A stretch of DNA of 64,000 bases from NCBI GenBank assembly GCA_027452065.1, contig DAIDHC010000110.1:1-64000 (forward strand). The letters are read 5' to 3'. A model generated the notes under the pieces. That model was not told the DNA's origin. It made no database searches and saw only the letters and a program-made list of their open reading frames with translations. Shown piece by piece: positions 1 through 64,000 of the stretch. The DNA is from Bryobacterales bacterium. Its GTDB lineage: Bacteria > Acidobacteriota > Terriglobia > Bryobacterales > Bryobacteraceae. The translations under genes were made by a program, and so were the position numbers. The stretch's first letter is position 1. Each line of letters opens with the position of its first letter.

Positions 1-1407
1 GCGATCTGCCAGTATTTTGGGTTGGATGCGTTTATCCCGGCGGCGAGTTATCGCGCCGGTGAGGGAGTGTTCACAATTATCCGGCCACCGGGAACACTAG
101 GCCACGCGAATTATCTGGCGACATACCTTCTCTTCGTGGTCTTCGCCGGGTACGCACTCGCGAACGTGGAGAAGGCGAGAGCGTGGCGGATCGCCGGCGG
201 GACCGGTGCGATTACTGGGGGATTGGCGCTGGTCCTGACCGGATCAAGATCGGCGGCGTTGGGGCTTGTTGCCGGTATCTTGTGGCTTTTCCTACGCGCC
301 AGACCCCGGTTCGGGAAGAAGGCGATCTACACCTTTGCATCGCTCGCGGTTGCGCTATTGGCATTTTATCTTTCTCCCGCGGGCCGCGGCCTGCGGGCGC
401 GCGCGCATTGGGCGAGTGAAGATCCGCTTGGCGGAGCGCGGCTGCCGCTCTGGCGGGATGCAGTGCGAATGGCCGGGTCGCGGTTGCCTTTCGGGTTCGG
501 TCCGGAGACTTTCGGGGCGGAGTTTCCTCGCTTCCAATCGCTGAAACTGGCGAGGGCTTACCCGGATTTCTATCACGAATCGCCGCATAACGTTTTCCTC
601 GACGCGCTTGATGAGCAAGGCTTGTTCGGACTGGCGGGCCTCGCGGCGATCGCGGCTCTCGGACTTGCTTTGGCCTGGAAGACGCGGGACGCTCGCGAAG
701 TGTTCGTGGGCGGCGCGCTGGCTTCGATGCTTGTCAGTCTTGAGTTTTCGGCATTCACCCTGCCGACAGCATTCTTTTTCTACCTGGCCATCGGGGCACT
801 GTCTGGTCAGGGTGTGAAACCGTCTGGAGCCGCGCGGCGCTACGCGGCGGCGGCAGGGTTGGTCTTGGCTGGATTGTTCGGGTGGTTCGGCGTCCGTCTG
901 GCGACAGCCGAATATTCGCTCGCGCGGACGCAACGGGCGATCGGGCGCGAGGACCTGACGGGTGCGATTGGCGACTATGAGGCGGTGAGGAGATGGGAAC
1001 CTCCAGGGTACAGTGCGGATCTCTACTACTCGCGCGCGATGGCGCGCTACTCGGCCATGGAGCGCGATCCGCTGCTGGCGGCGCAGGCGGGCCGGCAGGC
1101 GATGGATGCCGCTCTCCGGGCATGCGAGTATCCGGAACAGCGCCAGAATTCGTTTTACTTTTTGGCGACTCTGTTTGCCAGTCAAAATGACGTGACCAAC
1201 ACGGAGCGAAGCCTGCGGGCGGCGATTTCGGTGGCTCCCAATTGGTTCAAGCCGCACTGGACGCTGGCGAAGCTTCTGCTCATAACCGGACGGCTGGGCG
1301 AGGCCGAGCGCGAGGCGGAGGCGGCGGTGGAGCGGGACGGGGACAAACATAAGGAAGTCTCCGAAACGTTGCGAGAGATACGCGAGGCGGCCGCGCGGGG
1401 CAATTGA
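1..1407 (+). CDS. O-antigen ligase/polymerase-like membrane protein with C-terminal TPR-like region (5' truncated by window edge)
   Basis: Frame is open from base 1 (AICQYFGLDAFIPAASY...), multiple TM segments, 'GTLGHANYLATYLLF' and 'HESPHNVFLDALDEQGLFGL' are typical of the Wzy/WaaL O-antigen ligase family; TPR-like C-terminus. Confidence 0.8.
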   Translation, partial: AICQYFGLDAFIPAASYRAGEGVFTIIRPPGTLGHANYLATYLLFVVFAGYALANVEKARAWRIAGGTGAITGGLALVLTGSRSAALGLVAGILWLFLRARPRFGKKAIYTFASLAVALLAFYLSPAGRGLRARAHWASEDPLGGARLPLWRDAVRMAGSRLPFGFGPETFGAEFPRFQSLKLARAYPDFYHESPHNVFLDALDEQGLFGLAGLAAIAALGLALAWKTRDAREVFVGGALASMLVSLEFSAFTLPTAFFFYLAIGALSGQGVKPSGAARRYAAAAGLVLAGLFGWFGVRLATAEYSLARTQRAIGREDLTGAIGDYEAVRRWEPPGYSADLYYSRAMARYSAMERDPLLAAQAGRQAMDAALRACEYPEQRQNSFYFLATLFASQNDVTNTERSLRAAISVAPNWFKPHWTLAKLLLITGRLGEAEREAEAAVERDGDKHKEVSETLREIREAAARGN

Positions 1408-1414
1408 TCGCGGC

Positions 1415-2071
1415 CTACCACGCTCCGCGACCGGTGAGCACCCGAAGCGGAGTCTGCAGAAGGATGTAGACGTAAAGAAACGGCGAAAGCCTTCGAACCA
1501 GAAACCGATCGAGGCGGCGGCGCTGGGAGTAATTCAAGCGACTGCGTCCTTTGATTTGCCACAGGCCGGTGATGCCGGGCATGACACAGAGGATTTCGGG
1601 TGCTGCGTCGCCGTAATGGGCGTCGAATTCCGCCAGAGTGATGGGGCGCGGGCCGACCAACGCCAACTCGCCGCGTGCCACCTGAAGGAGTTGCGGGAGT
1701 TCATCGATCGAATAGCGGCGGCAGAAGGCGGCGAAGCGGCTGGAGACGCGCGGATCCGACTGGGTCTTGCGGAATTCCGCCGGAGTGGATTGCAGGCGTT
1801 CCAAAAGTCGGAAGGGTTCGCGAGTCCGTCCGTTCCACATGGTACGGAGCTTCACGACCCACAGTACCGAACCCCTGATTCCAAGCCTGCGGTGAGCGAT
1901 GAAGGGCGCACGGCCAGACAAAATCCAGACCGAGGCGCCGGCGAGGCCGAGAACGGGCAGAGCGAGGGCGAACAGAGTTGCCGCCACGACACGCTCCAGC
2001 GTCGGGGCGGGCCGCCAGGAGCCGGGTGCGGTGAATATGCCCAATCTGGGTAGAACGGGTACAGTGGTCAT
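1415..2071 (-). CDS. Bacterial sugar transferase (undecaprenyl-phosphate glycosylphosphotransferase, WcaJ/PglC-type)
   Basis: Motifs 'KLRTMW', 'RRYSIDELPQLLQVARGELALVGPRP', 'MPGITGLWQIKGRSRL'. Confidence 0.92.
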   Translation of the reverse strand: MTTVPVLPRLGIFTAPGSWRPAPTLERVVAATLFALALPVLGLAGASVWILSGRAPFIAHRRLGIRGSVLWVVKLRTMWNGRTREPFRLLERLQSTPAEFRKTQSDPRVSSRFAAFCRRYSIDELPQLLQVARGELALVGPRPITLAEFDAHYGDAAPEILCVMPGITGLWQIKGRSRLNYSQRRRLDRFLVRRLSPFLYVYILLQTPLRVLTGRGAW

Positions 2072-2086
2072 GTCGAGCTTTGAACA

Positions 2087-2911
2087 CTATTGAGCAACGG
2101 CGATAGTCGCCTGCTTGGTGGATGTGACGCCGCCGATTTGTATCTGGAGGGAGACGGCATCGCCAATCGGGGCGCCCGCCGGCACCTCGACATTTACTTG
2201 GTAAAGACCTACGAAGTTCGGCGCAAGGCCCGAGAACTGAACCGGCGCGGTGATTCCGCCGATCGTCACGACCGGTTTCACGGTGGTGCTCGGTGCGCCG
2301 GTTGGGCTCTCGCCGTCTTTGGGCGTATCGGTCACGGGTCCCAGTCCTGTGGCGTAAATCTGCAGGATATCGCCGGGTTTTGCCGGGCGGGTTGTGCGGC
2401 CGGGGATGGACCCCACCGGTCCGGCGATGGCGTTGTCGGGATAGATCAGAGCCAGAGCCTGACCCGCTCCATTGGCGGGTGCGGTGAAGATGCCCGGCGA
2501 GTATTGGCCGATCGGGGTCTGCACGGGTTGCGAGGCGCCGTTGGATTTGCGGGTGACAACGACGGTCACATCGGTGGTTCCGCTGGAGGGCGCGACCTCT
2601 TCCCATGGAAGTTGAACGTTGATTTGTCCGGTTGAGACGGAGAGAATCGGCGCGGCGATGCCGTTGAAGGTTACGGACTGGACGTCACCAAGCGCAGTTG
2701 AGATCGGGATGGAATCGGCGAGCGCGGGAGCGGCGGCGAGATTGGTTCCGAAGATGGAAATGAGGGAGCCGGGGGCGACTCGCTTATCGGGCTGATCGAG
2801 CGCGAAACTGGCGCCGTTTACTACGCCTCCCTGCCCGACTACCGGCGATTGGCCGAAGGCCGGAAGGGTAGCGGTCAAAAGGAAGCAAATGCCGCCAACC
2901 CGCTTTTTCAT
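2087..2911 (-). CDS. TIGR03437-type secreted protein
   Basis: Signal peptide; 'VVNGASFALDQPDKRVAPGSLISIFGTNLA...INVQLPWE...YATGLGPVT...' pattern of the TIGR03437 domain common in Solibacteres. Confidence 0.85.
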   Translation of the reverse strand: MKKRVGGICFLLTATLPAFGQSPVVGQGGVVNGASFALDQPDKRVAPGSLISIFGTNLAAAPALADSIPISTALGDVQSVTFNGIAAPILSVSTGQINVQLPWEEVAPSSGTTDVTVVVTRKSNGASQPVQTPIGQYSPGIFTAPANGAGQALALIYPDNAIAGPVGSIPGRTTRPAKPGDILQIYATGLGPVTDTPKDGESPTGAPSTTVKPVVTIGGITAPVQFSGLAPNFVGLYQVNVEVPAGAPIGDAVSLQIQIGGVTSTKQATIAVAQ

Positions 2912-3123
2912 AGGTCTCTGGCTCCATGTTACGCCGGGCCGCCCCGTGCCGGTATGCCAGAGATGTAAAAGATCTGCAAATAAAGGGAGGACGAATTCGG
3001 CCGCGTGGAAACGAGCTTTGACGGTTGATAGTTCGGTTCAGGCGCGGCCGAGGGCCGAATCCGAGGTCGAAGGGACTTTAGGCGTCGGGAAGTGCGCGGC
3101 GTTTGCTGTTCGCGCCTGGAGCC

Positions 3124-4056
3124 CTACGGGAGGGCCCATTGTTGGCCGATCTCTCGTATGGCGACGCGCTCGGGCGCGCTGCCGGCCGCGGCGAGGAAGC
3201 GCTCAATCGGTTCGCTCAGGGGTTCTCGGCTCAGGCGAAACGTGCGGTGATGCACCGGCAGCAGATAGGCCGCACCGCAGTCGTTGCCCATCGCCATTGC
3301 TTGCTCGGGATTGCAGTGCACATGAATCCAGGGATCGTAGGCGCCGATCGGCAGGATGGCCAAATCGACGGGGCCGTGAGCGCGAAGCTGGCGAAACGAC
3401 GAAGTGAACGCCGTATCGCCGCCAAACACGATTCGGTGCCTGCCCGCTTGGATCCAATAGCCGTTGTAGCCCCGATACGTGTCACGGTGCATCCTCGCGC
3501 CCCAATGGCTCACAGGAAATGCGCGCACAAACGCAGGCCCGATGCGCGCCGATTCGCCCCAGGCCAGCTCCCGCACGCCCGCATAACGTTCCACGTGCAA
3601 CAAATCGCTCGTTCGGTGAGCGGTAACGACCGTCGTCCCGGCGCTCTCGAAGCGACGCAAGGTTGGCTTGTCGAAATGGTCGAGATGGGCGTGGGAGAGC
3701 AGAATAAGGTCGATCGGAGGCATCTCGGAGGGGGTGCGCAAGGCCGGAGCTACGAGGCGCTTCAATCCGATTGTTGTCCGGCAAAAAGAGATGCCGCAGC
3801 GATCGCCGAGCACCGGGTCGGTTAGAATCGTGAAGCCGTCAATTTTCAGCAGGACGGTGCTGTGGCCGAGCCAGGCGGCGAAGACGCCCTCGTCGGGCCA
3901 AGCGAGCGGCTGCGGTGTCCAAAGTGCAGATTCAACGGATTCAACGCGCTGACGCCGGTATGCGCGCCAAGCTCCGCGAGCCGCGGCCGGCAGGGAATGC
4001 CTCCGCGCCCGGCTCGCGCGACGATCAACCAGCGAAATTCCGTCCGTTTCCGCCAT
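3124..4056 (-). CDS. MBL-fold metal-dependent hydrolase (NAPE-PLD/UlaG-like)
   Basis: 'LLSHAHLDHFDKPTLR', 'GHSTVLLKIDG', 'VFGGDTAFT'; start moved to MAETDG (4056), preceded by GGAG ribosome-binding site. Confidence 0.88.
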   Translation of the reverse strand: MAETDGISLVDRRASRARRHSLPAAARGAWRAYRRQRVESVESALWTPQPLAWPDEGVFAAWLGHSTVLLKIDGFTILTDPVLGDRCGISFCRTTIGLKRLVAPALRTPSEMPPIDLILLSHAHLDHFDKPTLRRFESAGTTVVTAHRTSDLLHVERYAGVRELAWGESARIGPAFVRAFPVSHWGARMHRDTYRGYNGYWIQAGRHRIVFGGDTAFTSSFRQLRAHGPVDLAILPIGAYDPWIHVHCNPEQAMAMGNDCGAAYLLPVHHRTFRLSREPLSEPIERFLAAAGSAPERVAIREIGQQWALP

Positions 4057-4151
4057 TTGTTCTTCTCCAGTATAGAGATGCCGTGACCAGCCGTTCCGTT
4101 GCTCGACTGTTGATCTGAGATTTGTTGCGATGGTGGCCAACTAATGACCGT

Positions 4152-4607
4152 ATGCTCCGAGTGCTGGCGCTTGCAGTGCTATGTGCGGTGGTGGCGTTCC
4201 CGGGAGGGCAGTCCGGCGAAAGGCTCGAGTATGTGGGGGGGACGATTTCGGAAATCCCTCAGGGTTGCAGCGGCCGCGCTCAAGTGACCGACGACGAATA
4301 TTTTGTCTTTTACTCCCACAAGGCAAGCTGGCGGGTGCCTTACGAGCGAATCGACCTGCTCGAATACGGACAAAAAGTGAATCGCCGTTACGTGACTGCA
4401 CTCCTTATTTCGCCCTTGTTTCTCCTTAGCAAGAAGCGGGACCACTTTTTGACCGTCGGCTATACAGACGACCAGGGCCATCATCAGGCAATGGTGTTTC
4501 GAGTCGACAAGAGCGATATCCGGACCATGCTGGTGAGTCTGGAAGCGCGAACCGGCCGCAAGGTAGACTACCAGGACGAAGACGCGCGAAGGGCGGGGAA
4601 GGGATGA
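4152..4607 (+). CDS. Conserved hypothetical protein with signal peptide
   Basis: Start at MLRVLALAVLCAVVAFPGG; ends with 4-nt ATGA overlap with next ORF. Confidence 0.65.
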   Translation: MLRVLALAVLCAVVAFPGGQSGERLEYVGGTISEIPQGCSGRAQVTDDEYFVFYSHKASWRVPYERIDLLEYGQKVNRRYVTALLISPLFLLSKKRDHFLTVGYTDDQGHHQAMVFRVDKSDIRTMLVSLEARTGRKVDYQDEDARRAGKG

Positions 4608-5335
4608 CTATCTTCGCGGTACTTGCCTTGTTTCTGATGGTGGGGGATGCATCGGAGACGCCTACGGTCCGGCCGGCGGCCCCGAATGCCGTTGCTAAGT
4701 CTACTCCGGCGGCGCCGGCTCAGCCGCAGACCTCTTCCCAGCAGAGCACAGCGACGCCGGCGTCCAACAGGACGTCGAAGGGGATCGATTCCAACGCCCC
4801 GGTCGAAGACGAGAGCCTGCGAATGTTGGCCCGGGTGCGGCGCGTTTATGTCGATGTTCTGACCGGGGGAGACGAGGCGCTGCAGTTCCGGGATATGGTG
4901 ATGAGCAGCCTCCAGCAGGCCAAGGTATTTCTCATCACTGAGAACCCGGACAAGGCGGACGCGGTTCTAAAGGGGGCCGCGGATGACCAGGTTTTCACCG
5001 ACTATCACGACAGCGAAGAGAGCCTGGGGATCCACACGCAGAATAGCCAGTCGAGCGGCTGGCGATCCCGTTATGACGGCAATACGAACGCACGTTCGAA
5101 CGGGATCGGGGTGAGCGATAACGAAGCCTCGCACATTGAGGAGCGCAAGCACGAAGCGTTTGCGGCCATGCGCCTGGTGGACAAAGATGGCGATGTCATC
5201 TGGTCGAGCACTCAGGAGAGCCTGGGAGGAAAATACTCGGGGGCGGCGGCGGACGTGGCGGCGCGAATCGCCAAGCAACTGGCCGCCGACTTTCGTCGTG
5301 CCCGAGCATTGGTGCCGGGGCCAGGGCAACCCTGA
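4604..5335 (+). CDS. Hypothetical secreted protein with Pro/Ala/Ser/Thr-rich linker
   Basis: Signal peptide, low-complexity linker, then globular domain; translationally coupled to previous gene. Confidence 0.65.
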   Translation: MTIFAVLALFLMVGDASETPTVRPAAPNAVAKSTPAAPAQPQTSSQQSTATPASNRTSKGIDSNAPVEDESLRMLARVRRVYVDVLTGGDEALQFRDMVMSSLQQAKVFLITENPDKADAVLKGAADDQVFTDYHDSEESLGIHTQNSQSSGWRSRYDGNTNARSNGIGVSDNEASHIEERKHEAFAAMRLVDKDGDVIWSSTQESLGGKYSGAAADVAARIAKQLAADFRRARALVPGPGQP

Positions 5336-5336
5336 A

Positions 5337-6272
5337 TCAAAGGCCGGCTAGCGCGTGGGCGTGCGCCCGCACGCCCGCCGTGAGTCCGGCGATGCTGTAG
5401 CCGCCCTCAAGAAGCGAAAGGAGTCTGCCTCCGGCGAAGCGTTCGGCGATCTCCATCATCAACAGCGTCAGCTCGGCGAAATCGTCGTCATGCAAAAGGA
5501 ACCTGCCGAGCGGGTCCCCGGCCCGAGAGTCGAAGCCGGCCGAGACCAGCACGAGTTCGGGGCGGTATTGCTCGGCCGCCGGTTCGAGGCGGCGGCGAAA
5601 TGCATCGAGGATTTCCTCTCGCCCGGAGCCGGCGGGAAGTGGGCAGTTGATCGTCGTGCCATCACCTTTTCCCTGGCCAGTTTCGCCCGCGGCGCCCGTC
5701 CCCGGGTACCACGGATGCTGGTGAGTGCTGAAGAACAGCACCGAGGGATCGGCGTAGAAGATATCCTGGGTGCCGTTGCCGTGATGGACATCCCAATCAG
5801 CGATCAGCACTCGCTCGACCCCGTAGTGGCTTTGAGCGTAGCGCGCGGCGATGGCGACATTATTGAAGATGCAGAAGCCCATTCCGCGGTCCGGGGTGGC
5901 GTGATGACCGGGTGGGCGCACAATGCAAAAGGCGTTACGATACTCGCCCCGCATGAGTGCGTCGACGGCGGTGAGCGCGGTACCGACGGCATTGACTGCC
6001 ACGTCGAACGAGCGCGGGCAAATGCTGGTGTCGCCGGTGATGAGATCCGTCATACCGGCCTGCACCTCCCGCTTCACCGTCCGGACGTAGGGCAAGGTGT
6101 GGCAGAGCGTGATCTCGTCCTCGGTGGCGGCGCGGCGAGTGGAGACGGCAAGGGGCAACGCCCGTACGCCCTCCAGTGCGGCGTCAAAACGGGCGCTGTG
6201 TTCCGGGTGGCCGGGCCCGGTGTCATGGTCCTTCGAGACCGGATCGGCGTAAATTGCGGTGCGCACGTTCAT
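5337..6272 (-). CDS. Histone deacetylase superfamily protein (class II-like, acetylpolyamine/protein deacetylase)
   Basis: 'RPPGHHATPDRGMGFCIFNN', 'IADWDVHHGNGTQDIFY', 'SAGFDSRAGDPLG', 'LEGGYS' - Zn ligands and catalytic residues present. Confidence 0.93.
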   Translation of the reverse strand: MNVRTAIYADPVSKDHDTGPGHPEHSARFDAALEGVRALPLAVSTRRAATEDEITLCHTLPYVRTVKREVQAGMTDLITGDTSICPRSFDVAVNAVGTALTAVDALMRGEYRNAFCIVRPPGHHATPDRGMGFCIFNNVAIAARYAQSHYGVERVLIADWDVHHGNGTQDIFYADPSVLFFSTHQHPWYPGTGAAGETGQGKGDGTTINCPLPAGSGREEILDAFRRRLEPAAEQYRPELVLVSAGFDSRAGDPLGRFLLHDDDFAELTLLMMEIAERFAGGRLLSLLEGGYSIAGLTAGVRAHAHALAGL

Positions 6273-6877
6273 GGACCAACCTCAGGCCGATCGAGCCGTT
6301 CCCGCAGTGTTCGTTTGACGGGCGGCCACTCCTTCCAACTTAGGCCGAAATAAACCGTGTCCCGGAGTTGGCCTCCCTGCGTCACCATGTGACTGCGTAG
6401 CGTTCCTTCTTCGCGGGCGCCAATGCGCAGGATGGCCTGCCGTGATCGCGTGTTGCGGGCGTCGGTCTTCAATTCGACTCGCAGGCACGACAACTCCTCG
6501 AAGGCGTGACGCAGCATGAGGTACTTTGCTTCGGTGTTCACGGCGGTACGGCGCCAGGGACGCATTACCCACGTCGCTCCGATCTCCACCCGGCGGTGGG
6601 AGCGCTCGATGTTCAGGTAGCGCGTGCAGCCGGCGGCCTCGCCGGTGACCTGGTCCAAGGTGGCGAAGGGAAGGGAGACGCCGCGACGCTGCTCGTCCAG
6701 CGCGGTCTCGACATATGCGCGCAGATCCGCTTCGCAGGCGACACGGGACGGCATCCATGTCCAGATTTCGGGGTCGAGCGCGTGGCGCATCAATCCGGGA
6801 ATATGGCTTGTGGCGAGAGGCTCGAGCCTGACATGGCGGCCGACGAGTGTGACCGGCCCGAATTCTGATCCGGTCAT
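6269..6877 (-). CDS. GNAT family N-acetyltransferase (RimJ/RimL-like)
   Basis: 'VTLVGRHVRLEPLATSHIPGL...', 'RRVEIGATWVMRPWRRTAVNTEAKYLMLRHAFE...RVELKTDARNTRSRQAILRIGAREEGTLRSH'. Confidence 0.9.
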   Translation of the reverse strand: MTGSEFGPVTLVGRHVRLEPLATSHIPGLMRHALDPEIWTWMPSRVACEADLRAYVETALDEQRRGVSLPFATLDQVTGEAAGCTRYLNIERSHRRVEIGATWVMRPWRRTAVNTEAKYLMLRHAFEELSCLRVELKTDARNTRSRQAILRIGAREEGTLRSHMVTQGGQLRDTVYFGLSWKEWPPVKRTLRERLDRPEVGP

Positions 6878-8433
6878 GGATTTGGAGAGGCACCAATCTT
6901 TGTTCCGATGACTTCGCCGGAGACAATCAATTCCACTCGCCGGTTCTGCTGGCGGCCGGAGGCGGTGTCATTGGAAGCGACGGGACGGTCTTCGCCGAAG
7001 CCGGTCGAGTTCAGGCTATCGCCCGGCACGCCCTGCTCGCGCAAATAGTCGGTCACGGCCTGGGCCCGCTTTTCGGACAGTTTCTGGTTGAAGTCGGCAC
7101 TGCCGGTGGAGTCCGTGTATCCCTCCGCGGTGAGTTTCAGGCCCGGGTGGGCGAGAATAATGCCTGCAAGTTTGGCTAGCTTTTCCCTCGTGGTCTGCTT
7201 CAGGGTGTACTGGCCGGAATCAAACAGAACGTCGGCCATCGTGACCACGAGACCGCGGTCGGTGTCCTCGGTCTCGAGAACGGCGTTGAGTTGGGCCAAA
7301 AGCTGTTCGCGCAATTGCCGTTTCTCCTGCTCGGCTTGCGCAGCCTGCTGTTGAGCTCGAGCCGCTTCCTGTTGGGCGCGCTGTGCCTCGGCGGCGGCCT
7401 GGACTTGGGCGGCCTCGGCGCGAGCCTTGTCGGCGTCCGCGCGGGCGGCGGCAAGCTCGGCTTCGAGACGCTGCTTCTCCGCGGCGGCCTGAGCCGCTTC
7501 GGCCTGGGCGCGTTGTGCGTCGGCTGTCTTTTTCGCTGATTCGGCCTCCATGCGCGCCTGCTCCTCGGCCTCAGCCTTCTTCTTTGCCGCCTCCCCGGCC
7601 GCGCGGATCTGTTCCTGGTGCTCCGCGGCCTGGCGTGCTACGGTGATCGCCCGCGCGTCCTCGGCGGTCTGTGCGGTTTCCCGCGCAATCATAATCGCCG
7701 GTTTTCGCTGTTTGCGCTGAAGATAGTCCTCTGCCTGGCGAAGAGATTGTTGCGCCTTCTGAATCGTGTCGGCCGCGTACTTGTCAGCACCCGTGGACAG
7801 GGCGATTTGCACGGCGTTCCGCGCTTCGTAAATTTCGATTGGGACCTTGGGATCCGGCGTCAGTCGGAGGACGTTGGCCAGCTTCTCATACTGCCCGCGC
7901 TTTAAGAGTTCGTACTTGGCATCGACCGTTTCGACCTTACCGAGCGTGTCCGGGAGCACCTCGTTCTCGAGGACGATTACGTCGCTCGGCTGGGTGACGG
8001 CGAAGTAAGGCTCCGCAGTCACAATGAGGCCGAAGACCTGAAGATCGGTGGTCACTTTGAGGCTGCTCTTGCCGCCATCGAGAAGCAGTTCTCCCAGGTT
8101 CTTCGGACGGCCCTCGGGAGAAATCGCCCAGAGAACGTAGGTGAGATATTCGGCGCCAAACTGACTGGCCGGTCCGATGTTGCGGAAGTTGGCGTCGATG
8201 CTAATGGCGCCCTGGCGGCTTTCCACGCGCGCCGTTCCTTTGGCACGGGGCATCACCGCCGTACCCGCAAAGCTAATCTGGGTTGAACCGCTGCGGTGCC
8301 GGTAGTTGATTGCCTTCGTGGATTTGGCGACCGAGTTGGCGGTGAACATGGGGGCGGGCTGCTCATCGCCGGGAGGGGCTTGCGCGGCTGCCAACCCTGC
8401 CGACAGTAGAATCACCCCACAGATGGATCTCAT
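6874..8433 (-). CDS. OmpA-family peptidoglycan-binding lipo/outer-membrane protein with DUF4398-like and Ala/Glu/Gln-rich coiled-coil region
   Basis: C-terminal 'AGIILAHPGLKLTAEGYTDSTGSADFNQKLSEKRAQAVTDYLREQGVPGDSLNSTGFGEDRPVASNDTASGRQQNRRVELIV'; central coiled coil. Confidence 0.9.
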   Translation of the reverse strand: MRSICGVILLSAGLAAAQAPPGDEQPAPMFTANSVAKSTKAINYRHRSGSTQISFAGTAVMPRAKGTARVESRQGAISIDANFRNIGPASQFGAEYLTYVLWAISPEGRPKNLGELLLDGGKSSLKVTTDLQVFGLIVTAEPYFAVTQPSDVIVLENEVLPDTLGKVETVDAKYELLKRGQYEKLANVLRLTPDPKVPIEIYEARNAVQIALSTGADKYAADTIQKAQQSLRQAEDYLQRKQRKPAIMIARETAQTAEDARAITVARQAAEHQEQIRAAGEAAKKKAEAEEQARMEAESAKKTADAQRAQAEAAQAAAEKQRLEAELAAARADADKARAEAAQVQAAAEAQRAQQEAARAQQQAAQAEQEKRQLREQLLAQLNAVLETEDTDRGLVVTMADVLFDSGQYTLKQTTREKLAKLAGIILAHPGLKLTAEGYTDSTGSADFNQKLSEKRAQAVTDYLREQGVPGDSLNSTGFGEDRPVASNDTASGRQQNRRVELIVSGEVIGTKIGASPNP

Positions 8434-8549
8434 TATGGCTCGTCCTCCTCAAATGACTTCTACCATCGTATCGAAACGGCCCGCCGCGGCTGCGGCCGTT
8501 TGCAGGGCGCTTCGGGCATGGTACCCTCTTGCTACTGAGGGTTTGATCG

Positions 8550-9008
8550 ATGATCCAGCTTAAGATTAACGGCGAAGAAAAGTCATTCTCCGGCGATCCC
8601 GAAATGCCCCTGCTTTGGTACCTGCGTGACGAGTTGGGGTTGACGGGCGCCAAGTTCGGCTGCGGCACAGGTTTGTGCGGCGCCTGTACGGTCCACCAGA
8701 ACGGAGCGGCCATCCGGGCGTGCATCACGCCGATGAAGCGGGCGGCGGGAAAAGAAATCACCACGATCGAAGGTTTGGGGGCACAGAAGCTTCACCCGGT
8801 TCAAGTGGCCTGGATCAAGCACGAAGTCCCGCAATGCGGCTACTGCCAGCCCGGCCAGATCATGCAGGCGGCGGCGCTGCTGCGGACCAACCCCAAACCG
8901 ACGGAGGAGGATATCGACCAGGCGATGTCGGGCAACATCTGCCGCTGCGGCACTTATCAGCGCATCAAGGCCGCCATCGCCGATGCGGCCCGGGGGAGGG
9001 CGCGATGA
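8550..9008 (+). CDS. (2Fe-2S)-binding subunit of aldehyde/isoquinoline oxidoreductase (IorA-like)
   Basis: '[17 protein letters not shown]' and '[16 protein letters not shown]...[16 protein letters not shown]' cysteine motifs. Confidence 0.94.
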
Positions 9009-11266
9009 TGATCGAGAATGTAAGCCGCCGCGGCTTCCTGGGTTCGCTGGTTTCAGCCGGCGCGCTCGTCCTCGGGGTCAAGATTCTTCCTCAGCCTGCG
9101 CTTGCCGACGCGTCCGCCAACGGCCTCAGGGCCGATGCTGCCGTGCTTCACCCGAGTGTCTATCTTGGCCTCGATACCGACGGGACCGTCTATATTGTCT
9201 GCCATCGCTCCGAAATGGGCGCCGGTATCCGCACTACGCTCCCGATGATTCTTGCCGACGAGCTGGAAGCGGATTGGAAAAGGGTGCGGGTCGAACAGGC
9301 CCCGGGCGATGAGAAGTACGGCTCGCAGAGTACGGACGGTTCGCACTCGGTCCGCGATTTCTTCGATCCGATGCGGCAGGCCGGCGCCACCGCCCGGTTG
9401 ATGCTGATCCGCGCCGCCGCCGCGAAGTGGGGCGTGGCGGAGGGCGAATGCATGGGGCGGCTTCATGAAGTGGTTCACACCCCGAGCGGGCGCGTCGCGA
9501 GCTACGGCGAACTTGCCGCGGCCGCCGCCAGGCTTGCTGTGCCGAAGAAAGAGGAACTGAAGTTCAAGTCTCCCGATCAATGGCGCTACATCGGCAAGGA
9601 GGTGCCAGGCTACGACATTCCGGCCATGGTGACCGGAAAGGCCCAGTTCGGAATGGACGTGCGCACCGAAGGGATGTTGTACGCCTCGGTGGAACGCCCA
9701 CCGGTGCTGGGTGGCAGATGGAAGTCGGTGGACGACGCCGCGGCGCTGGCTGTTCCTGGCGTGCGGCGCACGGCCATCATTCCGCCGTTCAAACCGCCGC
9801 ACGCGTTTCAGGCGCTTGGTGGGGTCGCGGTGCTCGCCGACAATACCTGGGCGGCGCTGCAGGGCCGACAGAAGCTGAAGATCAGTTGGGAAGATGGCCC
9901 CAACGGCGTTTACGAGTCGCAGCGTTACAAAGGCGAGCTTCAGGCGACGGCCCGAAGGCCGGGCAAGGTCGTTCGGAACGTGGGCGATGTCGAGAAGCAA
10001 TTCGCGCTGGGCGGCCGCATCATCGAGGCCGAATACTACGTTCCCCATCTCGCGCACGCGGCGATGGAGCCTGTGGTCGCGATGGCGCATTATCAGGATG
10101 GCAAGGTCACCGCGTGGGCGTCGACACAGGATCCGCAGGCTAGCCAGGAAACCGTCGCCGCCGCGCTCGGCATCGACAAGCGGAACGTTACTTGTCACGT
10201 CACGTTACTGGGTGGCGGCTTTGGACGGAAATCCAAGCCTGATTACGTGGCCGAGGCGGCGATCCTCTCCAAACAAGCCGGAAGGCCGGTAAAGGTGGTT
10301 TGGACGCGCGAGGACGACATCCGCTTCGACTACCTGCACGCGGTGGCGGCAATGTATATGAAGGCGCGATTGGACGAGAGCGGCAAGCCGACAGCCTGGC
10401 TCCAGCGCTCGGTGTTTCCTCCCATCGTTTCCACTTTCGAGCAGAACGCCGAGTACGGAGGAGCGGATGAAATGGGCATGGGCTGGACGGATGTGCCGTT
10501 CGACTTGCCCAATCATCGGGCCGAAAACGGGGCAGCCCCGGCCCATGTCCGGATCGGGTGGATGCGATCGGTATCCAATATCTACCACGCCTTCGCCGTA
10601 TCGTCTTTCGCCGACGAACTCGCTCACCAGGCAGGCCGCGACCCGCTGGATTACCTGCTGGAACTGATTGGAGGGTCGCGAAAGATCGATCTCAAAGCCC
10701 AGGGCGTCGACTACTCCAATTACGGCGGAACGCCGGCGGAATACCCGCTCGACACCGCTCGGCTGAAGCATGTCATCCAATTGGCGGCGACGAGCGCGGG
10801 CTGGGGAAAACGAAAGCCCGGCAATGGCTGGGGCATGGGCATCGCCGCGCACCGCAGCTTTCTCACTTACGTTGCCACGGTTGTCGAGGTCGAAGTGGAC
10901 GGCAATGGCAAGCTCCGCATTCCCAATGTGTACTACGCCGTTGATGCCGGCTTGACGGTCAACCCGGAGAGGGTCCGTTCGCAGTTTGAAGGGGCCGCGG
11001 TTTTTGGAACGAGCGTCGCCCTTCTGGGCGAAATCACGGCTGCGAACGGGCGGATCGTCCAGTCGAACTTCCACGACTACCCCGTAGCGCGCATCCATCA
11101 GGCTCCGGTTCGCACGTCCGTGCAAGTTGTGAACAATAGCGAGCCGCCGGCGGGTATCGGCGAACCCGGCGTTCCCCCATTTCCGCCCGCGCTGTGCAAT
11201 GCAATTTTTGCTGCCACGGGAAAGCGCGTGCGCGAGCTTCCACTATCCAAGCACGGCTTCGCCTGA
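9005..11266 (+). CDS. Xanthine dehydrogenase family molybdopterin-binding subunit (IorB-like), Tat-exported
   Basis: Start taken at [24 protein letters not shown] (Tat-type signal), not the upstream 8675 start; '[36 protein letters not shown]', '[30 protein letters not shown]'. Confidence 0.93.
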
Positions 11267-11277
11267 GATCGAGACAG

Positions 11278-11307
11278 TGGCCTGCCGAGGGCTTTCTCGG
11301 TAGGCCA
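11278..11307 (+). terminator. Hairpin, likely transcription terminator of the molybdenum hydroxylase operon
   Basis: TGGCCTGCCGAG-GGCTTT-CTCGGTAGGCCA: 12-bp stem with one G-T wobble, 11 nt after the stop codon; U-tract is weak (AAATTGTG). Confidence 0.55.
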
Positions 11308-11504
11308 AATTGTGCCGCGAAACGGTTGTGTCCTGCTGCGGGGAATACGGGAGCCCGCGCTTCAAAGGTGATGCCGGCGCTGGACGCCCGCCCATGTTCT
11401 CGACGTAGCAACAAGATAGCGGAGAGTGGTCTTTCGCTGGCGCCGCGGCAATCGCGATGACCGGCAGCAAAGAGAACTGCGACAAGGCGGAGGCCGCTGG
11501 ACGA

Positions 11505-11549
11505 GAAAAAGCGGGCCGGAGGACGCCGGCGGGCGGCGGCCTCCGGCCC
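11505..11549 (-). terminator. Rho-independent terminator downstream of the 11586-12479 gene
   Basis: Perfect 10-bp inverted repeat GGGCCGGAGG/CCTCCGGCCC followed on the - strand by GCTTTTTC; 37 nt after the stop codon. Confidence 0.72.
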
Positions 11550-11585
11550 TCGCGAGAGCCAGGAGAGCGGGGACTAACGCCTGGC

Positions 11586-12479
11586 TCAGTCGCCCGGGGG
11601 GGCCGTTGTGGGAGATGTTGCTGCCGGTCGCGTTTTGAGCGATGGCGAACTCGCCGATGCTTGGGCGCTGGTGGAGGATGCGCCGGTTGCCGCCGTTTGA
11701 CTTGAGGTGTATTTCGGCTCGCTCACATAGCCTTTGACCTCATTCTTGCCGATCTCGTTCACCACCAGCTCTACAGGTTGCGTCCGCCCGGCCAGGTTGA
11801 TCCAGACGGGTTCGTAGAGATTGATGTGCTTCTTTTCAAGCCGCTGGTCACCCACGTTCATGACGAGATCGAAGTAGTCGTGTTTTGTGTTTGCCTTGCG
11901 CAGCGACAAGCCGAGCGGGCCGACGCGCTGGAAGCTCTTGGACTTGTCGATCGTGAATTCGTAATAACTTCGCTCGCCGCGCTTCTCGAGAGCTACGAGT
12001 TCGTCATGACTGGCGGCGATAGAACCGCTGAGTTCGTCATGGGTGGACTGCAGACGTCCTTGAAGGTCCTGAGTGGCGCTTGAGGTAGAGACCACTTGCT
12101 GGCGCGTCTCAGCCAACTCGCGCTGTTGCTTATCCACTTGGGACTGAAGGCGCTGTAAACGCGGATCGACGCTGGTGCGGTGGTGGGCAGGCCGGAGTGG
12201 GGCTGGGGCGGCCGTAACTGCGGGCGCGGGTGCCACTGAGGTTGCGGAGGCGGACATCGCCTGCAGCTTCTGTGACATCGCCTGCATCTGAGTCTGCATC
12301 TGGTTCAACGCTTCGCTGGTTTGAGCGTTTTCGGCCTCCAGCGATTGTGTGTAGCGGTGCTCTCGGAAAACTCCGATTGCCCCTGCCGCGACGGTGCCGG
12401 CCAGCGCCGCCGTCAACAACATGCCGCCGAGTCCGATCGGTCGGCGGCGATTCATCGGCTCCTCGAACTCCGTCTCCAT
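11586..12479 (-). CDS. Hypothetical membrane-anchored protein with coiled coil
   Basis: Start at METEFEEPMNRRRPIGLGGMLLTAALAGTVAAGAIGVF; single TM, coiled coil, then compact domain. Confidence 0.65.
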   Translation of the reverse strand: METEFEEPMNRRRPIGLGGMLLTAALAGTVAAGAIGVFREHRYTQSLEAENAQTSEALNQMQTQMQAMSQKLQAMSASATSVAPAPAVTAAPAPLRPAHHRTSVDPRLQRLQSQVDKQQRELAETRQQVVSTSSATQDLQGRLQSTHDELSGSIAASHDELVALEKRGERSYYEFTIDKSKSFQRVGPLGLSLRKANTKHDYFDLVMNVGDQRLEKKHINLYEPVWINLAGRTQPVELVVNEIGKNEVKGYVSEPKYTSSQTAATGASSTSAQASASSPSLKTRPAATSPTTAPPGD

Positions 12480-12717
12480 CGTAGTTAACCTCTGCCCTGC
12501 GGGGAATGCATTCCGCATGCCACGCGGGTCCCCAGAATTCTCAGCACGTTGCCGATGGCGGGAAGGCAAATATCTACGTCCCGCGCAATTCTTACATGTC
12601 GATTTTTCGCGCTCGCCGGCCCCGAGCGCAGGCTCAGTCCACGGCAGCCAAGCCCGGCGACTACGCGTGCGGGGCTTCTCGTCCGTACCCAGGGCCAGCG
12701 GTATCGGGCCGCTGCGA

Positions 12718-14121
12718 TCAGTCCTCCGGCAGCGGCAGGCGCACCTGGAAGCAAGTGCGGCCGGGACGGGATTCGAAGCCTACTTCTCCCCGGTGTTGCC
12801 GCACGACCCGGGCAACCGTCTCCAGGCCGAGGCCGGTTCCTTCGCCCACGTCTTTTGTAGTGAAAAAGGGTTCGAAAACGCGGCTCTGAATCTCGAGCGG
12901 TATGCCCGGCCCATTGTCTTCAATCTCGACAACTGCCTGATTTCCGTCACGCCGAGTTCGGAGGCGAAGCTCTCCTTTCCCTTGCATGGAAGAAACAGCG
13001 TTGTCGATCAGGTTCGTCCAAACCTGGTTCAACTCACTGCCGTGAGCACAGACGCGGGGCAGGGAAGGATCAAAATCGCGAATCACGGTGACGCCCTTCT
13101 TTAACTTGTGGCCGAGCATCGTCAGGGTGGCTTCGATGCCCTTATGAAGATCAACCTCCTGCTCGGGAGCCTGATCCATAAAAGAGTATTCTTTGATTGC
13201 CTGGACAAGTTCGGAAATTCGTCCAGCGCTGACCTCAATTTCAGAAACCAACTGCTCGACGGCGGCACTGGCGGCAATCCGCTCGACCGCATCGGGAAGA
13301 AGCTCCGGGCCGGTTAACTCTTCGAATGTCTCCAGCATTGGTTCGTCAAAACCGCACTCGACCAGAGCTGCGGCATGTTTCCAGGCATCTGCCACGCCGT
13401 GGCGTTCGAGCCAGTCGATCATCTCCTGCTCACGGTCGCTCTGTGCGAGCGGATCGAGCTTGAGGCTTCCGAGCCGTGCAAGCGCCTGCGCCTCGAAGGC
13501 GAAGAATCGTTCTTTCTCGGCAATGGTGGCATTGTGTTTGCTTAAGCGCAAATTGGCCGACTTGAGCGCTGCAACGGCCTCCCGAAGACCTGCGGCACCC
13601 TGGCGGACGGCGGCCGCGGGATTGTTCAGTTCGTGGGCGAGACCGGCCGAAAGCTTGCCCAGCGCGGCCAGTTTCTCCCGCTGCTGCTCGGCGCGCGTTG
13701 CACTTCGTACGCGATCCGTGAGGATGGCTGTGAGGCGCGGCGCCAATTCTGGAATTCTCTCCAGCATCGGCCGGAACTGATCGCGGTGAACACGGGCAAT
13801 TCGGCACCGGGTGATGGTCCGGGTCGTTCCGGGAAAGTGAGTCAACCGCGATCCGGGAAGCAGACCGGTCAAATCACCGGCATGGGCGTGCAGCACGGCC
13901 CACTCGCCATTGCCGACCTCGCGGCGGAATTCAAGCTCGCCTTCAGTCAAGACGATCATATGGTCGGCCGGGTCACCGGGCCGCGCCAGTATTTCCCCAG
14001 CTTCGTAACGCAGGTCTTCGGCGTGGGCCGCGAGCCAATCCACGTCCTGCCGCGAGAGTCCGGCAAAGGCAGGGATGGCACCGAGGGCGTCTGTCAGCGG
14101 AATTTCTTGAGAGGTGTCCAT
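12718..14121 (-). CDS. Cyclic-nucleotide-binding-domain histidine kinase
   Basis: N-terminal cNMP-like domain ('AGLSRQDVDWLAAHAEDLRYEAGEILARPGDPADHMIVLTEGELEF'), H-box 'GLAHELNNPAAAVRQGA', N/G boxes 'NQVWTNLIDNAVSSM', 'VEIEDNGPGIPLEIQSRVFEPFFTTKDVGEGTGLGL'; start placed at MDTSQEI. Confidence 0.9.
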   Translation of the reverse strand: MDTSQEIPLTDALGAIPAFAGLSRQDVDWLAAHAEDLRYEAGEILARPGDPADHMIVLTEGELEFRREVGNGEWAVLHAHAGDLTGLLPGSRLTHFPGTTRTITRCRIARVHRDQFRPMLERIPELAPRLTAILTDRVRSATRAEQQREKLAALGKLSAGLAHELNNPAAAVRQGAAGLREAVAALKSANLRLSKHNATIAEKERFFAFEAQALARLGSLKLDPLAQSDREQEMIDWLERHGVADAWKHAAALVECGFDEPMLETFEELTGPELLPDAVERIAASAAVEQLVSEIEVSAGRISELVQAIKEYSFMDQAPEQEVDLHKGIEATLTMLGHKLKKGVTVIRDFDPSLPRVCAHGSELNQVWTNLIDNAVSSMQGKGELRLRTRRDGNQAVVEIEDNGPGIPLEIQSRVFEPFFTTKDVGEGTGLGLETVARVVRQHRGEVGFESRPGRTCFQVRLPLPED

Positions 14122-14131
14122 CGGTCCACCG

Positions 14132-15802
14132 TCACAGGTTGCTGAGATATTGATGCACAAACTGGACCGCCACGGAACCTTCTCCGACTCCTGCGGCCAC
14201 GCGTTTTACCGATCCAAGGCGCACGTCGCCGACTGCAAACACGCCCGGAACGCTGGTTTCGAAGATTGCGGGTTCGCGGGCGGCCGTCCATCCCCGGGGC
14301 CTTCGGCGCTCGCGAGCATATGCCGCGCCGGTGAGAATGAATCCCCGATCGTCGCGCTCGACGAAATCGCCGAGCCAGGTGGTTCTGGGCGCGGCCCCGA
14401 TGAAGATGAACAGCGAGTTGGCGGCTACGGTCTCCTCGGTTCCGGTGGCGTCGCACGCGATACGGAGCGCCTCCAGGTGGTCGGCTCCGATTGCTTCCAC
14501 TACCCGCGTCCTGGTGTGGACTTCGATGTTGGGCGTGCGGCCGATCTGGTCGATGAGGTACTTCGACATGGTCGCCGCCAGACCTTCGCCGCGTACCAGC
14601 ATCACGACCCGCCGGGCGTAGCGGGCGAAATTCATGGCGGCCTGGCCGGCTGAGTTCGCTCCGCCGACCACGAAAACGGTTTCGTCTTTGCATGCCAAAG
14701 CTTCGGTGGAGCCGCTGCCGTAGTAAACCCCGGCGCCGCTCAGCGCCTCGACGCCGGGTACTTCGAGCGTCTTCCATTGCACTCCCGTGGCGATCATCAG
14801 CACGTGACAGGACAGCTCGGTTCCGTCGGCCAGCTTCACGTAACGATAAGGTCCATCGGCGCGCGCCGCAACCGCTTCTTGTGGCGTTAGAATCTCGACG
14901 CCAAACCGCCTGGCCTGGGTGACCGCCCGCCGAGCCAATTCGCCGCCGCTTACGCCGGAGGGAAAGCCGAGATAGTTCTCGATGCGGGAGCTCAGCCCAG
15001 CCTGGCCGCCGGGAGCTTCGCGCTCGACCATCAGCGTCCCGACGCCCTCGGACGCCGCGTAGACGCCCGCCGCCAGCCCAGCCGGGCCGCCGCCGACGAT
15101 GATCATCTGATAAAAGTCCGAGGCGGCGCTTGTTTGAAGTCCCAGTTGCGCCGCCATTGCCGCCCCGCTTGCCTCGGTGACAATCGTTCCGTCGGCAAGC
15201 ACTGCTACCGGCAGCCGGTCCCTTTCGGGGCCGAGCGATTCCAACAGACGCTGCGTGTCACTATCCGTCGTGCTCAGTTCCACGTCCAACCAGCGGTAGG
15301 GAATCTGCTGGCGGGACAGAAAGTCACGGATCTCGTAAGAGCGGGGCGACCAGCGAGTTCCCAACACCCGCACGCCGTCGAAGGGCGGACGATAGCCGGC
15401 GCGCCAGTCCTCAAGCAAGTCGTCGAGCACAGGATAAAGCCCCTCCTCAGCCGGGTCCCAAGGCTTGAGTAGATAGTGGTGGAGGTGGATGTCATTGATG
15501 GCCCGGATGGCCGCGGTTGTGTCGGCGTAGGCGGTGAGCAGGACTCGCCGCGCTTCCGGGAACAGGATCTTGGCCTGCGCCAGAAACTCGATGCCGTCCA
15601 TCTGCGGCATCCGGTGGTCGGCTAACAGGAGACTGACCGGTTCGTTGCGCAGTTGCAGGCGCCGAAGCAGGTCGAGCGCCGCAGATCCGGAGCCTGCCCG
15701 AAGAATGCGATATTCGCCCGCATACCGCCGCCGCAGATCCCGTTCGATGGCCCGCAAAACTTCGGCGTCGTCGTCCACGGTCAATAGTGCTGGCTTTGTC
15801 AT
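14132..15802 (-). CDS. Response regulator receiver fused to glutaredoxin-like and thioredoxin-reductase-like FAD oxidoreductase domains
   Basis: REC domain 'ALLTVDDDAEV...LLLADHRMPQMDGIEFL...LLTAYADT'; 'GVRVLGTRWSPRSYEIRDFLSRQQIPYRWLDVE' Grx-like; 'IIVGGGPAGLAAGVYAASEGVGTLMVE' FAD motif, 'VFVVGGANSAGQAAMNFA' NAD(P) motif. Confidence 0.9.
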   Translation of the reverse strand: MTKPALLTVDDDAEVLRAIERDLRRRYAGEYRILRAGSGSAALDLLRRLQLRNEPVSLLLADHRMPQMDGIEFLAQAKILFPEARRVLLTAYADTTAAIRAINDIHLHHYLLKPWDPAEEGLYPVLDDLLEDWRAGYRPPFDGVRVLGTRWSPRSYEIRDFLSRQQIPYRWLDVELSTTDSDTQRLLESLGPERDRLPVAVLADGTIVTEASGAAMAAQLGLQTSAASDFYQMIIVGGGPAGLAAGVYAASEGVGTLMVEREAPGGQAGLSSRIENYLGFPSGVSGGELARRAVTQARRFGVEILTPQEAVAARADGPYRYVKLADGTELSCHVLMIATGVQWKTLEVPGVEALSGAGVYYGSGSTEALACKDETVFVVGGANSAGQAAMNFARYARRVVMLVRGEGLAATMSKYLIDQIGRTPNIEVHTRTRVVEAIGADHLEALRIACDATGTEETVAANSLFIFIGAAPRTTWLGDFVERDDRGFILTGAAYARERRRPRGWTAAREPAIFETSVPGVFAVGDVRLGSVKRVAAGVGEGSVAVQFVHQYLSNL

Positions 15803-15828
15803 ACGGCGTCTTGCTCTCAGTTACGAGT

Positions 15829-18800
15829 TCAGTGACTGGTCTGGTTCAACAAAACTTCGATCGCGCGGTCAAGTTGCGAGTCCCGTCCCTCAATCCATTC
15901 CCCAACGGGCCGCTGAACTTCCACGTCGACGGGCCTTGGGTTCATCTCCATGGTTTTGCCGTCAGCGCCCTGTACGCGCACTTCGGGAAGGCGCAGGAAG
16001 GAGCCATCGATCAACTGCTCGCCCCATGTGTAGATAATCCAGCCGGCGGTCGGCTCGCCAACTACCTTGCCGAGTTTCAGGAATCGGTAGCCCTCCGTAA
16101 AATCCTCGGCGTCCGAAAGGGATTCCTCGTTTGTGACCAGGACCGTTGGCGTGCCGAGTGCTCGCTGGCCCAGGTAGGCGCGGGAAGGGACGGGATCGAG
16201 CCCGCGGCGGGTCATGGTCAGGTAGTTGCGGCGGGCAAATACGTCGAGCACATGTCCGTTCACAAATCCTCCGTGATTGGCGCGCAAATCGATTACTACG
16301 CCTTGCCTGGTCTCATTGGCAGCGTCGAGGTCGACATAAAGCTGCGTCAACGAGGCCTCGCTCATGTCGGCGATGTGCACGTATCCGAGCTTTCCCTTGC
16401 TGACGCGATCGACGTAGGCGCGCTTCTCTTCCACCCACTCGCGATAGCGCAGGTGCGTTTCCTGAGCCGTCGTCACCGATTGCAGCGTTACCGTGCGTTT
16501 CCGTGTTTGGTCACCACCCGCGGCGATATCGACAACGACTTTCTTTCCCGCCTCGTCCTCGAGCAAGGCATCGAGATTGGTGTTCGGTCCGATGGCCTGC
16601 CCGTTCACCGCTGTCAGCCGGTCACCGGGACGAATCGTCCCCTCCACTGAAGCGGGGCCTTCGGCCAGAACCTCACGAACGAACAGTCCGTCTCCGGCCT
16701 CATTTCGTCCCCGGTCGAAACGCAAACCCAATCGGCCGACCGGTGACGGAGGGAACGCCGCCGGCCCGGCGATACCGCAGTGGGAAGCATTCAGATCGCC
16801 GATCATGAGGCTGACAATACGACGCATTTCCGCCGGCGTGCGGCTGCCGAGAACGTAAGGTGCGTATTGAGCGCGCTCCCGGTTCCAATCAACGCCGTGG
16901 AACGAGGGGTCGAAAAAGAGCCGGTTTAGCAGCGACCATGCCTGCTCGAAGGCCGCCATCTTCTCGGAGTTGAAGTCGACCTCCATTTCAGCCTGAAGGG
17001 AAAGAGGTTTCGGCTGGCGGGATTCAAGCGTGACATGCATCACCTTACCGCCATCGAGGAAAAACACTTCCTTCGAGTCCGGGGTGAAGGCGTAGTCCTG
17101 CTTCCGGCCAGCGGTGGAGGTAAGCTGCCGGGCGACGGGCTTTTCTCGCGCCAGTTCGTCCAGCGAATAGGTGAATAGATTGATCTGGCCGCCGACGCGC
17201 GCTGGGAACAGCAGCGTCTTCCCGTCGGGGCTGATCATGGGAGCCTCGGCGTCGAGGCCGAGCGGCAATATGTCGAGACGATTCCGGACGCCATCGAAGT
17301 TCACCTTCACATCGGCGGGCTTTTCAATACTGCCTTCAGCGGGTGTCTTTTCGCCTGCCGGCAGCTTCGCACCGGACGGCCGCTCGACTTTGAACAGGTC
17401 CTGGAACTGGTCCTCGCGAAACTTGGGCAGACGCGGGACCAGGTCCACGCGTGCGATCTGGGACGGCTCGCTGCGCTGCGCCGTGTCGAACAGTAAATAC
17501 TTCCCGTCGTGGCTCCAGGCGATGCCCAGCGCAGTTTCGCCATTGGCGAGAAAACTCACCGGACGTCCGGCTCCTCCCGCCGCCGGCGCCAAGAGGACGT
17601 TGCGAAACGATTTGGCTCCTACGCTGGCGTAGGCGATCCATTGGCTGTCAGGAGACCACGCGACCGTTGGCTCTCTGAGATAGCCGGTCGTCACCACCCG
17701 CTCCGCTCCGCCCGCGGTTGGCAGCACTCTCAGGTCCCGGCCCGCGCGAACGAACGCCACCCATTTCCCGTCGGGTGAAAAGACCGGCAGTTCGTCCTCT
17801 TCCACCGAACTGGTCAGTTGCGTCTCCTTTGAAGTCGTGAAGTCGTACAGGAAAACCTGCCCGTTTCCGTTTCTGTTCGAGATGTAGACGATCCGTTTGC
17901 TGTCGGCAGACCAATGCACGTCATCCTCGACGGCGGGCGTCTTCGTCACACGAATCGCGTCCCCGCCGTCTTTGGCGGAGGCCGCGAAGATCTCCCCATG
18001 CGCGGTAACAGCCACTTTCTTACCATCGGGCGACAGCGCCAGACTGGTGAATTCCCCCAGGCGTTGATGCGTCACGGCCGGCCCATCGGCGGCGCCTACG
18101 AGCTCGATTGGTACCTCGGCGGCCCTGCCATTCGCCGTATCCGTCCGCCAGATCGCGAAATTGCGTTCGAAATAGACGGCCTTTCCGTCAGCGGTGATGG
18201 AGGGAAACAGGAACCGCCCGCCCGTGAGGTGCGTCGTCTGCTTCGGCTGTGCTCCTCCGCGTGTGTCGAGCGCCCAAAGATTTTCATCGCCGCTCTTATC
18301 GGAGACAAAGTAGAGAGTCCGCCCATCGGGCGCCCACATGGGCCAGTCCTGTTTCGCACCTCCGCCGACCAGCCGTTGGTAACCGGCGTCGCCGTCAATC
18401 GGCTTGAGCCAGATCTCGGATTCGTCCAGATGGCTGTGCCCATGGCGCCACCACTGCGCCATGCTGAAACCCCGGGCGACAAAAGCCACCTGGCGGCCGT
18501 CGGGCGAGGGCGACGCGTAGTACTCGCTGAGAAATTCGTCGCGGCTCACCTCCAGGGGCGTTCCGCCGCCGGCGCTCACGCGGAAGATATCCGTTGAGCC
18601 GCCAATGTCGTTCACGCCGGAGGTGAAGTATATCCATTTGCCGTCTCGGGACCAGGCGTCGAGTCGGTCCGGCACATCGCTAAAGGTCAAACGCCGCAAT
18701 TGTCCGTTAGCCAGAGTGAGAATGTAAATATCGCCGTTGCCGGTGCGGTCCGACACAAAGGCCAATCGTGTCCCGTCGGGCGAGAACATCGGGCGCGACT

Positions 18801-19014
18801 CGGTGGCCGGATGCGACACAACCAGGTGTGCCTGCCCGCCTCGAGAAGGGGCCATCCAAATGTCGCCGCCTGACGCAAAAGCGATCTGCGAACCATCGGG
18901 CGACGGATTCGGCTCGGAAAACGAGGGCAGCGCTTTCTCCTGGCCCCAGGCGGAGGAGGATATCAGCATCACCGCCAAGGCCCATGTCGTCGGTGAAACC
19001 TTCGGCATTCTCAT
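15829..19014 (-). CDS. Tricorn-like S41 family protease with TolB/WD40-like beta-propellers and PDZ domain
   Basis: Signal peptide; repeated 'FSPDGTRLAFVSDRTGNGDIY'-type propeller repeats; PDZ 'GLFVREVLAEGPASVEGTIRPGDRLTAVNGQAI'; S41 C-terminus. Confidence 0.92.
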   Translation of the reverse strand: MRMPKVSPTTWALAVMLISSSAWGQEKALPSFSEPNPSPDGSQIAFASGGDIWMAPSRGGQAHLVVSHPATESRPMFSPDGTRLAFVSDRTGNGDIYILTLANGQLRRLTFSDVPDRLDAWSRDGKWIYFTSGVNDIGGSTDIFRVSAGGGTPLEVSRDEFLSEYYASPSPDGRQVAFVARGFSMAQWWRHGHSHLDESEIWLKPIDGDAGYQRLVGGGAKQDWPMWAPDGRTLYFVSDKSGDENLWALDTRGGAQPKQTTHLTGGRFLFPSITADGKAVYFERNFAIWRTDTANGRAAEVPIELVGAADGPAVTHQRLGEFTSLALSPDGKKVAVTAHGEIFAASAKDGGDAIRVTKTPAVEDDVHWSADSKRIVYISNRNGNGQVFLYDFTTSKETQLTSSVEEDELPVFSPDGKWVAFVRAGRDLRVLPTAGGAERVVTTGYLREPTVAWSPDSQWIAYASVGAKSFRNVLLAPAAGGAGRPVSFLANGETALGIAWSHDGKYLLFDTAQRSEPSQIARVDLVPRLPKFREDQFQDLFKVERPSGAKLPAGEKTPAEGSIEKPADVKVNFDGVRNRLDILPLGLDAEAPMISPDGKTLLFPARVGGQINLFTYSLDELAREKPVARQLTSTAGRKQDYAFTPDSKEVFFLDGGKVMHVTLESRQPKPLSLQAEMEVDFNSEKMAAFEQAWSLLNRLFFDPSFHGVDWNRERAQYAPYVLGSRTPAEMRRIVSLMIGDLNASHCGIAGPAAFPPSPVGRLGLRFDRGRNEAGDGLFVREVLAEGPASVEGTIRPGDRLTAVNGQAIGPNTNLDALLEDEAGKKVVVDIAAGGDQTRKRTVTLQSVTTAQETHLRYREWVEEKRAYVDRVSKGKLGYVHIADMSEASLTQLYVDLDAANETRQGVVIDLRANHGGFVNGHVLDVFARRNYLTMTRRGLDPVPSRAYLGQRALGTPTVLVTNEESLSDAEDFTEGYRFLKLGKVVGEPTAGWIIYTWGEQLIDGSFLRLPEVRVQGADGKTMEMNPRPVDVEVQRPVGEWIEGRDSQLDRAIEVLLNQTSH

Positions 19015-19130
19015 ATTCTTCCACGCCCGCGCCGCTTCCCGCTCATCCCGGCACGCTCTGGCACATTTTCAGCCCTTGAATCCCCTCGACGGGGGATGGC
19101 CTTCCGGCGCGCTTGTGATGCAATAGTAAG

Positions 19131-21071
19131 GTGACTTCGTTCACCGGCTCGATCTGCGGCAGCCTTTCTCTAGCCATGAGCCGCGAGTGGCTTGAAACCA
19201 ACGGCCTTGGCGGATATGCCTCCTCCACAATCATCGGAATGAACACTCGGCGGTACCATGGCCTCCTGGTGGCGGCGGATCCGCCTCCAGTGGGGCGACT
19301 GGTTCTGCTGTCGAAGATCGAGGAGACCCTGGTCATCGATGGAATTCGCCATGAGTTGTCCACGAACCAGTATCCCGGCGCCATCTATCCTCAGGGTTAC
19401 CTCCTCCAGACGGGCTTCCGTCTCGATCCGTTCCCGGTCTTCACGTACTCGGCCGGCGGGCTTAGCCTCGAAAAGACCGTGTTCCTGGTCCACGGCGAGA
19501 GCACGGTGGTCGTATCGTACGAACTGCTCGGCAGCCTTGACGGCCGCGAGGCCGCGCTCGAACTGCGTCCGCTTGTGGCTTTTCGCGATTATCATTCGTC
19601 GACCCACGAGAATTCAAATTTCGACGCCACCGTCCGCCAGAGCCGCGGTGTTGTCTGGCTCCAGCCCTATCCCGCACTGCCGGCGTTGTACTTCACCCAT
19701 GAGGCTGGGGAACTGGATACGAAAGGCTCCTGGTACCGCTCTTTCGAGTACGAGGCCGAGCGACAACGCGGTCTCGATTTTGTCGAGGATCTGTACCAGC
19801 CGTTCACACTCACCTGCCGTCTGGCTCCCGGCATCCCGGTGTCCGTGATCGCCTCGACCTCTTCGCAATCGCCCGCGCCGCCGGCCACGCTCCGGGATGG
19901 CGAAAGGGCGCGGCGAGGGCCGGTGCAGGACTCGCCCAGTCTCGCCGGAGCGCTGACTCGGGCCGCGGACCAGTTTCTCGTCCGGCGTGACGGATTTTAT
20001 ACCGTCATTGCCGGCTACCACTGGTTTGGCGACTGGGGCCGCGACACCATGATCGCCCTTCCGGGTCTCACTCTGGCTACCGGACGGGACGAACTGGCGC
20101 GCAAGCTATTGCTGGTCTTCGCGGCTAACATGCGCGATGGACTCATCCCGAACCGCTTCACCGAAACCGGAGCCGCCGAATACAACACGATTGATGCGAC
20201 ACTGTGGTACATCGAGGCCGTCCGCGCCTATATCGCTGCGACGCGCGATTCTGGCTTTGTCCGTCAGAATCTCTATGCGGCTCTCCGAGAGAGCATCGCC
20301 TGGCTCGAACGGGGCACGAGGTTCGGAATACATGTGGACTCCGATGGTTTGCTGGAGGGCGGCGACGAAGGTGTACAGCTTACCTGGATGGACGCAAAAG
20401 TGGGCGATTTCGTAGTCACACCGCGCTGCGGGAAGCCTGTCGAAGTTCAGGCTCTGTGGTACAACGCCGTGCGGGTTCTGGAATCCCTGGCCAACACCTA
20501 CGGCGATCTTCAGGGCGCAGCACATTACCAGCAGATTGCGGCCCGTGCCCGAGACTCGTTTTGTAAGGCTTTCTGGAACGACCACGAACGCTGTCTCTAC
20601 GATGTGATCCAGGGCGAGCATCGGGACGGCAGCATCCGGCCCAATCAAGTGCTGGCGCTGAGCCTGGAGTATTGCATGCTCGACGCAGAAGCGGGCCGCG
20701 CAGTGCTTGAGCGGGTTGAGAAGGATCTCCTCACACCCTTTGGCCTCCGCTCGCTGTCGCCACTTGACCCTCGCTATCGCGGACGTTACGAGAGCGACCT
20801 CCGCAGCCGCGACACAGCCTACCATCAGGGAACCGTGTGGCCCTGGTTGATCGGTCCGTTCTTCCGGGCTTGGCGGCGCGTCTATGGCGACACAGCCGAG
20901 ACACGGGCGGTGATCGCGGATTGGCTCAAGAACTTTCAAGGCCATTTGCAAGAGGCTGGACTCGGGCAGGTGTCGGAGATTTTCGATGGCGATCCGCCCC
21001 ATGCTCCCCGCGGTTGTATCGCGCAGGCCTGGAGTGTGGCCGAGGTTCTGCGCCTCGCTCTCGGTCATTAG
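19131..21071 (+). CDS. Amylo-alpha-1,6-glucosidase / glycogen debranching enzyme
   Basis: 'EWLETNGLGGYASSTIIGMNTRRYHGLLVA', 'GYHWFGDWGRDTMIALPGL', 'RDTAYHQGTVWPWLIGPF'. Confidence 0.93.
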   Translation: MTSFTGSICGSLSLAMSREWLETNGLGGYASSTIIGMNTRRYHGLLVAADPPPVGRLVLLSKIEETLVIDGIRHELSTNQYPGAIYPQGYLLQTGFRLDPFPVFTYSAGGLSLEKTVFLVHGESTVVVSYELLGSLDGREAALELRPLVAFRDYHSSTHENSNFDATVRQSRGVVWLQPYPALPALYFTHEAGELDTKGSWYRSFEYEAERQRGLDFVEDLYQPFTLTCRLAPGIPVSVIASTSSQSPAPPATLRDGERARRGPVQDSPSLAGALTRAADQFLVRRDGFYTVIAGYHWFGDWGRDTMIALPGLTLATGRDELARKLLLVFAANMRDGLIPNRFTETGAAEYNTIDATLWYIEAVRAYIAATRDSGFVRQNLYAALRESIAWLERGTRFGIHVDSDGLLEGGDEGVQLTWMDAKVGDFVVTPRCGKPVEVQALWYNAVRVLESLANTYGDLQGAAHYQQIAARARDSFCKAFWNDHERCLYDVIQGEHRDGSIRPNQVLALSLEYCMLDAEAGRAVLERVEKDLLTPFGLRSLSPLDPRYRGRYESDLRSRDTAYHQGTVWPWLIGPFFRAWRRVYGDTAETRAVIADWLKNFQGHLQEAGLGQVSEIFDGDPPHAPRGCIAQAWSVAEVLRLALGH

Positions 21072-21097
21072 CCGTCGTCTATCCTGTCTCTATTGAC

Positions 21098-21907
21098 ATG
21101 TCTCCCACTCCACTGAGAGGCCAGAAGGCGCTGGTAACCGGCGCAGGATCCGGCATCGGACAGGCCGTCGCCATCGCGCTGGGCCAAGCCGGCGCCGACG
21201 TTGTAGTGAATTATTATGGCGACACGGCCGCGGGCGCGCAGGAAGCCGTCGAGCGCATCCAGGCCGCCGGCTCGCTCGCCATTGCCCATCTCGCCGACGT
21301 CTCGAGCGAACAGCAGGTGCAGTCCCTGTTCGACCACATGCTCGACGTCTTCTCGACGATCGACATTCTTGTGAACAATGCCGGCCTGCAGCAGGACGCG
21401 CCGATCGACCAAATGACGCTTGCCCAGTGGAACCGGGTCATCTCGACGAACCTCACGGGGCAGTTTCTGTGTTCGCGGCTCGCGGTGGGCGAGTTCAAGC
21501 GCCGGGGCGTCGTACCCTCGGTATCGTCGTCGGCCGGGAAAATTCTCTGCATCAGTTCGGTCCACGAAGTGATCCCCTGGGCCGGCCATGTCAATTATGC
21601 CGCCTCGAAGGGCGGCGTCATGATGCTGATGAAATCGCTGGCGCAGGAGGTGGCGCCCTTCAAGATCCGTGTGAACAGCATCTGTCCGGGCGCCATCCAG
21701 ACTGCGATTAATCGTGCCTCCTGGGAGACACCTGAAGCGATGTCCCACTTGCTCACCTTGGTCCCCTACGGCCGCATTGGCCAGCCCGGTGACATCGCGC
21801 GCGCAGCCGTTTGGCTCGCCTCCGACGATGCAGACTACGTCACCGGCACCAGTCTTTTTGTGGACGGCGGCATGTTGCTGTATCCTGGCTTTGCCGGCAA
21901 CGGCTAA
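21098..21907 (+). CDS. SDR family oxidoreductase (glucose 1-dehydrogenase-like)
   Basis: 'ALVTGAGSGIGQAVAIALGQAGADVVVNY', 'VNNAG', 'YAASKGG', 'TGTSLFVDGGM'; start at MSPTPLRG. Confidence 0.92.
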   Translation: MSPTPLRGQKALVTGAGSGIGQAVAIALGQAGADVVVNYYGDTAAGAQEAVERIQAAGSLAIAHLADVSSEQQVQSLFDHMLDVFSTIDILVNNAGLQQDAPIDQMTLAQWNRVISTNLTGQFLCSRLAVGEFKRRGVVPSVSSSAGKILCISSVHEVIPWAGHVNYAASKGGVMMLMKSLAQEVAPFKIRVNSICPGAIQTAINRASWETPEAMSHLLTLVPYGRIGQPGDIARAAVWLASDDADYVTGTSLFVDGGMLLYPGFAGNG

Positions 21908-21912
21908 TTCTT

Positions 21913-23004
21913 ATGCCCACTCGCAGACAGTTCGCCTCTGCTCTTGCCGCCGGATTTGCCGGCGCTTCCTGGCTCCGCGGTGATGCGCAGTTCCGTGTCG
22001 CCCTCGGTGGACTTACCCACGGCCATGCTGCCGGCTTCCTCTCCCGGCTTGCCAAGCGCTCTGATTTCCAACTCGTCGGAATTGCCGAGCCCGATTCCGC
22101 TCTGGCCCGCCGTTACGCCGGTCAGTACCATCTCGACTCTTCATTGTTCTACCCCGATCTCCCCACGCTCCTCGCCAAAACGCATCCGGAGGCCGTGGCA
22201 CTCTTTACCAGCACGCTGGGGCATCGCGCCGGTGTCGACGCCTGCGCCCGCGCCAGGACTCCTGTCATGATGGAAAAACCGCTTGCCGTCACTGTGGAAG
22301 AGGCCCACGCCATTCAGCACGCCTCTCAACAAGCCGGTATCCCCGTCATCGTCAACTACGAAACCACCTGGTACCGCAGCAACCGCGAGGCTTTCGACAG
22401 CCGCCAGGCCATCGGAGGCATTCGCAAAGTGGTCGTTCACGATGGCCACCAGGGGCCGAAGGAGATCGGTGTCCCCCCCGAGTTCTTCGCCTGGCTGACC
22501 GACCCGGTACAGAACGGCGCCGGTGCCCTGTTCGATTTCGGCTGCTACGGCGCCAACCTCATTACCGGCCTCATGGACGGCCGCCGCCCGCTTTCGATCA
22601 CTGCGGTCACTCAGCAGATCAAGCCTGCTGTCTATCCCAACGTTGAGGATGAAGCAACGGTCATTCTTACCTATCCTGAAGCCCAGGGAATTATTCAGGC
22701 CTCGTGGAACTGGCCCTTTGACCGCAAGGACATGGAAGTCTATGGAAGCACCGGCTACATCCTCACCGTCGGCCACGACCAGGTCCGCCGGCGCCTAAAG
22801 GACTCCGCCGAGCAACTCGTCACGTCGCCCGCCATTCCCGCTCCCGACAACGACACCTTCGATTACCTCAAGGCAGTGGCCCGACGAACCGCGCCGCCCT
22901 CCGGGTTGTCGTCGCTTGAGAACAACATCACCGTCGTCGAAATTCTCGACGCCGCCCGCCGCTCCGCCAAGACCGGACGTACCACTCAGCTTGCCTCGGC
23001 CTGA
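21913..23004 (+). CDS. Gfo/Idh/MocA family oxidoreductase, likely exported
   Basis: 'MPTRRQFASALAAGFAGASW' Tat-like leader; 'VALGGLTHGHAAGF', 'MMEKPLAVTVEEAHAI'. Confidence 0.88.
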   Translation: MPTRRQFASALAAGFAGASWLRGDAQFRVALGGLTHGHAAGFLSRLAKRSDFQLVGIAEPDSALARRYAGQYHLDSSLFYPDLPTLLAKTHPEAVALFTSTLGHRAGVDACARARTPVMMEKPLAVTVEEAHAIQHASQQAGIPVIVNYETTWYRSNREAFDSRQAIGGIRKVVVHDGHQGPKEIGVPPEFFAWLTDPVQNGAGALFDFGCYGANLITGLMDGRRPLSITAVTQQIKPAVYPNVEDEATVILTYPEAQGIIQASWNWPFDRKDMEVYGSTGYILTVGHDQVRRRLKDSAEQLVTSPAIPAPDNDTFDYLKAVARRTAPPSGLSSLENNITVVEILDAARRSAKTGRTTQLASA

Positions 23005-23047
23005 GGTTCGGGCTTCCCGATCGGGCCGGGATTCCGAGCGCGACACC

Positions 23048-23467
23048 TCATCCGCCTACAATCAGCCCCGCTCCCATCGCCGCCAGTTCCATGTCCTCGA
23101 CTTGCGGCAGGCCGCTCACCGCCACTGATCCGATCACCTTCCCGTCCTTCCACACCGGCACGCCGCCGCCCCAGCCCGTGAACTTCGGATCGCCGAAATA
23201 GGCGATGTCGAATCCCTTCACCGGGTCCCGCGCCGCATCGCCGACTTCCTTCGACGTCTTCCTTTCCCGCGCCGCCGTCCACGCTTTGCTCGCCGCAATC
23301 GCCAGCGACGCCAGCGGCGCCCCGTCCATCCTGGCAATCGCGATCAACTCGCCGTGCGCGTCGGCGACCACCACCACGCCCGCTTTGCCGCGCTTGGCTG
23401 CCTCGGCCACAATGGCATCGATCGCCCGCCGCGCTTCTCCGTATTCAATTGCCGGCGTCAAAATCAT
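23048..23467 (-). CDS. GlcG/HbpS family heme-binding-like protein
   Basis: 'GKAGVVVVADAHGELIAIARMDGAPLASLAIAASKAWTAA', 'GGVPVWKDGKVIGSVAVSG'. Confidence 0.88.
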   Translation of the reverse strand: MILTPAIEYGEARRAIDAIVAEAAKRGKAGVVVVADAHGELIAIARMDGAPLASLAIAASKAWTAARERKTSKEVGDAARDPVKGFDIAYFGDPKFTGWGGGVPVWKDGKVIGSVAVSGLPQVEDMELAAMGAGLIVGG

Positions 23468-23488
23468 CTTCGATTCTCCTTGTCTTTT

Positions 23489-25078
23489 TCATCGCATCAA
23501 CTTTTGCACCCGCCGGACCAGGCCTTTCGCCTCGCCGATCCCCAGTCCCAGCGCCGCCCCGAGGTATACTCCTCCGAACACGCCCAACACGGCGGCGCCA
23601 GCCAATACCGGGTGCCAGGCTGCAACGCCCATTTTCACCAACCAAGCCGCCGCGGCGCTCAACAACGCGGCCATCCACAATCGAGCTGTGAAGCCCGCCC
23701 GCAGGCCTGTCCGTCCGATCTTGCGGTTCAACCCGCGGCGCAGCAGTGCAAACTCCATCCATCCGGCCACGCCCGCCGACGCTGTCAGCCCCGCGGCCCC
23801 CCAACGTGCCCCGATCCCGATCGCCCCCGGCAGCCACAACGCCGCGCCGTATCCCAGCCCCGCGGTCAAGCCGACTCGTAGTAACGCGTACCGCAATGGC
23901 GTCCGCGTGTCGCGCAGGGCGTAATATGCCGAGCTGTAGAGACGGCCCATGGTCGATGCAAGCAGCCCGATGGCTGACCCTGCCAGAATTCCCCACGTAT
24001 AGCGCGCGTCCGCCCGCCCGAATCGGCCCGTCTGCAGCAGCGCCCCAGCCAGCGTGTCGCCCAGCGCCACGAACGCCGTTGCCGAAGGAACGATGTAAAA
24101 TGCGATCTGCCTGAGCCCGCCTTCAAGCCGCCCGCGAAGATACGCCGCCACCTCCTCTGCCCCTCCCAGCGCGCTCGACATCTCGGGCAACTCCGCCGCC
24201 GACACCGCCATCCCGAACAGGCTCACCGGAAGGGTGTAGAGAATCTGCGCATTGAACAAACCGGTCACCGCGCCCGTGGGAAGCAGGCTGGCCAACATCG
24301 CGTCGACATACGCACTAATCTGAACGGCGCCCCGGCTTATGAACACGGGCACGAAGTTCCGCGCCACCGTTCTCACTTCGGCGTTGCCCCATTCCAGCCG
24401 CAGCCGCAACCGGCCCATCAGCGCCAGCACCGCCGGTATCTGCACCCCGAATTGGAGGGCGCTGCCGGCCACCGATCCCCACGCGAGCGCCACGGCAAGC
24501 CGATCGAGGTCCGCGCGTCGTCCCATCCACACCAGCGTCCCCACCATCGCGGCGTTCCACACAACGGGAGCGGAGTAGGACAGCAGAAACCGCCGGTGGC
24601 TGTTCAGTACTCCCAGACACCAGGCCGACATCACCAGGAGCCCCGCTCCCGGAAAGAGAATTCGCACCAGTTGCACTGCCAGCGCTCGCTTGGACCCATG
24701 GAATCCCGGGGCGATCGCGTCAATCAGGTAGGGCGATGCCAGCACTCCGGCCAGCACGAGCAACGAGGTCGCCAGCGCCAGCGTAGCCAGCACCGCGCCC
24801 GCGACGCGCCGCGACTCTTCCTTGTCCCCGCGCGCCAACAGTGCCGCGTAAACCGGAATGAAAGACGCCGAGAGCACGCCTTCGCCGAATAGGTTCTGCA
24901 GAAAATTCGGAATTCGAAACGCGGCGTTAAACGCGTCGGCGGCGTCGCTCGCCAAACCGAAGTAATGGGAAAAAATCCGCAGCCGCACCAAGCCGGCGAT
25001 ACGGCTCAGCAGGATTCCGGCGCCCACGAGCGCCGCCATCGCATCGGTACTCTTGTTCTGGGAAGCGGCCATCGGCAA
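23489..25078 (-). CDS. murJ: Lipid II flippase MurJ (MviN)
   Basis: 'SRIAGLVRLRIFSHYFGLASDAADAFNAAFRIPNFLQNLFGEGVLSASFIPVYAALL' signature. Confidence 0.94.
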   Translation of the reverse strand: MPMAASQNKSTDAMAALVGAGILLSRIAGLVRLRIFSHYFGLASDAADAFNAAFRIPNFLQNLFGEGVLSASFIPVYAALLARGDKEESRRVAGAVLATLALATSLLVLAGVLASPYLIDAIAPGFHGSKRALAVQLVRILFPGAGLLVMSAWCLGVLNSHRRFLLSYSAPVVWNAAMVGTLVWMGRRADLDRLAVALAWGSVAGSALQFGVQIPAVLALMGRLRLRLEWGNAEVRTVARNFVPVFISRGAVQISAYVDAMLASLLPTGAVTGLFNAQILYTLPVSLFGMAVSAAELPEMSSALGGAEEVAAYLRGRLEGGLRQIAFYIVPSATAFVALGDTLAGALLQTGRFGRADARYTWGILAGSAIGLLASTMGRLYSSAYYALRDTRTPLRYALLRVGLTAGLGYGAALWLPGAIGIGARWGAAGLTASAGVAGWMEFALLRRGLNRKIGRTGLRAGFTARLWMAALLSAAAAWLVKMGVAAWHPVLAGAAVLGVFGGVYLGAALGLGIGEAKGLVRRVQKLMR

Positions 25079-25133
25079 GCGGGCGCGAAACGATCCCTCA
25101 GTGTAACAAGCCCGTTCGCGCCGGCAGCCGCGC

Positions 25134-25286
25134 TTACCCCGGGCGGCGCTGCCCGAACCGCTTTTCCTGCTCGATCACACGGTACTTCGGCGCTTCAATC
25201 AGCCTCCGCAGCCCCGGCAGCCGCCACCAAGCCGCAGTCGCCCCGGCACAGAATAGCGCCACCAGCCCCACCACGACGCCCATCAT
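25134..25286 (-). CDS. Small single-TM protein, putative cbb3 oxidase accessory subunit
   Basis: MMGVVVGLVALFCAGATAAWW...50 aa; 4-nt ATGA overlap with the upstream fused oxidase gene. Confidence 0.55.
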   Translation of the reverse strand: MMGVVVGLVALFCAGATAAWWRLPGLRRLIEAPKYRVIEQEKRFGQRRPG

Positions 25287-27862
25287 CGCCGCACCTCCGC
25301 CACCGCCGCCCCGGCCTTTGGACCTTCGTACACCGACCGCAGATACTCGCCCACCTGGCTTCGCTGCGACGGGCTGAGCTTCTTCCAGGCCGGCATGGAA
25401 GTACCGGGGACTCCGTTCTCCAGGATCTTTTCGATCTCCTCCGTGTCCAGTTGGCGGGCCCGGAAATCGGCTGGCGCTGGGGCCATCGACCCGGCGGCGG
25501 GTCCGTCTCCAAAGCCCTTGGGGCCGTGGCAGGATACGCAATTTTCCTGGAACACCTTCTGCCCCGCCAGCGCCGCCTCGCTGGCTCCGCTCACTTCGAC
25601 TCCCGGGCCGTGCAGAGTCGCCACATACACGGTCAAGGCGCGCAGGTCCGCCGCCGAAAGGTCGCGCCACGCCGGCATCGCCGCTCCGGTTACGCCGCGC
25701 CACAGTGCCTGCCCGATGCGCGGTCCCGTCAGCGCCTCCGCCGTCAGGTTCACCGGAGCCGGCCACAACGCCTTTGCCGCCGGGCCGTCCCCTTTTCCGC
25801 TCTCGCCATGGCACCCGGCGCAGTTGCTCAAAAACAAATTACGTCCCCGCCGGTTCTCTTCCGCCGTTCCCGCCGTTTGGAAGAACGCCGGCCCGTCGAG
25901 GTTTCGATTTGCCTCCGCCGCTGGTCCGGGAACGTCCTGCTCCAGCCGCCGGCCCGCTCCCAGCACTTTCAGGTACGCCAACACCGCCAGCCCTTCTTCC
26001 TTCGGCCGCGCCGCGTCCCCATCGAACAGCCACGGATAAGCGGGCATGACGGAATCCCGCACGACGGCTCGCGGATCGTAAAGATGAGCCAGTTGCCAAT
26101 CGGCCGACCGCACGCCCGCCTCGCGTGCCAGGTCCGGTCCGATGCGCCGTGTCCCCCACTGCTGCGGATATTCATAACGCGTCTCCCACGCCTCGGTCGC
26201 GGGCCCGAACCTCTCCTCGTCCGCCCCCACAAACCGGACCTGCTGCGTGTGGCAATAGCCGCATCCCTCGCGCGCGTAAACATGCCGCCCCTCTTTTTCC
26301 AGCCGTGTCAGCGGCGGCATTACCGGGGGAGCCGTGTTGCCGATCTCCTGTTCCAGGGCCAACGCCGGAAGCACCCCCAGCGCGACAAACGAGAACACGA
26401 AGAACCCAACGCCGCCCACCGACGCTACCACCTGTCCGGCTCCCAGCCAGCGCGCCAGTGCTCCGCCGTCTTCAGTGGCCGGAACCTCGCGCTCCGCTTC
26501 CCCCTCGCTTTCTGTCTCTACTCGCGGCCCCCGTGTCAGGCCCAACCAGAGCAGCACGACCGCGGCGAGCACCGGCGCCCCAGTCAGCGTACGGAAGAGC
26601 CACAGCTCCCGCACCGCCCGCACCGAATCCAGCCACGGCTGCGGCCCGGTCCAAATCACCGCCTCAACCAGCCCCGCTGCTGTCAGGTCCACCACCATCA
26701 GCGCCATTCCGGTGAGCAGCATCCAGTACGACCACGCCACCAGCCGATCGTGATACCGCACCCCGGGCGTGTTCCGCCAGGCGTACGTCAATCCCCCGGC
26801 CGCTAGAAAACTCGCGAACCCGATCATCGCCAGATGCGAATGCCCGATCACCCAGTCGCTGAAATGAAGGAACCGGTTCACCGGCATGACGGCCTGCATC
26901 GACCCCTGCAGACTTACCACCAGATAGAACAAAACACCTGTCCAGACAAATCGCAGCGGCACGTCCGAACCCACCGCGCCCGTGCTGCCCCGCATCGACA
27001 GCAAAAGGTTCGTGACTACCAGCACGACATCGAAGCCCAGAAGCACCGAAGCCCACACCGCACCCATCTGTGCCGACATCGGCACGGAGGAGTAAACGTA
27101 GTGGTGAGTGCCGTTCAGCGGATAAAGAAAGAAGAGGAGCCAGAAACCGACAAGAGACAAGAAGTGGCTGTAGATCGGACGTCCCGTTGCCGCAGGAATC
27201 ACGTAGTAGGCAATCACCAGCGCCAATGGCGTCACGAACAGACCGACCGCGTCGTGAATCCATAAGCCGCTGAAGGCTGCGCCCATCGCCCCGGGAAGCA
27301 ACTCCGGCACGATGTTGCCGACCGGATAGGCGAGCGTAGTGAAAATCAACCCGCCCGCCAGGTACCAACCCGACACATAGAGCTTCCCTGGTCCAAGCCT
27401 CATCAACGGCACCGCGAACTGCGCGCACATCATGACGAAGGCGACGACGACGAAGAAATCGATCACCAGTGGAAACTCGGCCCACTCGAGAGGCTGGCTG
27501 AAGCCTGCGGCCACGAGCGTCCATCCCGGGAGGACGATGACAGCGTTCCACAGCCAGAACAGTGCCCAACCGAGCTTGCGGCTCATCACCGGCCGGTTCG
27601 CCAGTCGCGGCGTCGCATAGTAGGCGAAGGCCAGGAACGCGTTGCCGAGCCAGCCGAAGAAAATTCCCTGGGTGTGGTTGTAGCGGAGCCGCCCCCATGT
27701 CAACCACGGATAGCGCGTCAGGAACTCGGGGTCGTGCATCTTCGTCGCAACGGTGACGCCGAAAAGCACTGAGATCGCCAGAGTCAGCACGGCGGCCAGT
27801 CCGTGCCAGCGCACAAGCTTGTGTTCCACGGCCGGCAACGCGACACTCCGCATCGCCTTCAT
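25283..27862 (-). CDS. Fused cbb3-type cytochrome c oxidase: CcoN + CcoO + two cytochrome c domains
   Basis: CcoN-like TM core ('YNHTQGIFFGWLGNAFLAFAYY', 'LYPLNGTHHYVYSSVP', 'VIGHSHLAMIGF'), CcoO-like 'GCGYCHTQQVRF...RIGPDLAREAG', then 'NCAGCHGESGKGDGPAA' and 'NCVSCHGPKGFGDGPAA'. Confidence 0.93.
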   Translation of the reverse strand: MKAMRSVALPAVEHKLVRWHGLAAVLTLAISVLFGVTVATKMHDPEFLTRYPWLTWGRLRYNHTQGIFFGWLGNAFLAFAYYATPRLANRPVMSRKLGWALFWLWNAVIVLPGWTLVAAGFSQPLEWAEFPLVIDFFVVVAFVMMCAQFAVPLMRLGPGKLYVSGWYLAGGLIFTTLAYPVGNIVPELLPGAMGAAFSGLWIHDAVGLFVTPLALVIAYYVIPAATGRPIYSHFLSLVGFWLLFFLYPLNGTHHYVYSSVPMSAQMGAVWASVLLGFDVVLVVTNLLLSMRGSTGAVGSDVPLRFVWTGVLFYLVVSLQGSMQAVMPVNRFLHFSDWVIGHSHLAMIGFASFLAAGGLTYAWRNTPGVRYHDRLVAWSYWMLLTGMALMVVDLTAAGLVEAVIWTGPQPWLDSVRAVRELWLFRTLTGAPVLAAVVLLWLGLTRGPRVETESEGEAEREVPATEDGGALARWLGAGQVVASVGGVGFFVFSFVALGVLPALALEQEIGNTAPPVMPPLTRLEKEGRHVYAREGCGYCHTQQVRFVGADEERFGPATEAWETRYEYPQQWGTRRIGPDLAREAGVRSADWQLAHLYDPRAVVRDSVMPAYPWLFDGDAARPKEEGLAVLAYLKVLGAGRRLEQDVPGPAAEANRNLDGPAFFQTAGTAEENRRGRNLFLSNCAGCHGESGKGDGPAAKALWPAPVNLTAEALTGPRIGQALWRGVTGAAMPAWRDLSAADLRALTVYVATLHGPGVEVSGASEAALAGQKVFQENCVSCHGPKGFGDGPAAGSMAPAPADFRARQLDTEEIEKILENGVPGTSMPAWKKLSPSQRSQVGEYLRSVYEGPKAGAAVAEVRR

Positions 27863-28239
27863 TCCGCACCCTCCATCCTCTGACCTGGTTCGCTCTGCCA
27901 CCATACGATGTAGTCCGCTATCGCGTCCACATTCGAGGCCGGCACCGGAGCCCCGTAAGCCGCCGCCATCTTTTTCACTTCAGCTACCCACACCTTGCGC
28001 GAGAAACGCGGCTGCATCGTGATGTAGCGCGCCGAGTGGCACGTCTCACAACTAGCCATGAACTGTTCGCGACCTGAGTGCGGCGGCAGAACTGGTTCGT
28101 TATGCGGGAGCACCAGCCGCACAGGTTGTTCGACCTTCTCCTCCGAAGTGCGCTCGCTCCGAGGGTGCATTCGCTCCATCCCGCCTCCGCCACACGCCGT
28201 CAAGCCAAGCAGTACAGCCGTCAGCCATGCGGCCTTCAT
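27859..28239 (-). CDS. sorB: Monoheme cytochrome c lipoprotein, SorB-like subunit of sulfite dehydrogenase
   Basis: Lipobox 'LTAC', heme motif 'CETCHSARYI', directly coupled to SorA-like gene. Confidence 0.78.
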   Translation of the reverse strand: MKAAWLTAVLLGLTACGGGGMERMHPRSERTSEEKVEQPVRLVLPHNEPVLPPHSGREQFMASCETCHSARYITMQPRFSRKVWVAEVKKMAAAYGAPVPASNVDAIADYIVWWQSEPGQRMEGAE

Positions 28240-29441
28240 ACCGCCTCCACGCTTACGCGTTCGATGACATTTCTCATGTACCCGCCGTGATTCCAGTAAC
28301 GCTCACTCTGTCCCTGGCCCGCCTCGTTCGTAGCCCGGGCGCGGATGTCGTAGCTCCCGGCCCGTTCCGGCCGCCATTGCATCCGCCACCGCCGCCATGC
28401 ATATCGGCCTAAGGGTGCGTCCAATTGTGCCTCACCCCAGCTCTTCCCGCCGTCGGTCGAAACCTCAACCGTGCGAATCCCGACGCCGCTGTCCATTGCC
28501 AGCCCTTGCGCCTCGTACACCTGGCCCACGCGCACCCGCTCGGCCGGCTCCGGCTTCACGATCACCGATCTCACGCTGAACTTGTTGATCGGCACCGTGT
28601 CCTCATCCAGCTTTTCCGGGTCCTCGCCCCCGTCCGGTGTGTTGGGAATGCGATACGCTTTCTCCATCCAAAAATTCTTCAGCTTTGTTTCGGCCGTCCT
28701 CACCGTCACGCGCCTCAGCGCCTTCACCCAGTACGTCGCATACCAGCCGGGCACGATCAGTCTCATCGGATAGCCGTTCAGAAGCGGCAGCGCCTCTCCG
28801 TTCATTTCGTACGCGATGATGGTGTCGGGATCGACCACCTTCTCAAGCGGCAGCGATTTCTCGAATGCCGGGGTTGTCACCAGCGGCGCCTCGTCGAGCC
28901 CGCGGAAGCTCGCCTCGATTGCCCCTGCGCCCAATCCGGCGGCTGCCAGCACGTCTTTCATTCGCGCCCCGGTCCACATCGCGTTCCCCATCGCCCCGTG
29001 CCGCCATTGCCCGCCCGGCACCGGTGGGTCAAAATAGCTTCGCGAATTGCCCGAGCACTGATTCACCGCCGCCAGCTTCACCGGCTCGAACTTCCGCTTT
29101 ATATCGTCGATGCTCAGCTCCAGCGGCTTTCTGACCTGGCCCTCCACCGTCAGCCGGAACGCGATCGGGTCGACGTAGGTGGGAATACCGGCCAGGTGCC
29201 AGCGGACGAAAAATGCCTCGTTTGGAGTGAAGTCCTGCTGGAAGTAATGCAGCGGCGTTTCCAGTTGCGGCGGCCGGTCAGTCAGCAGCCTGAGCGGTAC
29301 CTTCCCGGGAAAGCGCATCCAATGGTCCCGCGAGAGATCCATCCCCGCCCCGCCGGCGGGTTGATCGCGCTGGCATGCTGAGAGCGCGAGAGCCGCGGGC
29401 CCCAGCATCAGGAATCCTCGCCGGTCCAAGCTCGTTGACAT
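28236..29441 (-). CDS. sorA: Sulfite oxidase-family molybdenum enzyme (SorA-like), Tat lipoprotein
   Basis: 'DRRGFLMLGPAALALSAC' Tat/lipobox leader; Mo-cysteine context 'AAVNQCSGNSRSYFDPPVPGGQWRHGAMGNAMWTGARMKDVL'; C-terminal dimerisation domain 'GIRTVEVSTDGGKSWGEAQLD'. Confidence 0.9.
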   Translation of the reverse strand: MSTSLDRRGFLMLGPAALALSACQRDQPAGGAGMDLSRDHWMRFPGKVPLRLLTDRPPQLETPLHYFQQDFTPNEAFFVRWHLAGIPTYVDPIAFRLTVEGQVRKPLELSIDDIKRKFEPVKLAAVNQCSGNSRSYFDPPVPGGQWRHGAMGNAMWTGARMKDVLAAAGLGAGAIEASFRGLDEAPLVTTPAFEKSLPLEKVVDPDTIIAYEMNGEALPLLNGYPMRLIVPGWYATYWVKALRRVTVRTAETKLKNFWMEKAYRIPNTPDGGEDPEKLDEDTVPINKFSVRSVIVKPEPAERVRVGQVYEAQGLAMDSGVGIRTVEVSTDGGKSWGEAQLDAPLGRYAWRRWRMQWRPERAGSYDIRARATNEAGQGQSERYWNHGGYMRNVIERVSVEAV

Positions 29442-29651
29442 AATCTCTCAAGCTAACGCCGATTGCCGGCGAGGGTCCAATCAGGAATATTGATTCCCCA
29501 TAGAGATCGCTAATGGCAGGATCGGAAGGGCCCCCGCCAACGCGTGCTGCTCCCACGCCGGCCGCGCGCGTGACGCATCTTCCAATCGTCCTCCGCGGAG
29601 ATCGTGCTCCTCACAGCCCGCGCCGAATCGATGGCGCGGATCTGCAAGCCG

Positions 29652-29948
29652 TCACCCGCCCGCAATGGCACCAATCACGAGAAACGGCTCGGCGCCTGTC
29701 GCCACAGGCTCCGGAAGGGCCGAATCCGGCGATTCATGCGATAGGTCTTCCGCGCAAGCGAAAAATCGCACGAACGCACGCCGCTTCCCGGTCACCTGGT
29801 CGCGGATCGTCCCCCGGAGCATCGGATATTGCTCCTCGAGCGCGTCGAGCACGGAGCGCTGCGTCACCGGGCCGTCGATTTCCAGCATCACCTCGCTTCC
29901 GGCCTTTGCCAGAGATCGCAGGTGCGCCGGCAGCATCACCCGGATCAC
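29652..29948 (-). CDS. MoaD/ThiS family sulfur-carrier-like protein
   Basis: Ubiquitin-like length and C-terminal diglycine '...[10 protein letters not shown]'; '[18 protein letters not shown]'. Confidence 0.85.
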
Positions 29949-31060
29949 GGTAGTGTCTGCACCTCTACCGAAAGCACCGCCGGAAGATCTCTGACGATCG
30001 CGGACCAGGTGTCGCCGCTGTCGGCCGATGCGTAGATCTGGCCGCCGGTCGTGCCGAAATAAATGCCGCAGGAATCCATCGAATCGACCGCCATCGCGTC
30101 ACGCAGCACGTTCACGTAACAGTCGCTCTGCGGCAACCCATCGCTCAGTGCCTCCCACTCATCGCCTCCCGTTCGGCTCCTGTAAACGCGCAGCTTGCCC
30201 TCCATCGGGTAGTGCTCGGAGTCGCTCTTGATCGGAACCACATAGATCGTGTTGGGCTCGTGCGCGTGAACGTCGATGACGAAGCCGAAATCGGTCGGCA
30301 GGTTTCCGCTCACCTCCTGCCAGGAGTCGCCCGAATCGTCGCTCCTCATGACGTCCCAGTGCTTTTGCATGTATAACCGGTTCGGCTTCGAGCGGTGCAT
30401 CGCGATCCGGTGTACGCAATGGCCCACCTCGGCTTCCGGATCGGGAATGTATTGAGACTTCAGCCCACGGTTGATCGGCTTCCAGGTCACGCCGGCGTCG
30501 TCGGTCCGGAAGGCTCCGGCCGCCGAAATGGCGATGAAGATCCGCGCTGGATCGTGCGGATCCAAAAGGATCGTATGCAGACACATCCCTCCGGCTCCCG
30601 GCTGCCATCGCGGTCCCGATCCGTGCCCGCGCAAGCCTGCAACCTCCTGCCACGTCTGGCCGCCGTCGGCCGATCGGAAAAGCGCCGCGTCCTCCACTCC
30701 GGCGTACACCGTGTCCGGGTCGGCCAGGCTCGGCTCCAAGTGCCAGACGCGCTTGAACTCCCACGGATGGGCCGTGCCGTCATACCATTGATGGGTTCCC
30801 GGCACGCCATCATAGGTGAATTTATTCCCAACCGGCTCCCATGTCTTGCCGCCGTCGTTTGAGCGCTGAATCAACTGCCCAAACCAGCCGCTGCATTGTG
30901 ACGCATATATCCGGTTCGGATCCGCCGGAGAGCCCTTCATGTGGTAGATCTCCCAGCCCCCGAAGTGTGGTCCGCTGACGTCCCACTTCTCGCGCTTCCC
31001 GTCGGACGTCAGGATAAAGGCGCCCTTCCTCGTCCCCGCCAGTACACGAACGCTGCTCAT
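29945..31060 (-). CDS. WD40/YVTN/BNR-repeat (sialidase/sortilin-like) protein
   Basis: BNR 'S-x-D-x-G-x-T-W' repeats ('[12 protein letters not shown]', '[12 protein letters not shown]', '[11 protein letters not shown]', '[11 protein letters not shown]'); ATGA overlap with MoaD-like gene. Confidence 0.88.
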
Positions 31061-31214
31061 TCGATTCTCCTCTCCCCTACGCCAGCGTCTTGGCCGGCGG
31101 ACTGTCTTCTCTTAACACCTTGGGCAGCCCGCGCTAACCTGCGGTCCTTCGACGCGCCGCTGGCTTCCCATCGACATATTGTCGTTTAATACGGCTCAAA
31201 ATCGACAGCGTTCG

Positions 31215-31255
31215 AAAAAAAATCTGGCGATCCGTTTGCCGCCGGTCCCGGCGGC
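31215..31255 (-). terminator. Putative terminator downstream of the P-type ATPase
   Basis: GCCGCCGG-TC-CCGGCGGC hairpin followed (15 nt later on - strand) by T8; 25 nt after the ATPase stop codon. Confidence 0.45.
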
Positions 31256-31279
31256 GTGGGGCGCCCCGCCGAGCCTTCC

Positions 31280-33586
31280 TTACGTCAGCCCGGACCGCCG
31301 GAACACCAGTCGTTTCAATGGGTCCACGGCTGCCAGATACAACGCCACCGCCGCCATCAGTCCTCCAATTACCACGGCCGGCAGCGCCGCCATCAACACT
31401 CCCCGGTAGGCCAACCAACCCACCAGCGCCACGTCGGCTGCCGTGCTCGCCAGCATCCACGTGCTCGGACGCGATCTCCACCATGCACCCCGCTCCCGAA
31501 TCAGGTAAACCGTTCCCTGTCCGCCGAATACGAGGGTCAGAAACGCCAGCGTCTGGACCTGGACCGCTGTCAGCCCCAGCGCGTTTCGTCCGGCAAACAC
31601 CACGCTGAGGGAAAACACAACCAGTAACCCGGCCAGCGGCGCCGCCGTCATCACGAGCGGCCGGATCTGCCACCGGTCGGGCCTCCGGGAAAAACCGACC
31701 CGGTCTGTGGCGATCGACATTGTCACAAAGTCGTTGGTGAACAACAACAGCACGATCATGACCGGCGTCACCACCAGCGTTTTCCCCAGCATCACACCCA
31801 GCGTCAGAAAAAGTGCCACCTCGAGGGTCTTGATGATCTTGTTCAACGTGTAGGTCAGCATTCGCTGGTAAATGCGGCGGCTGGTCTCTACCGCTCGCGG
31901 CACGTCGCTCAAGCCCGGGCTGGTCAACACAATGCTCGCCGCCGCCTTGGCCACGTCGGTGGCGTTCGCCACCGCGAAACCCGCCTCGGCCTGTTTCAGC
32001 GCCGCCGCGTCGTTCACGCCATCGCCGGTCATACCCACCACGTGTCCGGCCGCCTGCAGCGCCCGTACCAGCCGGAACTTGTCCTCGGGAAACACACCTG
32101 CGATGAGCCCGCACTCCACCGCTGCCCGCCCTGGATCCGCCCGCAGCCGTTCGGCCTCGCACGCCGCCCCTGCGATACCCACCTGAGCGGCCAGCGTCCT
32201 TGCCGTCGCTAGCACGTCCCCGGTTACCATCAATACGCGGACGCCTAGTTCGCCCAGTCTCGCCACGACGTCCCTCGAGTCCTTCCTTGGCGGGTCGAGC
32301 AGCGCCACGGCTCCCACCGTTCGCAAACCGCCGTCCGGTCCCGCTGCCACCGCCAATACACGGTAACCCTGCTCCGCCAGTTTCCCGGTCTCCGGTGCCA
32401 CCGCTTCCCCTGTCATCGCCGCTATCTTGTCGGGAGCGCCCTTCACCACCCGAAATGTTCGGCCGCCGTTCTCCACCTCCGCCTCGGAGCACTTGGTCGC
32501 CGGATCAAACGGAACAAACTTCCTGACCCGGTATCCCTCCCGCTTAAAGCCCCGCCGCCGGCACTCGGCCAGAATCGCCAGATCAATCGGGTCCTGTGTC
32601 GCCGCCTCAGAAGCCAGCGCCGCCCACAGGATCGCTTCGCCTTCGCCCGTCACTTCCGCCACGCTCAGTTCGTTTTCGGTCAATGTTCCGGTCTTGTCGG
32701 TGGCCAGTACGTCCATTGCAGCGGCTTCCTCAATGGCCGACAGGCGGCTCACCAGCACACCCCGCCGCGCCAACTCCTGCGTGCCCAATGCCGAGGCTAG
32801 CGTGAAGGTTGCCGGCAGAGCCACGGGAATCGATGCCACCAAGAGCATGAGGCAGAACGGCAGCACGTCGGCCCACCCCATCCCCACCCGCAGGGCATAT
32901 CCCATCGCCACCGCCGCCAACACCACGTCGCACGCCACCAGGTACCGCACCACAGTGAAAATCATCGCTTGCAGGTGCCCTGCCGCCTTCGCCTCGCGCA
33001 CCAGTTCCGCCGTCTTGCCGAAATACGTACGGCTGCCGGTCGCCGTCACCACCGCAGTCGCTTCCCCCCGCCGGATCATGCCACCCGCGTACACCACTCC
33101 GCCCGCCTCGGCCTCGACCGGCGACGATTCCCCCGTCACCGCGGAGTGGTCCACCAGTGCTCCGCCGTCCAGAAATCGCGCGTCGGCGGCCGCCATGTCC
33201 CCAACTCGCAGCCGGATGACGTCGCCCGGTACGAGTCCTGCCGCCCCAATCCGCTTCCATTCCCCGTCCCGGCGCACCCTGGCCTGAATCGTCAGCCGCT
33301 GGCGGAGTAGCTTAAGTGCGCGCTGTGCGTGGCTCTCCTGAAAGAAACTGAGCCCGGCGTTGAACGCGAGCAGTCCCCCGATCACCGCTGCCTCCAGCCG
33401 CCGCCCCAGCGCCAGTTCCAGGACCACCGCCGCCTCCAGCATCCACGGCACCGGCGCCCAGAATTTCGCTGCCAGCGTTCTCAGGGGATGCTCCCGCTCT
33501 TCGGCCACTTCGTTGGCCCCATATCGCCGCAGCAGCTCTTCCGCTTCCTTCGTGGTCAGCCCGCTGGCGTCGCCCGCCGTAGCCAT
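31280..33586 (-). CDS. P-type (P3A) plasma-membrane H+-ATPase
   Basis: 'DVLATDKTGTLTENELSVAEV', 'GMTGDGVNDAAALKQAEAGFAVANATDVAKAAASIVLTSPGL'; P3A-like N-terminus 'GLTTKEAEELLRRYGANEV'. Confidence 0.93.
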   Translation of the reverse strand: MATAGDASGLTTKEAEELLRRYGANEVAEEREHPLRTLAAKFWAPVPWMLEAAVVLELALGRRLEAAVIGGLLAFNAGLSFFQESHAQRALKLLRQRLTIQARVRRDGEWKRIGAAGLVPGDVIRLRVGDMAAADARFLDGGALVDHSAVTGESSPVEAEAGGVVYAGGMIRRGEATAVVTATGSRTYFGKTAELVREAKAAGHLQAMIFTVVRYLVACDVVLAAVAMGYALRVGMGWADVLPFCLMLLVASIPVALPATFTLASALGTQELARRGVLVSRLSAIEEAAAMDVLATDKTGTLTENELSVAEVTGEGEAILWAALASEAATQDPIDLAILAECRRRGFKREGYRVRKFVPFDPATKCSEAEVENGGRTFRVVKGAPDKIAAMTGEAVAPETGKLAEQGYRVLAVAAGPDGGLRTVGAVALLDPPRKDSRDVVARLGELGVRVLMVTGDVLATARTLAAQVGIAGAACEAERLRADPGRAAVECGLIAGVFPEDKFRLVRALQAAGHVVGMTGDGVNDAAALKQAEAGFAVANATDVAKAAASIVLTSPGLSDVPRAVETSRRIYQRMLTYTLNKIIKTLEVALFLTLGVMLGKTLVVTPVMIVLLLFTNDFVTMSIATDRVGFSRRPDRWQIRPLVMTAAPLAGLLVVFSLSVVFAGRNALGLTAVQVQTLAFLTLVFGGQGTVYLIRERGAWWRSRPSTWMLASTAADVALVGWLAYRGVLMAALPAVVIGGLMAAVALYLAAVDPLKRLVFRRSGLT

Positions 33587-33608
33587 GCACCGGATTATCC
33601 AGGACCAG

Positions 33609-33625
33609 CCTTGTCCCGCACAAGG
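33609..33625. repeat. Inverted repeat upstream of the H+-ATPase start
   Basis: CCTTGT-CCCGC-ACAAGG (7 bp when extended by flanking G/C), 23 nt upstream of ATPase start at 33586. Confidence 0.6.
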
Positions 33626-33698
33626 CCCGGCCGGCCGCGAGTGATCGCCGTCCGCAAATTTTTACCGCGCAGAGGGTCGAGAATCATGAGTCGGTCGC

Positions 33699-33718
33699 TG
33701 ATGCCCTTCGGGGCATCA
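33699..33718 (+). repeat. Perfect 8-bp stem with TTCG tetraloop in intergenic region
   Basis: TGATGCCC-TTCG-GGGCATCA between DksA-like stop and ATPase start. Confidence 0.7.
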
Positions 33719-33833
33719 CACCATGGTCCGCTACCAGACCCGTATCCGCGCCCGGCGGCGGACTGCCGGCTCGGGGCTGGCCGCCGGCCTGGACGGCACG
33801 CGATTTCGAGCAAGCCTGTTTCAGCCGCGAACG

Positions 33834-34226
33834 TCAGGCAGCGGATTCGAAATCGCCCGTTTCCTCGACGCCGAGCAACTCCAATTCGGATTGGCACGGA
33901 ACGCAGAGGCGCGCCCACGGAATCGCATCGAGACGCCTGGCCGGAATCGGCCGCTCGCAGCGCTCGCAGATGCCGTATTCCCCTTCCCGAATCCGCGCGA
34001 GCGCCAGCCGGACTTCATGCGCGAGTTTCGCCCGTTGATCCAGGCGTTGCACCGCCATGTCACGATCGGTGTTCGATTTCACCTGGTCCAGCGGATCGGC
34101 GAGATACTCGACTCGTACTTCGTCCCGCTCCGAAAGCGGGATGGCCAGTTCCGCTTGCATGCCTTCGAGGATGGCCTTTCGCCGGGCCGTATCGAGATCG
34201 CCGAGGTGGTTTCCGTTGGTGGTCAT
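33834..34226 (-). CDS. TraR/DksA family zinc-finger protein
   Basis: 'GEYGICERCERPIPARRLDAIPWARLCVPCQ' C4 zinc finger; start at MTTNGNHLG. Confidence 0.9.
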   Translation of the reverse strand: MTTNGNHLGDLDTARRKAILEGMQAELAIPLSERDEVRVEYLADPLDQVKSNTDRDMAVQRLDQRAKLAHEVRLALARIREGEYGICERCERPIPARRLDAIPWARLCVPCQSELELLGVEETGDFESAA

Positions 34227-34384
34227 GGCGTCGTTCCTCACTTCAAGCACCACTGGAAGCACGCTAAGAGCCAATTCGGCCCGCCATGGGGTCGCCCACG
34301 CCATCGCTACAATCAAGGCTCGGGATGATTGGGCCACTGCAGCGGTGGCCAAGTTGCTCTACATCGAAGAGGAAGGGGCGGATT

Positions 34385-35065
34385 ATGGTTGAACTTCCAT
34401 TTGCCGATCGCGTTTCCGCGGGCCGCTCCCTGGCCGACGCCCTGAGCCAGCAGTCGCTGCCTCCCGACACGATCGTGTTGGGCTTGCCTCGCGGGGGCGT
34501 GCCCGTCGCGGCGGAAGTCGCCAAGAGGCTCGGATGCCCCTTGGATGTCCTGGTGGTCAGGAAGCTTGGCGTTCCCTGGCAGCCGGAGCTTGCGATGGGG
34601 GCGATTGCCGAGGGCGTCCAGAACCTTGATCAGGAACTGATCCGCGCTCTCGATATTCCCGCGGACCAGGTGGACGCTGTCGTAGCACGAGAACGGCATG
34701 AACTCGAACGCCGGGAATTACTCTACCGTGGTTCGAGCCCCGCGCCGGTGTTACGCGGCCGGGGTGTGGTAATTGTCGATGACGGCCTGGCGACGGGTTC
34801 AACGATGCTCGTGGCCGTGAAGGCTGTTCGTAAAATGAAGCCTGCGCACCTTGTTGTCGCCGTCCCGGTGGGGTCCGCGGAGGCCTGTCAGCGGCTCAAA
34901 CGGGAGGTTGAAGTCTGCCTCTGCCTTGCGAATCCGCGGCCGTTTAGCGCCGTCGGCGCCTGGTACGAGGACTTCCGGCAAGTCAACGACTCCGACGTCC
35001 GATTTCTGCTCGACCAAAGCCATTCGGCGGCGCCCACTCACGAAGGCAACCGAGCCGGAGGCTGA
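34385..35065 (+). CDS. Phosphoribosyltransferase family protein
   Basis: 'TIVLGLPRGGVPVAAEVAKRL', 'GVVIVDDGLATGSTMLVAVKAVR'. Confidence 0.92.
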   Translation: MVELPFADRVSAGRSLADALSQQSLPPDTIVLGLPRGGVPVAAEVAKRLGCPLDVLVVRKLGVPWQPELAMGAIAEGVQNLDQELIRALDIPADQVDAVVARERHELERRELLYRGSSPAPVLRGRGVVIVDDGLATGSTMLVAVKAVRKMKPAHLVVAVPVGSAEACQRLKREVEVCLCLANPRPFSAVGAWYEDFRQVNDSDVRFLLDQSHSAAPTHEGNRAGG

Positions 35066-35142
35066 AGCGTGTGTCCTATAGCGCAGCTCTGCGCGATTGC
35101 CCGCAGAGACATTGGATACAAAGTGCCGCCCTCGCACCAAAC

Positions 35143-35172
35143 TTGACTTTCCCCGTCCAGGAACGAAATAAT
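35143..35172 (+). promoter_or_regulatory. Candidate sigma70-like promoter for the PLP/RidA/BNR group
   Basis: TTGACT - 18 nt - AATAAT, about 75 nt upstream of the 35247 ATG. Confidence 0.4.
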
Positions 35173-35246
35173 CAACCCTCCGGCGGCGCCCGGCCGCGCT
35201 TCGCGTGGCCTTGTGAAGGCGGCACGCCTCCAAACAAAGGAGAGTC

Positions 35247-36548
35247 ATGCATCAGGCAGTTTCCGGCCATCGCCGCGCATTTTTGAAGTGGTTGGCAGCC
35301 GCGCCCGTTTTCTCGGCCATAGCGCTGCAAACAACGGGAAAGAAGCTGGCGGCTGCGACGGCACGTGTACCCGCGATGGACGTATACCGGCGCATCGGTG
35401 TTCGTCCTTTCATTAATGGGCGCGGCACATGGACTTATCTAAGCGGCTCGCTCGAGTTGCCCGAAGTCCGGCGGGCGATGGAAGCGGCAGCCGGTCAATT
35501 TGTGGACATGTTCGAATTGCAGACCGCCGCCGGACGACGCCTTGCCGAGTTATCGGGCGCCGAATCGGGAATGGTCACATCGGGATCGGCTGGCGCCATG
35601 GCGGCGGCAACAGCGGCTTGTATCGCCGGTTCCGACCCGGCTCGGATATGGCAGTTGCCCGATACCACCGGCCTGAAACACGAGGTTGTCATGCTGGGCG
35701 GAAGAAGCGCGTTCGATAGCGCGATCCGCCTGGCCGGAGGAAAGCTCGTCGTGGCCGCTTCGGTTGCCGAGCTTTCCAAGGCGATCAACGAGCGGACGGC
35801 GATGATTTATACGACATGGAGAGATGAGCGGCTGCCGCGTGCCCTCGCAGCGGCGCGGGCGGCGAATGTGCCCCTGCTGCTCGACGACGCAGCGGGAATC
35901 CCCCCGCTCGATAACCTCTCGCGCTACGCCAAAATGGGCGTGGACCTTTACTGCTTCAGCGGGGGGAAGGGCTTGCGCGGTCCACAATGCGCCGGCCTTT
36001 TACTTGGGCGGGCTCACCTGATTGAGGCTGCGCTTAAGAACTACTGCCCGTGGGAGGGAGCCGTCTGCCGGGCGATGAAAGTGGGCAAGGAAGAGATTAT
36101 TGGCATGCTTACGGCCGTCGAAACCTGGCACCAACTGGACCTGGGCGCGCTCAATCGAGAGTGGAATCGCAAGGTCCAGCGGATCGCGAAGTTGGTGGAG
36201 ACCGTTCCTGGTGTTACGACGAAGATCGACATCCCGACAGACGGGAACAGCTACCCGACACTGACCGTGCGTTGGGATGAGGACCACTTCGGGTTCACGG
36301 TCGCCGATTGCGACCGCGCGCTGCGGGACGGTGAACCGAGAATCGAGGTACTTACGGACAACAACCCCAGCATGGTGGCGGGAGTGGAGGATGGCCCATC
36401 TCCGTCCTCGGCTGAGCCGCCGCGCCGGAATTCATTGCAGATCGTCTCGATGACGATGCAGGATGGTGAAGAGTTGATTGTGGGCCGGAGGCTGCGGGAA
36501 GTGCTTGCCGCGGCACGAAAGAAGGCAGGAGCTGCGGCCAGGGCATGA
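35247..36548 (+). CDS. SelA-like PLP-dependent enzyme with Tat-type signal peptide
   Basis: 'GHRRAFLKWLAAAPVFSAIA' Tat-like leader; SelA-like fold 'GVRPFINGRGTWTYLSGSLELPEVRRAMEAAAGQFVDMFELQ', PLP-lysine context 'LYCFSGGKGLRGPQCAG'. Confidence 0.85.
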   Translation: MHQAVSGHRRAFLKWLAAAPVFSAIALQTTGKKLAAATARVPAMDVYRRIGVRPFINGRGTWTYLSGSLELPEVRRAMEAAAGQFVDMFELQTAAGRRLAELSGAESGMVTSGSAGAMAAATAACIAGSDPARIWQLPDTTGLKHEVVMLGGRSAFDSAIRLAGGKLVVAASVAELSKAINERTAMIYTTWRDERLPRALAAARAANVPLLLDDAAGIPPLDNLSRYAKMGVDLYCFSGGKGLRGPQCAGLLLGRAHLIEAALKNYCPWEGAVCRAMKVGKEEIIGMLTAVETWHQLDLGALNREWNRKVQRIAKLVETVPGVTTKIDIPTDGNSYPTLTVRWDEDHFGFTVADCDRALRDGEPRIEVLTDNNPSMVAGVEDGPSPSSAEPPRRNSLQIVSMTMQDGEELIVGRRLREVLAAARKKAGAAARA

Positions 36549-37792
36549 GGCGAAACGCATTGTTTGGAAAATGGATCGCGCTTGTCTCGATGGCGCTCTC
36601 GGCATCGCTTTGGGGACAGGTCCGGGCGGTTGCGCCGCCTTCAGGACCGCCGCTGGCCGGACCTTATTCGCCGGGGGTGATGGCGGGCGACTACTTGTAC
36701 GTCTCAGGCCAGGGTGCGCACTCAGCGGACGGAGGCATGGCTACTTCGTTCGAAGACCAGGTCAAGCAGACGCTCGAGAACGTGAAGGCAGTGGTAGAAG
36801 CCGCCGGTCTGACGATGGATCACGTCGTTTACACGCAGGTTTATCTCGAAAACATGGATAATTTTGACCGGATGAACCGGGTCTACGCGCGATACTTTCC
36901 GAAGGATCCTCCTGCGCGGGCCGTGCTGGGAGTCGCGAAATTGCCCGGGACACCGGTAGAGATCAACGCGGTAGCGATCCGTGACGCATCCTCCCGGCGA
37001 CCGGTCACCGTTCCCGGTTATGCTGCCGGTGAACCGGTTTCGCCCGGCATGCTCACGGGGGACCGCTTGTTTGTCTCGGGGATGCGCGGGCGCCGCATGT
37101 CGGACGGCGTCGTGCCTCCCAGCCCCGCTGACCAGGTAACGCTGGCCCTCGATGGAATGAAGGCGGTTGTTGAAGCCGCCGGCTTGAAGATGGCCAACAT
37201 GGTGTTTGTGAATCCCTATCTCACCGCCGCCATCCCGTCTGGCGTGATGAACCATCTTTACGCCGGCCGATTCGAATTCGGTAATACGCCCGCGCGGGCC
37301 ACCATCCAGGTGAGCAGCCTGCCCGAAGGCGCGCAGATTGAGTTCACCGGCGTGGCCGTTGTCGACCTGTCGCAGCGGAAGGCGGTGCGTCCGAAAAACA
37401 TGCCGCCCAGCCCCACCGCCAGCCCATGCGTCTTCGCCGGCGACACTCTTTACTGCTCGGCCAAGGGAGGCTTTATACCCGGAGTCAACGGAGGCATCGT
37501 CACCGCAACGGTACCGCAGCAGCTTCACCAAACCATGCGCAACCTGCTCGACAATCTCGAGGAGGCCGACATGGACTTCAGCTCCGTGGTATCGACAAAC
37601 GTCTATCTCGACGACCTGAGCGATTTTGCCGCGATGAATGGGCTCTATGCGAAGTACTTCACCGGAGTAAAGCCTGCGCGTACCACCGTGCAACAGATCC
37701 GGCCCGGCGGGAGGAGTCCCGACGCCGACGGCATTTATCCTGAGTTGGAGCAGATCTCGCTGATCGCGGTAAAGCCCTCCGCGAAGCACTGA
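36545..37792 (+). CDS. Secreted protein with three tandem RidA (YjgF/YER057c/UK114) domains
   Basis: Signal peptide; three repeats of 'LYVSGQGA...AVVEAAGLTMDHVVYTQVYL..M..FDRMNRVYARYF...PARAVLGVAKLPG'; ATGA overlap with the PLP gene. Confidence 0.88.
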   Translation: MRRNALFGKWIALVSMALSASLWGQVRAVAPPSGPPLAGPYSPGVMAGDYLYVSGQGAHSADGGMATSFEDQVKQTLENVKAVVEAAGLTMDHVVYTQVYLENMDNFDRMNRVYARYFPKDPPARAVLGVAKLPGTPVEINAVAIRDASSRRPVTVPGYAAGEPVSPGMLTGDRLFVSGMRGRRMSDGVVPPSPADQVTLALDGMKAVVEAAGLKMANMVFVNPYLTAAIPSGVMNHLYAGRFEFGNTPARATIQVSSLPEGAQIEFTGVAVVDLSQRKAVRPKNMPPSPTASPCVFAGDTLYCSAKGGFIPGVNGGIVTATVPQQLHQTMRNLLDNLEEADMDFSSVVSTNVYLDDLSDFAAMNGLYAKYFTGVKPARTTVQQIRPGGRSPDADGIYPELEQISLIAVKPSAKH

Positions 37793-37807
37793 TTCCAGGA
37801 GGTGGTT

Positions 37808-40800
37808 TTGAACCTTCGGGCCGTTGTAGCGATCGGATTGCTTTCGGTAGTTTCGGCCGGCCTCGTCCACGCCGTCGGGCAGACGGTCGATCCCGGCCTT
37901 TACGGTGAAATGCACTGGCGCAACATCGGACCATTCCGCGGCGGACGCACTCGTGCGGCGGCGGGTGTTCCGGGGCGGCCCAACGTCTTCTTTGCTGGTG
38001 TTGTGAACGGGGGCGTCTGGAAAACCGACGACTACGGCCGCACATGGACGCCGATTTTTGACCAGGAAGCCACTCAGTCCATCGGGGCCATCGCCGTGGC
38101 GCCGTCCGATCCTTCGATACTTTACGTGGCTTCCGGCGAAGGCCTTCAGCGTCCCGATCTGTCGGTCGGCGACGGAATCTACAGATCCACTGACGGTGGT
38201 AAGTCGTGGACGCACCTGGGACTTCGTGATGGCCAGCAGATACCGGCGCTGGCGGTCGATCCGCGCAATGCCCAGCGACTGTTCGCCGCGGTACTCGGGC
38301 ACCCTTACGGAGCCAATTCGGAGCGAGGTATCTTCCTAAGCCAGGATGGCGGGGCGACATGGAAAAAGGTCCTCTACGTGGACGAGAACACCGGCGGCTC
38401 CGACGTCCAGCTTGACCCGTCGAATCCGGACGTGGTCTACGCTTCGATGTGGGAGGTTCGCCAGGGGCCGTGGGAGTTCGGCAACGAGTACAGCGGTGCA
38501 CACGGTGGGTTGTTCGTGTCGCGGGATGGCGGCGCAACGTGGCACAAGCTCACTCACGGTTTGCCGCCGGATCTGTCACAGATTTACGTGGCGCCGGCGC
38601 CCTCGAATCCACATCGGCTTTACGCCACTACGGCCACGGCGACGGCGTTGGGCATTTACCGATCCGACGACGGCGGCGAAAGTTGGGCTCGCGCTACCAC
38701 TGACGCACGCCCGGCGATGCGCATCGGCGGTGGGGACCTGCCCGTGCCGAAGGTTGACCCGAAGAATGCCGACATCGTTTATAGCGCGAGCGTGGTGACA
38801 TGGCGCTCGGAGGACGGTGCACGGACCTGGACGGGGGTGAAGGGCGCGCCCGGCGGCGACGACTACCAAAACATATGGATCAATCCCGAGCACCCGTACA
38901 TCATCCTCCTGGTGGGCGATCAGGGCGCCGCCGTGAGCGTCAACCGCGGGCGGACATGGAGTTCCTGGTATAACCAGCCGACCGCCCAGCTCTATCATGT
39001 TTCAGCCGACAATTCATTCCCTTATCGCGTCTGCGGCGGGCAGCAGGAGAGTGGCTCGGTGTGCATTTCCTCCCGCGGCAACGATGGCGCGATCACGTTC
39101 CGGGAGTGGCATCCGGTCGGCGTCATCGAGTATGGTTACGCCGCACCTGATCCCCTGAACAACGACATCGTTTATGGAGCCGGCCGGGGAGAGGTGTCGA
39201 AATTCCACTGGAGCACCGGGCAAGTCGAAATGGTGACACCGTCACCCCTGCGCGACGACAAGTACCGGGCGGACCGCACGCAGCCGATCCTTTTCTCGCC
39301 GGTGAACCCGCACCGGCTTTTCTACGCCGCCAACGTCGTGTTCGAAAGCACTGACGGCGCCCAAACGTGGCATGAGATCAGTCCTGATTTGACGCGGCCG
39401 CACTCCGGCGTTCCCGCCAGCCTGGGCTCGATGGCGGCGAAGGATGCGCGCGCCGATTCACAACGAGGTGTCGTATACGCGCTCGCGCCGTCGTTTCACA
39501 ACGAATCGACGCTCTGGGCCGGCACCGATGACGGGCTCGTGTGGGTAACCCACGACGCCGGCCGGAACTGGACGAATGTAACTCCGCCGGAGCTGACGCC
39601 GTGGAGCAAGGTGACGCAGATCGAGGCGTCGCATTCGGACGAACAGTCGGCCTACGCTTCGGTGAGCCGCTTCCGCGTCGATGACCTGCGGCCCTACATT
39701 TACCGTACTCACGACGGAGGTAAGACGTGGCGGGCGATTGTCGGAGGACTGCCTAGAAACGCGCCGGTCAATACGGTGCGGGAGGACCCGGCGACGCCGG
39801 GCCTGCTTTACGCGGGAACCGAGAACGGGGTTTGGGTGTCGTTTGACGACGGTGATCGATGGCAGCCGCTGCAGATGAATCTGCCTCATACCTCCGTGCG
39901 AGACCTGTGGATTCACGAAGATGATTTGATTGCCGCGACGCACGGGCGTTCATTCTGGATTCTGGATGATGTCAGTCCGCTCCGGCAGGCGCGCAGCGCT
40001 GCTGCGGCCAAGCGGCCGTGGCTCTTCCGGCCTGCTTCCGCATGGCGGGTTCGGCGAGATACCAACACCGACACGCCCCTGCCTCCGGACGAACCGCTGG
40101 GCGAAAATCCTCCCGACGGAGCGATCATCGACTACTGGCTCCCGGAGCCGGCATCCGATCCCGTGACGCTGGAAATCGCCGATGCTTCGGGAAAATTGGT
40201 CAGGCGGTACAGCAGCGCCGACGCGTTGGAAATGAGCGCCGGCGATGAGAGGATACTGGCGATTCCGTCCTGGTGGGTGAGCAAGCCTATGGGTTTGCAG
40301 GTGGGTGCGGGAATGCACCGCTGGGTGTGGGATCTGCACTATGCTGCTCCCGATTCTTTGCGCCACGAGTATCCGATTTCGGCCGTCCCGGGCCGAACAC
40401 CAAGGCTTCCGCAGGGACCGTTGGCGCTGCCCGGCGTGTACACCGTTACAATGACGGTGGCCGGCAATCGGTACACAGCGCCGCTTCGCGTGAAGCCGGA
40501 TCCGCGCGTCAAAATTTCGGCGGCAGACCTGCAGAAGCAATTTACTATGGAACGCGAGCTTGCCGAGATGATGACGGCCGCGACGCGGGCGCTGCGCGAA
40601 GCCAGGTCCGTCGAAGCTCAGCTCGACAAACTGTCCAAGCCCTCCGACGGCGGGCTCGGGTCACAGATCGAAGGCTTCCGCCGCGCGGCGCAGGAGTTCG
40701 CCGGTGGAGGCGGGCGGTTTGGTCAGCGCGCCGGTGCAGAGGCTACGCTGGGCGGCACAAACGGCCAAGTCTCCTCACTCTACTCTGAGGTTGGGAATGC

Positions 40801-41005
40801 CGACGCTGCGCCGAACGCGGCGCAGGCTGCGGCCTTCGAAGTCCTGTCGCGGCGCCAGGCACAGGTGATGGCACGCTGGGAGCAGTGGAAGAGTCGCGAC
40901 CTGCCGCCGATGAACGAGCGACTTCGGAAAGCGGGTCTGCCCGAGATCAGGCTGGACGCGTCTCCGGCGGTTGGCGAAGAAATGGAAGGTTCGGATCTCG
41001 AATAG
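37808..41005 (+). CDS. Large secreted BNR/WD40-YVTN repeat protein (sortilin-like)
   Basis: Signal peptide 'LNLRAVVAIGLLSVVSAGLVHAVGQ'; repeated 'STDGGKSWTHLG', 'SDDGGESWARA', 'THDGGKTWRAIV'; AGGAGG five nt upstream of TTG at 37808. Confidence 0.88.
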   Translation: MNLRAVVAIGLLSVVSAGLVHAVGQTVDPGLYGEMHWRNIGPFRGGRTRAAAGVPGRPNVFFAGVVNGGVWKTDDYGRTWTPIFDQEATQSIGAIAVAPSDPSILYVASGEGLQRPDLSVGDGIYRSTDGGKSWTHLGLRDGQQIPALAVDPRNAQRLFAAVLGHPYGANSERGIFLSQDGGATWKKVLYVDENTGGSDVQLDPSNPDVVYASMWEVRQGPWEFGNEYSGAHGGLFVSRDGGATWHKLTHGLPPDLSQIYVAPAPSNPHRLYATTATATALGIYRSDDGGESWARATTDARPAMRIGGGDLPVPKVDPKNADIVYSASVVTWRSEDGARTWTGVKGAPGGDDYQNIWINPEHPYIILLVGDQGAAVSVNRGRTWSSWYNQPTAQLYHVSADNSFPYRVCGGQQESGSVCISSRGNDGAITFREWHPVGVIEYGYAAPDPLNNDIVYGAGRGEVSKFHWSTGQVEMVTPSPLRDDKYRADRTQPILFSPVNPHRLFYAANVVFESTDGAQTWHEISPDLTRPHSGVPASLGSMAAKDARADSQRGVVYALAPSFHNESTLWAGTDDGLVWVTHDAGRNWTNVTPPELTPWSKVTQIEASHSDEQSAYASVSRFRVDDLRPYIYRTHDGGKTWRAIVGGLPRNAPVNTVREDPATPGLLYAGTENGVWVSFDDGDRWQPLQMNLPHTSVRDLWIHEDDLIAATHGRSFWILDDVSPLRQARSAAAAKRPWLFRPASAWRVRRDTNTDTPLPPDEPLGENPPDGAIIDYWLPEPASDPVTLEIADASGKLVRRYSSADALEMSAGDERILAIPSWWVSKPMGLQVGAGMHRWVWDLHYAAPDSLRHEYPISAVPGRTPRLPQGPLALPGVYTVTMTVAGNRYTAPLRVKPDPRVKISAADLQKQFTMERELAEMMTAATRALREARSVEAQLDKLSKPSDGGLGSQIEGFRRAAQEFAGGGGRFGQRAGAEATLGGTNGQVSSLYSEVGNADAAPNAAQAAAFEVLSRRQAQVMARWEQWKSRDLPPMNERLRKAGLPEIRLDASPAVGEEMEGSDLE

Positions 41006-41023
41006 AGGATCGGTCGGAGGGTT

Positions 41024-42649
41024 ATGACATCGGGGGCGTCCGGGGGCCAGCGCTACGTGTTAGCGATCGACATCGGTTCGGGAAGCGTGAAGGCGGTGCT
41101 GGTCTCATGCGCAGGCGAGTTGGCCGGAGCAGGATCGGCAGGCGTTGAAACCAGACTTATTCCCGGCGGCGGTGCTGAGCACGATCCGGAGGAGTGGTGG
41201 CGCGCGGTGAAGGATGCCGTGCGAGGCGCGATTGACCAGGCTGGAATCGCGCCCGAGCGCGTGCTGGCTGTTGCTTGCACGACGCAATGGGCGGTCACCA
41301 TACCCGTCGGCCGCGACGGTCAACCGCTGGCGAACGCTCTTTCCTGGATGGATACACGCGGAGGTCCGTTCAGCCGGGCCATAGCCAAAGGTTGGCCGTC
41401 GATTCACGGATACGGCGCGTGGAAGCTGCGCCGATGGCTCCATCTGACCGGCGGCGCCCCAACTCTGTCCGGAGTCGACGGGTTCGGACACATCCAATAT
41501 TGGAAGCACGAACGCCCGGATGTGTATCGGGCGACGTACAAGTTTCTTGAGCCGATGGACTATCTCAACCTGAAGCTCACCGGAAGGTTCGCGGCCACCG
41601 GCAGCACCATCTTCCCCTATTGGATAACAGACAACCGAGACCCTAATCGCGTCGTCTATCACAGCGGCCTGTTGCGCGAGGCCGGGATCGAACGGGAGAA
41701 GATGCCCGACCTGCTCCCGGTAAACGCGGTGCTGGGCGAAATAGCGGCACAGGCGGCGGCTGAGCTCGGGCTCGATCGGGGCACGAAAGTTGTGATGGGT
41801 TCCGGCGACAGCCATTCGGCCACCATCGGCGCGGGCGCGGTGGGCGATTACGAAGGGTATTTTTGCGTCGGGACGAGCGCCTGGATGAGCTGTCATGTAC
41901 CCCGGAAGCGCACCGACGTCATGCACATGCTGAACACCATGCCGGCCGCGCTTCCCGGCCGCTACATCGTCGGCGCCGAGCAGGGAACGGCGGGCCGATG
42001 TCTGGAGTTCATGAAAGACAAGATTCTGTTTCCCGAGGCCGCGTCGTCTGAAGAGCACGACGGCTACGCGAAGTTGAATTCGGAAGCATCGCGCATTCGT
42101 CCGGGAAGCGACGGTCTGATTTTCACACCGTGGATCAACGGTGTCCTGGCGCCGGACGAGGACCCCTACACACGGAGTGCCTTCTTCAATCAGTCGGCCA
42201 GGACCACACGCGGTCATTACGCGAGGGCCGTGATGGAGGGTGTCGCCTACAATCTGCGATGGTTGAAAGGCCATGTCGAAAGGTTCATTGGTCGGCGTTT
42301 TGAAAGGCTGAATTTCATCGGCGGCGGGGCGCTATCCGAGACATGGTGTCAGATTCAGGCTGACGTGCTCGGCTGTCCGGTGGGCCAGGTGGCCAACCCG
42401 CGGCACGCGGGCGCGATGGGCGCAGCTTTCGCCGCATTCGCCGCTCTCGGCGAGATCAGGCTCGACCAGATTTCCGCCATGGTGAAAATTGCGCGGGTGT
42501 TCGTGCCTGACAAGGGCGCCGGCAGTGTATACGACAGGCAGTTCCCGGAATTTCTAGAGTTCTACCGCCGGATGAAGCCCATATATCGCCGGCTCAACTC
42601 GGTGCCGGCGTGCGCCGGCAAGCCAGGGGAAGGAGAATCGATTGACTGA
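41024..42649 (+). CDS. FGGY-family carbohydrate kinase (xylulokinase-like)
   Basis: 'VLAIDIGSGSVKAVLVS', 'CTTQWAVTIPV', 'VVMGSGDSHSATIGAGAV', 'LNFIGGGALSETWCQIQADVLGCPV'. Confidence 0.92.
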   Translation: MTSGASGGQRYVLAIDIGSGSVKAVLVSCAGELAGAGSAGVETRLIPGGGAEHDPEEWWRAVKDAVRGAIDQAGIAPERVLAVACTTQWAVTIPVGRDGQPLANALSWMDTRGGPFSRAIAKGWPSIHGYGAWKLRRWLHLTGGAPTLSGVDGFGHIQYWKHERPDVYRATYKFLEPMDYLNLKLTGRFAATGSTIFPYWITDNRDPNRVVYHSGLLREAGIEREKMPDLLPVNAVLGEIAAQAAAELGLDRGTKVVMGSGDSHSATIGAGAVGDYEGYFCVGTSAWMSCHVPRKRTDVMHMLNTMPAALPGRYIVGAEQGTAGRCLEFMKDKILFPEAASSEEHDGYAKLNSEASRIRPGSDGLIFTPWINGVLAPDEDPYTRSAFFNQSARTTRGHYARAVMEGVAYNLRWLKGHVERFIGRRFERLNFIGGGALSETWCQIQADVLGCPVGQVANPRHAGAMGAAFAAFAALGEIRLDQISAMVKIARVFVPDKGAGSVYDRQFPEFLEFYRRMKPIYRRLNSVPACAGKPGEGESID

Positions 42650-44042
42650 CCATTCATCACTGAAGCAGACCGCGGAGGCGGCGCTTGCCGGCATGCATCC
42701 GTACAGGGATCGCCTGCCGACGTTCACACGCCTGCCGGAGATCGGCCGGAAGCGCGAAGAAGTCCTGAGCGAGCTGCGCGAAATCGCCGGCCAAGAGGAT
42801 GCCCGTTGGGAAACCGGTCAGGTTTCGGGCAGCTACTACCACGCCGGAAAAGAGCATTTCGCATTTCTCAACGAAGTCTTCGCACTCTTCTCCCACGTAA
42901 ATCTTCTGCAGCGGGACATGTGCCCCAGCGGAACCAAATTCGAAGCCGAGATCGTGTCCATGACCGCGAGGCTTCTCAACGGCGGCCCCGAGGTTGCGGG
43001 GGCGGTCACCTCGGGAGGCAGCGAGAGCATTATGTTGCCGATGCTTGCCTACCGGGAGCGGGCGAAGGCGGAGCGCGGAATCACCGTGCCCGAGATGATC
43101 GTGCCCAGCACTGCCCATCCGGCCTTCGACAAAGGGGCATTCTATTTCGGCATCAGGCTCATCAAGATTCCGGTGGGTCCCGATCTTCTGGCTGATGTTG
43201 AGGCTATGAAGGAGGCGATTACGCCGAACACGATCGCTTTGGCCGCTACGGCGGGAAACTATCCGCACGGATTGATCGATCCGCTGGAGGCAATATCGGA
43301 GCTCGCGCGCGAGCATGGACTCGGGATGCACGTCGACGGATGCTACGGAGGGTTTCTGCTGCCGTGGATCGAGCGGCTCGGCTACGCCATCCCTCCGTTC
43401 GATTTCCGGCTTCCTGGCGTGACCTCGATGTCCTGCGACACACACAAATGGGGCTACGGCCCGAAGGGCGCATCGGTGGTGCTCTATCGGAGCAGCGAAC
43501 TGCGGCGATGGCAATACTTCGCCGTCACGGGCTGGGAAGGGGGTCTGTACGCCTCACCCACAATCGCCGGAAGCCGTTCGGCCGGCATTTCGGCTGCAAC
43601 GTGGGCGGCGATGATAACCCTCGGTGAAGAAGGCTACCTGGACATGGCGCGAAAGATCATGCGGGTGGCGGAGACGATTCGCTCGGGCGTGGACGGCATT
43701 CCGGAGTTGCGCATCGCGGGCGACCCAACGTTCTGTCTCGCGTTTCTGTCTGAGTCCGTAGATATTTTCCACGTTAACGATTACCTCATCGCTCGCGGCT
43801 GGCGGATGAACGGTCTGCAGCGCCCGCCGGGTTTCCACTTTTGTATCACCCGCCCGCAAACCGAGCCGGGAGTCGCCGAGCGCTTCGTTGCGGATCTCCG
43901 CGCCGCGGTGGCGTACGCGAAGACGCCGCCGCCGCATCCTCCCAAGAGTGGCGCCGTTTATGGAGGCGGCCAGGCAAGTATCGATCCGGCACTCATCCGG
44001 GAGTTCATCTACCGGCGCCTGGATGAGACTTACGAACCGTGA
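42642..44042 (+). CDS. PLP-dependent sphingosine-1-phosphate lyase-like / group II decarboxylase family enzyme
   Basis: 'SGGSESIMLPMLAYRERAK', 'HVDGCYGGFLLPWIE', PLP lysine 'VTSMSCDTHKWGYGPKGASVVLYRS'; TTG start with GGAG site. Confidence 0.9.
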   Translation: MTDHSSLKQTAEAALAGMHPYRDRLPTFTRLPEIGRKREEVLSELREIAGQEDARWETGQVSGSYYHAGKEHFAFLNEVFALFSHVNLLQRDMCPSGTKFEAEIVSMTARLLNGGPEVAGAVTSGGSESIMLPMLAYRERAKAERGITVPEMIVPSTAHPAFDKGAFYFGIRLIKIPVGPDLLADVEAMKEAITPNTIALAATAGNYPHGLIDPLEAISELAREHGLGMHVDGCYGGFLLPWIERLGYAIPPFDFRLPGVTSMSCDTHKWGYGPKGASVVLYRSSELRRWQYFAVTGWEGGLYASPTIAGSRSAGISAATWAAMITLGEEGYLDMARKIMRVAETIRSGVDGIPELRIAGDPTFCLAFLSESVDIFHVNDYLIARGWRMNGLQRPPGFHFCITRPQTEPGVAERFVADLRAAVAYAKTPPPHPPKSGAVYGGGQASIDPALIREFIYRRLDETYEP

Positions 44043-45211
44043 GCGGGCGGGCTCCCCGCTGGCGTGCCCTGGGAGCATATCTGGGCGCGCTGGTGCTCAC
44101 GCAGGTCTTCTGGTACAACTTCGCGCCGCTCATTTCGCTGCTGGTGAGCCGTTACGGCGTGAGCGAACTCGCGGCCGGATGGACAGTGATGGTGTTCCCA
44201 GCAGCGAGCCTGCTGCTTTCCGGGCATGCTGGCGTCCTGATCGACCGTCGCGGATACCGATATTCCATCGTGTTGGGGCTGGCGGTAATGGCGCTCGCAG
44301 CGGTGGTCCGGATTATGGCCGGCCCGTTTTGGCTCCTGCTCGCTGGACAAGCGTTAGCGGCGATCGCCGTGCCTTACATCGTCACCGGACTTTCGAACCT
44401 TGTGACGGACTGGTTCGAGCCGGAGCAAGAGTCGGCCATCACCGGGATCTGCACGATCGCGATTTTCGTCGGAATGGCGCTCGCTCTGGCGGCGCCGCCG
44501 GCGCTGGTGTCTCAACTGGGACTGCGCGGGGCTATGGCAGTCCTGGCGGTCGCCTCTTGTCTCTGGGCGGCTGTCTTTCCGCTCGCGGTCCCGCGGAGAC
44601 CTCGCCTTGATGCGGTTCGTTCAACGCCCGCTGAGTCGGGTTTTACGCCGATTCTGAGAAACCGGAACCTACACGTCCTTTTCGCCAGCGCGTTTCTTGG
44701 TCAGGGATGTTTTAACGCCTTGACCACTTGGCTCGAACCAATTTGGCACGAACGCGGAATATCGAGTGCGGCGGCGGGCCGGGCGGGCAGCATCGTCATT
44801 CTGGGCGGCATGTTGGGCTCGATGGTACTCCCGCGCCTCGTTGACGTCGCGCGGCGTCCAAGGCTGATCTTGTGGGCTTGTCTCGTGCCGGCGATGTTTT
44901 TAGTCAGGCCCTTTCTTTGGGCCCCGGCCGTCCACGAGGGTTTTGGTTGGGGAGCGTTGATGGGCTTTCTGTGGTTGCCGACGCTGGCAATGTCGCTGAC
45001 GATACTCGAGCGCTCCGCTGGCAAGCATCACGTGGGAGCCGCAGCCGGGATCTTTTGGACCGCGGGCAACGCCGGCGTGCTGGGCTTGACCGTGCTCCTT
45101 GAGATGCTCAAGCGCGCCACAAGTTGGAGCACGGCAATGAACTGGCTCATCGCCATGCTCCTGGTGATGAACATTCTTACCGGTTTCCTGCGGCCTGCCG
45201 GGCGTGAGTAA
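44039..45211 (+). CDS. MFS transporter
   Basis: 12-TM-like hydrophobic pattern, 'GVLIDRRGYRYSIVLGLAVMAL'; 4-nt overlap with previous gene. Confidence 0.9.
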   Translation: MSGRAPRWRALGAYLGALVLTQVFWYNFAPLISLLVSRYGVSELAAGWTVMVFPAASLLLSGHAGVLIDRRGYRYSIVLGLAVMALAAVVRIMAGPFWLLLAGQALAAIAVPYIVTGLSNLVTDWFEPEQESAITGICTIAIFVGMALALAAPPALVSQLGLRGAMAVLAVASCLWAAVFPLAVPRRPRLDAVRSTPAESGFTPILRNRNLHVLFASAFLGQGCFNALTTWLEPIWHERGISSAAAGRAGSIVILGGMLGSMVLPRLVDVARRPRLILWACLVPAMFLVRPFLWAPAVHEGFGWGALMGFLWLPTLAMSLTILERSAGKHHVGAAAGIFWTAGNAGVLGLTVLLEMLKRATSWSTAMNWLIAMLLVMNILTGFLRPAGRE

Positions 45212-45240
45212 AGGCAAAGCTCCGAACGCCCCGGGCGAAC

Positions 45241-46233
45241 TCACAGGTCGCGGGCGCAACGAAAGCCGATATTCGTCGTCGCACTGTCCGGCGTGTTCGC
45301 CGTGCGGGCGGCGACCCGGTAGCGATTGCAGTACGACTCGTGGCACAGGTACGAGCCGCCCTTCATCACGCGAGCCGCTCCGCGCGGCGGCCCTGCCGGG
45401 TTGTGGCGCGTCCCCACCAGATGAAACGTCGGATGGAACCAATCGTGACACCACTCCCAGGCGTTTCCCGTGATCGTAAGAAACCCGTAGCCATTCGGCG
45501 GAAACGCATGCACCGGCGCCGGGGCGGAGTAGCCGTCCTCGGCGAGATCGACATCGGGAAACGTCCCTTGCCAGATGTTGCAAAGATGCTTCCCGCCGGG
45601 CGTCAGTTCGTCACCCCAAGGGAAGCGTTTCTGTTCAAGTCCGCCCCGCGCAGCGAACTCCCATTCTGCCTCCGTTGGGAGTCGCTTGCCGGCCCAGTTG
45701 CAGTAAGCGAGCGCGTCATTCCAGGAAACTTGCACTACCGGGTGATCGGGCCGCTCCGCAATTTGGTAGTCCGGCCCCTCGGGGTGACTCCAAGCCGCAC
45801 CGTTCACGCGGCACCACCAGGGCGCTTCGGCGACCGTGTCGACCACCAGTTCGGAATAGCGCTCCTTGGGGATGTGTCCCTGGAAAACGAACGACCAGCC
45901 GAACCGCTCGGCCTCCGTCTGGTATCCCGTGGATTCGACGAATTCGCGGAATTGCGAGTTGGTGACGGGCGTGGCGTCGAGATAGAACGGATCGAGGAAC
46001 ACTTCCCGCACCGGTCCTTCTCCATCGGCGGGAAAGCCTTCATCGCCGTCGGTGCCCATGAGAAACGTTCCCCCATCGAGCCGGATCATCCCCTCAACGG
46101 AACCACTCCGAACGCGAGGGATCCCGGATGAAGCTTGATGGGAAGCGGAGAGTAGAGCGGCATTCTGCTTGCTCGGGACACAGCAGGGGTGAGGCAGCCC
46201 GGCGTGGGCGAAAATCTGGAATTCCGATTTCAT
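45241..46233 (-). CDS. Formylglycine-generating enzyme (SUMF1/FGE family)
   Basis: 'IRLDGGTFLMGTDGDEGFPADGEGPVREVFLDPFYLDATPVTNSQF', 'RLPTEAEWEFAARGG', 'GNAWEWCHDWF', active-site Cys pair 'VMKGGSYLCHESYCNRYRVAARTANTPDSATTNIGFRCA'; start at MKSEFQ. Confidence 0.93.
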   Translation of the reverse strand: MKSEFQIFAHAGLPHPCCVPSKQNAALLSASHQASSGIPRVRSGSVEGMIRLDGGTFLMGTDGDEGFPADGEGPVREVFLDPFYLDATPVTNSQFREFVESTGYQTEAERFGWSFVFQGHIPKERYSELVVDTVAEAPWWCRVNGAAWSHPEGPDYQIAERPDHPVVQVSWNDALAYCNWAGKRLPTEAEWEFAARGGLEQKRFPWGDELTPGGKHLCNIWQGTFPDVDLAEDGYSAPAPVHAFPPNGYGFLTITGNAWEWCHDWFHPTFHLVGTRHNPAGPPRGAARVMKGGSYLCHESYCNRYRVAARTANTPDSATTNIGFRCARDL

Positions 46234-47111
46234 GGATGCATTTCTATTACTGCCCGGGCTCGAAGATGATCGATGAAGCGTTCGAGCGCGCGCTGCCGTT
46301 TCTGCGCCATCAAATGCTGCTCGATCCGATCCCGAACCTCCTCGAGAGCAGCGGCGCGCGGCGGTGTCTTTGCGTGGACCTTGACGATGTGATAGCCGAA
46401 CGCAGTGAGAAAAATGGGGCTCACTGAACCGGCGCCGAGCGAAAAGACCACCTCGTCGAACTGGTCCACCATCTCGCCGCGCGGAAACCAGCCGAGATCG
46501 CCCCCGCGGCCCGGGCAGTCCGAAACGCGGTCGGCCACATCCTCGAATGGTACGCCCGCGCATAGCTCCGCCTCTGCCGCCCGCATTGCGGCAAGGGCCT
46601 CCTCCTCAGTACATGTCTCAGAAACCTTTTTCACAATGTGAGAGGCGTGAACAAGCTCGGGAACCTGGAATTCTTCGCGGTGCTTGCGGTAATACTCGAC
46701 GATTTCCTTGTGCCGGGGCAGCGCGATGCGCCCGGCGTGGCGCGATACCAGACGGTTGATCCGCAGTTGGATCGAAGTCTCATCGCGCAGTACATCGACG
46801 CTCGACCTGCACCCCGATTGTCCCGGCGACTCGGCGCGTTGGCGTGCCAGAGCCTCCTCGACGGTCTGGGTTTCCAGCGGCTCACGATCGGCGACCGCGG
46901 CCTGCCGGAGGAGAAAAAGCTCGATGACATTTTCGCGCGACCAGTCGCGAAGCCTTTCCTCCACGGCAACGGCTGAGGCCTCGGGCATCGCCTCGACCAG
47001 GTGCGGCCTCAGATGCTGGGCCTCGCGCCGGATCCATTCTTCATCAATCTCTTCGCCATTCACAACGATGCGCACGGTTCCTGAATTAGGATAGTACGCC
47101 AGCGCTCTCAT
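46230..47111 (-). CDS. PpiC-type (parvulin) peptidylprolyl isomerase, SurA/NifM-like
   Basis: 'VPELVHASHIVKKVSETCTEEEALAAMRAAEAELCAGVPFEDVADRVSDCPGRGGDLGWFPRGEMVDQFDEVVFSLGAGSVSPIFLTAFGYHIVKVHAK'. Confidence 0.92.
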   Translation of the reverse strand: MRALAYYPNSGTVRIVVNGEEIDEEWIRREAQHLRPHLVEAMPEASAVAVEERLRDWSRENVIELFLLRQAAVADREPLETQTVEEALARQRAESPGQSGCRSSVDVLRDETSIQLRINRLVSRHAGRIALPRHKEIVEYYRKHREEFQVPELVHASHIVKKVSETCTEEEALAAMRAAEAELCAGVPFEDVADRVSDCPGRGGDLGWFPRGEMVDQFDEVVFSLGAGSVSPIFLTAFGYHIVKVHAKTPPRAAALEEVRDRIEQHLMAQKRQRALERFIDHLRARAVIEMHP

Positions 47112-47200
47112 TAGGAAACGTTCCGCCTCGGCGGCATAGCGCGCCTGCCGCGGAGGTCGAGCCTCTGCAGGGCGGCTTCGTGCGGCGGCGCCGCCGGCCG

Positions 47201-48349
47201 CTATGGCCTACCGACGGTGGGACCTTCGGTATTGATGAGCCGCGGAACGCGGTCCTTCACCGGCGGCAGGGGTTGCCGAAGCTTGTGCGGACCCGTCTGA
47301 TACCAGTACGCCACGCTGTAGAAATTGTCCGAGCGGGTGTTGGCGTGACCGTGCTCAATCGTCATTTTGAAATATTTCTCGAATGGAACGGGAGAATCGA
47401 GATGGAACCGGTAAACCGTCCACCGTGCGCCCCGCATATCGCCGCCATTGACGGGATTGCCGTAAAGCCGATAGGCGAAGGTCGGCTGTTGGCCGCCAAA
47501 AAAATTCAAGCCGCAACCGCCATAGCACCAGGCGCCCAGGAAGTAGTCCTCCGATCCGGTGCCGTTGATCGCTGGTTTTGAACGGTCGTCGATGAACATC
47601 ATTTCGTCGCCTTCGCCCCACCAGTCACCTTGATTCTGAATCACGCTCAGCGTCACGCCGATGAAATGACCGCGGCCTTCGGTCTCGACAAAGACGTAAT
47701 TGCCGTCTCCGTTTGGATTGAGGGCATCGTTGACCTTGGCATCGCGGTTTGAGCTCCAGTCCGATGTCGATCCGTGATTGGGCACCGCCTGCCGGTACTC
47801 GGCGTAAAAATAGGCCAAGTCCTTCGGCAGCTTCTCATATTTCTGCCAGTCGATGTTGTAGTAGAAGGCTCGAAGCGGCTCATCGCCCTCATTGGTCAGG
47901 GTGATCCGCGCGGACTTGCGGAACGGCATCGGGAAGAAGCAGTTCAACGCCTTCTGCGAGCCCACCGAGATCGGCCCCGATTCAAACGTATGGTATTCGC
48001 CGAGACCGAGGCCGAAAAAATCTCCCAGCGGCGATTCCACCGCGGGCAGCGGGTCGTTGTCCCAATACATTCGCAGAACGTACTTCTTCAAGTGGTACGG
48101 TTCGGTGCTGGGAAACGCGATCCAGATATGCGTGATGATGCCGGGGCCCGAAACCTCTCCGATGACGCGAGTTTCACCTGGTTGTATCGGATCCCGCTGG
48201 TCGCCGTCCAGGTTGCTGCCGTCACGGGCATAAGACGATATTCGCTCGGCTCGATATGTCTTGAGCAGCGGCAAGGCGGCCAGATCCTGTGCCTTCGCGC
48301 AAACGGTCGAGGCCAGGACAACAGCAAGAATGACGGATCTTGTATTCAT
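47201..48349 (-). CDS. DUF2961 (GH172-type) glycoside hydrolase-like protein, secreted
   Basis: Signal peptide; 'SGPGIITHIWIAFPS...LRMYWDNDPLPAVESPLGDFFGLGLGEYHTFESGPI', 'GTGSEDYFLGAWCYGG'. Confidence 0.88.
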   Translation of the reverse strand: MNTRSVILAVVLASTVCAKAQDLAALPLLKTYRAERISSYARDGSNLDGDQRDPIQPGETRVIGEVSGPGIITHIWIAFPSTEPYHLKKYVLRMYWDNDPLPAVESPLGDFFGLGLGEYHTFESGPISVGSQKALNCFFPMPFRKSARITLTNEGDEPLRAFYYNIDWQKYEKLPKDLAYFYAEYRQAVPNHGSTSDWSSNRDAKVNDALNPNGDGNYVFVETEGRGHFIGVTLSVIQNQGDWWGEGDEMMFIDDRSKPAINGTGSEDYFLGAWCYGGCGLNFFGGQQPTFAYRLYGNPVNGGDMRGARWTVYRFHLDSPVPFEKYFKMTIEHGHANTRSDNFYSVAYWYQTGPHKLRQPLPPVKDRVPRLINTEGPTVGRP

Positions 48350-48459
48350 GGAACAGTTGCTACAGGACCTAAAATATCAGCTTCAAACCGAATTGCAGAT
48401 CGCGTAGCACGCAACTGGTCCCGGGTTCGGGATATCCGTCACGGCCGCCCGACGAGATG

Positions 48460-49317
48460 TCACGCCAGGAGACACTCCACCCCGTGGCGCATCAGCATGT
48501 CAACGAATTCCAAGGCGAGGCCGTCATCGGCCACGATCTGATTGACCGACTCCAGCGGCGCCACCGGCACCATGCTCCTCCTGCCAAATTTGGTGTGGTC
48601 GGCGACGACGACGACGCGCCGCGCCGCTTCCAGCATCTTGTGTACGGTCCCGACCAGGAGAGTGTTCGAGTCGCTTAGGCCATCTTCGCTCACACCTGCG
48701 GTGCCAAGGATCAACAGATCGGCCGATACGCCGCCAAGCATCTTCTCTGCCACCGGCCCCAGCTGCACACCGATCCGCGGAAGCAGGTAGCCGCCCGTCA
48801 TGGTCACTTCCACGCTCGTGCAGTCCCGGAAAATCTGTGCGACGGGGATGGAGTTCGTGATCACCTGAATCGGGCGTCCGAAGAGATTGCGCGCCACCTC
48901 CACCACCGTTGAGCCGGAGCCCAGGATCACGGTTTGTCCATCCAGTACCAGCGAGGCGGCCGTTCTTCCGATGCGGACTTTTTCGATGTGGGCGATGCCC
49001 GACAACCGCCCGAAGTCGAGCAACTCATCCCTCGTCTGCAGCGAAATCGCCCCGCCGTGCACACGCCGCAATGCTCCGGCAATTTCGAGTTCGATCAGAT
49101 CCCGGCGAATGGTGGATTCCGAGACTTGGAGATTCCGGCTGAGCATCTCCGAAGCAAGAAATTCTTGCGACGAAAATAATTCACGAATCTTCACCTGCCG
49201 TTCGACGGCTTTCAATCGAGCGGTGGCGCTCTCGACGGGCTTTGACCGCCCGCGCATACCGTGCCGGGCGGTTGTTCGACTCGCCGTCGTGTTTTTGGAC
49301 GGGGGCGTGCGTTTCAT
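48460..49317 (-). CDS. DeoR/GlpR family transcriptional regulator
   Basis: N-terminal HTH 'SEMLSRNLQVSESTIRRDLIELEIAGALRRVHGGAI', C-terminal sugar-phosphate sensor domain. Confidence 0.93.
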   Translation of the reverse strand: MKRTPPSKNTTASRTTARHGMRGRSKPVESATARLKAVERQVKIRELFSSQEFLASEMLSRNLQVSESTIRRDLIELEIAGALRRVHGGAISLQTRDELLDFGRLSGIAHIEKVRIGRTAASLVLDGQTVILGSGSTVVEVARNLFGRPIQVITNSIPVAQIFRDCTSVEVTMTGGYLLPRIGVQLGPVAEKMLGGVSADLLILGTAGVSEDGLSDSNTLLVGTVHKMLEAARRVVVVADHTKFGRRSMVPVAPLESVNQIVADDGLALEFVDMLMRHGVECLLA

Positions 49318-49323
49318 CAGAGA

Positions 49324-49336
49324 CCGCTCAGAGCGG
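49324..49336. promoter_or_regulatory. Perfect inverted repeat overlapping the deoR leader
   Basis: CCGCTC-A-GAGCGG, 7 nt upstream of the DeoR start codon. Confidence 0.4.
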
Positions 49337-49361
49337 CTGTTGGTGAAGAAAGTATTTCATA

Positions 49362-49385
49362 AAGATTCAAAATCTGTCAAGATTC
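49362..49385. promoter_or_regulatory. Candidate DeoR operator in divergent intergenic region
   Basis: Inverted repeat AGATT-CAA-AATCT (49363-49375) and direct repeat AAGATTC at 49362 and 49379 in the DeoR/aldolase intergenic region. Confidence 0.4.
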
Positions 49386-49528
49386 TTCGCCCGGCCTGTT
49401 GCCAACGGAACGGGAGTGGCATAAAATTTCCATGTCGGGCCGTTGCCGTCGGCTGCTGAAAGTGGTGCCCTCCAGGCGCTGCTCCATGCCCCCGGCGCTA
49501 CGGCATAAGAAACCGGTATCCTCAGCAC

Positions 49529-50458
49529 ATGAAGAGCTATGGCCTGGAAACTTTGGAGCAGATCGTACGCGAAGTCGTTTCGCGGTATGCCGATGAGGTG
49601 ATGAGCCTCCAGAACCTGCCTTGCTCGGCCGAAGAGAAGCTGTTTGAGTCGCCAGCGGCGCGCGCGCTAAAGGAAGAAATCGTCGCTGTCGGGAAAAAGC
49701 TTTGGATGCGCGAGTTTGTTGATGGCAACGGCGGCAACATTTCCTGCCGATTGACCGACGGCTTGGTGCTCTGCACTCCGACGATGCGCAGCAAGTTCGA
49801 TCTGACGCCGGACGATATCTCACTCGTTGATCTGGACAACCGCAGAATTTGCGGGCGCCTCCCGCATACCAGCGAGATCCTGCTGCATCTGGCAATCTAT
49901 AAGCGGTCGCCGTCGGCCCGCGCCGTCGTGCATTGCCACCCGCCCCATGCCACCGCCTATTCGATCACCGGTCTTCAGCCGCCGGTCGGAATCCTGCCGG
50001 AATACGAGGTGTTCGTGGGCGTGGCGCCGGTGTCCCCTTACGAAACTCCCGGCACACAAGTCTTCGCCGATACCATCATCCCTTTCGTGGCCGAGCACAA
50101 CACGGTCTTGCTGGCGAACCACGGCGTCGTGTGCTGGGCCGACACAGTCACGCATGCCGAGTGGCAGGTCGAAGTTCTCGACACCTATTGCCGGACGCTG
50201 ATGCTGGCCGCGCAATTAGGCCGGCCCGTCACTTGTATTCCCGAGCCGAAAGTTCGCGATCTCATTCGCCTGAAAAAGAGGCTCGGTATTCCCGATCCCC
50301 GGCACGAGCCCGAGGCCGTGATCGAGGCAAACTCGCGACCATCGGCCGCCGCTGCTGCCGAAGATGGGGCAGGAGCGCTGGTGGAGGAGCGGATGAAGGA
50401 ACTCTCCAAGAGCATCGCGAGTGAGGTCGTTGCCCGCCTGGCCGGGAATCATTCGTGA
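49529..50458 (+). CDS. Class II aldolase/adducin family protein with N- and C-terminal amphipathic extensions
   Basis: 'GNGGNISCRL', 'LCTPTMRSKFDLTPDDISLVDLD', 'SEILLHLAIYKRSPSARAVVHCHPPHATAYS', 'LLANHGVVCW'. Confidence 0.92.
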   Translation: MKSYGLETLEQIVREVVSRYADEVMSLQNLPCSAEEKLFESPAARALKEEIVAVGKKLWMREFVDGNGGNISCRLTDGLVLCTPTMRSKFDLTPDDISLVDLDNRRICGRLPHTSEILLHLAIYKRSPSARAVVHCHPPHATAYSITGLQPPVGILPEYEVFVGVAPVSPYETPGTQVFADTIIPFVAEHNTVLLANHGVVCWADTVTHAEWQVEVLDTYCRTLMLAAQLGRPVTCIPEPKVRDLIRLKKRLGIPDPRHEPEAVIEANSRPSAAAAAEDGAGALVEERMKELSKSIASEVVARLAGNHS

Positions 50459-50498
50459 ATCGAAGCCGAAGCGCTGGACAGGCGCCCGTGAAGCTCGG

Positions 50499-52013
50499 AT
50501 GAGACCAATCCTCTTCGCGGAAAACCTTCGCAAGCACTACGGTGGAGTTCACGCTCTCCGGAACGGCTGTTTCGATTTGCGCGCCGGCGAAATTCACGCG
50601 CTCATCGGGGAGAATGGGGCGGGGAAGAGTACCCTGGCTCGAATTATCGCCGGCGCGACCAGGCCGGACGGCGGACGGATCCTGATTGACGGCCAAGAGG
50701 TCTCCTTCGCCGGTCCTGTCGATGCCCAGCGCCGCGGCGTGGCGATCGTTTTCCAGGAACTCGACCTCTTCCCGCATCTGTCGGTGGCCGAGAACGTGGT
50801 CATCGGAAACGCCCGTTTTCGCTCCGGTCCTTTTGCCGGAGCCCGGGCCATGGAAGCCTTCTGCGGTCCATATTTGCAATTGTCAGGGCTTTCCGTGAAT
50901 CCACGCCGCCTCGCCGGCGATCTGAGCGTTGCCCAGTCCCAACTGCTGGCGCTGGCTCGAGCCCTGAGCATGGAGCCGCGCGTCCTGTTGATGGACGAAC
51001 CGACAAGCGCGCTGTTTGACGACGCGGCCGAACACCTGTTTGCCGTCATCGGAGGCTTAAAGAGCCGCGGCATGGCCATCGTCTACGTCTCTCACAAGAT
51101 GGAGGAAATCTTCCGGATCAGCGACCGGATCACCGTCCTGCGTGACGGCGCCACGATCGGAACCAGTGCCACCGCGGAAACGAATCTGAACGAGATCGTC
51201 GCCATGATGGCCGGGCGCAGCCTGGAAGAGGTGGCACGGCATGCCGCGACTACGCGAGGCGCGGTCGTGCTTTCGGTCTCCGGCCTGACAACGGCAAAGC
51301 TGACTGATGTTTCCTTCGACCTCCACCGCGGCGAGGTCCTCGGCGTCGCAGGGCTGGTGGGCGCCGGCCGGACGGAACTCGGCAAGGCGCTGTTTGGAAT
51401 CGACAGGCTCTCCGCTGGGACGATCCGCCTGAATGGCGGCGTCATTCGTCCGCGTTCGCCACGGCAGGCAATTGCCGCTGGAATCGGCCTGGTGCCGGAG
51501 GACCGCAAAGGCGAAGGCCTCATGATGCGCATGAGCGTGCTCGACAATAGCGTCATGGCCGTTCAGTCGCGTCTTCATGGCTCGGGCCTGATCCGGCGTC
51601 AGCGCGAACTCGATGCCGTGAAGCCTGTGCTGAACGGCTTATCCCTTCGCTTCGGCTCGTACGGCTCGCCGGTCGGAAACCTGAGCGGCGGCAACCAGCA
51701 AAAGGTTCTCCTGGCGCGATGGCTCCTGGCCGATCCCCAGGTTCTCTTTCTCGACGATCCTACGCGCGGCATTGATATCGGCGCCAAGCAGGACGTTTAC
51801 AGGATTATCCGTGAGTTGGCGGCCATGGGCAAGGGAATCATCTTCGTGAGTTCGGAGCTGCCTGAGTTGCTTCGATGCTCGGATCGGATCCTGGTGATGA
51901 AGGATGGACGCGTCGCGGCCATCGTTGATGCAAGCGGGGCCAGCCAGGAGGCCATCATTGCCGCCGCCACCCTCGTCCGCCCCACTGCGCCCCAAGACCA
52001 TGACGCCCGTTGA
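50499..52013 (+). CDS. Sugar ABC transporter ATP-binding protein (RbsA/XylG-like, two NBDs)
   Basis: Walker A 'GENGAGKSTLARIIAG', 'LLMDEPTSAL', second NBD 'LSGGNQQKVLLARWLLADPQVLFLDDPTRGIDIGAK'. Confidence 0.95.
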   Translation: MRPILFAENLRKHYGGVHALRNGCFDLRAGEIHALIGENGAGKSTLARIIAGATRPDGGRILIDGQEVSFAGPVDAQRRGVAIVFQELDLFPHLSVAENVVIGNARFRSGPFAGARAMEAFCGPYLQLSGLSVNPRRLAGDLSVAQSQLLALARALSMEPRVLLMDEPTSALFDDAAEHLFAVIGGLKSRGMAIVYVSHKMEEIFRISDRITVLRDGATIGTSATAETNLNEIVAMMAGRSLEEVARHAATTRGAVVLSVSGLTTAKLTDVSFDLHRGEVLGVAGLVGAGRTELGKALFGIDRLSAGTIRLNGGVIRPRSPRQAIAAGIGLVPEDRKGEGLMMRMSVLDNSVMAVQSRLHGSGLIRRQRELDAVKPVLNGLSLRFGSYGSPVGNLSGGNQQKVLLARWLLADPQVLFLDDPTRGIDIGAKQDVYRIIRELAAMGKGIIFVSSELPELLRCSDRILVMKDGRVAAIVDASGASQEAIIAAATLVRPTAPQDHDAR

Positions 52014-53013
52014 GACAACGCTGCCGGCCTCGCGCCTACCACGCTTCGCTCACCGCGCGCGAGCGTTACGCAGTCTGCTTGGCTTCGGCGGAATCGTCTT
52101 GCTCGCCGTGATCTTCAGCCCGGTAGCCTCGGATGGTTCGCGAATTTTCCTGGAACTCGGAAACCTCAGCGACATTCTTCGGCAGGTCTCGATTATCGGC
52201 ATCATCGCTCTCGCGATGACCTTCGTCATCCTCACCGGCGGCATCGATCTTAGCGTCGGCAGCATTCTTGCGCTATCCACTTCCCTCACCGCCATGTGGC
52301 TCGTGCGAAGCTCGAACGTCGCGGATTACGGCGCCCATATTGCGGCTGCCATTGCTCTCGCCCTCGCCGCCTCTGCCGCAGCCGGCCTGATAAACGGCGT
52401 CGTAATCGCCTCGCTCGAGATCCAGCCCTTCGTCGTCACCTTGGCCTCCATGATCGGCGTGCGTGGCCTGGCAAAATGGCTGACCTCGAATGCGAATATC
52501 GATATCGGCTTTGGCCGCGACGTCGCGGCCTCCTTCGCGGAAACGTTTCGCAATAAGTCGATCGTGATCGGCTCCTACGCTGCTTTATCGGCGCTACTCT
52601 GGTTCGTACTCTCTCGAACCGTGTTTGGCCGCCACGTGCGCGCCATCGGCGACAACGAGCGGGCCGGGCGCTACGCGGGCCTTCCCATCCGGCGCGTCAA
52701 AATCTGGGTATATGCGCTCTGTGGCCTGTCCGCGGGAGTCGCCGGCGTACTGTACGCGGCGGAGAATCATCAGGGAAATCCCAATGCCGGAGTGGGCTAC
52801 GAGCTGGATGCCATCGCCGCGGCTGTCATCGGCGGCACCAGCCTGGCCGGCGGCGCGGGATCCATCCCCGGAACCATCGTTGGTACGCTCACCATTGGAG
52901 TGCTTACAAATATGCTTCGCCTCAACAATATCGACAGCAACGTTGAGATGATGGTCAAGGCCGTCATCATTATTCTCGCGGTTGCGGTGCAACGGCGAAG
53001 CTCCAATGACTGA
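52000..53013 (+). CDS. Sugar ABC transporter permease (RbsC-like)
   Basis: 'FVILTGGIDLSVGSILALS', 'AIGDNERAGRYAGLPIRRVKIWVYALCGLSAGVAG', 'AVIGGTSLAGG'. Confidence 0.94.
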   Translation: MTPVETTLPASRLPRFAHRARALRSLLGFGGIVLLAVIFSPVASDGSRIFLELGNLSDILRQVSIIGIIALAMTFVILTGGIDLSVGSILALSTSLTAMWLVRSSNVADYGAHIAAAIALALAASAAAGLINGVVIASLEIQPFVVTLASMIGVRGLAKWLTSNANIDIGFGRDVAASFAETFRNKSIVIGSYAALSALLWFVLSRTVFGRHVRAIGDNERAGRYAGLPIRRVKIWVYALCGLSAGVAGVLYAAENHQGNPNAGVGYELDAIAAAVIGGTSLAGGAGSIPGTIVGTLTIGVLTNMLRLNNIDSNVEMMVKAVIIILAVAVQRRSSND

Positions 53014-54025
53014 ACCTGCCTTCCTCCGCCCTCCCTGCGCCCCCAGCCGCCTGGCGGTGGCCATCGGGTGCGCCGCCTTCCTCGCTGCCGCTGGCTGCGG
53101 CGGTGGAAAGGCGCCCAGCCGTCACGGAAAGCGATTCCTTGTTGCCTTCAGCCAGTGCAATAACGCCGAGCCGTATCGGGCTGCCCAAAACGCGCTCATG
53201 ATGAAGCTGTTTGCCGAAGCCGGCGATGTCGACCTCGTCATTGCCGATGCCGGGCAGGACAACAGCCGGCAGGTCGCACAGGTCGAGACATTCATTCGTC
53301 AGAAGCCCGACTTGCTGATCGTCGCCCCAAACGAACGCGCCGCCCTCACCGCGGTCATGGGCCAAGCCATGCAGGCCGGAATCCGCACCATCTGTCTCGA
53401 ACGCGACGTCCTCCAGCCGAATTACACGGTCTACGTGCACAGCGACAACGTCGCCATCGGACGCATGGCCGGAGACTTCATCGTCAAATACCTGACCGGC
53501 AAGTACGGTTCACCCCGGGGAAACCTCGTGCAGATGCGTGGATTGCTCGGCGTCGAAGGGGAAATCAGCCGCTACAACGGAGCCCGTGAAATCCTCGACC
53601 GCTACCCATCCATTCGGACCGTCGCCGAGCCGGTTGCCGACTGGATTCAGGCCCGCGCCAAAGACCGGATGACGGAGGTGCTGAGGTCGCAGCCGTCGAT
53701 CGATGTCGTGTACGCGCACAACGACCCCATGGCCGTGGGCGCTTATCTCGCCGCCAAAGAGCTCGGTCGGGACCACCAGATGATCTTCGTTGGCGTCGAC
53801 GGGCTCGGCGGACCCGCCGGTGGCGTCAAGAAGGTTGTGGACGGCGTCCTGGCGGCCACTTTCGTATACCCTCTCTGCGTCGACAAGACCGTCGCCGTCG
53901 CGCTCCAAATGCTCCGTGACCCGCACTTCTCTCCAGACAAGGAATATAATTTGCCGCCGGTTATGGTGACGCAGGCCAACGCCGCATCGCTCTATACGCA
54001 GCTTACTCTTTCCGGTGGCAATTAA
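53006..54025 (+). CDS. Sugar ABC transporter substrate-binding protein (RbsB-like lipoprotein)
   Basis: Lipobox 'LAAAGCGGG'; 'VAQVETFIRQKPDLLIVAPNERAALTAVMGQAMQAGI', 'VYAHNDPMAVGAYLAAKELG'. Confidence 0.93.
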   Translation: MTEPAFLRPPCAPSRLAVAIGCAAFLAAAGCGGGKAPSRHGKRFLVAFSQCNNAEPYRAAQNALMMKLFAEAGDVDLVIADAGQDNSRQVAQVETFIRQKPDLLIVAPNERAALTAVMGQAMQAGIRTICLERDVLQPNYTVYVHSDNVAIGRMAGDFIVKYLTGKYGSPRGNLVQMRGLLGVEGEISRYNGAREILDRYPSIRTVAEPVADWIQARAKDRMTEVLRSQPSIDVVYAHNDPMAVGAYLAAKELGRDHQMIFVGVDGLGGPAGGVKKVVDGVLAATFVYPLCVDKTVAVALQMLRDPHFSPDKEYNLPPVMVTQANAASLYTQLTLSGGN

Positions 54026-54204
54026 GCGCCTGGACCCGGTTGAGTCGCGCCATGGCCGCGCGCCCGAACAAGCACAAACCGTTGACAGGGCGCTGGCCGA
54101 GTGAGGGAGCCGCGCTTCGGCTCATTTGCGGGTCGGCGGAGCACATATCTGACGCCACGCTCCGCCGTCCCGTCGCACCCGTTGCGATCGGCCCAATCGG
54201 CCGA

Positions 54205-57200
54205 TCAGAATGTGAATTTACCGGCGATCTGCAACTCGCGGTTGTTGTTGGAGGTCGAACTGATCGTTCCGAATGTCGCCGTCCCAAGCGTTGCCGCCGG
54301 GTTGGAGAAAGAGGGGTGGTTCAGAGTGTTGAACGCCTCCAGACGGAGCTCGAACGAGGCCCTTTCCTTGATGGGAAAGAGCTTGAAGAGCGAGAAATCT
54401 ACGTCGACCAGGTCCGGTCCGTACAGCAGATTCCGGCCCGCGGTTCCGTATGTGTAGGCAGCCGGCACAGCGAAGGCCGCAGGGGAAATGCAGCCCGTCA
54501 GGTGCCCATCGCCGCAGTTGGCGCTCGGCGTCCCGATCAGATTCGGACGCTGGTTGCCGACACCGGTATTGGCGTAATCGCCAGGCACAGTCACGTTAAA
54601 GGGAAAGCCGCTCTGGGCTGTGATAATCCCATTGATCTGCCAGTTCCCCAAAACATAGCGTTCGAAGGGATTGGCCGCATTCTTGAGGAACGGGATCTCG
54701 TAATTGAAGCTGCCCACGAAACGATGGCGGACGTCCCAGTTGCTGTTGCCGTAGTCGCCGGCCCAGTTATAAGGATTCATCGGAGCGCCGCCTCCGTTCG
54801 AGTCGGTGCTGACATCCAGATCGTGTGACCATGTGTACGACATCAGCATCGTCAGGCCATGGGTCATATTTTGCCTCAGGACGACGTTGAGACCATCGTA
54901 GTTTGCCACCTCGTCGTTTTGAATCGTCCGGATCACGTTGAATAATTGATTCGGCCGTCGCGAGGCGATTGGCCCGGGACCGGGCAGCGGCGTGTTGTTG
55001 AAATTGCTTCGATCCAGGTGCACCATGTGAGATCCGAGGTATTGCACGTCTATGGCGGCTCCCTGCCACAGCGCGCGTTCGACGTCGAAGCTCCATTGGC
55101 TCATGTACGCCGTAGGAAGATTCGGATTGATCGTGAAGGCGTTGGGAGGTCCGGCTTTGCCCTGCGACGAACTGGGCGTCGGGTTGTCGAAAGAGAGGGT
55201 CGGATTCGAGGGCTGGGAGTTGTAGGTGTAAATGGAGCTGAACGGTGGATTTGTTGTCGTCAGAGTGTAAGTATTGAGCTGGTTCGGATTGTAGTAAATC
55301 CCGTATCCGCCCCGGAGAACCCATTTGTCTGACGCGCGATAGGCGAATCCGAAGCGGGGTGCGAAGTCGCTATGTGTCGGATAAGTGTACGGAATGATCT
55401 GCGGAACCGTCGCCGGAATGAACGCGGTCTGCTGCGGATTCAGGATGGTGCCGTTCCCATTCGTCGATTCCGGTACCGTCGGCAATTCGTATCGCAGCCC
55501 CAGGCTCAAGGTCAGGCGCGAGCTTACCTGCCACTTGTCAACCACGAAGAAACCATCCCGGTACTGAGTGCCGCCGCCCGGCACCAGCGGTCCCGGCGTT
55601 GTCACCTGAAGAGGGAGGCCGAACATAAAATCAGCCGGAGCGTATCCGCTAATCGTACCCGAAAAGTTAAAGAAGCCGCGAGGATTGTTATTGGCCGTCC
55701 GCATGGTCACCAGGTCCCGGATTTCGACGCCGGCCTGGATGCTGTGAGCTCCGTGCGTCCAGCTCAGGATGTCGGTTCCCTGCCACGTTTCGTCGGTCTC
55801 ATACCAATTGCTGCTGGCCATATTCTGGCCTCCGATCGCCATGAAGCCGGCGACAGAGATATCGGGCAGCCCGGAGTTGGCCAGGCTGGAAGTGAATCCC
55901 GGAATACCGAGATCGGTGCCGGCGTTGGCGAGCGCGGCAGTGTTGAAGAAGTTGATCGAATTGATCGTCGTGCTCTGCCGTCCGAAACGCGCGTCGTTGA
56001 TCAGGCTCGGTGTCAGCACCTGGGTATAGCCGATCACGAAGTTGCGGTCGGTGACGGGCTGGTTGTAGCCGTTGAACGGATTTGTGTTCCCGTTCTGCAG
56101 CGTCGTGTTCTCCCACGCATAGCGGAAAAACAAGCGCGTCTTCTCACCGAAGTTCTGATCGACACGATCCAAGGTCTGGTTCGTCGTGTTGGTGTTGAGA
56201 ACACTGGCCAGGTAGTTGTTCGCGATCCCTGCCTGATTCGGGAGCGGCATGTATTGTAGCGCCTTCACGGCCTGCGACGATATCTGGGAAGCCGGAATGA
56301 TGTTGCCGGGCAGCGGCGGCTGGCCGGGTGCCAGGGGATCCCGAATTACCTTAGTCGTCTCGGTGAAGTTGCCCTGCCGCATCAGGGGCGTCAGCACCGT
56401 GTCCCTCTGAGCCAGCGTCTGGGACTGCCGCAGGCCTTCATAGTCGACCATGAAGAAGGTCTTATCCCGGCCGTTATAAAGTTTGGGAATCACCACCGGT
56501 CCCGCAAGCTCGAATCCGAACTGGTTCTGATGGTACGGCGCTTGCGGCGTACCCGGCTTTTCGAAGAATCCCCGGGCATCGAAGTAATCGTTGCGCAGGA
56601 ACTCGAATACGCTCCCATGCAGACTGTTCGTGCCGCTCTTGGTCACCAGGTTCATCTGCAATCCGAGATAGCCTCCATACTGCGCCTGGTAGGTGCCCGT
56701 CTGAATCTGCGCCTCTTGGATGGCGTCCACCGAGGGCCGGAACGTTGTTGTCGTAATCAGGTTATTCATCAGGCTGACGCCGTCCAGCGAGACGCTGTTC
56801 TGAATCTCGCGCGTCCCGGCAGCGATGAAATCCTCGCCGCCTCCGGGATTTCCCGCGGCGGATTTCATTCCGGGCAGTACTCCGGGCGTTATCACCGCAA
56901 GCTGGAGAACATCGCGGCCGTTTAACGGCAAATCGACGGTTTGCCTGCTATTAATGATCTGGCTCAGACTCGCTTCATCCGTCGCGATCGGCGGGGCTTC
57001 GGAGCTGACGGTGATTTCAGAGCTCACCTGGCCCACCTGCATAACGAAGTCCGTACGTACGATCTGATTGCTTTCCACCAGGATGTTCGATTTTGTGAAC
57101 GACTGAAAACCGGCCTGCGTGATCGTGATCTTATATGTTCCGATCTTTACGAACTGGAAGTTGTAGGTACCTTCCGCGCTCGTCGTCGTTGTGTAGGATT

Positions 57201-57363
57201 CCTGGGTTCCCACATTGACCGCGGTCACGTTCGCGCCCACCAGGGCGGCGCCTGCCGAGTCGGTTACATTCCCCACCAGGGACGTGGTCGAGGCCAACTG
57301 TGCATATGCCATGGCCGCGGCTGCCAACCCCGTCAGAACAAAAGTGAAACAGCGTTTCGTCAT
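54205..57363 (-). CDS. TonB-dependent receptor-like outer-membrane protein with N-terminal carboxypeptidase-regulatory-like domain (Oar-like)
   Basis: 'LVGNVTDSAGAALVGANVTAVNVGTQESYTTTTSAEGTYNFQFVKIGTYKITITQAGFQSF', plug-like 'INSRQTVDLPLNGRDVLQLAVITPGV', C-terminal aromatic 'GKFTF'; start at MTKRC after a TGAGGAG site. Confidence 0.92.
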   Translation of the reverse strand: MTKRCFTFVLTGLAAAAMAYAQLASTTSLVGNVTDSAGAALVGANVTAVNVGTQESYTTTTSAEGTYNFQFVKIGTYKITITQAGFQSFTKSNILVESNQIVRTDFVMQVGQVSSEITVSSEAPPIATDEASLSQIINSRQTVDLPLNGRDVLQLAVITPGVLPGMKSAAGNPGGGEDFIAAGTREIQNSVSLDGVSLMNNLITTTTFRPSVDAIQEAQIQTGTYQAQYGGYLGLQMNLVTKSGTNSLHGSVFEFLRNDYFDARGFFEKPGTPQAPYHQNQFGFELAGPVVIPKLYNGRDKTFFMVDYEGLRQSQTLAQRDTVLTPLMRQGNFTETTKVIRDPLAPGQPPLPGNIIPASQISSQAVKALQYMPLPNQAGIANNYLASVLNTNTTNQTLDRVDQNFGEKTRLFFRYAWENTTLQNGNTNPFNGYNQPVTDRNFVIGYTQVLTPSLINDARFGRQSTTINSINFFNTAALANAGTDLGIPGFTSSLANSGLPDISVAGFMAIGGQNMASSNWYETDETWQGTDILSWTHGAHSIQAGVEIRDLVTMRTANNNPRGFFNFSGTISGYAPADFMFGLPLQVTTPGPLVPGGGTQYRDGFFVVDKWQVSSRLTLSLGLRYELPTVPESTNGNGTILNPQQTAFIPATVPQIIPYTYPTHSDFAPRFGFAYRASDKWVLRGGYGIYYNPNQLNTYTLTTTNPPFSSIYTYNSQPSNPTLSFDNPTPSSSQGKAGPPNAFTINPNLPTAYMSQWSFDVERALWQGAAIDVQYLGSHMVHLDRSNFNNTPLPGPGPIASRRPNQLFNVIRTIQNDEVANYDGLNVVLRQNMTHGLTMLMSYTWSHDLDVSTDSNGGGAPMNPYNWAGDYGNSNWDVRHRFVGSFNYEIPFLKNAANPFERYVLGNWQINGIITAQSGFPFNVTVPGDYANTGVGNQRPNLIGTPSANCGDGHLTGCISPAAFAVPAAYTYGTAGRNLLYGPDLVDVDFSLFKLFPIKERASFELRLEAFNTLNHPSFSNPAATLGTATFGTISSTSNNNRELQIAGKFTF

Positions 57364-57467
57364 ATAACTCCTCACCAAAAGTCTTGAGATTGTAATAAGT
57401 ATATCGCAACGCTAAAAGTTATATCCCGTCGCGTGGGCCGGCGCGCCCTGGAGCCGCCGGGCCCGCT

Positions 57468-58712
57468 CTACGCCCGGCAATACTGCGACTCTGCCGGCGG
57501 CTGGTATTCAACCGCCAGTTGGGGCGTTTCCAGCTTCTTTTGCCCGCTTACCTTCGATGTCAGGCAACTTTCCAGCACGCCGCTGGTCAGCAGCGTGCGA
57601 CGGATCGAATAGGGCGCCTTTCCACTGGCGAACATCTGCTGAATCTTCGAAACGAGACATGCCGAGTACGTCACGTTCGGGTTCGGCGACAGAAAGAACT
57701 GCGTCGATGCGACCCCTCGGCCTTTCAGTCGTGCGGCGAAGTTGAAGTCCTCAACCGCGCCGTCCAGCATCAACATGGCTGCCCGCAGCCCATCGCGGTA
57801 TTCGATGAGATAGGCAGCGGGATTTTTGACCAGGCTTTCGAGCACGCCCGGCGCCGCAAGGTTCTGCGTCCGGCCGTCTTTCACCGTCAGCCCAAGCGGC
57901 GTGTCCGTGCGCGATAACGCCGAACTCATCAGATCCTCAGACCATCTACCCTCGGCCCGGGCCTTCCAGAACGCCTCCCCACCGAGCCACTGGACTGACT
58001 TCACGCCGGTTTCGCCGCCCCGGCGCCTCTCCACCATGCACTGCATTGCTTCGAGCGCGTGAAAGTCCATCGGGTCGGACCCTCCGCAGCCGATCATAAC
58101 GGCTTCCTCAACGTCCGAGGCCAACGGGATCTCGATGTCCGGAAGCCGCCACGTCACCGGCAGCGAGGAGCCGCCCAACATCGGGAATCCCAGCCTTTCC
58201 GACGCCTCCACCATCGCCTTCGCCTTGTCGAAGCTGTAGGAAAGGTGCTTGTCGTTGTACACCGGCACGGCGCGCCCATCCTGTTCAAACACCCGCACAC
58301 ACTGCTCGAAGAACTCATATCGCGGGTACAGTATCTGCCCCTTCTCATTCCGCGGATAGTCGCCGTGCTCGCCCACGATCAACACGGCGTCGCACGCGAT
58401 CCGGCTGCCGCCGCACCGCAACGTCTCGGCAATGGTTGGGTAAACCCGGAATCCGAACTCGCTCGCCCGCTCCCGGCTCAAGTCGCCCTCCGGCTTCTGA
58501 TCCACGTACAGCGAGACCACCTGCATATCCGGCGCATGCCAGGTGCCGTTGTGTGGGTAACCGACAAGAAAACGATCCCCGATGTGCTGCCCGTGCGACA
58601 AGTACCGGTAGATCGTCGTAATCACCGCGACGCGCTTCTTCTCCCCGTTCTGCGCCTGTGTGAGCGACGGAGCGAGCGCCGCCGCCTCGAGAAACTGCCG
58701 CCTTGTCATCAT
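57468..58712 (-). CDS. Uncharacterised conserved protein with Tat-type leader (paralog A)
   Basis: 'MMTRRQFLEAAALAPSLTQAQ' leader; shares 'GEHGDYPxNExGQxxYPRY', 'PVxNDKHLS', 'GGxxxxDFHxLExxQxMVERRxGGETGVKxxQ' with the adjacent ORF. Confidence 0.8.
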   Translation of the reverse strand: MMTRRQFLEAAALAPSLTQAQNGEKKRVAVITTIYRYLSHGQHIGDRFLVGYPHNGTWHAPDMQVVSLYVDQKPEGDLSRERASEFGFRVYPTIAETLRCGGSRIACDAVLIVGEHGDYPRNEKGQILYPRYEFFEQCVRVFEQDGRAVPVYNDKHLSYSFDKAKAMVEASERLGFPMLGGSSLPVTWRLPDIEIPLASDVEEAVMIGCGGSDPMDFHALEAMQCMVERRRGGETGVKSVQWLGGEAFWKARAEGRWSEDLMSSALSRTDTPLGLTVKDGRTQNLAAPGVLESLVKNPAAYLIEYRDGLRAAMLMLDGAVEDFNFAARLKGRGVASTQFFLSPNPNVTYSACLVSKIQQMFASGKAPYSIRRTLLTSGVLESCLTSKVSGQKKLETPQLAVEYQPPAESQYCRA

Positions 58713-58719
58713 CCGCCTC

Positions 58720-59922
58720 TCAGCTCCTCCAGAACGTCGAGGCCGCCGGAGCCTCGTAGCGCACATCCAACCACGGCGTTTCGATCCGCTTCTGGTCCCG
58801 GTACAGGCTTTCAACGCCCGCCGCCGTCAGCCCCGTCGTCAGCAGAGTCCTCTCCACCGGGTAGGGTGCCTTACCGCTCAGAAACATCGTCTCCATGTGA
58901 TGCACCAGCGGGCTGAAAAAATCCGCCAGGGTCGTCCGTCCATCCGGCATCGGCAGGTACATTTGCACCGAAAGCGGCTCGCTTCGTCCGGACAACTGTG
59001 CGGCGAAGTTGAAGTCCCTCACCAGCCCGTTCATCAGCATCATCGTGCACCGCAGGCCGTCGCGGTGCTCGTAGTGGTACGCCACCGGATCCTTCACCAG
59101 CGCGCGCATCTGATCCACCGTCGGAAAAATGTCGTTGAATCCCGGCCGCGCCGGTGTCAACGTATGGCTCCGGCACAGCGCCGCGTCCATCAACTTCTTC
59201 GACCAGACTCCTTCGGTCATCGCGTCCCAAAAATTCTCGCCCCGGTAAGCCTGAATCCACTTGACGCCCGTCTCGCCGCCCTTCCGCCGCTCCACCATCC
59301 CCTGGATCGTTTCCAGGCCGTGAAAATCGTAGCTGTCCACGCCGCCATAGCAGATACACAGCGCTTCCTGCACCTGGGCCTCCGCCGGCATGTCAATCGA
59401 CGGAATTCGCCACGTCACCGGCAGACTCGACCCGGCCATGAACTCAAACCCCATCTCGCGCGCCGTGTCTCTCATCCGCTTGGCCCATTCCCAGTTCCAC
59501 GACAAATGCTTGTCGTTGAATACCGGCACTGTCTTCTTGCTGGCGCGGAAAACCTCCACCACCTTTTCGAAATACTGGTACCGGGGATATTCCGTCTGTC
59601 CCAGCTCATTTTTCGGATAGTCGCCGTGCTCGCCCACGATCACAACTCCATCCACCGCCAGCTTGTCCCCGCCCAGCGTTAACGCGTCCTCCACCGTTGG
59701 ATAGAGCTTCATCGCTGGGTGCCGCAGCAGCCGCTCGCGGCTCAGATCCAGCGGGCTCACCTGGTCTACGTACAGCGCCACCATGTCCATTGGCGGCACG
59801 TGATAACTGCCTTCCCACCCATATCCATCCAGAAACCGGTCGACGATGTGTTGGGCGTGATACATCTTCCGATAGACGTTCACAATAGCTGCCAGGCGCG
59901 GCCGGCGATCAGGTGTGTTCAT
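58720..59922 (-). CDS. Uncharacterised conserved protein (paralog B, no obvious signal peptide)
   Basis: Collinear with 57468-58712 product along its length. Confidence 0.82.
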   Translation of the reverse strand: MNTPDRRPRLAAIVNVYRKMYHAQHIVDRFLDGYGWEGSYHVPPMDMVALYVDQVSPLDLSRERLLRHPAMKLYPTVEDALTLGGDKLAVDGVVIVGEHGDYPKNELGQTEYPRYQYFEKVVEVFRASKKTVPVFNDKHLSWNWEWAKRMRDTAREMGFEFMAGSSLPVTWRIPSIDMPAEAQVQEALCICYGGVDSYDFHGLETIQGMVERRKGGETGVKWIQAYRGENFWDAMTEGVWSKKLMDAALCRSHTLTPARPGFNDIFPTVDQMRALVKDPVAYHYEHRDGLRCTMMLMNGLVRDFNFAAQLSGRSEPLSVQMYLPMPDGRTTLADFFSPLVHHMETMFLSGKAPYPVERTLLTTGLTAAGVESLYRDQKRIETPWLDVRYEAPAASTFWRS

Positions 59923-59948
59923 TTCACGTTTGCCGAAAGGCTATTATA

Positions 59949-61172
59949 ATGCGAATCGTGCTTTACTTTTCTCGATTTTTGGCGGTTTCAGTTTTTTCCG
60001 CTCAATTTTTGGCCGCTCAATCGCCATCTACGATCACCGAAAGGGCTCGTTCGCTTCATTTCCACAGCCTCGTCTTCGACGGCCACATCCACGCCGTCGA
60101 CCGCGAGTTTTACCACGGCGGCGACATCGGCACCCTGAAAACGGATGGTCAGTTCGACCTTCCGCGAAGCGTCGAAGGGGGCCTCGGCGCCCTGTTTTTC
60201 ACCATCTTTGTCACCGAGGACTACTACCCGCCTCGTCTCGAGACCAAGCAGGCGCTCCGCATGCTCGACTGCGCCATCCAGCAGATCCAGCGCAACCCCG
60301 CCCGCATTGCCATCGCTCTCGATGGCGCCGGCGTCGAGCGCATCCATCGCGCCGGCAAGATCGCCGCCGTGCTCGACATCGAAGGCAGCTTCGATCTCGA
60401 CGGCGACCTGGGCGTTCTGCGCCAGTTCCACCGCCTTGGTCTGCGATCGATGCAGCTTTCCGCCCACAACCGGAACAACAACTACGCCGACTCCTGCTGC
60501 TCGCCTCCGCGCTCCCACGGTCTCAGCCCGCACGGCGTCGAGGTCATCCGGGAGATGAACCGGCTTGGGATGGTCATCAACGTCTCACATGCTTCCGACG
60601 ACGCCATCTCCCAGGCCATCGACGCGAGCTCGGAGCCGATCGTCGCCACCCACAACGGCATGCGCTCGGTCAACGACATCCCGCGGAATATGCCCGATTG
60701 GCTGATCAAGAAGCTCGCCTCCAAAGGCGGCCTCATCGGTTTTCAGATCGGCAACGAGTTTCACAACCGCAAGCTTTTCGAGTACCGCACCGCGCACGAG
60801 GGCAAGGCCTTCTGGGACACGTCCGCAGTCCACGACCGCGAATCCGGCATGTCCATCGAGGAGATCGACCGCATGGTGGCGCCGCGTTTCCCCATGCCCG
60901 GCTTTCCGGCTCCCGATGCGCTCAAGCTGACCGTGGCCGGTTGGGTCGCCGTCGTTGATCGCGCCATCCAGCTCGTTGGTGAGGACCATGTCAGCCTCGG
61001 CAGCGACTTCGACGGCGGCCCGACGCTGCCGCTCGGCATGCGCGACATCCGCGACCTTCCCCTGATCACTCAGGCCATGCTCGATCGCGGCTACTCCGAC
61101 GAGCGCATCCGCAAATTCCTCGGCGGCAATCTGCTCCGGGTCTTCTCCCAGGTGACGGCCCGGCGGCCCTAG
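59949..61172 (+). CDS. Membrane dipeptidase (peptidase M19), secreted
   Basis: Signal peptide; 'VFDGHIHAVDREF', 'LDIEGSFDLDGDLGVLRQFHRLGLRSMQLSAHNRNNNYADSCC', 'VINVSHASDDAISQAI', 'ATHNGMRSVNDIPRNMPD', 'VSLGSDFDGG'. Confidence 0.92.
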   Translation: MRIVLYFSRFLAVSVFSAQFLAAQSPSTITERARSLHFHSLVFDGHIHAVDREFYHGGDIGTLKTDGQFDLPRSVEGGLGALFFTIFVTEDYYPPRLETKQALRMLDCAIQQIQRNPARIAIALDGAGVERIHRAGKIAAVLDIEGSFDLDGDLGVLRQFHRLGLRSMQLSAHNRNNNYADSCCSPPRSHGLSPHGVEVIREMNRLGMVINVSHASDDAISQAIDASSEPIVATHNGMRSVNDIPRNMPDWLIKKLASKGGLIGFQIGNEFHNRKLFEYRTAHEGKAFWDTSAVHDRESGMSIEEIDRMVAPRFPMPGFPAPDALKLTVAGWVAVVDRAIQLVGEDHVSLGSDFDGGPTLPLGMRDIRDLPLITQAMLDRGYSDERIRKFLGGNLLRVFSQVTARRP

Positions 61173-61191
61173 GCCCCGCGCTGCGCCCGCC

Positions 61192-62508
61192 TCAGCGCTC
61201 GTCACGCCGCCGCGGCGTGACTGCGTCCCAGCGCGCGTCCGACGTGCTCTTGTAATTCTTCGGAAGGCTCTTCCAGTCCGGCCTCGTGATGCCGTTCAGG
61301 TCGTATACCACACGGCCGTCCCGCAGAGTTAGTTCGCAGATCAGCTTCCGCGTCCCGTCCATCCGGGCGCCGTACATGTCCGTGAATCCGAACTTCCCCT
61401 CTTCCACGCGCAGCACCGCCACGTCGGCCGGCGCGCCGGTCGAGAGGTTCCCCAACTCGTCATGATGGATCTCACGCGCCGGGTGCCAGGTCGATCTCGC
61501 CACCACATCGTCCAGGGAAAGTCCGATAGCGAGAAATTTGCCCATGACATTGAGCATGTCCTTCATGCCCGCGTTCATGCTGGTAACGTGCAGGTCCGTC
61601 GAGATCGAATCCGGCAGGAAGCCCTGCTCGATGAACGGCACCGCGATTCGCCACGCAAAACTTCCTCCGCCGTGCCCCACGTCGAAAATCACCCCGCGCT
61701 TGCGGCCCTCGATCATGCCCGGATTCACACGGCCGTCGTCGGTCAATTCGTGCCGTATCCCGGAGTAGCAGTGCGTGTATATGTCCCCGGGCCGCAGTTT
61801 CTTTGTCACCAGGTCGCTTACCGGCCGCTCCGGCCAGTCCGCGCCGAAATCCACCATGACGGGAATGTTGGCCATCGTTCCCGCCTGCACCGCGTGTTCC
61901 ACCGGCGTCCATTCCGGCCCCGTATAGTGGGCTGTCTTGAAGCCCACGATCAGTCCCTTGTGCCTCAACGCCATGTCGGCCGCCGACCTCGGCTCCATGT
62001 CCAGCAGATTGTCTTCGTAAGGCTCGCCCCTCATGCCGGCGCCGACAATGTTCAGAAACGCAAGGACGCGCGTCTTGGAGCGGTCGATGATGCGCTGTTT
62101 GAAGTCCTCGAAGCTCCGCCAGCCGGACGAACCGGCATCGGCCACCGTCGTTACGCCGGCACGGAACGTAAAGCCGTCCGGCGGCACGCTGTTGTCCCCC
62201 GCGTAGGAATTGCGCTCGCCGGTGCCCGTGTAGACGTGCACATGAATATCCACCAGTCCCGGCGTCACATAAAGGCCGCCGACGTTGACCGTTTTCAGCG
62301 CCTTCGACGCATCGATGTGCTCGGCGACTTCGGCGATTTTTCCGTTCGCAATCGCCACGTCGCGCACCGCGCTGATGCCGTTCTTTGCGTCGATCACGTG
62401 CCCGCCCTGCAGCAGCAGGTCATACTGCTGCGCCTCCGCCATCCCGGAGCCGGCCACGAGAACCATCATCCACCGCCAATATTTGAGTTTTGTCATGTTC
62501 CGTTTCAC
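61192..62508 (-). CDS. Amidohydrolase/deacetylase family metallohydrolase, exported
   Basis: 'YVTPGLVDIHVHVYTG', 'GFKTAHYTG' candidate carbamylated Lys, 'DIYTHCYSGI', 'DVGHGGGSF', 'SISTDLHVTSM'. Confidence 0.9.
   Translation of the reverse strand: MKRNMTKLKYWRWMMVLVAGSGMAEAQQYDLLLQGGHVIDAKNGISAVRDVAIANGKIAEVAEHIDASKALKTVNVGGLYVTPGLVDIHVHVYTGTGERNSYAGDNSVPPDGFTFRAGVTTVADAGSSGWRSFEDFKQRIIDRSKTRVLAFLNIVGAGMRGEPYEDNLLDMEPRSAADMALRHKGLIVGFKTAHYTGPEWTPVEHAVQAGTMANIPVMVDFGADWPERPVSDLVTKKLRPGDIYTHCYSGIRHELTDDGRVNPGMIEGRKRGVIFDVGHGGGSFAWRIAVPFIEQGFLPDSISTDLHVTSMNAGMKDMLNVMGKFLAIGLSLDDVVARSTWHPAREIHHDELGNLSTGAPADVAVLRVEEGKFGFTDMYGARMDGTRKLICELTLRDGRVVYDLNGITRPDWKSLPKNYKSTSDARWDAVTPRRRDER
61201..61221. 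repeat. GC-rich perfect inverted repeat at the convergent gene junction
   Basis: GTCACGCC-GCCGC-GGCGTGAC, 28 nt after the M19 stop codon and inside the 3' end of the amidohydrolase gene. Confidence 0.55.
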
Positions 62509-63437
62509 CGCGATAAGTCGATAACCGCGTACATTTTGAGTTCTGCCAACGTAAATTCTGTCGCGTCGCTGTCGAGCGTGTAATCAAGAACCTTCGATCC
62601 GGGCAGCCCGGAAGCTAACAGTGCCGCCTCCCGGTAGCGCCCCAGCACCCGCACCCGCAGCCCGACCACCGGCCGCTTGGCTCCGGCATAATTCAGCAGG
62701 TGCAGCCGCGCCCGTGTGCCGTCGCTTTCCAGCCGCGCAATCACCACTTCGCTCCCGTAAATCCGTACGAGCCGCTTGTCATCCGTCAGTTCCTGCCGGA
62801 TCTTATGCGCCATCATATCCGGATTCTCCGCCTCGGCCACGGGAAATTGGGCCGAACCGATCTTCACATTCAGATCGAGCTTGGGATCGGGCGCCTGCAC
62901 CAGCCGGAACAAGAGGTTTCGGCGCACCAGCAGGTTCATCACTTCTCCCGACTTTGCCGATCCATCGTCCTGGTAGCCGATGTTGGCCGCAAGCGGTAGG
63001 CTCGCCTCTGGCACACCGCCCAGAAAGGCGAGCATCTCTCCCAGCGGTCCGAGTCCCTCCGCGTCGGTGTGTATCTCGCCCCGTGCCCCGTAAGCGAACA
63101 CTTCCGCGGCCGCGAGCGCCGCCGCCTTACCCGGCGCATCATAGACGAACCGCGCCCCGGGCTCCCGCAGAATTCGCCACCCGTTGCTGTCCACCCAGGG
63201 CGCCGTCGAAGCCGACGCCTCGTCCATCCGGTAGCTCACCGCCGGCGTGGCCAGTTTCACGCCCGGTTGCCCGGTCGGCGCCTTTACGTCAATCCCTGGC
63301 ACCCCACGCCACGCCGCGACATTCTCGGCCGGCACCTCGATGCGGGTGATCCGGGCCTCGCGCAGCGCTGGCGCGGTCTCCGGCCCTCCTTCCCAATACA
63401 GGGAAGGCAATACAACCGCGAGCGCCAGGAGCATCAC
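62505..63437 (-). CDS. Hypothetical protein with signal peptide
   Basis: 4-nt overlaps on both sides with amidohydrolase and DUF362-like gene. Confidence 0.7.
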   Translation of the reverse strand: MMLLALAVVLPSLYWEGGPETAPALREARITRIEVPAENVAAWRGVPGIDVKAPTGQPGVKLATPAVSYRMDEASASTAPWVDSNGWRILREPGARFVYDAPGKAAALAAAEVFAYGARGEIHTDAEGLGPLGEMLAFLGGVPEASLPLAANIGYQDDGSAKSGEVMNLLVRRNLLFRLVQAPDPKLDLNVKIGSAQFPVAEAENPDMMAHKIRQELTDDKRLVRIYGSEVVIARLESDGTRARLHLLNYAGAKRPVVGLRVRVLGRYREAALLASGLPGSKVLDYTLDSDATEFTLAELKMYAVIDLSR

Positions 63438-64000
63438 AGCTCGACTGCCTTCAGCTTGATCTTCTCGATGTCATAGTCGCCCAGGCCCAGGCCGGCGGCG
63501 TACTCAATGTGGCCCGGTTCCCGAATGAAGATGTTGTGCTGCGGATCCAGTTGGCGGCTCCTCCACAAATGCTCCTTCGAGCGGTCCCACAACGACGGCG
63601 CCCCCTCCTGCTTTCGCTTCGCCTCGATCACTTCCAGCAGCATCCTGTCCATCGCCACCGGATCGGTTCCAAACTGCATCATCTTCGGATAAAAGCGGTA
63701 CTTTTTGTCGCGATTGAACGGACCTCCATGCCACACGCCCCGCAGGCCGTCCATCACGCTCAGCACCGTTCTCGATCGAAGCGGCTCAACCGATGCCAGC
63801 GTTCCGATAAAGGAATATGTGTTCGTCTTCTCAAACCGGTGCGAGCGAGCTACGTTCGAAAAATCCCCATACGCGATGTTTTTCAAACAGCCCGTCACTC
63901 CCGCCGCCTGGTGTTCCTTCATATTCGGGACATTGATGATTTTTGTGAAGCGTTCCGACACCATCCGCACCAGGTTCGATCGAGTGTCGTCCTCGCCGAA
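63434..64000 (-). CDS. DUF362 domain protein (5' end beyond window)
   Basis: 'KIINVPNMKEHQAAGVTGCLKNIAYGDFSNVAR', 'GTDPVAMDRMLLEVIEAKR'; frame stays open to the window edge. Confidence 0.8.
   Translation of the reverse strand, partial: FGEDDTRSNLVRMVSERFTKIINVPNMKEHQAAGVTGCLKNIAYGDFSNVARSHRFEKTNTYSFIGTLASVEPLRSRTVLSVMDGLRGVWHGGPFNRDKKYRFYPKMMQFGTDPVAMDRMLLEVIEAKRKQEGAPSLWDRSKEHLWRSRQLDPQHNIFIREPGHIEYAAGLGLGDYDIEKIKLKAVEL

Follow-up and report, generated by a model that had tools for sequence, protein, structure and literature searches.

Gene Content of the Locus

The window studied here is a stretch of 64,000 nucleotides from a Bryobacterales bacterium (assembly GCA_027452065.1, contig DAIDHC010000110.1). 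Four genes on its minus strand encode a SorA-type sulfite dehydrogenase, a SorB-type cytochrome c, a fused haem-copper oxidase, and a small one-helix protein. The genes and the parts of the oxidase are as follows.

28236 to 29441, minus strand: SorA gene, molybdenum sulfite dehydrogenase type; 401 aa, Tat signal and lipobox
27859 to 28239, minus strand: SorB gene, mono-haem cytochrome c type; 126 aa, lipobox, CETCH haem site at 28036-28050
25283 to 27862, minus strand: gene for a haem-copper oxidase with CcoN, CcoO, and CcoP-like parts fused in one chain; 859 aa, three c-haem sites, 12+1 helices
26513 to 27862, minus strand: CcoN part of the oxidase, residues 1-450; ligands conserved, Gln319 at the Glu323 position
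25913 to 26467, minus strand: CcoO/FixO part of the oxidase; membrane anchor, CGYCH haem site at 26249-26263
25283 to 25885, minus strand: CcoP-like di-haem part of the oxidase; CAGCH at 25808-25822 and CVSCH at 25526-25540
25134 to 25286, minus strand: fourth gene, for a small one-helix protein; 50 aa, conserved PKY motif

The open reading frames and their junctions were read directly. Successive genes are joined by ATGA overlaps, at 28239-28236 (sorA/sorB), 27862-27859 (sorB/oxidase), and 25286-25283 (oxidase/small gene). An earlier note on this DNA had described four minus-strand genes coupled by three successive overlaps of this kind, and its coordinates all match the direct reading. The ATGA overlap between the oxidase and small genes is also found in genomes G388 and G782. 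No foreign base composition was seen in the cassette, whose GC3 of 0.70-0.82 is like that of its neighbors. A BNR gene and a MoaD-like gene upstream (29652-31060) were considered as possible cassette members and ruled out, because a gap of 210 bp precedes sorA and no such pair lies beside sorA in G388.

SorA and SorB

SorA carries the Pfam domains Oxidored_molyb and Mo-co_dimer of the sulfite-oxidase fold. Its PDB matches include the SorA of Starkeya novella (2blf_A, E=2e-106), chicken sulfite oxidase (2e-41), nitrate reductase (4e-26), and MsrP (4e-5). With the NCBIfam models it scores 461.5 bits for SorA, 187 each for SorT and SoxC, and 34 for MsrP. The SorA score is below the cut-off of 600 bits for the equivalog NF052245. 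In a tree with chicken sulfite oxidase as the sole outgroup, the protein falls inside the clade of SorA sequences that also holds the Starkeya enzyme (support 100/100). By score and tree position it is thus a member of a wider SorA clade, outside the narrow NF052245 equivalog. The earlier note had raised the chance that it might group with MsrP or nitrate reductases; in scores, PDB matches, and tree it groups with Starkeya SorA, far from both.

The active-site residues of Starkeya SorA are Arg55, His57, Cys104, and Tyr236. R80, H82, and C129 of the window protein align with R55, H57, and C104. In the alignments the Arg, His, and Tyr positions that are mutated in PDB chains 2ca3, 2ca4, and 2c9x are conserved, as is the active-site Cys. 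SorB is encoded directly 3' of sorA and has one CxxCH site. It matches Starkeya SorB (2blf_B) with E=1.4e-9 and scores 76.5 bits with NF052246, under the cut-off of 93. Family, PDB, and tree evidence agree that the two proteins are bona fide SorA and SorB, as the note had called them.

The leader of SorA, MSTSLDRRGFLMLGPAALALSAC, contains a twin-arginine motif and a lipobox, and that of SorB, MKAAWLTAVLLGLTAC, contains a lipobox; the motifs that had been noted earlier are therefore both present. Among the SorA sequences in the tree, a lipobox is found in 9 of the 11 rows of the subclade that holds the cassette proteins and in 0 of the 16 rows outside it, a contrast between related rows and so not a set of independent events. 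The two exceptions are the SorAs of L031 and G553. A SorA lipobox was rejected as a specific mark of the cassette, since it is also found on SorAs of G010, G634, and Chitinophagaceae that have no oxidase beside them and is absent in G553. All five cassettes have an anchor on SorB, either a lipobox (window, G782, and G706) or an N-terminal helix (G388 and L032), and the SorB of G553 also has a lipobox. These leaders support a SorB that is membrane-tethered in every cassette genome checked, and a SorA that is tethered in most.

The Fused Oxidase and the Small Protein

The oxidase contains COX1, FixO, and two Cytochrome_CBB3 domains (Pfam), so that a mono-haem CcoO part and a di-haem CcoP part are present as fused domains. 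Its three CxxCH sites are at residues 534, 681, and 775. The CcoN part keeps H63, H203, Y247, H253, H254, H341, and H343, which are all six His ligands and the active-site Tyr equivalent to Tyr251. The predicted model is of moderate quality (mean pLDDT 69, pTM 0.65) and has twelve helices, a thirteenth that is the CcoO anchor, and then small helical cytochrome domains. Its best structural matches in the PDB are cbb3 CcoN chains, with TM-scores of 0.75-0.80 by target length and 24-26% identity.

Authentic cbb3 oxidases have a mandatory Glu in the active center (PMC5492636), which is taken here to be Glu323. The window oxidase has Gln319 at this position, as do 70 of the 73 family rows that have a residue there, from loci that partly overlap. 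The NCBIfam scores are far below the cut-offs (ccoN, 174 of 583 bits; CcoNO, 332 of 1080 bits). In the CcoN tree the family stands apart from the cbb3 enzymes of Pseudomonas and Rhodobacter, alongside other Gln-type acidobacterial oxidases. Because of the Gln, the low scores, and the tree position, the enzyme is classed as a divergent cbb3-like member of the C-family and not as a canonical cbb3 oxidase. It would work like cbb3. Of the fused tri-haem cbb3 oxidase proposed in the earlier note, the fusion and the three c-haem sites stand and the canonical cbb3 identity does not.

One-helix proteins of about 43-67 residues with a motif around PKY are encoded 3' of the oxidase in the window, G388, G782, G553, and L032, and also in many of the TsdA-linked loci described below. 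No similarity of the small protein to a known family was detected. It is best read as a conserved, putative fourth subunit that holds a position like that of CcoQ.

Distribution of the Cassette

The cassette is rare. When GTDB contigs were scanned with SorA, 32 relatives came up, and the order sorA-sorB-ccoNOP-small was found in one of these, L032, a Planctomycetota MAG whose contig could be mis-binned. Searches of Acidobacteriota found the order sorA-sorB-ccoNOP in G388 and G782, which are of the same class as the window and a different family, and in G706, where the contig ends inside ccoN. G553 has SorAB at one contig end and CcoNOP with the small gene at another; it probably carries the cassette, with the doubt coming from this split. 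Among 200 genomes of the G388 family, 3 have a strong SorA match (E <= 1e-90), each within a cassette; among 250 genomes of the order of the window, 4 have one. These four are the window, G553, and two genomes without the oxidase. The other fused cassette oxidases share 49-59% identity with that of the window, which is too low for a recent accident, so the order is conserved and not due to chance. A survey of this synteny had been suggested, and it finds the order kept in G388, G782, G706, and L032, and probably in G553.

All of the cassette SorAs fall in the subclade of 11 rows (95/90). This subclade also holds L031 and the SorAB proteins of G010, G634, and two Chitinophagaceae, which lack the oxidase. 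Thus, SorAB can likely use another acceptor. Unlinked SorAs are interspersed with those of the cassettes, and an exclusive clade of cassette SorAs was accordingly rejected, though weakly (p = 0.019). The SorB of L031 carries two further haem domains in the same chain, and these share 44% identity with the CcoP-like part of the oxidase over 186 residues (E = 2e-46). As judged from this alignment, the fusion is a link of the Rosetta-stone type between SorB and the CcoP-like part.

TsdA-Linked Relatives of the Oxidase

The nearest relatives of the oxidase are CcoNOP proteins of other Acidobacteriota (G001-G003, G446, G194, G348, and others), which belong to the same sublineage and share 52-65% identity in CcoN. 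Three of these genomes, G001-G003, are of the same genus as the window. Their CcoNOP proteins are about 54% identical to that of the window and are encoded beside a solute-binding protein and a DsrE-like Tat protein, which has no Pfam match in these genomes and was named from reading its sequence. A di-haem cytochrome is encoded in the oxidase neighborhoods of G001 and G003. It is TsdA-like, with a Pfam SoxA-TsdA domain and a PDB match to thiosulfate dehydrogenase (3e-49). A Cys within EDCMRRS aligns with TsdA; the thiosulfate function is a prediction. A TsdA-like gene lies within a few kb in every close SorAB-less oxidase locus read with its full flank; the contigs of G002 and G009 stop too soon to show whether it is present. 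Some of these loci have the oxidase split into CcoN and CcoOP. G000, G388, G782, and G706, which are cassette genomes, gave no TsdA; the last of them is only 68% complete.

In a tree of the concatenated oxidase, members with a linked TsdA or DsrE gene make up two clades (100/100 each), neither of which includes a SorAB-linked member. A grouping of the window oxidase with those of G001-G003, from its own genus, was rejected (AU p = 2.6e-65). A single clade of SorAB-linked oxidases was neither established nor rejected (p = 0.32). Since the window oxidase stands apart from those of its own genus, the oxidase appears to track the donor module and not the species, a pattern suggestive of lateral transfer or of an old duplication with loss. 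By tree and synteny the oxidase is of a C-family sublineage with putatively swappable sulfur-dehydrogenase modules, TsdA-like in most members and SorAB here.

The earlier note had read the locus as dedicated to sulfite. The conserved pairing with SorAB agrees with this, and the closest oxidase relatives pair with TsdA. The dedication would therefore extend to inorganic sulfur donors as a class, of which sulfite is one.

Proposed Electron Path

The four genes probably make up a dedicated sulfite-to-oxygen branch with a direct path from SorB to the oxidase. Sulfite would be oxidized to sulfate at the molybdenum center of SorA, and the two electrons would pass one at a time to the haem c of SorB. 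The membrane-anchored SorB would then donate them directly to the oxidase, at its CcoP-like di-haem part on the periplasmic side. Entry at this part is proposed because of the SorB-di-haem fusion in L031. In known cbb3 enzymes the CcoO haem feeds haem b, which in turn feeds the b3/CuB site. Here, the CcoP-like haems would first reduce the CcoO haem, and the electrons would then reach haem b and finally b3/CuB for the reduction of oxygen. Such a route would need neither quinone nor the cytochrome b complex, and probably no soluble cytochrome c either. We infer this path, its direction, the absence of a shuttle, and the conservation of energy from gene content and order, residues, synteny, swapping, and fusion, which are read in the sequences themselves. 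Putative direct transfer from SorB to the oxidase is well supported by genomics. All but one of the characterized sulfite dehydrogenases are encoded upstream of genes for their own electron acceptors (PMC3561395).

Contig C71 of the window genome encodes cytochrome b, c-type cytochromes, a caa3-type CoxB and CtaD, and the assembly factor CtaG. Quinol oxidation therefore probably has its own route. This separate chain, together with the lack of TsdA, fits a dedicated branch from sulfite to oxygen.

The cassette could instead serve mainly to detoxify sulfite, for example sulfite released from organosulfur compounds as they are broken down, with the oxidase as an electron sink of little energy value. 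Detoxification is a frequent description of sulfite oxidation (PMC3561395, PMC6527743, PMC4760952). Haem-copper oxidases normally conserve energy, however, and a private oxidase would be superfluous given the caa3 enzyme, so this role is possible while being the less probable one. It concerns the role of the cassette and not its electron path, and it overlaps with the reading preferred here.

In an unlikely alternative, the acceptor of SorAB is a soluble or shared cytochrome c; the oxidase would then be a general cytochrome c oxidase that is merely co-transcribed and makes no direct contact. Diffusible cytochrome c is the partner of SorAB in other bacteria, the path in Thermus passes through c550 and c552, and close relatives hold SorAB without this oxidase. 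Against these points are the conserved and exclusive pairing with SorAB or TsdA, the L031 fusion, the membrane anchor of SorB in all five cassettes, and the separate caa3 chain in the genome. A SorA substrate other than sulfite, to which the score of 461 against the 600-bit NCBIfam equivalog cut-off might point, is very improbable in view of the conserved catalytic Arg, His, Cys, and Tyr, a tree position among the SorA proteins, that of Starkeya included (100/100), and the TsdA-like enzyme that takes the place of SorA in sister loci and points to sulfur donors.

The direct path from SorB to the oxidase may go along with a stable complex, which is proposed here tentatively. The candidate supercomplex would be a sulfite:oxygen oxidoreductase, independent of quinone and soluble cytochrome, made up of SorA, a lipid- or helix-anchored SorB, the single-chain CcoNOP, and the new small subunit. 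It would be one of a C-family lineage with interchangeable SorAB and TsdA modules.

Comparison with Known Systems

The locus has both subunits, the catalytic residues, the sorA-sorB order, and a mono-haem SorB in common with SorAB of Starkeya novella (PDB 2blf). It differs in that the oxidase and the small protein follow in the gene run. Starkeya SorA is outside the subclade with lipobox leaders, whereas the window leaders are of the lipoprotein type. The link between Starkeya SorAB and an oxidase was still awaiting a test in 2013 (PMC3561395). Like the cbb3 enzyme of Pseudomonas stutzeri (3mk7), the oxidase has a CcoN, a CcoO, and a CcoP-like di-haem part, and it keeps the active-site Tyr and all of the haem and copper ligands. 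Unlike that enzyme, it is one polypeptide with a CcoP-like part that has no anchor of its own, an extra small protein, and Gln for Glu323; identity in the CcoN structural match is about 25%. Most of the TsdA-linked CcoNOP clusters share the small PKY protein with the window. In place of SorAB they have a TsdA-like cytochrome with two haems as the donor module, in most cases accompanied by a DsrE-like protein, and some have split CcoN and CcoOP.

Thermus thermophilus has a described full path from sulfite to oxygen, from SOR through cytochromes c550 and c552 to the ba3/caa3 oxidases (PMC3561395). Sulfite oxidation is likewise tied there to aerobic respiration through c haems. The difference is that c550 and c552 are the carriers and that the general ba3/caa3 oxidases take the place of an oxidase encoded beside the dehydrogenase. 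A literature search, with most subscription journals outside its reach, gave no description of the gene order or of the pairing of TsdA or SorAB with this oxidase lineage. A search for a supercomplex of sulfite dehydrogenase and oxidase found nothing relevant.

The electron route from SorAB to oxygen has hitherto been assumed. With the donor and the oxidase in one cassette, it becomes testable in a single expression construct. The oxidase sublineage paired with SorAB or TsdA can serve as a genomic marker for possible aerobic oxidation of sulfite or thiosulfate in Acidobacteriota. Its fused and split forms offer material on how an oxidase may gain a dedicated donor.

Oxidase and Neighboring Genes

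Residue 319 of the fused oxidase is Gln, where canonical cbb3 has an active-site Glu. Nearly all C-family oxidases retrieved from Acidobacteriota carry this Gln; Glu occurs in three oxidase-family loci, two of these from one genome (G446). Directly upstream of sorA, the genes for a BNR-repeat protein and a 98-aa protein overlap by 4 nt. No Pfam match was obtained for the latter, and the pair was excluded from the cassette. The P-type ATPase scores above the TIGR01647 cut-off.

Window 26906-26908: codon of oxidase residue 319
Window 29652-31060: BNR-repeat protein and possible MoaD/ThiS-like 98-aa protein
Window 31280-33586: plasma-membrane type proton-efflux P-type ATPase (TIGR01647)
L031:9196-10236: fusion of SorB with two extra haem domains

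In the SorA-subclade locus L031, the two extra haem domains resemble the CcoP-like part of the oxidase. Contig C71 of the window's genome (L180) contains a single cluster with cytochrome b, c-type cytochromes, caa3 subunits, and CtaG.

TsdA-Linked Loci

A TsdA-like thiosulfate dehydrogenase gene adjoins the window-sublineage oxidase in the following loci.

L080:4706-9813: TsdA-linked oxidase locus
L113:7055-12350: TsdA-linked oxidase locus
L115:4462-8724: TsdA-linked oxidase locus
L116-L121, L173-L178: further TsdA-linked oxidase loci

A DsrE-like Tat protein is usual in these loci, and a solute-binding protein is present in part of them. In G001, of the window's genus, the CcoNOP-TsdA cluster is present in two near-identical copies on separate contigs (L078 and L079). 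The genome's contamination is 8%, and the pair may reflect duplication or a mixed bin. The TsdA-linked oxidase loci of Acidobacteriota are a candidate thiosulfate-to-oxygen cluster.
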